Below are positions 1-38,689 of a stretch of DNA of 38,689 nucleotides, piece after piece. The notes beneath the pieces were generated by a model. That model was not told where the DNA came from. It was given only the letters and a program-made list of their open reading frames with translations, and made no database searches. Location: assembly GCA_012959435.1 (NCBI GenBank), contig DUDF01000025.1, positions 1 to 38,689 of the forward strand, written 5' to 3'. Each line of letters begins with the position of its first letter. Within the stretch, counting starts at the first letter, position 1. The translations under genes were made by a program, and so were the position numbers. This stretch comes from Candidatus Poseidoniales archaeon (GTDB lineage: Archaea > Thermoplasmatota > Poseidoniia > Poseidoniales > Thalassarchaeaceae).

Positions 1-269
1 AAGATATCGGCTGACTCTGCCATGAAGTGAACTCCACAGAATACAATGTATTCAGCCTTGGAGTCAGCGGCTTTCCTTGCTAGGAGGAAGGAGTCTCCAG
101 TTTCATCAGCATGTTCAACGATTGAATCACGTTGATAGTGATGCCCTAAAATCATCACCTTGTCACCAAGTTGTTGTTTAGCAGATAAAATTCGCTGACG
201 GGTGATGTCTGAATCAGCATCTGATTCATCATCATCGATGGAGCAAATGGCCAGCGGGAGGCTCTGCAT
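1..269 (-). CDS. nadA: Quinolinate synthase NadA, N-terminal part (runs off left edge)
   Basis: Quinolinate synthase condenses iminoaspartate with dihydroxyacetone phosphate to make quinolinate for NAD synthesis, using a [4Fe-4S] cluster in the cytoplasm. Reading leftward from an ATG at 269, 89 codons are visible before the edge. Seen: [19 protein letters not shown] (about residues 38-56), [20 protein letters not shown] (about 58-77) and [10 protein letters not shown] (77-86), whose Cys78 matches the first cluster ligand of the family. Residues 11-21 are an acidic Asp/Glu/Ser stretch before homology begins. The gene is divergent from bud32, with about 90 bases between the two preferred starts. 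It is truncated only by the window edge. The family call is firm; the exact start is less so. Confidence 0.88.
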
Positions 270-360
270 TCAACCACTTCCGGGATATCTACCGGTCGCC
301 GCCACCGCTTTGAATGCATCCATTCTCCGGGAACCTGTCGGAAAGGGGTGGGGGAGCGTT

Positions 361-1029
361 ATGTTGGCATGGGAACAAGGCAAAATCATCCATGTAGGGG
401 CTGAGGCTGAAGTTTCTAATGGGCAATATTTGGGATTAGCAGCAGTGCGTAAGCTGAGGCTGCCAAAGGGTTACCGAGACCCTGCTCTTGACCGTAGACT
501 GACAAAACATCGTATGGCCGCAGAAGCAAAAATGCTAGCCCGACTTTCTAATTCTGGATTACCAGTCCCTCTCCTTTTAGCGAGCGAGATGAGTAATGGT
601 ACAATGATACAATCGCTTATGCCCGGTTCACAACTTGTCGAAGTATTGAGGTGTGGTGAAATTGATGTTAAAGCCGTTATGCACGAAGTTGGAACCGTGA
701 TTCGGCAACTCCATTCGCTTGGTGCAGTTCATGGTGATCTAACTACCAACAACATACTTTGGGATGGTGAGAAGGGAATTTCTCTAATTGATTTCGGCCT
801 TACCCAATCAACTACAGAGGTTGAGAGAATGGGGCTTGATTTACAGGTACTTAGTGAATGCCTAAGTGCTAGTCATCCTGAACATGAAGATGCTTTGGAA
901 TGGGTTTTTGATGGTTACAATAGTGCTGAAAACCTCACCTATACAGGATCAGATTCACCTCCAGTAAAAAGTAAAGAAGTCATTAATCGCTACAATGCTA
1001 TACGTTCTAGGGTTCGTTATCACTCTTAG
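361..1029 (+). CDS. bud32: Bud32/PRPK-type KEOPS kinase
   Basis: Small atypical kinase/ATPase of the KEOPS complex, which makes the universal t6A modification of ANN-decoding tRNAs. From the ATG at 361 it is 222 residues, close to stand-alone archaeal Bud32. Seen: IIHVGAEAEV glycine-rich start (about 9-18), AEAKMLARL helix C region, GAVHGDLTTNNILW catalytic loop with Asp126, and LIDFGLT with Asp144. The frame is open back to 202, but that longer start would overlap the oppositely oriented nadA and adds no family sequence. The 361 start follows a GGGGGAG ribosome site and places the kinase fold at the N-terminus. Bud32 is fused to Kae1 in many archaea; here it stands alone. It converges on crcB five bases downstream. 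Confidence 0.9.
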   Translation: MLAWEQGKIIHVGAEAEVSNGQYLGLAAVRKLRLPKGYRDPALDRRLTKHRMAAEAKMLARLSNSGLPVPLLLASEMSNGTMIQSLMPGSQLVEVLRCGEIDVKAVMHEVGTVIRQLHSLGAVHGDLTTNNILWDGEKGISLIDFGLTQSTTEVERMGLDLQVLSECLSASHPEHEDALEWVFDGYNSAENLTYTGSDSPPVKSKEVINRYNAIRSRVRYHS

Positions 1030-1046
1030 TCGATTCAACTGAAGAG
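1023..1046. terminator. Possible shared hairpin between convergent bud32 and crcB
   Basis: CTCTT-AGT pairs with ACT-G-AAGAG across a short loop, giving an imperfect 8-pair stem with one bulge. It spans the two stop codons of the convergent genes. The stem is weak and AT-rich, so this is suggestive only. Confidence 0.3.
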
Positions 1047-1421
1047 CATCGGAATGAATCTCCAACCAATGAAGGCAGAGAGTGGACAGAGGGTGAAGTT
1101 AGCCATCATGTAACCAAGGGCTGGCATATGTTTCCCTGAATCAATGAGTTGAATCACATCAACGCTGAAGGTTGACATCGTGGTAAAGGCCCCAAGTGCG
1201 CCGGTACCAACAAGGAGAAGAATTTCAGGGGAAATGTGCTCATTAATAATTGACATAGAGATTAACACACCTAGTAGGAATGAGCCAACTACATTTACAC
1301 CTAAAGTGCTCCAAGGAAATTCACTTGGAACCCACTCTGAAATGGCGTAACGAGCAACTGCTCCAAACGCGCCCCCCATTGCAACTAGCAACAGCGATTT
1401 CGGTTCCATAACGGGGGCCAC
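1035..1421 (-). CDS. crcB: CrcB/Fluc fluoride channel
   Basis: Dual-topology membrane protein that exports fluoride. The 128 residues carry the family marks in order: GGAFGAVARYAIS (first helix), TLGVNVVGSFLLGVL (second helix, with the conserved Asn), and GTGALGAFTTMSTFSVDVIQ (third helix break and Phe-box region), then a fourth hydrophobic helix. Length and four-helix layout fit Fluc subunits. The start shown is a GTG with an AAGGG about ten bases upstream; an ATG at 1409 is also possible. The gene is divergent from the XTP pyrophosphatase. I looked for a fluoride riboswitch in the 74-base upstream gap and saw none. Confidence 0.9.
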   Translation of the reverse strand: MAPVMEPKSLLLVAMGGAFGAVARYAISEWVPSEFPWSTLGVNVVGSFLLGVLISMSIINEHISPEILLLVGTGALGAFTTMSTFSVDVIQLIDSGKHMPALGYMMANFTLCPLSAFIGWRFIPMLFS

Positions 1422-1495
1422 TAACTGCTACCCTTTGATATTGACGAAAGAATAACTGTCGGAACTATCAACCGCATGGGGCGCATGCGACAGTC

Positions 1496-2092
1496 GTGAA
1501 GCGACTTCTGTTCTTGACTGGTAACGCTGGAAAATTGGCTGAGGCAAGCCATTTTTTCGAGCCTCTTGGATATCAAGTGGAACCGTTCCTAATAGATGGT
1601 GAAGTCCCAATTGTGATAGAGCCACAATCAGACAGTTTGAAAGAAGTTGCAATCGCAAAAATCGAACAAGCTAAAGCCCTTCTCAACTTATCTGGTCAAG
1701 ATGGTTCAATTTTTGTAGAAGATGCAGGCCTTTTCATTGATGATTTGAATGGTTTCCCCGGTGTGAATTCAGCATCTGTACTAAAACAAATTGGCCTTTC
1801 AGGAATTCTCAATTTGATGTCAGAAATCACTCATAGGGGGGCAGAATTTCGCGCTTGTGCAGTACTCTTCACTGGCAATGAATTAGTATTCGGTGAAGGG
1901 GTTTGCCGTGGGACAATAACGGGTAAAACTCTTGGCGAATCAGGATTTGGTTATGATCCAATATTTTCTCCAGAAGGTGAGGATTCTGGTCGTACTTTTG
2001 GGCAAATGGATAGAATGGCTAAAGAGGCATTTTCACATCGAGCAAAAGCACTTGAAAGCGTAAAAAAGCAGTTAGATTTGCTTGGGCGCTGA
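1496..2092 (+). CDS. rdgB: XTP/dITP diphosphatase (HAM1/RdgB family)
   Basis: House-cleaning enzyme that hydrolyses dITP, XTP and other non-canonical purine triphosphates to monophosphates. Seen in the 198 residues: FLTGNAGKLAEA (6-17, nucleotide-binding loop with Asn10 and Lys13), VEDAGLFIDDLNGFPGVNS with the catalytic acidic patch, GESGFGYDPIFSP (base-recognition loop) and TFGQMDRMAKEAFSHRAKAL near the C-terminus. Length matches the family. The start is a GTG at 1496; the nearby ATG at 1485 is in another frame. In archaea this gene is often found near KEOPS genes, which fits bud32 close by. Confidence 0.93.
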   Translation: MKRLLFLTGNAGKLAEASHFFEPLGYQVEPFLIDGEVPIVIEPQSDSLKEVAIAKIEQAKALLNLSGQDGSIFVEDAGLFIDDLNGFPGVNSASVLKQIGLSGILNLMSEITHRGAEFRACAVLFTGNELVFGEGVCRGTITGKTLGESGFGYDPIFSPEGEDSGRTFGQMDRMAKEAFSHRAKALESVKKQLDLLGR

Positions 2093-2143
2093 GCCGTCAT
2101 AGTGAAAGAGGGGGCGCATCTGCTCGCGTATGGAGGGGACGGC

Positions 2144-3025
2144 ATGTCGTTTGGTCGTGTACTATTGTATCTCGCTTTATTGTTTGGCATTGTCTTCCAA
2201 TTATTCCTCTCTGGTGAGTGGGAAAATGAGTTGTATGGGTACATCTTTACTGGCGCGCTATTGTTACTCGCTGCTGGTTTGTTGATGACTGGTGGAAAAC
2301 CAAAGAAGAAACCACGTAAGCGTCAAGCAAGTTCTAAAAAAGAAAAAAAGCAAGATGAGTTTCAGTTACCTGAAGCTGTGGTTGAAGATGAGGATGGCGG
2401 AAGCCGCCGAGATCGAAAAGTCGCAGCCTCTGCAGAATCTAATGGTTCACAATCAGATGATGTCGATGATGATGTAATTCAACTTGAGGACGATGCAATC
2501 GAAGAAGAGGTTCATGTTGCAGAGGAATATGTTGTTGACATAAGTGCTGAACAAGTTGAAGAGGCTGATATTGAAGAATTCGTTGAGGAACGTCGCGGCC
2601 AACGTGCAGAAATAAAGGCTCGAATTGAGATGCGAAGACGAGGTCAGTTGGCCGAGATTCGTGCATCGGCCGCTCGCATGTGGTCTAGGCAAGATGAAGG
2701 TGAAGATTTGTTAGCAACTCTTGCTAAACCCGGGCATGGACTAACAGTTTTTGACGAGCCAGAACAAGTTGAGCCAGGCCATCCATATGGTGCTACATAT
2801 GTTAGAGTAGATAATGCCCGTATTCTCAAGTTGAGAATCCCTCTAGATACAGGATTTGTAGCTGCTAGTGAATTTGAAGAGGAAGTTGAGGTGGAACTTG
2901 ATGCCTTACCTCCTCCACCAGATGGACTCCCCCTCCCCCCACCTCCAGATGGGTTACCCCTACCTCCACCTCCAACCATTAGCCAATCAAAGTTAGATGC
3001 AATGAGAGATGAAATTGGTGGATAA
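2144..3025 (+). CDS. Acidic membrane-anchored protein with proline-rich tail, unknown function
   Basis: I do not recognise a family. From the ATG at 2144 (GGAGGGG upstream) it is 293 residues. Two hydrophobic segments (about 3-22 and 30-47) are followed by a strongly basic stretch KPKKKPRKRQ and then a Glu/Asp-rich region. A charged helical, probably coiled-coil segment comes next (EERRGQRAEIKARIEMRRRG and on). After a compact domain (about 195-245), the tail carries two copies of PPPPDGLPL and a third proline cluster. By the positive-inside rule the bulk should be cytoplasmic. The frame extends to a GTG at 2102, but the ATG is better placed. It ends one base before the enoyl-CoA hydratase start, so the two are probably co-transcribed. 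Confidence 0.75.
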   Translation: MSFGRVLLYLALLFGIVFQLFLSGEWENELYGYIFTGALLLLAAGLLMTGGKPKKKPRKRQASSKKEKKQDEFQLPEAVVEDEDGGSRRDRKVAASAESNGSQSDDVDDDVIQLEDDAIEEEVHVAEEYVVDISAEQVEEADIEEFVEERRGQRAEIKARIEMRRRGQLAEIRASAARMWSRQDEGEDLLATLAKPGHGLTVFDEPEQVEPGHPYGATYVRVDNARILKLRIPLDTGFVAASEFEEEVEVELDALPPPPDGLPLPPPPDGLPLPPPPTISQSKLDAMRDEIGG

Positions 3026-3026
3026 G

Positions 3027-3860
3027 ATGTCAGAATCCCTAACTATTGACCGAGTTGCGATTGAAGGATCATATCCTTCTGGCGGTGTAGTTGAAGTTTG
3101 GACAATAAACAGGCCAAACAAGTTGAACGCACTAAACAGTGATGTTGTTGCTGATTTGAAAGCCGCTTGCAAAGATGCTGAAGATGATGCTGATGTTAGG
3201 GTTATTGTGATTCGTGGTGCTAGTCCAGAACCTGCAGCGGAAGGTAAGCGGCAAAAACCCCCTGCTTTTGTCGCAGGTGCTGATATCACTGAATTTGTCG
3301 GTAAGAAATCAAAAGAAATCCGAGCAATTTTTGAGAATAACGCTTGGGAAGCGATTTGGAATCTCTCCAAACCAACTATCGCTTCAATTGATGGATTTGC
3401 ATTAGGTGGCGGCAGTGAAATCGCCCTATCGTGCGATTTACGCATCGCCTCAACTCGTTCAAATTTTGGCACCCCTGAAATCAATTTGGGATTAATACCC
3501 GGAGGCGGGGCGACACAGCGATTGGCACGATTACTAGGCTACGGTAAGGCAATTGAAATGGTGATGACAGGAGAGATGGTATCAGCCACAGAAGCATACC
3601 GAATTGGCCTTGTCAATCGTCTTTGTGAACCAGATGAACTGCAAAACACAACGATGCAATTAGCAACTACTTTAGCGACAAAATCACCACTAACACTCAA
3701 GTCTGCTAAGGAGGCTGTAAGAGGTGCATTAGAACACGGCATGGCAGAAGGTCTAGAACATGAAAGAGACTTATTCTGCGCCCTTTTTGATACCGAAGAT
3801 ATGGAAATAGGTGTCAACGCGTTTCTTAATCGAGAAGACCCTGAATGGAAGGGTATCTGA
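3027..3860 (+). CDS. Enoyl-CoA hydratase/isomerase (crotonase family)
   Basis: Cytoplasmic crotonase-fold enzyme expected to hydrate 2-enoyl-CoA in beta-oxidation. From the ATG at 3027 (GGTGGAT upstream) it has 277 residues. Seen: NRPNKLNALNSDVV (28-41), FVAGADITEF (81-90, oxyanion hole), IDGFALGGGSEIALSCDLRI (121-140, catalytic Glu131) and TPEINLGLIPGGGATQRLAR (149-168, catalytic Glu151). Both catalytic glutamates are present, so a true hydratase is likely. A 14-residue Pro/Glu/Lys insertion (about 67-80) lengthens the strand before the AGAD motif. It is sandwiched between an unknown membrane protein and an ABC-2 transporter rather than placed with the other beta-oxidation genes further right. 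Substrate chain length cannot be read. Confidence 0.9.
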   Translation: MSESLTIDRVAIEGSYPSGGVVEVWTINRPNKLNALNSDVVADLKAACKDAEDDADVRVIVIRGASPEPAAEGKRQKPPAFVAGADITEFVGKKSKEIRAIFENNAWEAIWNLSKPTIASIDGFALGGGSEIALSCDLRIASTRSNFGTPEINLGLIPGGGATQRLARLLGYGKAIEMVMTGEMVSATEAYRIGLVNRLCEPDELQNTTMQLATTLATKSPLTLKSAKEAVRGALEHGMAEGLEHERDLFCALFDTEDMEIGVNAFLNREDPEWKGI

Positions 3861-3875
3861 GGGAAGGGGTCAATC

Positions 3876-4646
3876 TTGTCAGAAAGCGATATACCACTAG
3901 TAGAAGCAAAGGACCTTGGGAAGGCATTTGGCGATTTTGTCGCTCTTCATCCATTGAATGTGAAGGTCGCTGCTGGAGAATTTTTCGGCGTTTTCGGCCC
4001 TAATGGTGCTGGCAAATCCACTTTCATCAAGTTGCTAACAGGTCAACTTAGACCAACTATGGGTGGTGCTAGGGTTTTGGGCATCAATGTTAGAGCAGAC
4101 CCACGTATGGTGAAGGCCAATGTTGGGATTGTACCTGAATCAGAAAGCCCCCCTTCTTTTCTTACGGCCGCTGAATATCTTGAATTCGTGGCTCGGCTCC
4201 GTAGTTTAGATGAGATCTCAGAAAAAGTCACTCACTGGTTAGAATGGTTTGGTATAACGGAGAAGCGAAATACTCTATGCAAGGATTTGTCAAAAGGACA
4301 GCGTCAAAAAGTGATGCTCGCAGGTGCATTTATCCATAACCCCAAGTTACTTTTCCTAGACGAACCGTTCGTTAATCTTGACCCAATTTACCAACGAAAG
4401 TGTCGTAATTTATTGATGGAAATAGTTGCTGACGGTGGTACTATTTTTCTCTGCACTCATATCCTAGAAGTTGCTGAGAGAGTATGCACAAGAGTGGCTG
4501 TGATTGACCGTGGACATGTGCTAGCTGCAGGGACTATTGATGAGTTGAAAATTAATAGTGATGAAACTCTTGAAGATGTATTCATCAGACTCGTAGGTGC
4601 ATCGTTTGATGATGTCGAGGCGATGGAAGGTAGTGAGGAGGAGTGA
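3876..4646 (+). CDS. ABC-2 transporter ATP-binding protein
   Basis: Cytoplasmic ATPase of an ABC-2 type transporter; it works with the next gene. In 256 residues: GPNGAGKSTFIKLL (Walker A, about 41-54), LSKGQRQKVMLAGAF (signature, SKGQ variant), LLFLDEPFVNLDP (Walker B and D-loop) and CTHILEVAERV (H-loop). Start is TTG at 3876 after GGGAAGGGG; no ATG fits better. The end overlaps the permease start by four bases (GTGA), a sign of translational coupling. Which substrate is moved is not visible. Confidence 0.93.
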   Translation: MSESDIPLVEAKDLGKAFGDFVALHPLNVKVAAGEFFGVFGPNGAGKSTFIKLLTGQLRPTMGGARVLGINVRADPRMVKANVGIVPESESPPSFLTAAEYLEFVARLRSLDEISEKVTHWLEWFGITEKRNTLCKDLSKGQRQKVMLAGAFIHNPKLLFLDEPFVNLDPIYQRKCRNLLMEIVADGGTIFLCTHILEVAERVCTRVAVIDRGHVLAAGTIDELKINSDETLEDVFIRLVGASFDDVEAMEGSEEE

Positions 4647-6259
4647 GAGTGCTCACTGATTATCGCCCACCCAAACTTGCAGATTCATTTTGGGTTACTT
4701 TTAGAATGATGTTCAAGGAAGAGTGGCGTCAGGCTGTAGACTTCTCTCGTAGGCGTCATATTGCACTCTTCCCTGTGATGTTAGCATTCTTGTCACTGAT
4801 TTTGACGGTTGGATTGAGATATCTTACTGGTGAAGTTTTGGTTTCGTCGGATTCAGAAGCGCAAGCGTTTTCTTGGGACCAATTGAAATTATACATGCAC
4901 GGTGGGATCTTTGCATTTTCGTTATCAATGGGCTCCTTTGCTTTCATTGGTAGGGTCATGGTTTCTCAGCGAGCAGGTGGTAAAAATTTCCTGCTTGCAA
5001 TTCCTGCTGTGCAACCACTTGATTTGGTAACCAATTACTTTGCATACTATTCAAAGGAAGTATCCTACTACGTTTTGATGCTTTTAGTTCCAGCAGTAGT
5101 GGGTATGGCAGGGGGAATTTTGCTTGAACAATTCGCTGGGCTTTCAACACCACTTGAATGGGCATCACTTCCAGTTGTACTGTTTGCTTTAACCACAACA
5201 TTATCTGAAGGTTTGGCGCTTTCTTTCATTGCTTCTGCACTATTTAGTAAGGGAGGAAAATGGTCGTATACTATTCCTGCAATTGGAATTTCAATTGGAT
5301 TGCTTGGTGCGTTGCAAATTATTAACATTAAATTATTGATTCCTGGTATGTTGTACCAATATTCACATCAACATTGGATCCCCTTAGTAACAATTCCTTT
5401 CTCATTTTTGCTCGCATACATTGGTGCTCATTTAGTGCCGGATGATTTTGAGATTCATGTTACATCAAAGAGCGAACTACTTACACCTATTTGGGAGAAA
5501 CTTCCATTCCTTGGTAACGGGATGTTACGTTTGTTAGTGGCTAAAGATTTGGTTGATTTGTGGCGCTCAAATACATTAGTGAAGATGCTAATCTCATATA
5601 CCGTCCCTCTTCTTTTCCTTTTGTTGTTGGCTTGGTTGGTTGATTTTGCATCATTCCCAATTCCATTCAATTTACTTTCGTACGCCCCGTTTCTTGGTTT
5701 CTTTGGGTTTCAATTTTACTCGTGGCTAAATGGGATGGATTCACCAGATTACCTCAATGGATTTCCTGTCGCACTTCCACAATTATTACGAGCGAAAATT
5801 GTCGTGTACTTTTTGATTACAACTTGGATTTCAGTCATTTTCTTGTTTGTGATGTCAGTGGTGCTAGACCAATTATGGGCATTACCAGCAGCTCTCATCG
5901 TGATGGTTGCTAATTCAATTTACATTGTTAGTCTGACAGCGTTATTGATGGGGCCCCGTCCCAATAAGGCAATTTTTGATATTTCAATTATGGTTTGGTT
6001 CTACATTGGTACAATCATTCCTCTTCTTGCCTTATTCCTCATTTCGTTCACTCAAGGTGATATGACAATTTACGAAAACTGGGGTCAGATGGTTTCAGAG
6101 CAGGGGTTGAATGCGACTACTTCTGTATTAGTTGAGGAGAATGTTGCAGGCAGAGGATTGCGTGGAATTCTTGGGGTTAGTGCAGGTTTAATCATTCTCG
6201 GAATTGCATTCCTAATGATGCTCAATAGAAGATGGGGTCGAAGGCCATTTGAGAATTGA
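4643..6259 (+). CDS. ABC-2 type permease, large polytopic membrane protein
   Basis: Partner membrane subunit of the ATPase upstream. The 538 residues contain an N-terminal amphipathic region and many hydrophobic helices. Clusters lie near residues 40-60, 85-105, 145-170, 178-205, 215-235, 255-275, 318-345, 355-370, 390-450 and 460-480, with a final helix near 512-530. A soluble loop of about 45 residues separates the first and second halves, so it may be an internal duplication of the usual six-helix ABC-2 unit. The GTG at 4643 overlaps the ATPase stop; a second GTG at 4649 is better spaced from AGGAGG at 4636 and may be the real start. Substrate unknown. Confidence 0.85.
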   Translation: MRVLTDYRPPKLADSFWVTFRMMFKEEWRQAVDFSRRRHIALFPVMLAFLSLILTVGLRYLTGEVLVSSDSEAQAFSWDQLKLYMHGGIFAFSLSMGSFAFIGRVMVSQRAGGKNFLLAIPAVQPLDLVTNYFAYYSKEVSYYVLMLLVPAVVGMAGGILLEQFAGLSTPLEWASLPVVLFALTTTLSEGLALSFIASALFSKGGKWSYTIPAIGISIGLLGALQIINIKLLIPGMLYQYSHQHWIPLVTIPFSFLLAYIGAHLVPDDFEIHVTSKSELLTPIWEKLPFLGNGMLRLLVAKDLVDLWRSNTLVKMLISYTVPLLFLLLLAWLVDFASFPIPFNLLSYAPFLGFFGFQFYSWLNGMDSPDYLNGFPVALPQLLRAKIVVYFLITTWISVIFLFVMSVVLDQLWALPAALIVMVANSIYIVSLTALLMGPRPNKAIFDISIMVWFYIGTIIPLLALFLISFTQGDMTIYENWGQMVSEQGLNATTSVLVEENVAGRGLRGILGVSAGLIILGIAFLMMLNRRWGRRPFEN

Positions 6260-6350
6260 GCGTTATTGTTGTTTTATGATTTCATGAGTGTTGGAAAAAA
6301 TTGGTTGAACAATCATCAATAAAACGACAGTTCAATTCCAAAGCCGTTTC

Positions 6351-6394
6351 CTATAACCAAAGGTTATAGTGAAAAGACAACGGTCGCTTAAGCG
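6351..6394 (+). promoter_or_regulatory. Palindromic promoter region of the pilus-like operon
   Basis: Two perfect palindromes lie here: CTATAACC-AAA-GGTTATAG (6351-6369) and CGCTTAAGCG (6385-6394). The TTATAG half of the first resembles an archaeal TATA box. An initiation site about 25 bases downstream would fall on or near the second palindrome, leaving a roughly 18-base leader with GGAGGT ahead of the ATG at 6412. The layout suggests a dimeric regulator that competes with TBP. Basis is inspection only. Confidence 0.5.
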
Positions 6395-6411
6395 GAGACG
6401 GAGGTTAGGAC

Positions 6412-7938
6412 ATGGCAAAAAAAGGACGTGGTCGGCCACAACGTCAGCGTAAAAAGCGTCAGCAGCAACAATATGAGGAACTTGATAAGTACCCAGTTTC
6501 ACCACCTCATTCGTTTGCTAGGGTTGTTCGTGACCTTAGAACATTGAACATTATTTACCAAGCTATTGAGCCACCTCTAAACAAGAAGGAACAGACACAA
6601 TTTGAAGAACTACTGGATATTTTTGTTAGGTCTTTGACCGCAGATATTGATGAAATTGATACTGACCCCGAGGGTTATTTGCGGGCAGCAATGGACCAAA
6701 TCATCAAATCCTATGGGATGAAAATTTCCAAGAAGTCTCGCTCGAAGATTTTTTACTACCTTAAGCGTGATCTGATTGGTTATGGCCGCATGGATGTTCT
6801 GATGAATGACGCAAATGTTGAGGATGTATCTTTGGATGGTACAGGAATCCCAATTTTCGCATACCATCGTAAGTTTGAGTCGGTTGAGACATCAATCCTA
6901 TGGCCCACTGATGCTGAATTGGAATCATATGTTATCAAGTTGGCACAACGTTGTGGGAAACACATATCTGTTGCTGAACCATTGCTTGACGCAACCCTGA
7001 TGGATGGTTCAAGAATTGTCATGAAATTGGGTTATGAGATTTCAACCAAAGGTTCAACTTTCTGTATACGCAGATTCCGTGAAGATCCGTTCTCACCTTG
7101 TGATCTTGTTGCATTCCGAACCATGACCTCACTAATGGTTGCGTACATGTGGATTGGTTTTCAGCAAGGTATCTCAATGCTGTTTGTCGGTGGAACGGCA
7201 TCGGGCAAAACCACCACTCTTAATGCAATGTGTCTGTTTATTCCTTGGCAGATGAAAATCGTTAGTATCGAATCAACTCGTGAAGTTAACATCCCTCAAC
7301 CAAATTGGATTCCTGGATTAACCCGTCAAGGATTCGGTGGTGAATCTGATGATGGTGTGATTGGAGAGTTCGAACTATTGAAGGCTGCTCTAAGAGAGCG
7401 ACCAGAATACATTATTGTAGGTGAGATTCGTGGTGCGGAAGCTTATGTTTTGTTCCAAGCGATGGCAACTGGACACTGTTCGTATTCAACTGTTCACGCT
7501 GACTCTGTTCCATCACTAGTTCACAGATTAGAGAACAAGCCAATTGACATCCCCCGAGTTCTGCTCCCTGCGTTGGAAGCCTGTGTGATTCAAATTCAAA
7601 CTCGTATTAATGGCCGTCGTGTTAGGCGAGCAAAACAGATTGTCGAGATTGTTGGGGTTGACCCTCATAGTTTGGAAGTGATTACCAATGAAGTGTTCAA
7701 GTGGGACCCCTCAAGAGATGACTTTGATTTCTCTGGTAAATCATATGTTCTTGAAAAAATCATGGTTAAAATTAATTATTCACAAGAACGAATGCGAGAT
7801 GAATTACGTACTAGAAAGCGAGTTCTTGATTGGATGGTTCTCAATGATATTCGTAAAGCAGACCAAGTTGCTCAAATAATCACTGAATATTATGTTAGGC
7901 CTCAAGCAGTTCTTGCAAGAGTTGACGGTCTCCAGTGA
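6412..7938 (+). CDS. FlaI/GspE-type secretion ATPase of a type IV pilus-like system
   Basis: Hexameric cytoplasmic ATPase that powers assembly of archaeal type IV pili or archaella. The 508 residues begin with a very basic tail (about 1-18), then the N-terminal domain. The ATPase core carries FVGGTASGKTTTLNAM (Walker A, 258-273), IESTREVNIPQ (Asp-box region, about 286-296), GLTRQGFGGE, PEYIIVGEIRGAEAY (Walker B, about 331-345) and SYSTVHADS (His-box, 357-365). Length fits FlaI/PilB-like archaeal ATPases. The four genes that follow are in the same direction with gaps of 14 bases or fewer, so this is the first gene of an operon. No chemotaxis or FlaB-like archaellin genes are nearby, which favours an adhesion-type pilus over an archaellum, but this is inference. 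Confidence 0.9.
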   Translation: MAKKGRGRPQRQRKKRQQQQYEELDKYPVSPPHSFARVVRDLRTLNIIYQAIEPPLNKKEQTQFEELLDIFVRSLTADIDEIDTDPEGYLRAAMDQIIKSYGMKISKKSRSKIFYYLKRDLIGYGRMDVLMNDANVEDVSLDGTGIPIFAYHRKFESVETSILWPTDAELESYVIKLAQRCGKHISVAEPLLDATLMDGSRIVMKLGYEISTKGSTFCIRRFREDPFSPCDLVAFRTMTSLMVAYMWIGFQQGISMLFVGGTASGKTTTLNAMCLFIPWQMKIVSIESTREVNIPQPNWIPGLTRQGFGGESDDGVIGEFELLKAALRERPEYIIVGEIRGAEAYVLFQAMATGHCSYSTVHADSVPSLVHRLENKPIDIPRVLLPALEACVIQIQTRINGRRVRRAKQIVEIVGVDPHSLEVITNEVFKWDPSRDDFDFSGKSYVLEKIMVKINYSQERMRDELRTRKRVLDWMVLNDIRKADQVAQIITEYYVRPQAVLARVDGLQ

Positions 7939-7950
7939 GAGGTGAAATGA

Positions 7951-9048
7951 TTGGCCAAGGAGGCGAAGGTGAAAAGAGCCCGCTTTGACGGAATGATTCT
8001 TTCGGGTTGGCAACGTTTCTCCAATGCTCTATTAGGTGGATTTTTACGTAAAAAGGTACGTGAAGACGTAGTACTTCAGAAAACTCTGTTGCAGGCAGAT
8101 ATTCGTATTATGCCTGAAGTTTACAAAGCTACAGCAATAATGTCCACCATAGTTGCTTTTGGTATTTTTATTGGAATTTTAGTTTTGGCATTGTTGCCTG
8201 AAATCGGTGCATTTGCGTTGTGGGAGAATATGCAAAACCCTGAGTCAATTTATCCTTGCATTGATTGGGCATTCTGGAATTCCAATGATATCGATCCAAG
8301 TTTAGATTGGAGTGGAGAGGGTCCAGATGGGGCAGTAGTTACTTACGGCGGATGCCCTCATTATACAACAAAAGTAGTTTCTGGTTCGATGAGATTCGGA
8401 TTGATTGCAGTTTGTGGTTTCTTTGGTCCATGGTTCTCATACAAGCATTTCTTGGGTGCTGCAGATCGACGTAAGAAAGAGCGCTCAGAAGCGCTTGAGA
8501 AGTATCTTCCATACGCTGCATCGTACACAGCAGCAATGTCTGCGGCCAACGCAACCCCTGCAAACATCTTCAAATCGTTAGCGTTGAATGAGGATATTTA
8601 CGGGGATATCGCTTATGATTCGGCAATGATTTATCGAGATATCACTTTACTTGGAATGGACTTAGTGACTGCTATCAGACTTTCAGTTGGCCGCGCAGCA
8701 TCCCCCTGGGTGTCAGAATTTTTCCAAGGCATGGTGGGCACGCTATCGTCGGGAGGTAGTTTGAAAATTTATTTCCTAAATAGGGCAGAGCATTACATGC
8801 GTGAAAACCGTACTAGGATGAGTGTCTTCCTTGAGACATTAGCAATGATGGCGGAGTCATATGTTGTGGTGGCTGTAGCGATGCCTCTGTTCTTGATTGT
8901 AATGTTAGTCATTATGTTCTGGGTGTCTGGTTCTGGTTCGCAAATTTCCGAAACTATGGTTTATGGAGTTGTACTCGGTGTGTTGCCGATGATTCACATC
9001 GCCTATTCCGGATTAATTTGGCTGATGAGCAAAGAGATGGATATGTGA
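7951..9048 (+). CDS. FlaJ/TadC-type pilus platform membrane protein 1
   Basis: Inner-membrane platform protein of a type II secretion/type IV pilus system (T2SSF domain). TTG start at 7951 with GAGGTG seven bases upstream. In 365 residues: a basic cytoplasmic start, a first hydrophobic helix (about 50-75), a loop of about 65 residues with two cysteines that probably lies outside, a second helix (about 143-162), a cytoplasmic helical T2SSF domain (about 165-300) with an ERSEALEKYLPYAASYTAAM start, and two C-terminal helices (about 300-328 and 335-358). The next gene encodes a second protein of the same class, so the pair may form a heteromeric platform. Confidence 0.85.
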   Translation: MAKEAKVKRARFDGMILSGWQRFSNALLGGFLRKKVREDVVLQKTLLQADIRIMPEVYKATAIMSTIVAFGIFIGILVLALLPEIGAFALWENMQNPESIYPCIDWAFWNSNDIDPSLDWSGEGPDGAVVTYGGCPHYTTKVVSGSMRFGLIAVCGFFGPWFSYKHFLGAADRRKKERSEALEKYLPYAASYTAAMSAANATPANIFKSLALNEDIYGDIAYDSAMIYRDITLLGMDLVTAIRLSVGRAASPWVSEFFQGMVGTLSSGGSLKIYFLNRAEHYMRENRTRMSVFLETLAMMAESYVVVAVAMPLFLIVMLVIMFWVSGSGSQISETMVYGVVLGVLPMIHIAYSGLIWLMSKEMDM

Positions 9049-9062
9049 GAGGGGGGTGAAAT

Positions 9063-10607
9063 ATGGCAAGAAGAAGCAAGAAAAAGAATATTCGCGTTGA
9101 CCTTGATTTCCCAAAGGACGATAATACCCGACGTAATTTCCTTATGATTTCAATTTCATCAGCCCTAATCGGGATTGTATTACTCGCCTTTTGGGCTACT
9201 AATGCAAGCCTAGTTTTCGGAGTATTAGCTCCTGCCCCAGCAAATGGTAACCCAGTATTCATTAACACAGCGTGTGGCTTTGATCCAAATATGGCGTTGC
9301 CAGATTATACACAAAATGAGACTTGTTTCTTTACCAAAGAAAGAATTTCTACTCAATCAATGGAAGTTGAGTGGGATAATGTGAAGGGACCGGGGAGAGG
9401 GCAAGAGTTTGATGTTACAGGTATTGCACCTGAGAGATTAGGTACACTTTCTCATCCACCTCAAGAAATGCGAATGTCATGTGTTGCGAAAGCCGACGAG
9501 GATTTCCCGTTTACAATACAAATATGGGAACCGTCTGCAGGTGGTGGTCTTGGGACCTCTTATTCGGTTAATGCTGTCACTAATCAAGAGGGTGAATGTT
9601 ACTTAGAAGTCATGAATGCCCTTCCTGGTGAAGGATGGGAGATATGGCTTCAGTTTGATAGAAGTATGCCTCGAATGAAAGAGTTTACACTTACAATTGA
9701 GGTTGATACTTACGATGGCATTCCTGATTGGATGAATAACAAAAATCAATTTATTGGGCCAGAAGTAAACCTTGGTCCATTCAACCTAAGGCCGTTAATT
9801 TTCATCAACTTCTTCGGCTATGGTTTTATTTTCCTCGTTTATCCTGGTGCTGTATACTGGGATAAAAAGATGAAAGCAATTAATGCAATGGAAGAGAAAT
9901 TCCCTGACTTCCTTCGTGATTTAGCAGAATATTGGAAAGGAGGATTGTCAATGACATTAGCGGTTAGAACATTGGCTAATTCAGAATATGGGGCACTCAA
10001 TGATGAAGTTCAGAAAATGTCCCAGCAATTATCATGGGGTGTAGCGTTTGGAGATGTGATTGTTTTGTTTGCTGAAAGGGTAGGGACTCCACTAGTCAAA
10101 CGAGCAATTAGTTTGATTGGTGAGGCCAACAGAGCTGGTGGAAAAATTTCTGATATCTTAGTCACTGCTGCTAATGATAGTCGAGAAATTAAATTCCTAG
10201 AAGGTGAAAGAGAACGAGCAATTGCCTCATATATTGCAGTTATTTGGACCTCATATTTCGTTTTCCTAGGGGTTATTGTTGTTCTTGCGAAGGTTTTCAT
10301 CCCAGCAATTTCGTCAGCAAATTCAGGTGATGATAGTGCCCAAATTGGAAACATGGTAATTCGCGCAATTGACCCACTGTTCTTCCTAGTTGTGTTTTTC
10401 TACGGTGTAAGCGCGCAGGGTCTAGGTAACGGGGCGATGGCTGGATTAATGGCTACAGGTAGGCTTTCTAGTGGCATGAAGCACGCAGGAATGATGCTAA
10501 TGATTTCAACGATTGCGTTTAATTTCGTAGCATTTTCACCTGATTTGTTAGGTGTTCCGGGAGATATGGGTTTGAATCCTTCACTTGGCTACTTTTCTCC
10601 AGGGTGA
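9063..10607 (+). CDS. FlaJ/TadC-type pilus platform membrane protein 2 with large N-terminal extracytoplasmic domain
   Basis: Second T2SSF-type platform protein, 514 residues, ATG at 9063 preceded by GGGGGGTGA. A basic start and one hydrophobic helix (about 30-57) lead into an unusual soluble insertion of about 180 residues with four cysteines (in TACGFD, ETCFF, MSCVAK and GECYLE contexts), predicted to lie outside the membrane. A second helix (about 242-262), the conserved cytoplasmic region (FPDFLRDLAEYWKGGLSMTL and KRAISLIGEANRAGGKISDI) and C-terminal helices follow. The insertion is much larger than in classic FlaJ and could contact the pilins. It follows the first platform gene by 14 bases and precedes the pilin-like gene by six. 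Confidence 0.85.
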   Translation: MARRSKKKNIRVDLDFPKDDNTRRNFLMISISSALIGIVLLAFWATNASLVFGVLAPAPANGNPVFINTACGFDPNMALPDYTQNETCFFTKERISTQSMEVEWDNVKGPGRGQEFDVTGIAPERLGTLSHPPQEMRMSCVAKADEDFPFTIQIWEPSAGGGLGTSYSVNAVTNQEGECYLEVMNALPGEGWEIWLQFDRSMPRMKEFTLTIEVDTYDGIPDWMNNKNQFIGPEVNLGPFNLRPLIFINFFGYGFIFLVYPGAVYWDKKMKAINAMEEKFPDFLRDLAEYWKGGLSMTLAVRTLANSEYGALNDEVQKMSQQLSWGVAFGDVIVLFAERVGTPLVKRAISLIGEANRAGGKISDILVTAANDSREIKFLEGERERAIASYIAVIWTSYFVFLGVIVVLAKVFIPAISSANSGDDSAQIGNMVIRAIDPLFFLVVFFYGVSAQGLGNGAMAGLMATGRLSSGMKHAGMMLMISTIAFNFVAFSPDLLGVPGDMGLNPSLGYFSPG

Positions 10608-10613
10608 TAGTCA

Positions 10614-11075
10614 ATGAATCAGCGACAGCTATCAAAAAACCCATTTGGACAAGTCCATGTATTGGAGATGTTAACACTTTTCTGGCTATTTTTCATGTCA
10701 GCAACTTTCATCTTGCAACTAGAGATTCCTGATCCTATTTCAGCATCTTCAGATGGTCAATTACAATTGGCTGCAGAAGATGCATTTATTCAGCAGATGG
10801 GAGTAGTAGCTGACGACCCAACAAGTCACAATAATCAACTTGCAGAAAGCCTTTCAGCAGGTGATTTGGATGGTACCTGTAATGAATTATTACAAGGGTT
10901 GCCAGGGCAAGTTCAGGGTAATTGTTGGGTCGCTAAAAATGAGGGTGATTTGGCTAGATATGGCCAAGGCAGTACGCCTGATGGTAGAACCCTAAGTGTT
11001 CACAAGTTGGTTGGAGACACTGGCGATATATGGACGGTTTCTCTTCAAGTATGGTATGTTGGTGGAGGTGCCTAA
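10614..11075 (+). CDS. Pilin-like small exported protein 1
   Basis: No family recognised by name. The 153 residues begin with a short polar stretch, then PFGQVHVLEMLTLFWLFFMS, a hydrophobic helix directly after a Gly-Gln pair. This is the layout of archaeal class III (prepilin) signal peptides, where cleavage occurs before Gln and the helix remains as the pilin stalk. The rest is a small polar domain with two cysteines (GTCNELL and GNCWVAK) that may form a disulfide. Placement right after the platform genes supports a pilus subunit or minor pilin. The consensus is not exact, so the cleavage site is tentative. Its stop codon overlaps the start of the next gene (TAATG). Confidence 0.7.
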   Translation: MNQRQLSKNPFGQVHVLEMLTLFWLFFMSATFILQLEIPDPISASSDGQLQLAAEDAFIQQMGVVADDPTSHNNQLAESLSAGDLDGTCNELLQGLPGQVQGNCWVAKNEGDLARYGQGSTPDGRTLSVHKLVGDTGDIWTVSLQVWYVGGGA

Positions 11076-11509
11076 TGATGAGGCGGATACATGATAACTC
11101 TGGTCAAATGTTGTTGGCAACTGGCATTATTTTGATGCTATCACTTCTAGCCATGGCTTGGTTTGGAGTTTCTGTTGCTTCACTTGGTGACCCTTATGAT
11201 ACTAGCAGTGGTGAAGTTTTAGAGGTCACGGATTCCTTTACCCAAGTTTGGCAACCAACTGTCGAGAATCGAAGTAGTACTTTGGTAGCCGATGGTGCTG
11301 ATTGGCAAGAAGCAATTGATGCAGCAGCGAATTCAACATCTGCCGACCTAATGCGTCACGGTGAGCATCGTGGCGTGGAGATAATATTGAGTGATATTGG
11401 TGCTACAAATAATAGCGGTATATTCACCATCACTTGTGAGGTTGGCATCGCTGACCGTGGAGCCCGTCTGAAAACAACTTCTTATTCTGTGGTCATTGAC
11501 CTAACATGA
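11075..11509 (+). CDS. Pilin-like small exported protein 2
   Basis: From the ATG at 11075, which shares one base with the upstream stop, the protein has 144 residues. The start MMRRIHDNSGQMLLATGIIL gives a positively charged tip, a Gly-Gln pair and then a long hydrophobic helix, again the archaeal prepilin layout. The mature part is Ser/Thr/Asp-rich, without a recognised domain, ending ARLKTTSYSVVIDL. The frame is open further upstream to 11030, but that would overlap the previous gene. It converges on the AlkB-like gene with one base between the stop codons. Function as a pilin is inferred from context. Confidence 0.7.
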   Translation: MMRRIHDNSGQMLLATGIILMLSLLAMAWFGVSVASLGDPYDTSSGEVLEVTDSFTQVWQPTVENRSSTLVADGADWQEAIDAAANSTSADLMRHGEHRGVEIILSDIGATNNSGIFTITCEVGIADRGARLKTTSYSVVIDLT

Positions 11510-11510
11510 C

Positions 11511-12539
11511 TCAGTCTTTTACAGATGCTAAAAGACGTGGTGCCATTATTCGCTTCCAAAGAGGAGGCAACATACATGGCCAAAAGATTGCAAAGTAACC
11601 GGAAGGAAGAGTAGGTGCATTCTCATAGGGTTCCAATTTCCAAAATGGTTTGCTTGCCTCTAGATGGTGTGCTGGATGGAGAGTTAATTCAAATAAAGTC
11701 CAACGTGAAAGCCGCTTCAGAGTTTGCCATGAATGCATTTCAGTTTGCTTTTCATCGACTTCTCGTCGTAAACCATAATGGCGGATGTAATTGACATATT
11801 CTAGTAAGAAAATGCTGATGGCAGCTTGGTAAAGGATAGCGATTGCCACCCAGTTACCAGCAAACCAGTAAACAATGCCGATGAATGTAGATTCTATGAT
11901 GAGTCCTTTGAAGACTGGATTGAAAACAAATAAAGTTGATTTTTCACGCTTCTGCAATCGTCGTTTTTCAATTTTCCAAGCGCTTGTAAACTGTCCTGGA
12001 ACTGTTTGCAAAAGATGAAACCACAATCCCTTACCTGGTGGTGCGCTAGCAGCATCTTTCACGGTTGCAACATTTTTGTGATGATTGTAATTATGCTCAG
12101 TTGTGAAGTGAAGATAGAAAGCGAATATTAGATTCATTCTTGCAAGTAACCAAGTGAAAGAGTGTGGTTTAGTGTGCCCGAGTTCATGTCCGACAACTAT
12201 CCCTGAAACACCACACGCTATGCCAGTAGAAAATCCAGCTAACCATAGTGATGGGGCGTTACCAACAAGGAATGCATGGTAAGCCAAAGTTGCGAGAATA
12301 ATTGGGTTTAGCAGGGCATGGAGAATGAGAATGGTTCGAAATGGTGTATCATTTGTTGGAGGTGATGTAGATTGTGTAGATTGCCCTGAAAAGTGATCAA
12401 CAATGGGGAATATCACTAAAGAAATGAAAATAGTTAGACCAGCGAGTGGTCCACCGAGAAGGTTTCCAATTATTGCTGAAATGGGAATAATAAAACTAGC
12501 AAGATATGGATACCATGGTCTTGTTTTTTCTCCAACCAT
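11511..12539 (-). CDS. AlkB-like membrane di-iron hydroxylase/desaturase
   Basis: Integral membrane non-heme di-iron oxygenase of the AlkB/XylM side of the fatty acid desaturase-hydroxylase superfamily. From the ATG at 12539 (GGTGA upstream, four bases after the kinase stop) it has 342 residues. The histidine boxes are all present: HELGHTKPH (118-126), TEHNYNHHKNVAT (147-159), NYIRHYGL (250-257) and LTLHPAHH (285-292), followed by a Pro-rich TLPSGY typical of AlkB. Paired hydrophobic helices surround them. AlkB oxidises alkane termini with O2 and a rubredoxin-type donor; no rubredoxin gene is visible nearby. The substrate is not proven; xylene-type or fatty acyl substrates are alternatives. 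A longer start at 12572 would overlap the kinase gene. Confidence 0.82.
   Translation of the reverse strand: MVGEKTRPWYPYLASFIIPISAIIGNLLGGPLAGLTIFISLVIFPIVDHFSGQSTQSTSPPTNDTPFRTILILHALLNPIILATLAYHAFLVGNAPSLWLAGFSTGIACGVSGIVVGHELGHTKPHSFTWLLARMNLIFAFYLHFTTEHNYNHHKNVATVKDAASAPPGKGLWFHLLQTVPGQFTSAWKIEKRRLQKREKSTLFVFNPVFKGLIIESTFIGIVYWFAGNWVAIAILYQAAISIFLLEYVNYIRHYGLRREVDEKQTEMHSWQTLKRLSRWTLFELTLHPAHHLEASKPFWKLEPYENAPTLPSGYFAIFWPCMLPPLWKRIMAPRLLASVKD
11514..11536. terminator. Hairpin shared by convergent pilin-like and AlkB-like genes
   Basis: Perfect 8-bp inverted repeat GTCTTTTA-cagatgc-TAAAAGAC, immediately after the plus-strand stop and inside the last codons of the minus-strand gene. The T-run arms could end transcription from both sides. 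Confidence 0.45.
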
Positions 12540-12543
12540 GTTT

Positions 12544-13179
12544 TCACCGTAGTTTGTACCATTCTTCATCAAATTGTTGTCTCAATTTCTCAACAAACTC
12601 TCCTTGAAGATGTGTGTCAATTACTTTCCAGTTCACACCCTTGGCTCTGGTAATTAGCGCTGTTTGGATTGCACGAATTCGCTCAAAAGATGCGAGGTAT
12701 CGAGATGCACCTCGATGAGTATTTACTTCCCGTTCCTCAATTCTTTCTTGGTGTATACTAGCGTTATCAATTGTCAATGTCAATCCGATTGCAACGCCAC
12801 CTTGGTTTTTCCAGTCCGCTAGGATTCTATTTGATGGGATAATATGGGCGCCTTCAACGATTAAGTCAATCCCTTCCCGGCGAGCCCGTGATATTACTGC
12901 TTCAAGCCCTGCCTCAACTGCTGAACAAGCATCTAGCCAGTCAGTAGCAGAATCACCTGTTACTCCGCTTGAAAAAGTAGATCTGAATAAAGCGGGGCTT
13001 TCCGAAGGTGTTGTGGCTGTACGAAGGACCTCTCTAACGGTGTCACTACCAGCAATTCTATCGAATTTTAGAGCAGATGCAACTTGAGTAGCGAGGGTTG
13101 ATTTCCCAACTCCTGAAACACCCGAAATCAACAATAAGCGAGGGGCACGGTTGGTTATACCACCTGTCATCTTGTTCAT
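12544..13179 (-). CDS. P-loop kinase resembling archaeal 2-phosphoglycerate kinase
   Basis: A 211-residue P-loop protein. LLISGVSGVGKSTLATQVAS (15-34) is the Walker A region, followed by AGSDTVREVLRT. The middle has SAVEAGLEAVISRARREGID then LIVEGAHIIPS, and the C-terminal part has RYLASFERIRAIQ. This order resembles the kinase domain of archaeal 2-phosphoglycerate kinase (cyclic 2,3-diphosphoglycerate synthesis), but here it is the short stand-alone form. The real substrate could be another small metabolite. It lies 45 bases after the aldehyde dehydrogenase gene and 4 bases before the AlkB-like gene, so the three are probably one transcript. Confidence 0.7.
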   Translation of the reverse strand: MNKMTGGITNRAPRLLLISGVSGVGKSTLATQVASALKFDRIAGSDTVREVLRTATTPSESPALFRSTFSSGVTGDSATDWLDACSAVEAGLEAVISRARREGIDLIVEGAHIIPSNRILADWKNQGGVAIGLTLTIDNASIHQERIEEREVNTHRGASRYLASFERIRAIQTALITRAKGVNWKVIDTHLQGEFVEKLRQQFDEEWYKLR

Positions 13180-13224
13180 CCCTTGAATTACTAACAGCCT
13201 CTTTACCGTATAGACGCTTTGACT

Positions 13225-14640
13225 TCAGCGTTGAATCGCCTTCAATTCTAGGAATTCCTGCAATCCGTGAATACCTAGTTCTCTGCCATTCCCTGACATC
13301 TTGTAACCACCAAATGGTGCTGAGATATTGAAAGGCCCTCCATTGATGCTGACTTGTCCTGTTCGCATATTTTTTGCAAAAGAAATCGCTCTTTCCTCAT
13401 TTTCAGACCAAACCCCCCCTGAAAGTCCATACTCCGAATCATTGGCTAGAGCCAGAGCCTCTTCTTCACTGCTGTAAGTTGTGATGGTGAGTAGTGGACC
13501 AAATACTTCTTCATTCCAAATCTTCATGTCAGGAGTCACATCTGCAAATGCAGTTGGTTTGACGAAAAATCCAACCTCAAGTCCGTCAGGCATTCCCTCA
13601 CCACCTGATAGTAGAGTAGCACCTTCTGAAATACCGCTAGCGATGAAATCACTAACACTTGCTTGTTGTCTTGCTGATGCCATTGGGCCGCAACGTGTGC
13701 TTTCATCAAGTGGGTCTCCAGCGGTGAAGCCAGCGACTCGGCTAGTGATGATTTCAATGATTTCCTCCTTTTTATTTTCAGGTATAATGAGTCGAGTTAG
13801 AGCAGAACAGGTTTGACCAGAATTAGCAAAACACGCGCCAACTGATGATTTTGCTGCTCTAACGATGTTGGCATCATCTAAAATGACATTTGCGCTTTTA
13901 CCACCAAGTTCGAGTGTAACTCGCTTTACAGATGGTGCTGCTGCCTGACTTACTCTGACTCCTGCAGAAGTTGAACCGGTGAATGATACCATATCTACGT
14001 CAGGATGACTTGAAAGATATTCACCAACTTCAGATCCGTGGCCGCTTACTAGATTGAAAACACCAGCAGGTAATCCAATCTCATCAATAATTTCAGCCAA
14101 AATGAAGGCATTTAGGGGAGCCTCTTTGGATGGTTTTAGCACCATTGTACAACCAGCAGCAATTGCTGGAGCAACCTTACCAATAATCTGGTGAAGGGGG
14201 AAATTCCACGGGGTGATAAATGCGCATACTCCCACTGGCTCCTTGACGATTAGAGAATTACGGACCTCTTCTTCCCACTCAAAGTCCTCCAACATCTTGG
14301 CGTACGAGCGGGCCACCACACGAGGGGTTCCAACCATCGCCATTCTGCTGTATCCAATTGGTGTGCCAACTTCTGCAGTGATAAGTTGGGAGAGTTCTTC
14401 ACCTCGGTCTTTGAAAGCTGCTGAAAGCGCGTTCAGATATCCAACCCTATCTTCAATGGAACTTTGTGACCATGAATGAAATGCTGTGGATGCGGCATTT
14501 ACTGCTGAATCCACATCTGCTTGGGAACCAACCGGAACTGAACCGATGACTTGTTCAGTGGCAGGGTTAACAACTTCAATTTCACCCTCGCCGCTTGCAG
14601 CAACCCATTCTCCATTGATGTAGAGTTCCTCTCTGTTCAT
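13225..14640 (-). CDS. NAD(P)-dependent aldehyde dehydrogenase
   Basis: Oxidises an aldehyde to an acid through a thiohemiacetal on an active cysteine. From the ATG at 14640 there are 471 residues, the usual family length. Seen in order: ELYINGEWV (4-12), FITPWNFPLHQIIGKVAPAI with the cofactor-binding WNFP, VLKPSKEAP, SFTGSTSAGVRVSQ (Rossmann glycine), VTLELGGKSANVI (general-base Glu), NSGQTCSALTRL (nucleophilic Cys), and EEVFGPLLTI. The frame is open to 14718, but family homology starts near 14640. Substrate is not visible. Being upstream of the AlkB-like gene, it could oxidise aldehydes from that enzyme; the BoxB-like neighbourhood offers a semialdehyde as an alternative. Confidence 0.93.
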   Translation of the reverse strand: MNREELYINGEWVAASGEGEIEVVNPATEQVIGSVPVGSQADVDSAVNAASTAFHSWSQSSIEDRVGYLNALSAAFKDRGEELSQLITAEVGTPIGYSRMAMVGTPRVVARSYAKMLEDFEWEEEVRNSLIVKEPVGVCAFITPWNFPLHQIIGKVAPAIAAGCTMVLKPSKEAPLNAFILAEIIDEIGLPAGVFNLVSGHGSEVGEYLSSHPDVDMVSFTGSTSAGVRVSQAAAPSVKRVTLELGGKSANVILDDANIVRAAKSSVGACFANSGQTCSALTRLIIPENKKEEIIEIITSRVAGFTAGDPLDESTRCGPMASARQQASVSDFIASGISEGATLLSGGEGMPDGLEVGFFVKPTAFADVTPDMKIWNEEVFGPLLTITTYSSEEEALALANDSEYGLSGGVWSENEERAISFAKNMRTGQVSINGGPFNISAPFGGYKMSGNGRELGIHGLQEFLELKAIQR

Positions 14641-14711
14641 CATGTGGTGCGCCACAGTGCAATCTCTTATGGTTTCATGCATTTCAAGAAGGGTAACCTC
14701 AACGGCCACCC

Positions 14712-15494
14712 ATGGCACTCAGTGTTGAACGGCTAGACGGCGGTGTTGCATTAGTCACTCTAACTGCAGAATCTGCTCAAAATGCTTTCAGTATTGAGGC
14801 GATGAAAACAATTTCAGAAACTATCAATTCACTAATTGATGACGAAGAAATTTGTGCATTCGTACTGACAGGCACTGGTAAGTTTTTCTGTGCTGGGGCC
14901 GATATAAATGAATTTAGAGAATGCTTTGATGATGGTACAATATCTGATTTAGTGCAGGGGTTAACGGACATTTTGCATCCTTTAATGGTTAGAATCCGAC
15001 AATCAGATACCGTTTATGTAGCGGCGATGAATGGGGCAGCAGCAGGTGGTGGATTGGGTCTTGCATTAGCAGCTGATTATCGCATTGCCATTCCACAAAC
15101 CAAAATCGCTGCTGCTTTCTTCTCACTTGGATTAAGCCCTGATGGCGGCACTACGTGGTTACTACCTCGGCTTGTTGGTCAGCAGAGGGCTAAGAAGTTC
15201 TTTTTCAATAATGAAACATGGTCCGGTGAAGAAGCGTTGAAACTAGGAGTAATTGATGAAGTTGCTGAACCCAGCGATTTGATTTTGCGTTCCCTTAAAG
15301 TTGCAATCTCGTGGGGTAAGTGGGCTAAATCTAGTCGAGCGGGAACTAAGCAATTACTAGATAGCCAGTCCTACAATGATTTTGAGACTCAACTCAGCCG
15401 TGAGCAGGCAGCAATCGTGAAGGCAAGTCAAACAGAAGATTTTTCAGAAGGTGTTGACGCATTTCTTGAAAAGCGCAATCCAGATTTTCAATGA
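14712..15494 (+). CDS. PaaG-like crotonase (acyl-CoA isomerase type)
   Basis: Crotonase-fold enzyme of 260 residues, ATG at 14712. It has FFCAGADINEF (58-68, oxyanion hole), MNGAAAGGGLGLALAADYRI (106-125) and LGLSPDGGTTWLLPRLVG (139-156). The first catalytic Glu position of hydratases is Gly here (Gly116), and the second region reads SPDGG with Asp144. That pattern is typical of PaaG, the 1,2-epoxyphenylacetyl-CoA isomerase, and of some enoyl-CoA isomerases. So it is probably an isomerase rather than a hydratase. It is divergent from the aldehyde dehydrogenase (71 bases between preferred starts) and converges on the 3-hydroxyacyl-CoA dehydrogenase operon. Confidence 0.85.
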   Translation: MALSVERLDGGVALVTLTAESAQNAFSIEAMKTISETINSLIDDEEICAFVLTGTGKFFCAGADINEFRECFDDGTISDLVQGLTDILHPLMVRIRQSDTVYVAAMNGAAAGGGLGLALAADYRIAIPQTKIAAAFFSLGLSPDGGTTWLLPRLVGQQRAKKFFFNNETWSGEEALKLGVIDEVAEPSDLILRSLKVAISWGKWAKSSRAGTKQLLDSQSYNDFETQLSREQAAIVKASQTEDFSEGVDAFLEKRNPDFQ

Positions 15495-15496
15495 AT

Positions 15497-15511
15497 ATTG
15501 AATTCTTCAAT
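15497..15511. terminator. Small hairpin between convergent genes
   Basis: ATTGAA-TTC-TTCAAT, a perfect 6-bp stem with three-base loop, in the 22-base gap between the PaaG-like crotonase and the small gene coming from the right. AT-rich and short, so only a candidate bidirectional terminator. Confidence 0.3.
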
Positions 15512-15516
15512 TTCAA

Positions 15517-15846
15517 TCAGTAAAGGTAGCGTGCTGCGTGGCAACGACCAATTAATTCACTAATCAATGGTATTTTGGAGTCATCTTCATCTCGAAACTT
15601 GAAAGTGACCCGTCCAGATTTCCTCACCAACAAAGACGATGGAATTAGGTCGGGAAGATATGCACTCGGAAGTACAAAAACACTCACGTGCGAGTGAAAA
15701 GCCACAACATTACAGAAAGAACGCCCATCCTCACGAGTAAGCCGAAAGTCACCAACTTCATCTCTTTTAACTCTAAGTCCAAGGGTATTTTCCTTAACTT
15801 GTTCAACCAATAATGACCAAAGATAGAGCATTTGTTCATGCGCCAT
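15517..15846 (-). CDS. Small conserved-looking protein, unknown function
   Basis: About 109 residues from the ATG at 15846; a longer in-frame start at 15867 overlaps the upstream gene more. No family is firmly recognised. The C-terminal half (VVAFHSHVSVFVLPSAYLPD, then SGRVTFKFRDEDDSK) looks like alternating strands and helices. It is loosely reminiscent of DUF1801/YdhG-type small proteins that clamp small molecules, but I would not rely on it. It overlaps the end of the 3-hydroxyacyl-CoA dehydrogenase by 11 bases and is the last gene of that operon. Confidence 0.6.
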   Translation of the reverse strand: MAHEQMLYLWSLLVEQVKENTLGLRVKRDEVGDFRLTREDGRSFCNVVAFHSHVSVFVLPSAYLPDLIPSSLLVRKSGRVTFKFRDEDDSKIPLISELIGRCHAARYLY

Positions 15847-16720
15847 CTCGTTCAACCTTCTCGCCACTTGTCCAGTCGTAGAATCCCTTTCCGCTCTTCT
15901 TTCCTAGGTCACCGGCTTCTACATGTTTCACGAGTAATGGGTGTGGGCGATAAGATTCATCAGCAAACGATTCTGCTAAGTTGTTGAGAATGTCACACCG
16001 GACATCCAATCCGACAAGGTCAGTCAATTCCAATGGACCCATTGGGTGCTTGTATCCTAGTCTCATTGCAGTATCAATGTCTGAGGCTGAGGCGACTCCG
16101 TCGGCTAGCATGCGAATAGCCTCATTGCCGATGACGACTCCGAGGCGGCTAGTAGCAAAACCCGGGACATCATTGACTAGTATGGTGGTTTTGCCCATCG
16201 CCTCCCCAGCAGCCTGTGCGATAGCGATGGTCTCTTCGCTACAATCATCATGCTTGATGAGTTCAAGCAATTTCATGATTGGAACGGGATTGAAGAAATG
16301 CATTCCAATGACTTTGTCTGGCTTTCCAGATGCTGAAGCAATATCAGATATTGATAGTGAGGATGTATTCGTTGCTAAGATACAATCCTCTTTCGTTTCT
16401 ATGGAAAGAACATGGAATATTCTCGCTTTAATTTCCATTATTTCGGGAACTGCTTCAATCACCAAATCTACATCTTTGACAGCCTCTCTCAAGTCAGAGA
16501 ATGTGTTGATATTTGATGACCATTCTTCTTTCTGTTCCGAAGTGGTTTTTCCTCGGGCAATACCATTGTCCCAGAATTCGTTGATGGCATTCATACCACG
16601 CTCCAATCCTTCCGGAAAGGCATCAAAAAGGTGGGTTTGCCAACCGGCTTGGGCACACACCTGAGCGATGCCAGCACCCATTGTTCCGGCACCAATTACG
16701 GCAACAGAGCGAATCTCCAT
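15836..16720 (-). CDS. 3-Hydroxyacyl-CoA dehydrogenase (Hbd/PaaH type)
   Basis: NAD-dependent oxidation of 3-hydroxyacyl-CoA to 3-ketoacyl-CoA. The 294 residues match the single-domain short form. Seen: VAVIGAGTMGAGIAQVCAQA (7-26, Rossmann loop), ILATNTSSLSISDIA, IGMHFFNPVPIMKLLELI (catalytic His), VNDVPGFATSRLGVV, and RLGYKHPMGPLELTDLVGLD near the C-terminus, ending GKKSGKGFYDW. It lies in the minus-strand operon downstream of the BoxB-like epoxidase, where it would serve the beta-oxidation-like steps after ring opening or chain oxidation. GGGGTGA lies about 12 bases before the ATG. Confidence 0.95.
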   Translation of the reverse strand: MEIRSVAVIGAGTMGAGIAQVCAQAGWQTHLFDAFPEGLERGMNAINEFWDNGIARGKTTSEQKEEWSSNINTFSDLREAVKDVDLVIEAVPEIMEIKARIFHVLSIETKEDCILATNTSSLSISDIASASGKPDKVIGMHFFNPVPIMKLLELIKHDDCSEETIAIAQAAGEAMGKTTILVNDVPGFATSRLGVVIGNEAIRMLADGVASASDIDTAMRLGYKHPMGPLELTDLVGLDVRCDILNNLAESFADESYRPHPLLVKHVEAGDLGKKSGKGFYDWTSGEKVERDGA

Positions 16721-16770
16721 GTGAAAGCCGAGTCACCCCGACGCCATTACAATTGCTGATGCCTCTGAAA

Positions 16771-17334
16771 TCAAACTTCGCGGCCATAAGCAGCAAGCGC
16801 TGCCTGAAACAACCGTTGTCGCGGCACATCGTGTTCCAAGAAACATGTAAATGGAGCCAACTCCTTTACTAGTTCAATACACGACACATAAGCGCCGTAA
16901 ATGAAAGCATCAACCTTGTCAGTTGTTGGGATTCCAAAGCCTAACTTTTCTAGGCCTTTGCGTGTATCCTCATCCCATATCGTGTACGTGTGGTGCAAGA
17001 AGTGTAGGTATCCTGAAATTCTAGTCATGTCAGCACTAGATTCATCAGATAGGCTCTCAAGAAGTAGTGTGTCCGGGTAACGAATTGCGTACAGCATGAG
17101 CATAATCTCTCGTTCTACATCTACTTTCCAGGCCCGTGGTTCAGTGCCCATCCACTCGTCAATCATATCCAACATGCGCCCGGTGTAAGGTCTGTACACA
17201 CGATACAATAATTCCTCATATCCAGCATCATTCTGGCTTGAATGATGATGGTGCGCCTCAAATAATTCTGGCACTCGTGAGAAGAACGGTTTCAAACGTT
17301 CTCGGTTCACATTTAGCAGGGCGAATGCCTGCAT
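16771..17334 (-). CDS. Unknown helical protein next to the BoxB-like gene
   Basis: No family recognised. The 187 residues are predicted mostly helical by eye, with no membrane segment or signal. A histidine run (EAHHHHSSQ, about residues 26-34) and a later LHFLHHTYTIWDED (about 110-123) are notable, as is MLMLYAIRYPDTLLLESL. Start at 17334 with GAGGTGA seven bases upstream, only 12 bases after the BoxB-like stop, so translation is closely linked. Co-location suggests a partner, assembly factor or electron-transfer helper for the epoxidase, but the sequence itself does not prove any role. The histidine clusters could bind metal. Confidence 0.72.
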   Translation of the reverse strand: MQAFALLNVNRERLKPFFSRVPELFEAHHHHSSQNDAGYEELLYRVYRPYTGRMLDMIDEWMGTEPRAWKVDVEREIMLMLYAIRYPDTLLLESLSDESSADMTRISGYLHFLHHTYTIWDEDTRKGLEKLGFGIPTTDKVDAFIYGAYVSCIELVKELAPFTCFLEHDVPRQRLFQAALAAYGREV

Positions 17335-17346
17335 GGTATCATCACC

Positions 17347-18507
17347 TCAGTCCTTCCATTCACGGTACTGAATCCACTCTTCCTTGAAGTATTCATTGAG
17401 TTGTGCAACATCTTCATCATTGGGGAGATTATCATGCAGGTATTGTTTCCATGCCTCATCGTCTCCCTCAAATGGTTCTCCATGAACTGTGGTTCTGATA
17501 TCAACAAATTTACCAACACTGCGATTGAAGTTATCGGATGGTATGAATAATTCAGGTTGGCCTTCGTGACGACCTTTGTTAATTCGCTCCATCTCCTTGG
17601 AGAGTTCATCAAAGTAGTGCATCCGGCTCTCTTCGTTCAGGTGTTCACGGTCAGCCGGAATGTCACTCTCTCGTTCATCATATCTGCCCTTGATTCCGTA
17701 AACATAAGCCCATTGTGCTGAAGTTGATTCATCAACTCCAAACAGGTCTAATCCGGTTGAAACCCATTTGTTCATGTATTTCTGTAACAGTTCTACAGGA
17801 ATTACCCCCTGCTTTACGATTCTGCGCAAGCCATTTGCACCGGTGCCAAGGTGAAAGGATTCTTCCTTTAGCATTGGACCCATGCTTGCTGCAAGAGGTT
17901 TGAATGAAGAGGTGCTCAACATTTTGAGTTGGTACTTACCATCACGGTCAATGAAGTGAGTGAAGCAGAAGAAATCGAGCCAGTTGTCAATTGGTTCATT
18001 GAAAGAACCGAGTAGACGGGGACGGTCCGATTCACCGCGGATTGGATTTGCTGCGGAGTTTCGCTCTAGCAATTTTTGTGCTTCACGGATTCCCTGGTCT
18101 CCAAAATAGTTGCAAAGGACGTAGGCCATCTGCCAGCCGTGGCGCTGTTCCTCGCACATGATACGCATGGCTGACTTTCGGTCGTACTCGGTTGGTGCAC
18201 TGTCAAGTAGATGCCATTGTTGTTCAACACTACCAAACTCTGTGTCACCCTGGACACTGATCATACTGATTATTGCATCACGAACGCTCTGTTGTGGGAT
18301 TTGCATTCTTCGGTCCCATTTTGGCATACCTTCAAAATCACCGAATTCAATATTATTTCCAGCGCTATCCCAATCAAATTTGATTTCAAAACGATAGTCG
18401 CCAAGCCAAGCTGTATCAAAACCAATTCGGGTTTGCCATTCGTTGAATTGATTAATCCATTCCTCAAAGTTGGGCTTGTATTTCTCTAATACTTCAGTTT
18501 CTCCCAC
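17347..18507 (-). CDS. BoxB-like benzoyl-CoA 2,3-epoxidase-type di-iron oxygenase
   Basis: Class I di-iron oxygenase. BoxB inserts one oxygen atom into benzoyl-CoA, fed electrons by BoxA. The 386 residues share with BoxB, in order: VQGDTEFGSVEQQWHLL (85-101, Glu90), CEEQRHGWQMAYVLCNYFG (118-136, Glu120 and His123), DRPRLLGSFNEPIDNWLDFF (161-180), THFIDRDGKYQL (183-194) and LKEESFHLGTGANGLRRIV (213-231, Glu216 and His219). It is shorter than bacterial BoxB (about 470 residues). GTG start with GGAGGA six bases upstream. It is flanked by a crotonase and an unknown protein, with dehydrogenase and thiolase nearby. PaaA is the next most likely relative but matches less well. No BoxA is visible, so the CoA substrate is uncertain. 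Confidence 0.85.
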   Translation of the reverse strand: MGETEVLEKYKPNFEEWINQFNEWQTRIGFDTAWLGDYRFEIKFDWDSAGNNIEFGDFEGMPKWDRRMQIPQQSVRDAIISMISVQGDTEFGSVEQQWHLLDSAPTEYDRKSAMRIMCEEQRHGWQMAYVLCNYFGDQGIREAQKLLERNSAANPIRGESDRPRLLGSFNEPIDNWLDFFCFTHFIDRDGKYQLKMLSTSSFKPLAASMGPMLKEESFHLGTGANGLRRIVKQGVIPVELLQKYMNKWVSTGLDLFGVDESTSAQWAYVYGIKGRYDERESDIPADREHLNEESRMHYFDELSKEMERINKGRHEGQPELFIPSDNFNRSVGKFVDIRTTVHGEPFEGDDEAWKQYLHDNLPNDEDVAQLNEYFKEEWIQYREWKD

Positions 18508-18535
18508 TTTGATTCCTCCATCAACGGTGACCGGC

Positions 18536-19396
18536 TTAAGCGCCCTCGAATCGAGGAGTCTTCTTCTCTACGTAGGCTGCAATTCCTGTCTTTGCATCAC
18601 TGCTCTGGAACAGGTCGGACTGTAGTTCTCTCTCTAGTGCTAAGTGGTACTCAAGTGGAATTTCCATGCCGCTTTGCACACTGCGCTTGATATTACCAAT
18701 TGCTTTGGTTGCTGCAAATGGTAGTGTGAATTGGCTAGCGTAATCCATCACATCGGAGCGGAACTCTTCACTGCTGGAACTGTCATATACATCGTGAATG
18801 AGATCCATTTCCTGAGCCTCTTCAAATGAGAACTTACGGCCAGTTACCATAATTTCCATTGCTTTTGCCTTGCCAACGAGGCGTGACAAGCGTGCAGTTC
18901 CGCCAGTTCCGGCGAGTACGCCAAGGCTGACTTCTGGTAGCCCAACACTTCCGTTATCTTTCAGGCCGATGCGGATGTCCGCTGCCATTGCAATTTCAAG
19001 GCCACCACCAATAGTATGGCCATTCATAGCAGCAATGACTAGTTTCGGAGTTTGCTCAAGACGAGATAAAGTTTCGTTTGCATGTAGGCAGAAGAAGTAT
19101 TTGTAACGAGGTGTCAAGGTGTTGAGGTAGTTGATACTAGCACCAGCGGAGAAGAACTTTTCACCGTGTCCTATCATCATAATTACAGTCACACTGTCAT
19201 CAAAGCGAGCATTTAGAATCGCTTGGTCTATGTCTTCCCACATTGCACGAGTGTATGTGTTCACTGATGTTTTGCCTTCGGTTAGGGGATTACCATCGGA
19301 GTCAGAACATAATTCAATTATTGCGATTCCATTATCGGTTACACCGTAGTTCACAAGATTGTTCGGCATTGCTTCAAGTTCGGGCCAACTAGTCAT
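18536..19396 (-). CDS. Enoyl-CoA hydratase/isomerase (crotonase), first gene of the BoxB-like operon
   Basis: Crotonase-fold enzyme of 286 residues. It has FFSAGASINYL (81-91, oxyanion hole with Ser in place of the usual Asp), MNGHTIGGGLEIAMAADIRI (124-143, Glu134) and VGLPEVSLGVLAGTGGTARL (151-170, Glu155). Both catalytic glutamates are kept, so hydratase activity is plausible. In the box pathway a crotonase-class enzyme (BoxC) opens the epoxide ring, but BoxC is about 550 residues; this single-domain protein would have to be a shortened analogue or act later. Start at 19396; an inner ATG at 19369 is possible. It is 28 bases upstream of the BoxB-like gene and divergent from the thiolase. Confidence 0.9.
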   Translation of the reverse strand: MTSWPELEAMPNNLVNYGVTDNGIAIIELCSDSDGNPLTEGKTSVNTYTRAMWEDIDQAILNARFDDSVTVIMMIGHGEKFFSAGASINYLNTLTPRYKYFFCLHANETLSRLEQTPKLVIAAMNGHTIGGGLEIAMAADIRIGLKDNGSVGLPEVSLGVLAGTGGTARLSRLVGKAKAMEIMVTGRKFSFEEAQEMDLIHDVYDSSSSEEFRSDVMDYASQFTLPFAATKAIGNIKRSVQSGMEIPLEYHLALERELQSDLFQSSDAKTGIAAYVEKKTPRFEGA

Positions 19397-19441
19397 AGGC
19401 TATCGGCCTCGCGACTTGCGCTCGGCATATCAATTGAACCC

Positions 19442-19521
19442 CACTCCCATAGGGAGTGTACAAATCAGCCAAATTGATTAAATTATTATTGGGTAAAGCC
19501 AATTTCAGTCTGAGCACTCCC
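19442..19521. promoter_or_regulatory. Candidate operator: repeated CACTCCC motif between divergent operons
   Basis: In the gap between the crotonase/BoxB-like operon and the thiolase gene lies CACTCCC-ATA-GGGAGTG, a perfect 7-bp inverted repeat (19442-19458). A further direct CACTCCC copy is at 19515-19521. The AT-rich stretch between them (about 19470-19490) could hold TATA elements. The layout fits a dimeric regulator controlling both directions. Confidence 0.5.
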
Positions 19522-19577
19522 TCTTATCCGCATTACTCAAGGGTGAGGGGCTTGTCGCAGTGGTTGGAGAGCGGTGT

Positions 19578-20804
19578 ATGCGCGAGGTAGTTGTAGTCTC
19601 AGCAGTGCGTACTGCAATTGGCAACCACGGCGGTGCTTTGGCTTCGATTAGGCCGGATGATTTAGCCGCAATTGTCATCAAAGAGGCAGTAGATAGAGCT
19701 GGGGTCAAAGGCGAAGAAGTTGAGGAAGTCTATTTTGGCTGCACTAATCAAGCCGGCGAAGATAACCGAAATGTTGCCCGAATGGGTTTACTTCTTGCTG
19801 GCTTACCAACATCTGTTGGAGGAGTCACTTTCAATCGCTTATGTGCGTCTGGTTTGACCGCACTCAATGCTGCGGCTAGAGCGATTCGCTGTGGCGAGGG
19901 CGACGTCTACGTAGTTGGTGGTGTAGAGTCAATGTCACGTGCACCGTATGTAATGGCAAAGCCAGAGAAGGGTTTTGCTACTGGTGACCCAACAGTTCAT
20001 GATACCACTCTTGGTTGGAGGTTTTCAAACCCACAATTGAAGGAGGATTACGGTAACGATGGGATGGGTGTTACCGCGGAAAATCTGAGAGAATTATCCA
20101 TAGTTGATTTGAAAAACACCTCACGCGAATCTCAAGACAGATTTGCACTTCAAAGCCACACTAAGGCCATTGAAGCAATAGATTCAGGGCGATTTAGTGA
20201 TGAAATTGTTGCCGTTGAGGTGGCTCAAAGGAAAGGAGATCCAATTATCGTCGATACTGATGAGAGGCCGAGGCGTAACAGTACAATGGAAAAGTTGGGT
20301 ACGCTGAAACCGGCTTTCAAAAAAGGCGGTAGCGTGACTGCTGCCAATTCAAGCGGAATCAATGATGGTGCTGCTGCGTTAGTTCTAATGAGTGCTGAAA
20401 AGGCAGACGAACTCGGATTGGACGTAATGGCAACTTGGATTGCAAGTGGCGCGGCGGGTGTTGAACCACGGACTATGGGATGGGGGCCGATTCCTGCCAC
20501 GAGAAAGGCCCTTGATAGAGCAGGCATGCAAATTTCAGACCTTCATTTGGTTGAGTTAAACGAGGCATTCGCGGTTCAAGCTCTAACCTGCATTGACGAA
20601 CTAGGACTCAACGAAGAAATTGTCAATGTCAATGGTGGGGCGGTTGCCCTCGGGCACCCACTCGGTTGTTCAGGAGCGAGGATTGTCGTTACATTACTTC
20701 ATGAGATGGTCAAAAGGTCAGAAAATCAAGATGGTCAAATGAATGGGCTCGCAACTCTATGTGTGGGTGTTGGCCAAGGCGAAGCGGCAATTTTCCAGCG
20801 CTGA
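19578..20804 (+). CDS. Acyl-CoA thiolase (acetyl-CoA acetyltransferase family)
   Basis: Cleaves 3-ketoacyl-CoA with CoA, or runs in reverse to condense. From the ATG at 19578 there are 408 residues. Seen: [16 protein letters not shown] (6-21), [19 protein letters not shown] (85-103, nucleophile Cys89), [30 protein letters not shown] with His360, and [10 protein letters not shown] with Cys395. All three catalytic residues are present, and the length is normal. The frame opens at a GTG at 19560, but the ATG begins the family sequence. It is divergent from the BoxB-like operon. This fits the final step after the hydratase and dehydrogenase; beta-ketoadipyl-CoA (PaaJ-like) or ordinary beta-oxidation products are both possible substrates. 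Confidence 0.93.
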
Positions 20805-20894
20805 CAATGACCTGAATGCGGAATCACGAAACAGGCGTTACAACCGTTTGATGGGCCGCCTCGAAAAGGGCTTACTAAGAGGCTATTCGTTAGA

Positions 20895-20966
20895 TACGAG
20901 TGCCGAGATTTGAACTCGGGTTCAAGCGTTGGCAACGCCTGGTGATAACCACTACACTACACTCGT
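20895..20966 (-). tRNA. tRNA-Gly (anticodon GCC)
   Basis: A full 72-base cloverleaf on the minus strand: 7-bp acceptor stem ACGAGTG/CACTCGT, D-arm with a GG pair in its loop, 5-bp anticodon stem AGGCG/CGCTT (one G-T pair), loop TTGCCAA giving anticodon GCC, short 4-base variable loop, and T-arm CCGAG-TTCAAAT-CTCGG. A is the discriminator base; CCA is not encoded. No intron is present. A TATA-like GGTTATGAAG lies about 30 bases upstream on the same strand (near 20998). Confidence 0.95.
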
Positions 20967-21120
20967 GTTGAGCCTCGCCAACAGCCCCTACTTCATAACC
21001 GCTATGTTTCCGGATTTGGGAATTAGGCATCAAACTCAATTTCACTAATTACAACCTCAGCATTCCAATCAATTCATTCAAGTCAAGAACCTCTTTCGGG
21101 AATGTGTAGAGGTTATTCAA

Positions 21121-21432
21121 ATGCGAACCATATATGTTGGAAGAAAGCCAGTACACGCTTATGTTGCTGCAGTTTTGAGAGCAATGCAGGACGGCGATCG
21201 AGATGTAGAAATAGTTGCGAGAGGAAATGCAATGAGAACGGCTATTGATACTGCTGAAATATGCCGCCGTCGCAATGGCAACATCGCAGGTCATCTCCCT
21301 CCAGAAATGTTCAACAGAGGTGTTGAAATCGGCACAGAGGAGATTGAAACGGAAGATAAAGTTCGAGTTCTTTCTTTCATTAAGATTCACTTAGAAGGCA
21401 TCGGTGATATGCCTGATGATTCAGAAGAGTGA
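21121..21432 (+). CDS. albA: Alba chromatin protein
   Basis: Small dimeric nucleic-acid-binding protein of archaea, involved in DNA packaging and RNA binding. In 103 residues: IYVGRKPVHAYVAAVLRAMQ (4-23) carries the conserved basic loop and first helix, and VEIVARGNAMRTAIDTAEIC (29-48) the second strand and helix. The C-terminal part is a short beta-hairpin region ending with an acidic DDSEE tail. In Sir2/acetylation-regulated Alba the basic residue near position 9 is a lysine; here it is Arg8-Lys9. GAGGT lies eight bases before the ATG. The gene converges on the ArsC-like gene. Confidence 0.93.
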   Translation: MRTIYVGRKPVHAYVAAVLRAMQDGDRDVEIVARGNAMRTAIDTAEICRRRNGNIAGHLPPEMFNRGVEIGTEEIETEDKVRVLSFIKIHLEGIGDMPDDSEE

Positions 21433-21475
21433 ATAGAAAACAACTCTTTTTGCTTAATTTGAGTATTTCTATTCA
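21430..21475. terminator. Long symmetrical hairpin containing both stop codons of alba and arsC-like genes
   Basis: Perfect 10-bp arms TGAATAGAAA (21430-21439) and TTTCTATTCA (21466-21475). The alba stop lies in the left arm and the arsC-like stop in the right arm. The loop contains a T-run and a further small ACTC/GAGT stem. A shared terminator for convergent transcription is the simplest reading. Confidence 0.55.
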
Positions 21476-21831
21476 ATTAGTTGACGGACATTACTTTCAA
21501 TCACATCTCGTATTTCTCGGTACTTTTCGAGAACTCCACCATATGGGTCATCTAAATTCCAATCATCATTGAATTTTATATCTGGACATGAAACACCACA
21601 CCCCATTGAAAATATTAGGTCAAAAGATTCTGTATCGACATCATCAATATTTGTTGGAGTATGATTGGAAATATCAATTCCTTTTTCAGCCATCACTCCG
21701 ATTGCATTCTTGGCAACAGATTGCCCTGGATGTGTGCCTGCAGATTGAGCTTTCAAGCCATGAGATTTTGCCCAACCTTCAGCCATCTGACTACGGCAGG
21801 TGTTTCCAACACAGATGAACAGAACTCGCAT
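21469..21831 (-). CDS. ArsC-like low-molecular-weight phosphatase-fold protein
   Basis: Low-molecular-weight tyrosine phosphatase fold of the arsenate reductase type. From the ATG at 21831 (GGTGAGG six bases upstream) it has 120 residues. FICVGNTCRSQMAEGWAKSH (5-24) gives the CX5R active loop with Cys7 and Arg13. FSMGCGVSCPD has Cys78 and Cys82, the resolving pair of thiol-dependent ArsC. LDDPYGG supplies the catalytic Asp (about 95). The extra cysteines favour arsenate reductase over a protein phosphatase. A longer frame begins at 21861, but has a worse ribosome site. No arsenite pump or ArsR gene is adjacent. Confidence 0.85.
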   Translation of the reverse strand: MRVLFICVGNTCRSQMAEGWAKSHGLKAQSAGTHPGQSVAKNAIGVMAEKGIDISNHTPTNIDDVDTESFDLIFSMGCGVSCPDIKFNDDWNLDDPYGGVLEKYREIRDVIESNVRQLIE

Positions 21832-21879
21832 AAAATCCTCACCCATCTGACCCTTCATCAATGATGTAGAAATACCTCA

Positions 21880-24800
21880 TCAGGATTGTTTCTGTAACTC
21901 ATTACTTAGGCCAAGTTGCTCATCAAGGCTTCCACCGCGTTGCATCATAATCACGATGGCAACTCCACCACCTAGCATCACAACACCCAAAATAATCAGC
22001 ACAATCATCACCGTCGAGCCCCAATCACTCAGTGCATCGGTTGGGTTTGTTAGTGGGTTAACCTCTTTATCGGAAAGTTCCACAGTGGCTTCGAATACTG
22101 GAGTTGTACTTTGAAGATAGACATCAATACCTCGGAAATCAAGGACTAAGGAATCAACAGGAAGGCCTTCACGAACAGTCACTTGGATGGAGTATACTCC
22201 ATCGTCCGCAACCTCGTCTCCTTGTTGCCCATCATCTCTCATCGTTTGCCAAGTGGTATCTTGGCCAACTGGTGCAAGCATTCGCAATCTACCTTGTACT
22301 ACGGTTATTGAATCGTGGTCTGTCGCATTCACAGTTAACACATAATTTGAGGCACCGTCACCAACATCTGGGATGATAATTTCTAGGACTTGAACCCCAT
22401 CTTTTAGAATTTGGAAATCGGAAATTACCGGGCCACTATTTTCAATTAAAAGTGCAGGAATACTTGCAGTCGGTGCATCCCAAGCATCACCGCCAACTCC
22501 AGCTACAGTACTTGGGAGATTTAGATGTGTCAGAATTGACCATCCACCGCCACTATCCATTACCTTGATAGGGAGATATATGTCTCCTGGGCTCAACGTT
22601 TCCGGGATAGTAACCACTCCACTCCAATATCCTCCGCCATCATCAGTTAGAGGGAAAAGTTCGCCACCTTCAGCGATTAAATCAATTCCAACGCTGGTAA
22701 TTGGAAGGCTATCAAATGCTTTGATAGTCACAGTCACATTTTCACCTCGCTCAGCCTGCTCTTGGCTAAGTGTGAAATCAACAATTCGTGGTGCTCGGTG
22801 CACTACTTCTAGCAGTACATTGTCAGTAGTGCTTTCCCAAACATCTTCTGCAGTTACAGATACGGAGATGTTCCCTGAGTCAGTTCCAAAGTAGACAAAC
22901 GAGCCAGTGAAATTGTCATCGTGAACCATGATGTCACCATCTTGCCCAATATCATTCAATTGGATTGTTCCAAGTCCTAATGTTGACAAATCAACATTTA
23001 CATCACGCATGTTCCAATCCGGGTCACTGATTTCAACTTCAATGTGAACAAGATTCCCGCCTTCATTGAGGACTTTATCCTCTTGAAGTCTTACTTCAAC
23101 AATAGTTGGAGGTGTATTCTCACCCGCTGTCACGATATTGGGTGAAAGCACCCTTTCAAGGGACTGATTCTCCCAGAACCAGGCATCTTCTGTAGCATCA
23201 AAATCAATGTAAACTTCTCTTGAGACTTCAGCGATCAAACCTGCAAGAATCCCTTCATTGATGACTAATCCAGAAGCAGTACTTAGTTCACTCAAGTATG
23301 TGCCACTCCACGAAGTGACATCCATTGTGTGCCCATCACGGGTATAGGATTGGTAAGAATTTGCAGTCAGTTCTAAACTCATTAGGTCTCCAGAGTAAAG
23401 TCCTACATTGTCACCAATTAGAAGTTCAGCCGGGGCTAATCCTGCCTCACGGCTGATATTTATGTCTCCGAGTCCGGATTCTTCTTCGGTGGTATTCACT
23501 TCTTCTACAGGTATTGGAGAGCGAGCTGGCCACTCTTCACCTTGACTTGGGTCGTTGCTTTGTTCATACCATGAGTAGTAGATTGTTCGGTTAGTGTAGT
23601 TCTCGTAAATCACTTCATGATCCCAAGTTTCGTTATAGGTTTGAGTCGGTCCCATGCCTTCTAGTAAACCACCACCTGTGAGGTTGAGCCAATCTTCTTG
23701 ATGAATACGATTGACTTCCCACATTTGGCCAGTTGAGTTAGCAAATTGGCCGCTATCTTCTATACGGCGCCATAGGCCGAACTCGCCAGTGGTAGCGCCA
23801 GTTATATCCGCGTCAATATGGATGGTGTCGGCAACCTTGGTGCCATTCTCTGTTTCTTGATGGAGAAGAATTACTTCACCATCAATCACTATTGAACCAT
23901 TTTCATCGTTGGTATCTGAAAAGAAAAATGTACCATCACCGTAGGTTTTGTCATGTTGTAAAACCATCTCTCCATTTTCATATCTTTCAAGGAGCATCAG
24001 TTGTTCTAGGTCAACATAGATGTGTGAACCAGATGTTTGTATTTCCAAGTCTCCTGTGGCTTCAAATTGGGTATGAGCAAGCACTCTTACTCCATCAATG
24101 TCATGTAATTCAACCAATAATAGTGAAATCTCAGCATCGATATACATCTCTTCGTCTTCATCAACATTAGTGATATTCAAGTTTCCATTTGCTTCTAATC
24201 GCAGTTGTTCTTCAATGGATCCGTCAACCATTGAGCGCAGTATGTACGCATCAACTACGGATGCTAATATGGTCATGTTTCCATCAGTATCATCGGTGAT
24301 GGTCATGTTACCGGCACCAGCCATTTCAAAAATCTGGCTAGTGAGTTCTTCACCGACCATTGTCTCATTGAGCCAAATTCTGTTCAAGTCAAGCACAATT
24401 AGAATATTACTTCCATCCTCAGAAACCTCGTCAATTGTCAAGGTTCCTGAGCCCAATTCATCATGAATCAATAACCCTTCACTTCGTTGTTGCCAACCTT
24501 GTCCAGTGAATTCAAGGAAGTACTCTTCACTAGTTTGATTCTCAATTTGATGTCGTAATGACCAGTCAGTTGTGACGGTTATTTCATGGTCAGCAATCGG
24601 TTGATTCCAAAGAGTGACTTGTACAATCCTAGATGACAGAAGTACATCGGTTAAGTTGTCATAAACCTCAATGAGAACTTCATCACCAAATGAAAGATTG
24701 GTGGGGATGGTAATTCTGTGATGAGTTAGGTTAAGAGGTGAAATAGTGAAATTTGCGTCATCCCATCTGTAAGTCCATTCTCCAAGTGCTAAGTCATTAA

Positions 24801-25023
24801 TATCGGCGTGGCTAACATTGACATAGAAATCAGCAGCATTGGTTGTAGAATCAAATCCAATCATGTAAGCATGGTCAGCAGCACCATCGTCATCATGGTC
24901 AAGCCAATCAACTGATATTATGGGTGGGTTTGAACCATCAGCGATTGTAAGAGGGAGTGTCAATGAGGTCAGAAAAACTAGTATCAAAGTAATTGCAGCT
25001 CGTCCACTTGTGCCTCGTACCAT
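21880..25023 (-). CDS. Large exported surface protein with Ig-like repeats and C-terminal anchor
   Basis: A 1047-residue secreted protein of unknown function. It starts with a charged tip and hydrophobic signal (about 8-28, ending TIADGS). A C-terminal membrane helix (about 1004-1027) is followed by a short cytoplasmic tail. Between them lie long beta-rich, Asp/Glu/Thr/Asn-rich regions with many N-X-S/T sequons. Residues in the last third resemble tandem Ig-like or cadherin-like domains (PPTIVEVRLQEDKVLNEGGN, then APRIVDFTLSQEQAERGENV). Late motif DDGQQGDEVADDGVYSIQV matches the recurring end domain of archaeal and bacterial exoproteins. Probably cell-wall associated; a protease or binding role cannot be read. 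No close operon partner; it ends about 48 bases before the ArsC-like start. Confidence 0.82.
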   Translation of the reverse strand: MVRGTSGRAAITLILVFLTSLTLPLTIADGSNPPIISVDWLDHDDDGAADHAYMIGFDSTTNAADFYVNVSHADINDLALGEWTYRWDDANFTISPLNLTHHRITIPTNLSFGDEVLIEVYDNLTDVLLSSRIVQVTLWNQPIADHEITVTTDWSLRHQIENQTSEEYFLEFTGQGWQQRSEGLLIHDELGSGTLTIDEVSEDGSNILIVLDLNRIWLNETMVGEELTSQIFEMAGAGNMTITDDTDGNMTILASVVDAYILRSMVDGSIEEQLRLEANGNLNITNVDEDEEMYIDAEISLLLVELHDIDGVRVLAHTQFEATGDLEIQTSGSHIYVDLEQLMLLERYENGEMVLQHDKTYGDGTFFFSDTNDENGSIVIDGEVILLHQETENGTKVADTIHIDADITGATTGEFGLWRRIEDSGQFANSTGQMWEVNRIHQEDWLNLTGGGLLEGMGPTQTYNETWDHEVIYENYTNRTIYYSWYEQSNDPSQGEEWPARSPIPVEEVNTTEEESGLGDINISREAGLAPAELLIGDNVGLYSGDLMSLELTANSYQSYTRDGHTMDVTSWSGTYLSELSTASGLVINEGILAGLIAEVSREVYIDFDATEDAWFWENQSLERVLSPNIVTAGENTPPTIVEVRLQEDKVLNEGGNLVHIEVEISDPDWNMRDVNVDLSTLGLGTIQLNDIGQDGDIMVHDDNFTGSFVYFGTDSGNISVSVTAEDVWESTTDNVLLEVVHRAPRIVDFTLSQEQAERGENVTVTIKAFDSLPITSVGIDLIAEGGELFPLTDDGGGYWSGVVTIPETLSPGDIYLPIKVMDSGGGWSILTHLNLPSTVAGVGGDAWDAPTASIPALLIENSGPVISDFQILKDGVQVLEIIIPDVGDGASNYVLTVNATDHDSITVVQGRLRMLAPVGQDTTWQTMRDDGQQGDEVADDGVYSIQVTVREGLPVDSLVLDFRGIDVYLQSTTPVFEATVELSDKEVNPLTNPTDALSDWGSTVMIVLIILGVVMLGGGVAIVIMMQRGGSLDEQLGLSNELQKQS

Positions 25024-25157
25024 GATGTCACCTTCGGTCTGTTCCCTAATGAATCCTAACCCTTCGTGTTAAACGGTGTTTTCCTTCTTTGCCATTGTTA
25101 GTATTGCGCCGCTGACGCAATAATCGTTTTAGTTAGAGGGTTTGGATTGCCAATGAC

Positions 25158-25559
25158 TTAGAAGAGTGGTTCTTCATAGCCATCATCACTTCGATTCCAA
25201 ATATCTGTTGGGATATCTTCGTAGATGTTGAATTCAGGGGAATCATCTTCCTCAACCTTATCTTCCAAGTATCCAGCGGCTTTCTGAGCCAGTTCAGCCT
25301 TGAATCTCCAATAGTGGATACGCCATTCCCTGCCATCCCACAGAGTGGTCTCTTCAGATTCGGTTGTTAGCAGATTGTAATCCTGAAATATGTAGAACAG
25401 GTTTCTGTCAGTTGGTTCCAACGCATTATCGATGATACGGTCATAATAACCAAAGAAACCGAGTGCGTGTTCAGCCATACTTTCAGCCACAGTCTTTTCC
25501 ATTTCTTTGTCAATATGTCGTTGAATCGCGGCAGTCAATCCAGCCATCGTCATTCCCAT
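25158..25559 (-). CDS. Small conserved archaeal protein, possibly DUF6015-like
   Basis: Function unknown. The 133 residues have an N-terminal helical pair (IQRHIDKEMEKTVAESMAEH), then ALGFFGYYDRIIDNALEPTD, LFYIFQDYNLLTTESEETTL and WDGREWRIHYWRFKAELAQK, ending in an acidic tail. The phrase FGYYDRIIDN and the WRIHYW pattern recall an uncharacterised archaeal family I know as DUF6015, named here from memory and not verified. The protein is soluble with no signal. A TATA-like AATATATAC about 35 bases upstream of the ATG suggests a very short leader. The gene is single and divergent from the agmatinase. Confidence 0.7.
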   Translation of the reverse strand: MGMTMAGLTAAIQRHIDKEMEKTVAESMAEHALGFFGYYDRIIDNALEPTDRNLFYIFQDYNLLTTESEETTLWDGREWRIHYWRFKAELAQKAAGYLEDKVEEDDSPEFNIYEDIPTDIWNRSDDGYEEPLF

Positions 25560-25576
25560 GATAATTTCTCCTAGTT

Positions 25577-25602
25577 GAGTGTATTGTCAAATATATACAC
25601 TC
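25577..25602. promoter_or_regulatory. Inverted repeat over a TATA-like element upstream of the small archaeal protein
   Basis: GAGTGTAT (25577-25584) and ATACACTC (25595-25602) form perfect 8-bp arms around a 10-base spacer. The AATATATA core (about 25589-25597) overlaps the right arm and would serve the minus-strand gene. A separate TATA-like GCATTATATC (25628-25637) may serve the agmatinase on the plus strand. Confidence 0.45.
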
Positions 25603-25735
25603 GGGTACACCTACTATTTGTGCACCGCATTATATCAACAGTCCGGTCTAAAAGACTCTTTGGGACGGTCCAGCCTCAATTTTGAACCGGCGAGAATGCA
25701 TAAAACCAAACAACCCGGGCAGGAATTTGAGAGAG

Positions 25736-26659
25736 ATGTCTGAGGGCTCAATAGGTACAAATTTTCTTGGCTTGGATGAGTCAACAAGGGAAGGTGCTGA
25801 TATTGCAATACTTTCACTTCCATACGAATTGACTGTCTCGTATGGACAAGGAACAGAAAACGGTCCGGCTGCCTGTATTGAGGCATCGGCTCAAGTTGAA
25901 TTAAACGACCCATTATTGAGTGAAGATTTACCTGCGGGTCGAACAATTTTCACAGCCGACCCTTGGGATGGTGAAGGTGGCTCATTAGCGGCTCAGTTGG
26001 AAGGTATTGAGAAATACCTCCAAGAGTGGACAGAAGGACAAGTGTTCCCAGTCGTTTTGGGTGGTGAACATGGTTCACTTCCTGCAATAATGAGAGCCCT
26101 CTCTAAACACCCAACTTTAGCTGGTGATTTGAGTCGCTTAACTGTTGTACAGATAGATGCACACGCAGATTTGAGAGATGAGTTAGATGGGGATAATTAC
26201 AGCCATGCTTGCGCGGCACGCCGCGCTCTTGACGAAGGCGTGGGCAATCTGCTACAAATTGGTGTAAGGGCGTACTCTCGAGAGGAGGAAGAATTCATTG
26301 ATTCTGACGAGCGTGTATCAACTTGGTTCGCTCGTGATTTCTTGGCCCCATCAGGTGGTGAAGAAGGATGGAAGAATTTGCTGGAAGAGATTTCCGCTCT
26401 CACAGGTCCAGTGTGGCTCACTTTCGATATTGATGGATTAGATGGCTCACTCGTACCTCATACAGGCACACCAGTACCAGGTGGATTGGCTCATTGGCAA
26501 GCAGTTGAGGTGATTGAAACTCTTTTTGCTAGCCAGCATACTGAGGTGATTGGTGCAGATATTGCAGAGATTGTAGCGGGTAATGATAGTAATTTAACCC
26601 AATTTACTGCGGCTATGATAGCAACTAAAATTGTCGCCGCACATATTGCTACATTGTGA
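25736..26659 (+). CDS. speB: Agmatinase/arginase-family ureohydrolase
   Basis: Binuclear manganese enzyme that removes urea from agmatine, or a related guanidino compound. From the ATG at 25736 it has 307 residues. Seen: VVLGGEHGSLPAI with His112, VVQIDAHADLRDELDGDNYS with Asp141, His143 and Asp145, and WLTFDIDGLDGSLVPHTGTP with Asp231 and Asp233. The family usually has GGDH, with GGEH also seen in agmatinases. All six metal ligands are in place. In archaea agmatinase makes putrescine for polyamines. The longer frame from 25682 lacks family sequence. Arginase or guanidinobutyrase activity is possible. Confidence 0.9.
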   Translation: MSEGSIGTNFLGLDESTREGADIAILSLPYELTVSYGQGTENGPAACIEASAQVELNDPLLSEDLPAGRTIFTADPWDGEGGSLAAQLEGIEKYLQEWTEGQVFPVVLGGEHGSLPAIMRALSKHPTLAGDLSRLTVVQIDAHADLRDELDGDNYSHACAARRALDEGVGNLLQIGVRAYSREEEEFIDSDERVSTWFARDFLAPSGGEEGWKNLLEEISALTGPVWLTFDIDGLDGSLVPHTGTPVPGGLAHWQAVEVIETLFASQHTEVIGADIAEIVAGNDSNLTQFTAAMIATKIVAAHIATL

Positions 26660-26707
26660 TTTAGTGCAATGCTAAGACTCAAAACATTCAACCATTAGCG
26701 AACATTT

Positions 26708-28072
26708 GTGCGGCGCATTACACCACTGTTAGTTCTCGTAGTTATGGTACTCTCTAGCGTACCTACGGCATTGGCTCAGCAACCAAATGTGGCACAAGAA
26801 CATTGGTACCATTCATGGGCTACACTAACTTACGACATAGGTGAGTGGGAAGACGAACATTCTGACATCGTTTCAGTTGTTAGTGCTGGCCAAACCGAAT
26901 ATGGTCGTGACCAATGGGTTGTACAAATTAGTGATTGGTCAATCGAAAATAAATCAGATGGGGCACCCAAAGAGAAGGTCTACATTGATGGTGGACATCA
27001 TGGTAACGAACATCTTGGGACCGAATTGGCTTTTCTTGTTGCTGAATTTTACATCGAAGGGTGGGCAGATGGTGATGCAGAAGTTGTTGAAGTATTGCAG
27101 AATACTGAACTTCACATCATGATAATGCTAAATGCAGATGGAAACGATGTTGACAGCCGATGGAATATGAATCAAGTTGATTTGAATCGCAATTATGACC
27201 ATCACTGGACCACAGAAGAAACCGCAAGTGGGGACGGCCCATTTTCAGAAGCAGAGACCACAAACAATGCAGCATACATGCAAGAATGGATGGTTGATGC
27301 AGACCTCTATGTCACGATGCACACCGGCACTTGGATCCTAGCATACCCTTGGGGATTTACTGGGGAAATGCCAAGTGATTGGGAAATGTTTGAGCACATT
27401 CGTGACACAATTCATGAAACCATAGATGAAGATTTACCGGTTCGAAATGCCAACGCAGGAATCTATCCAACTCATGGTACATCTCGTGATTATGGGTATG
27501 GGGTGATGGGTTATCCTACATTCACCTTTGAGACTGATGATGAGCAATTTTTGTTGGGTACTGTGCAGTCACTATCAGACCGATTATCGGTTGAATTGGA
27601 TGTAATGCGTTATCTGATTTCCAATGTATGGTATTGGCGAGCAAGGTTGAATATTACTAGCATGACCGTAATTCCTAGCGAAGAAGTCACTTTTTCTGTT
27701 GAAAATCTTGGCCTCGCTTCAACCGAGAATGCCACTTTACATTACCTCGATTCAGCCGGAGAGGTGTTATGGCATTCGCCAGATAATTTCAGTGTTAACG
27801 CTAGTAACTCAAGTCTAGTTACATTCTCCACTGGTGATTTAAAATTAGTAGATGGAGGTAGTTGGGAAATCCACTATCAGAAGAGAGTAATTGATTCAGC
27901 GACTTGGGTTGCTGAACCGGTTTGGGATGAAATAATTCAGGAAGTTGATGGAGGTGGAAAAGGATTCCTTCCAGCGCCAGGAATCTTCATATCTCTTCTC
28001 GCAGCATTTGGTGCTGCATTCGCTTCGGAACGGCGCGAAACCATGTTTTTCCATAAAAAAAATACCGAGTGA
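26708..28072 (+). CDS. Secreted, membrane-anchored M14 zinc carboxypeptidase
   Basis: Exopeptidase that removes C-terminal amino acids outside the cell. The 454 residues begin with a signal peptide (MRRITPLLVLVVMVLSS to about residue 23). The catalytic domain has DGGHHGNEHLGTE (His98, Glu101 zinc site), MNQVDLNRNYDHHW (Asn160, Arg161 substrate site), TMHTGTW (His205) and FTFETDDEQ (catalytic Glu275). A small beta domain follows (about 315-420), and the end is KGFLPAPGIFISLLAAFGAA followed by charged residues, a sorting-signal-like tail. GTG start at 26708. It pairs functionally with the leucyl aminopeptidase downstream for peptide use. Charged or neutral side-chain preference cannot be told. 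Confidence 0.9.
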   Translation: MRRITPLLVLVVMVLSSVPTALAQQPNVAQEHWYHSWATLTYDIGEWEDEHSDIVSVVSAGQTEYGRDQWVVQISDWSIENKSDGAPKEKVYIDGGHHGNEHLGTELAFLVAEFYIEGWADGDAEVVEVLQNTELHIMIMLNADGNDVDSRWNMNQVDLNRNYDHHWTTEETASGDGPFSEAETTNNAAYMQEWMVDADLYVTMHTGTWILAYPWGFTGEMPSDWEMFEHIRDTIHETIDEDLPVRNANAGIYPTHGTSRDYGYGVMGYPTFTFETDDEQFLLGTVQSLSDRLSVELDVMRYLISNVWYWRARLNITSMTVIPSEEVTFSVENLGLASTENATLHYLDSAGEVLWHSPDNFSVNASNSSLVTFSTGDLKLVDGGSWEIHYQKRVIDSATWVAEPVWDEIIQEVDGGGKGFLPAPGIFISLLAAFGAAFASERRETMFFHKKNTE

Positions 28073-28088
28073 ACTGAAAAGTTATCAC

Positions 28089-28102
28089 TTTAGTATATTT
28101 TT
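28089..28102 (+). promoter_or_regulatory. TATA box for the leucyl aminopeptidase gene
   Basis: TTTAGTATATTTTT, a strong archaeal TATA-like element. Start of transcription would fall near 28123, giving a leader of about 20 bases that contains GGGGTG ahead of the ATG at 28146. Confidence 0.5.
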
Positions 28103-28145
28103 AGAAACACTCACCTTTGAATAGTGTCGCTCAATCGGGGTGCTT

Positions 28146-29645
28146 ATGGAACACCAAGTTGGCCCAATGGACACAGTTGAACAGACACTAATCATCCCTC
28201 TTTTTGAGGGCGTAGATAAACCACCAAATCGCTCACTAACAGGGTTAAGTCGAGCAAGTCAATCACAGGCCAGATCTGCTATTGCCAGTGATGATTTTGA
28301 TGGCAAATCGGGGAAGATGATTTCACTATGGAACGATGATTGTAAAGTTGTTCTAGTTGGTATGGGTAAATCTGGTGACATGAAATCAAATTCGGTAAGA
28401 GACGCGGGTGCTAACGCCCTTGCAGCTCTAAACAAATCACATGGAAAAGCAATCACCGTCCGATTCACAAGCGGCTGGAAAGCCTCGATGATGACGACAT
28501 TTGCAGAAGGTATGATGCTGAGAGACTACAAGTTTGACAAGTATCTATCAAAGGATGACGATGACGATGATGATGACACTCCTTACACAGTAACATTCCA
28601 AGCATCAAACCGTCATCTTGACAATCTTACTGCAGGCTGTGCTCATGTATCAGCAATGGCAACAGGTGTGCACATAGCAAGAGACCTTGGTAACGAGCCA
28701 GCCAACAAATTGACTCCAATGGAGTACGCCTCACGTGCTAGAGCATTCGCCAAGGGTAAGGGTAACTTGTCAGTGACCGTATTGGAGTGGGATGAACTTC
28801 TTGAGAACAAAATGGGAGGACTCATCAATGTTGGAAAGGGTAGTGAGCACAAACCTTGCATGGTAATCTGGGAATTAAATGCTAAAGCAAAGGATGGACC
28901 CTGTCCATTTATTGTCGGTAAAGGAATCACTTTTGATACCGGTGGAATTTCATTGAAACCAGGTGGTGGAATGGATGAAATGAAGTTTGATATGCATGGT
29001 TCTGCAACCGTGTTTGGTCTGATGGTCGCATTACATGGTGTTGGCCACAAGGGCCACATGATGGCAATTTCTTGCATGGCAGAAAACAGTCCTAGTTCGA
29101 CTGCTTACAGACCAGGTGACGTAATTCCTACATACTCCGGGAAAACAGTTGAAGTGCTAAACACAGACGCTGAAGGTAGATTAGTTCTTGCTGATGGCTT
29201 GTGGAAAGCAGGCGAGTATAATCCTGAATATATCATTGACCTCGCTACCTTGACTGGTGCTTGTGTAGTAGCATTAGGACACGAGGCTAGTGGCTTGTGG
29301 TCTAACGATGATGACTTGTTAGAGAATTTGCGAAAGGCAGCGGCAGATAGCGGCGAATTAGCTTGGCCGATGCCCCTCTTACCAGCATTTGAGAAGCAGA
29401 TGACCGGCTCAAAAATTGCAGATGTTAAGAATCTGGGTGACAGCTATGGTGGCTCTAATTCCGCTGCAGCGTTCCTCAAACAATTCGTGCCAAAGAATGG
29501 TGATGGCGATGATGCGAAGCAATATCCCTGGGCACATTTAGACATCGCTGGAACTGCTTGGGGCACCTCAACTAATGCAACCGTTGCTCACGGTGCTACT
29601 GGCGTTCATGTACGAACACTAGTTCGTTTAATCAATGGGGAGTGA
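28146..29645 (+). CDS. pepA: Leucyl aminopeptidase (M17, PepA)
   Basis: Cytosolic two-metal aminopeptidase acting on short peptides. From the ATG at 28146 it has 499 residues. The C-terminal catalytic domain carries VGKGITFDTGGISLKPGG (Lys and Asp metal ligands), MDEMKFDMHGSATVFG and NTDAEGRLVLADGLW (Asp, Glu ligands and Arg), followed by DLATLTGACVVALGHEASGL. Length is normal. The N-terminal domain contains an unusual run of eight aspartates (about residues 137-144) in the linker before the catalytic domain. A GTG at 28140 is a possible alternative start. The stop overlaps the next frame by 11 bases, so the two may be co-translated. Confidence 0.95.
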   Translation: MEHQVGPMDTVEQTLIIPLFEGVDKPPNRSLTGLSRASQSQARSAIASDDFDGKSGKMISLWNDDCKVVLVGMGKSGDMKSNSVRDAGANALAALNKSHGKAITVRFTSGWKASMMTTFAEGMMLRDYKFDKYLSKDDDDDDDDTPYTVTFQASNRHLDNLTAGCAHVSAMATGVHIARDLGNEPANKLTPMEYASRARAFAKGKGNLSVTVLEWDELLENKMGGLINVGKGSEHKPCMVIWELNAKAKDGPCPFIVGKGITFDTGGISLKPGGGMDEMKFDMHGSATVFGLMVALHGVGHKGHMMAISCMAENSPSSTAYRPGDVIPTYSGKTVEVLNTDAEGRLVLADGLWKAGEYNPEYIIDLATLTGACVVALGHEASGLWSNDDDLLENLRKAAADSGELAWPMPLLPAFEKQMTGSKIADVKNLGDSYGGSNSAAAFLKQFVPKNGDGDDAKQYPWAHLDIAGTAWGTSTNATVAHGATGVHVRTLVRLINGE

Positions 29646-30096
29646 ACGATTGGCTGCCCCGCTGGTGAAGTGTCTTGATCACCTAAACATGAGTGCTTCA
29701 AATTTTCAAGAGAGTGCAGAATGGTACTCCAAGGTATTTGGTTTTGAGATGCGTGAACAGGGCGAAGATGAGGGGAAGCCTTGGGGGATTCTTTCTTGTG
29801 GCGATGCCCTGCTATGTATCTATGAACAGCCAGGATTGATTGTCAAAGACCGATTTGAGATGAAGGATGTTGGACTACATTACCTTGCCCATTTTGGTCT
29901 TAGAATAACGGACCGAGATGAATGGGAGGCAACTATTGAGCGCGAAAAACTCCCTATCCTCTATGATGGGGCATGTAAGTTCCCTCATTCTACTGCTTGG
30001 TATCTAAAGGACCCAACAGGTTGGGAAATTGAGGTTGCACTGTGGGACGAAGGTGAACCTTCCTTTGACAGTGTAGCGAACACTCTTGAGCAATAA
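29635..30096 (+). CDS. VOC-superfamily (glyoxalase/dioxygenase fold) protein
   Basis: A 153-residue single VOC domain pair: KCLDHLNMSASNFQESAEWY (start with the first His, then helix) and the later GLHYLAHFGLRITDRDEWEA, ending TAWYLKDPTGWEIEVALW. The DPTGWEIEV motif carries the conserved metal-ligand Glu, and His16 and His82 lie at the other usual ligand positions. The specific reaction is not visible; glyoxalase I, fosfomycin resistance and dioxygenase-like activities are all in this superfamily. The ATG at 29635 overlaps the pepA stop, but a TTG at 29650 has GGGGAG directly upstream and may be the real start. Confidence 0.85.
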   Translation: MGSERLAAPLVKCLDHLNMSASNFQESAEWYSKVFGFEMREQGEDEGKPWGILSCGDALLCIYEQPGLIVKDRFEMKDVGLHYLAHFGLRITDRDEWEATIEREKLPILYDGACKFPHSTAWYLKDPTGWEIEVALWDEGEPSFDSVANTLEQ

Positions 30097-30123
30097 CAAA
30101 TCCCTTAAATCCGGCTTCAATCC

Positions 30124-30654
30124 TTAATCGAAAAATTCGTGGGATACGAAAAGCAAGACAATCGTGATAACCAAAACAGCACGTTGTGCATGGAGTAATC
30201 GAGCCCCTTTCTTCACTTTTCTAGGTGGCCACTTCCAAAGTAATAGGCTACCCGTGACGGACATGAAGAGCATTCCAACCCAACCTCCCCAGAACAGGAC
30301 TTCCCACTTATTCATCGATACACCATGGATGAATCCAACGAGGACTGCACTGGCACCAACCCAGTAGTGAATCTTGAGATACCATCGGTTTGCTTTGCCG
30401 AGTTCCTTCTTCAGCCAGAGCCCATCTTCAACAATTTTGTCTGCATTTGCACGAATATACTTGAGTCCCGGTTTCCAAATTATGATTGTTGTTGAGAAAG
30501 CCAAACCCCATGCAGCAGCAGTTCCCAAGCCTTTCCCAGTGTCTCCGAGAATCCCATCGTCATCATCATCATCGTCATCTGCTGTGACAGTTCCAGCAAC
30601 TAACAATAATGCAACCAAGGCCGCAATAGCGGCCCAGTGAAAGCGCATGCTCAT
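30124..30654 (-). CDS. Membrane protein with four helix histidines, possible b-type cytochrome-like
   Basis: No family firmly recognised. From the ATG at 30654 there are 176 residues: a signal or first helix (about 8-24), a run of eight aspartates, a second helix (about 45-60), a soluble amphipathic stretch, then helices near 95-112, 117-140 and 156-172. His96 and His110 lie in one helix and His155 and His172 in the last, the arrangement expected of two bis-histidine hemes in small membrane cytochromes. So a heme-binding electron carrier is a possibility. An upstream TTG at 30705 overlaps the preceding stop, but the ATG fits the signal better. The gene directly follows the PGF-CTERM-like protein and probably shares its transcript. 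Confidence 0.68.
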   Translation of the reverse strand: MSMRFHWAAIAALVALLLVAGTVTADDDDDDDDGILGDTGKGLGTAAAWGLAFSTTIIIWKPGLKYIRANADKIVEDGLWLKKELGKANRWYLKIHYWVGASAVLVGFIHGVSMNKWEVLFWGGWVGMLFMSVTGSLLLWKWPPRKVKKGARLLHAQRAVLVITIVLLFVSHEFFD

Positions 30655-30701
30655 TATTTTCACGCTACAACCACTTGTTTTTGATTGTGCTGAATAGTTT
30701 T

Positions 30702-31811
30702 TCAATTTTGTTTTGGGCGCAACGCAATTGCCATTATACCGATCACTGAGAGGGTGGCTAAAATCCCAAATCCAGGTAAGAATCCTAAAAATTCTCCAGC
30801 ATCTTCAGTAATAGAAGAGTATCCAACTCCAGCAACTGGGTCGTGAACGATTACTGTACCTCGTGCATACGAGAGGACGAATTGTTGTTTGAATTCAAAC
30901 TCATCATCATCCGTATCAGTCTGTGATTTTAGCACAGTTGTGTGAACTGGCAAGTCAACTCCGTCAATTGTAGCAGTATCTTTCCATGAAAAACTTAGGC
31001 TAATCGTATTCATTTCGGTATTTGATGCTGCAACAACACCCTCCTCATCATTATCCAAATCATGGTGATTTCGTTCTTGTTCTTGCTTAGTTTTGGTTTT
31101 CATCATCAATCCTACAGCGCTGTCATTTCGTGTATATGGGTAGTTTTCAATAATAAAATCAATTTTGACATCAGTAGGGCGGATTTCACTTGTTGACATA
31201 GTGGTAAAATCACCAAAAACCATCATATCAAGCCCGAAAGTTCCTTCTGCAGTATCGCCAAAACTACCTCTAGCAACCATTTTCGTACCTATTTTTCCTG
31301 AGATAGTGATATCTTCAAGGGTGGGTGTCCCCCAGTTTACTGATCCATTATCTGGTGAACCAGAAAGCAAGTCTCCCGAGTCACCAATTCGGTAAGCTGA
31401 TGCAATTATCTCACCCTCGTCATATGCGCCATTTCCATTTCCATCAACGAACTCAACCAATTGCTGAAGCTTCACTTCTAGTTTCTGTTCGGCTTCTATT
31501 TGACTATTTTCTTCTTCAAATTTGAGTTTGAACTTTCCTTCTGATAGGTCTGTCTTGAATTCTATCTTTGATTCAGAGTCTCCTATTTCTCGCTTCATTT
31601 TTACAGTAATTTGGTCACTTGATACATCCACATCAACTTTGTGTTTTTCTCTATCCTCTCTATCATCATCTGAATCGTCTTCAGATTTATTCTCACTCTC
31701 TATGTCATTACGATCATCGTCATCATCCCCACCACTCGCAACAACACTTGCGGGAAGGCTAATCATCAATGCTAATAGTAAGGCCACAATCCACTGCACT
31801 TTTCTTTGCAT
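30702..31811 (-). CDS. Acidic secreted protein with PGF-CTERM-like tail and EF-hand-like loop
   Basis: A 369-residue exported protein of unknown role. Signal peptide (about 3-26), then a highly charged Asp/Glu/Lys region. DGNGNGAYDEGE (123-134) matches a calcium-binding EF-hand or dockerin-type loop. A beta-rich domain follows. The last 29 residues begin FLGFLPGFGILATLSVIGIM and end in a basic tip, which is the layout of PGF-CTERM signals processed by archaeosortase and lipid-anchored. Asp-rich runs at residues 29-33 and 48-50 are typical of marine or salt-adapted surface proteins. A TATA-like element about 26 bases upstream of the ATG points to a leaderless transcript. Four bases overlap the longest frame of the membrane protein downstream. 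Confidence 0.78.
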   Translation of the reverse strand: MQRKVQWIVALLLALMISLPASVVASGGDDDDDRNDIESENKSEDDSDDDREDREKHKVDVDVSSDQITVKMKREIGDSESKIEFKTDLSEGKFKLKFEEENSQIEAEQKLEVKLQQLVEFVDGNGNGAYDEGEIIASAYRIGDSGDLLSGSPDNGSVNWGTPTLEDITISGKIGTKMVARGSFGDTAEGTFGLDMMVFGDFTTMSTSEIRPTDVKIDFIIENYPYTRNDSAVGLMMKTKTKQEQERNHHDLDNDEEGVVAASNTEMNTISLSFSWKDTATIDGVDLPVHTTVLKSQTDTDDDEFEFKQQFVLSYARGTVIVHDPVAGVGYSSITEDAGEFLGFLPGFGILATLSVIGIMAIALRPKQN

Positions 31812-31832
31812 ATTACTAAAACAGGTGTGATA

Positions 31833-31842
31833 GGATATATTT
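31833..31842 (-). promoter_or_regulatory. TATA box for a leaderless transcript
   Basis: AAATATATCC on the minus strand, centred about 26 bases before the ATG at 31811. That spacing places initiation at or next to the start codon. No ribosome site lies between, which fits leaderless translation. Confidence 0.55.
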
Positions 31843-31884
31843 GTTTTGTTTTTAGGTCAAGGTTATCAGTGACGAGGGTTTGAA

Positions 31885-33762
31885 TCATTCATCATCAACG
31901 ACTTCAAAGTCAGCATCAACAACATCGTTGCCATCAGCACTTGCTTCTTCCGCAGCTTCCTCTGATTCCATCTGGGCTGAGGCTGCTTCGTACAACTTTG
32001 CAGAGATTGCATGCATTGCCTCTTCCAATTCCTTAACCTTGGTTTGGATTGCAGCCTCATCAATATCTTCAATTTCTTTTGGCTTGCCATCTCCAACAAT
32101 GAGATCTTCAAGTTCCGTGAGTTTTTCTTCGACTGGTTCTTTATCCTCATCTGTAATTTTATCTTCGGCCTCTTTCAAGGTACGACGAGTCTGGTAGATG
32201 ATGCTGTCAGCGGAGTTTCGAATCTCGACCTTCCCCTTTCTTGAACTATCTTCTTCAGCGAATTTCTCAGCATCAGCAATCTTCTGTTGAATTTCATCTT
32301 CACTAAGTGAAGTTGCAGATTCAATTCGGATTGACTGTTCTTTGCCAGTACCCAAATCCTTTGCTGAAACGCTGACAATTCCATTTGCATCGATGTCAAA
32401 GGCGACTTCAATCTGCGGCATTCCCCTGGGTGCCGGTGGGATTCCTTCAAGGAAGAAACGCCCTAGTGTTATGTTGTCGCGAGCGAATTCACGCTCTCCT
32501 TGTAGGACATGGATTTCAACCGCTGGCTGATTATCGCTTGCAGTTGAAAAGGTTTCAGAGCGCTTTGTTGGAATTGTAGTATTTCGCTCAATCATTGGAG
32601 TAGTTACACCGCCAAGAGTTTCAATTCCAAGGCTAAGTGGTGTGACATCGAGTAGAAGTACATCAGTTACTGCATCATCACCAACAATGATTCCAGCTTG
32701 AAGTGCTGCACCAAGAGCAACTGCCTCATCAGGATTAATTCCCTTGTAGGTTTTATTTCCGAGTTCTTTCTCAATTGCTTCTTGCACTGCAGGAACTCTA
32801 GTTGAGCCTCCAATCAGTAAGATTTTGTCGATTTCAGAGGCGGAAATGCCTGCATCTTTGACCGCTTGACGGGTAGGCTTCATGGATTTTTCAACAAGCC
32901 CGCTGATGAGATCTTCGAACTTTGCTCGTGAGAGAGTTAGGTCAAGGTGAGCGGGTTGGCCATCTACCATTGTGATGAATGGAAGATTCATTTGTGCTTG
33001 GGCTGCCCCTGAGAGTTCGATTTTTGCTTTCTCTGCAGATTCTTTGAGACGGCTCATTGCTTGCAAGTCCTTTGACAAATCAATGCCACTGGATTTTTTG
33101 AATTCAGCAACTGCCCACTTGATTATTTCTTCATCAAAATCATCGCCACCGAGTTTGTTGTTTCCTGCAGTTGCTTTGACTTCAATTTGTGGTTGCCCAT
33201 CTATCATATAGATTTCAAGAACAGATACATCGAATGTACCGCCACCCAAATCGTAGACTAGAATGGTCTGGTCATCTTCTTTGTCAACCCCAAAAGCAAG
33301 TGCTGCTGCGGTTGGTTCGTTGATGATTCGCAGGACATCAAGCCCAGCAATTCTACCAGCATCTTTGGTTGCTTTACGCTGAGCATCAGTGAAGTATGCT
33401 GGACAGGTGATGACAGCTTGCTTCACCTCTTGTCCAAGATATGCTTCAGCATCTGCTTTCATCTTCTGAAGAATGAATGCAGAGACCTCTTGAGGGGTGT
33501 ATTCTGCATCATCGATTTTCTTGGTCCAATCGCTTCCCATCTCTCTCTTTACAGAAAGAATAGTGCGTTCAGAGTTAGTTACTGCTTGGCGTTTAGCAGT
33601 TACTCCTACCATGCGCTCTCCATCAGCAGCGAAGGCGACTACGCTCGGAGTCGTGCGCGCTCCTTCGGCGTTAGCGATGACTATCGCTTCGCCCCCTTCA
33701 ATAGTTGCTACACAACTATTTGTCGTTCCTAAATCAATTCCAATTACTGGGTTTTTTACCAT
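31885..33762 (-). CDS. dnaK: Hsp70 chaperone DnaK
   Basis: ATP-driven chaperone of the cytoplasm. The 625 residues contain [14 protein letters not shown] (phosphate loop 1), [51 protein letters not shown] (phosphate 2), [16 protein letters not shown] (adenosine site), and [15 protein letters not shown] (linker and start of the peptide-binding domain). The C-terminal lid ends in an acidic tail, [10 protein letters not shown]. Many archaea lack DnaK; where present it is thought to have come from bacteria. No grpE or dnaJ gene lies in the window. It follows the Hsp20-like gene by 13 bases. Confidence 0.97.
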
Positions 33763-33775
33763 TTTTTCACGTCCT

Positions 33776-34345
33776 TCAAATTCTTAGAGTCATATCTAAT
33801 ATTCCATTGTTTAGCGACCATTCATCCATCGCTTCAACAACTCTGCCAATGTTGTACTTTCGTACTGGCCTTGGCCTGCCTTCAACCATTACGCTGACAA
33901 CTGAGTTGTCATTGGTGAGAATGACTTCAACGCCTTCGCCACTATCATCAATCTCATCAACTCGGCTGCAATCAAGAGTCAGAATCATTCTATCTCCATC
34001 AATGAAAATATCTTCTTCATTTACTGGTATCAACACTTCAGAATCAGATTTTGTTTCTTCCAAAGTTTCTACTTCAATGGACACTGGCTTTTTTTGTGGG
34101 AATTTTCCTCCCATCATTTTTGCCAAATCATTCATGGTTGCTTCCAAGTTCAGTTCGATCTTTTCACCAGCCATCTTTTCTGGGTCTATACCCATTTCAT
34201 CAAATTGACCACGAATTTGGTTCATCATACCTCGAATGGTTGCTGTATCCATTGGCATACCCATGTCGTTAAACATCTTCGAGAGTTGCTCTAGGAGTTT
34301 CTCTTCCCAGTCTTCTCCACCCGCTGTAAATTCTTTTTCTGACAT
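33776..34345 (-). CDS. Hsp20/alpha-crystallin-like chaperone, atypical
   Basis: A 189-residue protein. N-terminal half is helical and Met-rich ([20 protein letters not shown], then [14 protein letters not shown]) and not like classic small heat-shock proteins. The C-terminal half (about 110-189) looks like a CS/alpha-crystallin sandwich: [16 protein letters not shown], then [20 protein letters not shown], ending [11 protein letters not shown], which parallels the NGVL motif of Hsp20. It is the first gene of an operon with dnaK and is divergent from thermosome, so a heat-shock role is likely. It may act as a holdase. Identity is moderate because the N-terminal part is unusual. Confidence 0.65.
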
Positions 34346-34379
34346 GCCAATCTCTCACTTGTTAACCTGTGGTTGTATA

Positions 34380-34429
34380 GTGCGAATAGCCAGGCATATA
34401 TGAACCCTTGTGATTCACTATATTCGCAC
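34380..34429. promoter_or_regulatory. Divergent heat-shock promoter region with long inverted repeat
   Basis: GTGCGAATA (34380-34388) and TATTCGCAC (34421-34429) form perfect 9-bp arms 32 bases apart. Between them is CATATATG (34395-34402), a palindromic TATA-like core suited to the minus-strand hsp20-dnaK operon. CTATATT in the right arm (34419-34425) could serve the thermosome side, though that would leave a long leader. The region lies between two chaperone units, so a heat-shock regulator site is likely. The rest of the gap up to 34564 shows only weak AT-rich signals. Confidence 0.55.
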
Positions 34430-34564
34430 ATCAAGTATGTAATACACAGAATTAACTTGTTGAATGAATAATTCTTGCCCAGTTTTGGCTAGTGTTGGAG
34501 GTAATTTTCCATCCCTACCACCCGTCCATCGGCCTTAAGAAACACCCGTCTCTCGGCTTGGTTA

Positions 34565-36175
34565 ATGGTAACTCAAGAGCACGAGTCTCTACTCAGTGAG
34601 ACTGAGCGTTCACAGGGTCGTGTTGCATTGCGAAACAATGTTGCCGCCGCTTCTGCATTGGCAGATGCAGTTCGTAGTACCTTAGGTCCAAAGGGCCTTG
34701 ACAAAATGTTGGTCAGCGGTGAAGGTGGAGTAACTGTCACCAATGATGGTGTTACTGTGCTTGAAACCGCCAAGGTTGAACATCCAACTGCTAAGATGCT
34801 GATAGCACAGTCTAGCGCTCAGGACAGAGAGGCTGGCGATGGCACCACAAGTACCGTTATTTTGACTGCCGAATTACTGCAGAATGCATTAGAATTGATT
34901 GAGATGGGGGTTCATCCAACCCTCGTTGAGAAAGGATATCGGTTGGCAAGTAAGGAAGCAATGAGTCACCTACAACAGATGTCAAAAGAAGCTACTGAAG
35001 AGGATTCACTTCGCTCAGTAATGACTTCACTATCTGGTAAATCAGACGAAGGCGTTCGTCATCATCTCTCACAACTTGCAGTTTCTGCTGCTACATCGTT
35101 AGCAACCGAGGTAAATGGGAAAATCGAGGCTGATCCAACTTTAGTCAAGAAGGTAAATGATGGTGGCCGACCTAGTACTGAAAGCGAATTGGTGTCAGGA
35201 CTAGTGATTGCAAAAGAGCCAATTCACACTGAAATGAAGATGTTTCCAGACGGTGGTAAAATCCTAATCCTTGATGGTGGGATTAGCCGCCGCAAACCCG
35301 ACCTTGATATCAGTCTCAAAGTCACTACTATTGGTATGACATCAGCTCTTAATGCACAAGAGATGGCGGACATCCAGAATCGCGTAGATATCATTGCTGC
35401 AACCGGTTGTAATCTTCTATGTGCACGTGACGGAATAGATGATGATGCTAGTAACATGTTACTTGCTGCGGGAATCACATCGTACCGCAGAATTGAGAAG
35501 CCCGACCTAGAATTACTGGCCAGAACTACTGGGGCATTGGTAGTTCACGAGCCCACATTAGCTAAGCCCGAAGACCTTGGTAACTTCACATCACTCAACA
35601 CCCAGAATTGGAATGGCGTCTCACAGATGCAACTCATAGGTAGCGAAAAGGGAGGACTCACATTGATTGTTCGCGGCACTACTAAGACTCGGATTGACGA
35701 AGTCTCTCGTGGCTTTGATGATGCATCAGGCGTTGCTTGTGGTCTTGTAAGAGACCCACGCATTTTACCTGGTGGTGGCGCAACACAGATGGCTTTAGCC
35801 CGCCACTTGCGAAAGATTGCACCAACCGTTCCCGGGCGAGAACAATTAGCAATTGAGGCATTTTCTGGTGCACTAGAATCAATTCCTAGAATCCTCTCTG
35901 AGAATGCTGGCCTTTCACCTCTTGATGAGGTATTGAGGCTCAATGCCGCACAAGAAGAAGGCGGCGATTGGATAGGCCTCAACATGTATTCAGGTGAGAC
36001 TGAATCAATGTATGATGCTGGTATTATTGAGCCACTGGTAGTCAGCCTCAATGCGATTTCAGGTGCTATGGAAGCAGCCGTTTCAGTGCTAAGAATTGAT
36101 GATGTCTTGTGGGCTAATCAAGACCCATCAATCCCAGATTGGGAAAAATCCGATGGCTCTGTAGGTGAAACATAA
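34565..36175 (+). CDS. Thermosome subunit (group II chaperonin)
   Basis: Subunit of the archaeal double-ring chaperonin that folds proteins with ATP. The 536 residues contain ADAVRSTLGPKGLDKMLV (33-50), VTNDGVTVLETAKVEHPTAK (58-77), AGDGTTSTVILTAEL (90-104, catalytic Asp), LILDGGISRRKPDL region in the apical domain, LPGGGATQMALARHLRKI and the late RIDDVLWANQDPS. The apical domain and the intermediate loop SRGFDDASGVACGLV differ from common thermosomes, so it may be a divergent paralogue. It lacks the Gly-Gly-Met tail of many archaeal homologues. It is divergent from the hsp20-dnaK operon across a palindrome-rich promoter. Confidence 0.93.
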   Translation: MVTQEHESLLSETERSQGRVALRNNVAAASALADAVRSTLGPKGLDKMLVSGEGGVTVTNDGVTVLETAKVEHPTAKMLIAQSSAQDREAGDGTTSTVILTAELLQNALELIEMGVHPTLVEKGYRLASKEAMSHLQQMSKEATEEDSLRSVMTSLSGKSDEGVRHHLSQLAVSAATSLATEVNGKIEADPTLVKKVNDGGRPSTESELVSGLVIAKEPIHTEMKMFPDGGKILILDGGISRRKPDLDISLKVTTIGMTSALNAQEMADIQNRVDIIAATGCNLLCARDGIDDDASNMLLAAGITSYRRIEKPDLELLARTTGALVVHEPTLAKPEDLGNFTSLNTQNWNGVSQMQLIGSEKGGLTLIVRGTTKTRIDEVSRGFDDASGVACGLVRDPRILPGGGATQMALARHLRKIAPTVPGREQLAIEAFSGALESIPRILSENAGLSPLDEVLRLNAAQEEGGDWIGLNMYSGETESMYDAGIIEPLVVSLNAISGAMEAAVSVLRIDDVLWANQDPSIPDWEKSDGSVGET

Positions 36176-36290
36176 ACGGGGTTTAGACTCACCTGAATAC
36201 ATTTCTCTGGACGCACAAGGGTCCGGACTGCCGAATTTGCATACAGAATATTCTAGAAAATCTGATTAAAGGATAAGACCACTCGGAAAT

Positions 36291-38689
36291 ATGCGCAAGG
36301 AAGCGATAGCCAAGATGCTGGTCCTGCTGATGCTGGCAGCGACTGGTGGATACATGATAATGAACAATGAAGAAATCTACTCGGAATCACCTGAAGAGGA
36401 CCTCCGAAACAAGGAGGTTAGTGACGATTGGGAAGTCTACTATGTCCAGAGCGATGATGACCTACCCGTCTGTGACTCTGCCATCTGGGGAATACTGTAC
36501 TATGTCGCAGCCACTTCTGGATTTGAGACCTGCACAAGTGCAGGATGGGTTTTCGTTGACCTGACCGGGCCGTCTGGCATGGATGGAACCAACGGAACCA
36601 ATGGAACCAACGGAACCAATGGAAACAACGGAACCAATGGAAACAACGGAACCAATGGAAACAACGGAACCAATGGAAACAACGGAATCGACGGCCAAGA
36701 TGGAACGAACGGGACCAACGGCCAGGATGGTGCTGATGGTATTAATGGAATCAATGGAGCTAACGGAACTGATAGCCCGGATGGTGCAGACGGCATTGAT
36801 GGAATCAATGGAAATAACGGAACCGATGGAGCAAACGGCCAGAACGGTGCTGACGGCATTGATGGTCAAGATGGAACCAATGGAAACAATGGAACCGATG
36901 GAGCAAACGGCCAGAACGGTGCTGATGGAATCGATGGCCAAGATGGAACCATTGGAAACAATGGAACCGATGGAGCAAACGGCCAGAACGGTGCTGATGG
37001 AATCGATGGCCAAGATGGAACCAATGGAAACAATGGAACCGATGGAGCAAACGGCCAGAACGGTGCTGACGGAACCAATGGAACTGACGGCCAGAACGGT
37101 GCTGACGGAACCAATGGAACTGACGGCCAGAACGGTGCTGGCGGAACCAATGGAACTGACGGCCAGAACGGTGCTGACGGAACCAACGGAACCAATGGCC
37201 ACAGCGCGCTGGCAGTGACCAGTAACGAACCCTCTGGAACGAATTGCGCCAACGGGGGCATCAAGATTGAGGTGGGAGTTGACGACGACGATGACGGGGT
37301 TCTGGATGCGAGCGAAATAGACAGCACCCAGTATGTCTGTAACGGAGATGACGGACAGGATGGAACCAACGGCAGTTCCTCATCTAACACTCTGTTGACC
37401 CGCATCTCCGCCCCCACCTTGCAAGAATGTGCCGAAGGAGCGCGTCTTGTGGAGCAGGGCCTAGACAATGGCAACGGTGGCGGAACGGCCCAAAACGGCA
37501 TTCTTGAGACCGGTGAGGTGGACTTCACCACGACCTACTGCAGAAACTATGTGGCAACAAGGGTCGTCGATATCAACCCTGGCTCTGGTGATGGTTCTCC
37601 AAGTGACATCGCTTTCATGGGCACTCGGCTCTTCTTCACTGCCAGAGACGCCAGCACAGGGTTGGAACTATGGTCACACGAAACCACCAATGGTTCGACA
37701 TGGCGGATTACCGACCTCAGAACAGGTAGCGGCAACTCATTTACTGCTTCATACGATTTCTTGGTGATGGGAACTCGACTCTATTTTGAGGCGACTAACT
37801 ATGGCGGGAACCGCGAGCTATGGGCGCACGAGACGACCAATTCCTCAACTTGGCAGGTGGCCGATGTAATATCCGGCACCAACTCGGGTGGTGCGAAAAC
37901 AATCACACACTTGGGTACAAGGCTTTACTTCATTGCAAACGACGGAACCAGCGGCTACGAACTTTGGGCGCACGAGACGACCAACGCATCCACTTGGCGA
38001 GTGACTGATATCTGGTCCGGTTCAGGGAGCGGGCTAGCTGTATTTTCAGGAAGTGGCATCACAGTCATGGGGACTCGCCTCTACTTTGAGGCGGACGATG
38101 GAAGTAGTGGACAAGAATTGTGGACATACGAATCCGTCAACGACTCAACTTGGCAAGTAGTCGACATCAATTCAGGCGGAAATGCGCAACCGGCTTACAT
38201 TACAGCCGTAGGAACTCGGCTCTATTTCCAAGCAAACAACGGTAACAGCGGCTCGGAATTATGGGCTCACGAAACCACTAACGATTCGACATGGCAAGCG
38301 GCTGACATTGACTCTACAAACAACGGTTTCGCACACGATATTGTGGCCATAGGAACCCGATTATTTTTCGAAGCTAACGACGGAAGCACCGGCAGGGAAT
38401 TATGGACTCACGAAACGACAAACAACTCAACTTGGCAGGTAGCAGATATTCAATTCGGCAGCGGAGGAGCAGAGGCGAACTACATCACAGCCATGGGAAC
38501 TCGGATTTTCTTTGAAGCAAATGACGGTAGTGGGCGGGAACTGTGGACGCACGATATGGGCTCAGGAAATACTTGGCAAATTGCCGACATAAATTCCGGA
38601 AGCGCAGGAGCAAGTTACATTGCGGTTTTGGGCTCAGAATTATACTTACAGGCAGATGACGGCGGCAGTGGCGCCGAACTATGGAAGTT
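36291..38689 (+). CDS. Giant collagen-like / ELW-repeat surface protein, N-terminal part (runs off right edge)
   Basis: Open from the ATG at 36291 to the window end (799 full codons, no stop). Order: short membrane or signal helix (about 8-24); Cys-containing head ending GWVFVDL (about 40-90); 70 collagen-like triplets (residues 93-302), all starting with Gly except one SPD; a region with [20 protein letters not shown] (like the DUF7151 unit often beside collagen repeats); a Cys-rich spacer; then from about residue 443 tandem units of about 48 residues with [17 protein letters not shown] and STWQVADI, eight ELW motifs seen. The triplets use Asn, Asp, Thr, Gln and almost no proline. By my count about 16 NGT sequons lie in the collagen part. 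Probably an exposed fibre or adhesin. Richer in G and C than its neighbours. Confidence 0.85.
36612..36683 (+). repeat. 18-bp tandem repeat, four copies
   Basis: GGAACCAATGGAAACAAC four times without change, coding for GTNGNN in the collagen-like region. Confidence 0.92.
36819..37034 (+). repeat. 72-bp tandem repeat, three copies plus half
   Basis: Unit of eight triplets ([24 protein letters not shown]) at 36819, 36891 and 36963, nearly identical at DNA level. A half copy follows at 37035-37070. One copy has GTI in place of GTN. Confidence 0.9.
37071..37178 (+). repeat. 36-bp tandem repeat, three copies
   Basis: Unit of four triplets ([12 protein letters not shown]) at 37071, 37107 and 37143; the second copy ends GAG from one base change. 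Confidence 0.9.
37617..38689 (+). repeat. ELW-type protein repeats of about 48 residues
   Basis: Degenerate tandem repeats with eight visible ELW motifs. Each unit has a GTRLYF-like strand, an ELWxHE strand and STWQVADI. The pattern resembles the bacterial ELWxxDGT repeats found in beta-propeller-like exoproteins, but with HETTN in place of DGT. It continues beyond the edge. Confidence 0.85.

Follow-up and report, generated by a model that had tools for sequence, protein, structure and literature searches.

What does the five-gene operon at positions 6412 to 11509 of this DNA build? The genes lie on the forward strand of the window (the whole stretch analyzed, 38,689 nucleotides), which comes from a Candidatus Thalassarchaeaceae archaeon belonging to Marine Group II. 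Members of Marine Group II are among the commonest archaea in the surface ocean, and to our knowledge none has been cultured. Their attachment to particles has been ascribed to archaella (PMC6461757). We propose that the operon, which encodes an ATPase, two platform proteins (PlatN and PlatC), and two small proteins (Pil1 and Pil2), specifies the central components of a euryarchaeal-type machine for assembling type IV pili, a reading to which we assign a probability of roughly 0.78. This machine most likely makes an adhesive pilus; the initial annotation had offered attachment or secretion as roles, of which attachment is the likeliest.

The open reading frames are real, and the content and order of the operon, initially described as pilus-like, were confirmed. 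Since the five-gene order is shared without interruption by all 20 relatives that we fetched and, among public Poseidoniales loci that are not truncated, by 74 of 74, and dN/dS is about 0.04 to 0.13 wherever dS is unsaturated, the arrangement is not the accident that the initial annotation had allowed for. The same order, Pil1 included, is found in related Thermoplasmatota, where both small proteins have positional counterparts.

The first gene (6412 to 7938) encodes a 508-amino-acid secretion or pilus ATPase of the T2SSE family, archaeal PilB/FlaI-like (Pfam PF00437, E = 4e-25), in which the Walker A (GGTASGKT), ESTREV, GEIRGAE, and TVHAD motifs are intact, as expected of the PilB/VirB11-type ATPase of an archaeal type IV pilus. 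Its closest solved relative is 2oap, a “Type II secretion system protein” (E = 3e-118). The ATPase scored below the cut-off for the TadA family, and in our tree it joined the pilus ATPases of Thermoplasmatota and stood apart from the FlaI and Tad-like ATPases of the same genome; Tad-like and CpaF sequences fell outside the group that holds it.

PlatN (7951 to 9048; TTG start, 365 amino acids) and PlatC (9063 to 10607; 514 amino acids) each carry one T2SSF domain (PF00482, E = 1e-9 and 8e-12, respectively), so that the pair supplies the two such domains that an archaeal type IV pilus platform has in one or two genes. A PlatN-type profile matched residues 130 to 323 of a fused haloarchaeal TadC (136 bits), as well as the N-terminal half of FlaJ from the same genome, and a C-half profile matched residues 434 to 675 of the fused TadC (129 bits). 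By these profile matches, PlatN is the N-terminal half and PlatC the C-terminal half of a TadC/FlaJ protein that other archaea make as one two-domain chain. Neither profile matched a PDB sequence. In a tree bearing on whether this split arose separately from that of Tad, fused haloarchaeal forms were interspersed among the split ones, with weak support. Makarova 2016 (PMC4858521) reported two tadC-like genes for many pilus loci of euryarchaea, and the split platform of Tad and Epd systems has been put down to gene fission (Denise 2019, PMC6668835). The initial annotation had stressed two different platform proteins and a layout other than the classic FlaI/FlaJ one. The platform is indeed heteromeric and the layout is not that of an archaellum, but the pairing of two halves of one ancestral protein is not unusual, and the layout is already known because published two-gene platforms and the classic bacterial Tad locus share it. 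Together with the half-profile matches, this removes the heteromeric platform as a novelty.

A pilus machine of this kind would require a prepilin peptidase, for which the initial annotation had proposed a search. Nothing in the 59 genomes compared exceeded the cut-off for PF01478. Weak PF01478 matches led to a divergent FlaK-type family that conserves catalytic D and GGAD motifs and has the C-terminal domain of archaeal A24 peptidases (Arc_PepC_II, E = 5e-10). It is present in all other searched members of the genus and in 43 of the 59 genomes, and we accordingly rejected the reading that these relatives have no prepilin peptidase. The peptidase was not found in the window's own genome, which is 77% complete. 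Contig C59 of that genome starts just past the position where the peptidase gene ends in a sister genome, and judged by this synteny the gene would fall beyond a contig edge in this assembly.

Of the 40 genomes that encode the operon, 39 have PilA-type pilins (PF07790), with five matches in the window's genome; none of the 19 genomes without it has any. Genera that keep the archaellum and lack the operon also lack PilA-type pilins. Because the five genes include no PilA gene, the operon and PilA are linked by co-occurrence only, and an EF-2 tree is compatible with as little as one loss event. A second, separate pilus machine, retained or lost together with PilA-type pilins, would redefine the genes of the attachment trait in these archaea, for which the operon and the PilA-type pilins would be clear markers.

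A Tad-like ATPase/platform module on another contig has an identical distribution, being present in the 40 of 59 genomes that carry the operon and in no others, and PilA may therefore serve that module instead. The operon and the module could also form one composite pilus system that shares PilA, for example with one part for extension and the other for retraction, or with different pilin sets. In the window's genome the module has no obvious adjoining pilin genes, and other Thermoplasmatota have two ATPases flanking one platform pair, both of which are in keeping with a composite. However, the shared distribution may stem from a single loss event, and no second ATPase is needed for the retraction of archaeal Aap pili (PMC11178785). 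We consider a composite system unlikely.

Bacterial type II secretion is powered by homologous ATPase and platform parts. The operon could accordingly encode a pseudopilus-type machine in which a short internal piston exports enzymes or a surface protein and no long pilus is made. Such a machine would suit the presence of only two pilin-like genes, the ABC exporter that adjoins the operon wherever the operon occurs, and the degradation of proteins and lipids by Marine Group II archaea (PMC6461757). It fits poorly with the co-occurrence of PilA-type major pilins and with the nearest characterized relatives, which build adhesion pili (PMC4858521, PMC6668835), and we found no dedicated secretion component in the operon. 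Secretion is thus distinctly unlikely as its function. The ABC-type transporter (3876 to 6259, forward strand; ATPase at 3876 to 4646, permease at 4643 to 6259; ABC_tran, E = 2e-29) is a conserved upstream neighbor outside the proposed machine, separated from it in many relatives by a kinase-like gene. Its permease and PlatC were found in the very same 40 of the 59 genomes, a perfect co-occurrence that is explained by linkage, since the transporter abuts the operon; we therefore rejected a functional tie.

Outside the window, we found a protein of roughly 4,600 residues fused at its C terminus to a PilA-type pilin, a fusion that is apparently new. It is conceivable, although improbable, that the split-platform machine, whose mouth would carry a beta-sandwich ectodomain stabilized by disulfides, assembles or displays this giant surface protein, made as one chain with its pilin, and that the prepilin peptidase, with a candidate cut at A|VSP or R|AVSP, frees it or the pilin carries it into the filament. 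If so, this would be a previously undescribed, pilus-linked giant adhesin system.

Pil1 (10614 to 11075) has the start G12|Q13-x-H-x-L-E18, one transmembrane helix, and invariant cysteines C89 and C104. Pil2 (11075 to 11509; 144 amino acids) begins G10|Q11-MLLATG, and the start of its helix lacks a glutamate. Pil2 starts at 11075, in a TAATG overlap with Pil1, and not at the longer open reading frame start of 11030; overlap or near-abutment of the two genes is also seen in relatives. Both proteins carry a class III (prepilin) signal as judged from sequence, with [Gly/Ala]|Gln followed by a hydrophobic helix. The cleavage-site motif was present in 70 of 73 Pil1 homologs (60 Ala|Gln and 10 Gly|Gln; the gene calls of the remaining 3 begin at a Met farther downstream) and, among 76 Pil2 homologs, took the form Gly|Gln in 41 and Ala|Gln in 33. 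The nearly invariant Gln and the hydrophobic helix thus bear out the “Gly-Gln” start initially noted, whereas the Gly does not hold across homologs.

We weighed the possibility that Pil1 and Pil2 are ordinary single-pass membrane proteins with no kinship to pilins. Neither reaches a Pfam cut-off, and a Foldseek search of the Pil1 AlphaFold model against solved structures returned no pilin, only unrelated dynein light chains and ribosomal proteins (E ≥ 0.02), which we treated as uninformative. On the other side stand the near-invariant site ahead of the helix, the invariant Glu of Pil1, the position of both genes, always directly 3′ of the platform genes, a profile relationship across Thermoplasmatota (Pil1 against other Thermoplasmatota Pil1, 144 columns, 99.3% probability), and a match in position and motif to haloarchaeal pilus loci. 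In those loci, a fused platform is followed by the pilin-like DUF7287, DUF7288, and DUF7261 genes. The start motif of Pil1 is common to DUF7288 proteins, and Pil1 is probably their counterpart by position and motif, while hhalign against two haloarchaeal sequences aligned only 27 columns at 6.5% probability. Pil2 is probably the counterpart of DUF7261, the third haloarchaeal pilin-like protein, which 11 of 19 Pil2 members matched weakly (best E = 0.002, under the cut-off); hhalign for Pil2 reached a probability of only 23%. The prepilin-like character suggested initially is thus upheld at the sequence level, and ordinary membrane proteins are very improbable.

That the operon is a variant archaellum, a rotating filament, is barely credible: FlaI and FlaJ models do match its ATPase and platform, but the ATPase scored 394 bits against the curated 550-bit NCBIfam FlaI cut-off and separates from FlaI in the tree, FlaH, FlaF, FlaG, and archaellins are absent from the operon, several operon-bearing genomes of the same genus give no FlaI match, and FlaI-, FlaJ-, and FlaH-like genes lie elsewhere, on contig C202 of the window's genome, in what looks like a complete archaellum locus whose FlaJ is fused.

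Among known systems, the operon resembles the haloarchaeal PilB/PilC-type “Clade 2” (Makarova 2016, PMC4858521) in its VirB11/PilB-type ATPase, in the two tadC-like genes of many members, and, tree placement aside, in having its own small pilins, with Pil1 and Pil2 sharing the positions and start motifs of DUF7288 and DUF7261. The haloarchaeal loci examined differ in that the platform is fused (674 to 679 amino acids) and followed by five small pilin-like genes, whereas the Poseidoniales operon has a split platform, only two pilin-like genes, and a large PlatC ectodomain. Bacterial Tad/Flp and archaeal Epd-like pili (PMC6668835) likewise have an ATPase, two single-T2SSF platform genes, and two pilin-like genes, the Epd-like pilus of methanogens being compared by its published layout. 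The operon has the same kinds of genes as the TadA-TadB-TadC-TadE-TadF layout of an annotated Sulfitobacter Tad locus. Its ATPase lies outside the TadA/CpaF clade, however, and its platform genes run N-half then C-half, collinear with the fused form, whereas the Tad platform gene that adjoins the ATPase is C-half-like. Neither the five genes nor the adjacent genes examined encode a TadZ, a secretin, or an Flp pilin. The archaellum ArlI/ArlJ (FlaI/FlaJ) shares homologous ATPase and platform domains and differs in its fused platform, FlaH/F/G, and archaellins. The adhesive Aap pilus of Sulfolobus also has one ATPase, a platform, and minor pilins, but its platform is the single protein AapF; it retracts without PilT, and by analogy the Poseidoniales pilus may possibly be retractable (PMC11178785).

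In the pilus machine that we favor, the peptidase, encoded elsewhere, would cut the Pil1, Pil2, and PilA-type prepilins after Gly/Ala and before the hydrophobic helix. An ATPase hexamer would drive the cytoplasmic T2SSF domains of the PlatN/PlatC platform. If one PlatN-PlatC pair equals one two-domain platform subunit of other archaea, three pairs would place six cytoplasmic domains opposite the six subunits of the ATPase. We infer that Pil1 and Pil2 would be minor pilins initiating the filament. The cap would be Pil2, which lacks the helix-start glutamate, and beneath it would sit Pil1, where this residue is retained. A PilA-type pilin supplied in trans would probably form the filament body.

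Cysteine-bearing outside parts of about 65 and 180 residues had been noted initially on the two platform proteins, and both contain conserved cysteines. In PlatN, a loop of about 55 to 65 residues (approximately residues 95 to 150; 8233 to 8400) has invariant C103 and C135 in a 20-sequence alignment, with C155 close to TM2; its extracytoplasmic placement is deduced from hydropathy and the cytoplasmic T2SSF of the family, TM2 itself being below the hydropathy threshold. The PlatC ectodomain, of about 200 residues between TM1 and TM2 (approximately residues 48 to 246; 9204 to 9800), is a real oddity and still of interest. In alignments, C71 and C88 are invariant, C140 nearly so, and C179 invariant or nearly so. 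Just before TM2 lies a juxtamembrane motif, YDGIPxxMNNxxxxxGPEV (9711 to 9767), in which D218, G219, P221, M224, N225, N226, G232, and P233 are invariant in two alignments. Structure prediction, suggested initially for this domain, gave an AlphaFold2 model (mean pLDDT 76; strands from E96 to E216) in which the ectodomain is a predicted beta-sandwich. Foldseek against the PDB returned generic jelly-roll matches (TM 0.14 to 0.18 of the query), too weak for kinship to virus capsids or spore fibers. The Poseidoniales beta-sandwich ectodomain is apparently new, no earlier description having been found, and we speculate that at the outer membrane face it may steer the base of the filament or keep it in place. 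Because no other core component of pilus machines is as poorly understood as the platform proteins (PMC10191384), the ectodomain could serve to test the role of their outer face: across the phylum, its counterpart varies from almost nil to more than 500 residues.

Five consecutive plus-strand genes at 6412 to 11509, spaced from a few to 14 bases apart, encode a pilus-type ATPase (6412 to 7938), two platform proteins, PlatN (7951 to 9048) and PlatC (9063 to 10607), and two small prepilin-like proteins, Pil1 (10614 to 11075) and Pil2 (11075 to 11509). Pil2 most likely starts at 11075, where TAATG overlaps the Pil1 stop, rather than at 11030. The source genome (G000, here contig C25) is 77% complete, and the closest named public contigs belong to "Ca. 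Thalassarchaeaceae" and other "Ca. Poseidoniales" (Marine Group II). The gene order described in the initial annotation proved to be conserved: it was identical in all 20 fetched relatives and complete in 74 of 80 public loci found with a PlatC profile, the remaining 6 lacking leading genes only. We take these 6 loci to be cut at contig ends, which is consistent with their short contigs. All five genes are conserved, with dN/dS of ~0.04 to 0.13 where dS could be estimated, several comparisons being saturated. With few exceptions, the genomes compared are drafts or single-cell assemblies; PlatC occurred in 40 of 59 relatives and was missing from 19, and the C-terminal half of the platform was found in 199 of 293 genomes searched across the phylum. 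We postulate, with a confidence of 0.78, that the operon encodes a type IV filament assembly machine, the stoichiometry of which, like the topology, is a prediction.

PlatN and PlatC have one T2SSF domain apiece. Profiles built from these split proteins match the one-piece haloarchaeal platform protein (674 to 679 residues) in separate places (the N profile at 130 to 323 and the C profile at 434 to 675) and, more weakly, two separate places in the archaellum FlaJ of G000 itself. Separate matches on a fused platform indicate that PlatN and PlatC are the two halves of a single ancestral protein. The heteromeric platform, which the initial annotation put forward as its main novelty, is already known, since many euryarchaeal pilus loci have two tadC-like genes (PMC4858521) and the platform pair of Tad and Epd pili has been attributed to gene fission (PMC6668835). 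The fission seen here could be the Tad event or a separate one; the operon ATPase falls outside the Tad group, but in a tree with uneven internal support. In other Thermoplasmatota (fetched loci L188, L191, L192, and L194, and also L190), a single PlatN-PlatC pair is accompanied by two pilus ATPase genes, which either flank it or precede it in tandem.

By predicted topology, PlatN has an extracytoplasmic loop of ~55 to 65 residues with two invariant cysteines, and PlatC has ~200 residues with four conserved cysteines between TM1 and TM2; disulfides in these domains are predicted. AlphaFold2 modeling of the PlatC ectodomain, suggested earlier for this protein, yielded a predicted beta-sandwich with, at best, weak and generic jelly-roll matches in the PDB. 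Full-length matches to PlatC came from Poseidoniales only, and in other Thermoplasmatota the conserved C-half starts from ~50 to ~590 residues into the open frame, which argues that the outside part is a lineage-specific insert of very variable size. A literature search of partial coverage found no published description of such an ectodomain. Directly before TM2 lies a nearly invariant motif, YDGIPxxMNNxxxxxGPEV, which, as a guess, may contact the pilin helix.

Pil1 and Pil2 both have a short basic or polar leader, Gly or Ala joined to a nearly invariant Gln, and then a hydrophobic helix. In Pil1, position +6 is an invariant Glu, and two cysteines are likewise invariant; this Glu is missing from Pil2. 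Because the tip minor pilin of known type IV filaments also lacks the helix-start Glu (PMC10191384), we propose that Pil2 would cap the filament, with Pil1 beneath. In other Thermoplasmatota, relatives of Pil1 are encoded downstream of the platform genes (profile match over 144 columns, 99.3%). Haloarchaeal loci have a fused platform with DUF7287, DUF7288, and DUF7261 proteins after it. The haloarchaeal DUF7288 start, AQxHTLE, is similar to AQVHxLE of Pil1, and weak matches to DUF7261 were obtained with 11 of the 19 Pil2 members; direct comparison of the Pil1 and Pil2 profiles with two haloarchaeal sequences each gave low match probabilities (6.5% and 23%, respectively). Homology of Pil1 and Pil2 to DUF7288 and DUF7261 proteins is probable.

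The Pfam A24 model detected no prepilin peptidase above the cut-off in G000 or the 59 genomes. Weak matches led to a divergent family that conserves the motifs D-x-K-x-R-R-V-x-N and HGGADxK and carries an archaeal A24 C-terminal domain. The peptidase sought since the initial annotation is present in 43 of 59 relatives but absent from the G000 assembly, as a contig break would explain: in sister genome G001, its gene directly precedes the gene that starts at base 67 of G000 contig C59, and the C59 match to G001 begins at the last codons of the peptidase. Genera whose only such system is an archaellum retain the peptidase too, so it is shared between systems. Outside the operon, PilA-type pilins are encoded by 39 of 40 operon-bearing genomes and 0 of 19 others. 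A locus in trans (L209:2568-7479 and L206:67-3924) combines the prepilin peptidase with a 358-aa protein that starts like a pilin and matches the Lamin Tail Domain below threshold; two KaiC-family ATPases flanking a 194-aa protein come next, and then a PilA-type pilin and an aroA-like gene.

The C-terminus of a giant open reading frame (~4,600 residues) consists of a TM helix followed by an acidic linker and the complete start of a PilA-type pilin (DDDR|AVSPVIATILLVAITVVLAGV). It lies at L205:37-2235 (G000 contig C74; frame of 4,638 aa) and also on G001:C7, G004:C24, and others. Its C-terminal region occurs in 35 of 59 genomes and in none of the 19 operon-less ones; in both families, many genomes have PF07790 matches inside frames of ~4,500 to 5,500 aa.

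The operon, the ABC-type transporter adjoining it upstream (3876 to 6259), and a separate Tad-like ATPase are found in an identical set of 40 of the 59 genomes, as counted from match lists, with the Tad-like module tallied by hand. This module (L005:8000-10585 on the minus strand of G000 contig C15; also L211:1968-4524) comprises two small T2SSF proteins followed by the ATPase, matches the distribution of the operon exactly, and in G000 lacks evident adjacent pilin genes. An EF-2 tree gathers the 19 operon-less genomes into a single clade with good support and weakly places one genus that has the operon within it; a single loss event, or a few, may therefore account for the pattern. Co-occurrence with PilA, the permease, and the Tad-like ATPase is therefore suggestive rather than statistical proof; it is still specific, because some operon-less genera retain the archaellum and the peptidase. 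Many relatives have a small kinase-like gene between transporter and operon that the window lacks.

That the pilus is adhesive is our best reading, less certain than filament assembly but more likely than not; secretion, which the initial annotation also raised, is the main functional rival. By analogy with Aap pili, which retract without PilT (PMC11178785), retraction of an adhesive pilus would be possible. G000 also has an archaellum-type locus (L006, contig C202) that encodes a fused FlaJ together with FlaI and a FlaH-like protein, whereas most other searched genomes of its genus gave no FlaI match; the difference could be genuine or could arise from gaps or a stray contig. A record named Deltaproteobacteria (JAOMAZ010000017.1, locus L119) carries a Poseidoniales operon with 53% identity to the window and is probably a mislabeled or mixed single-cell genome.
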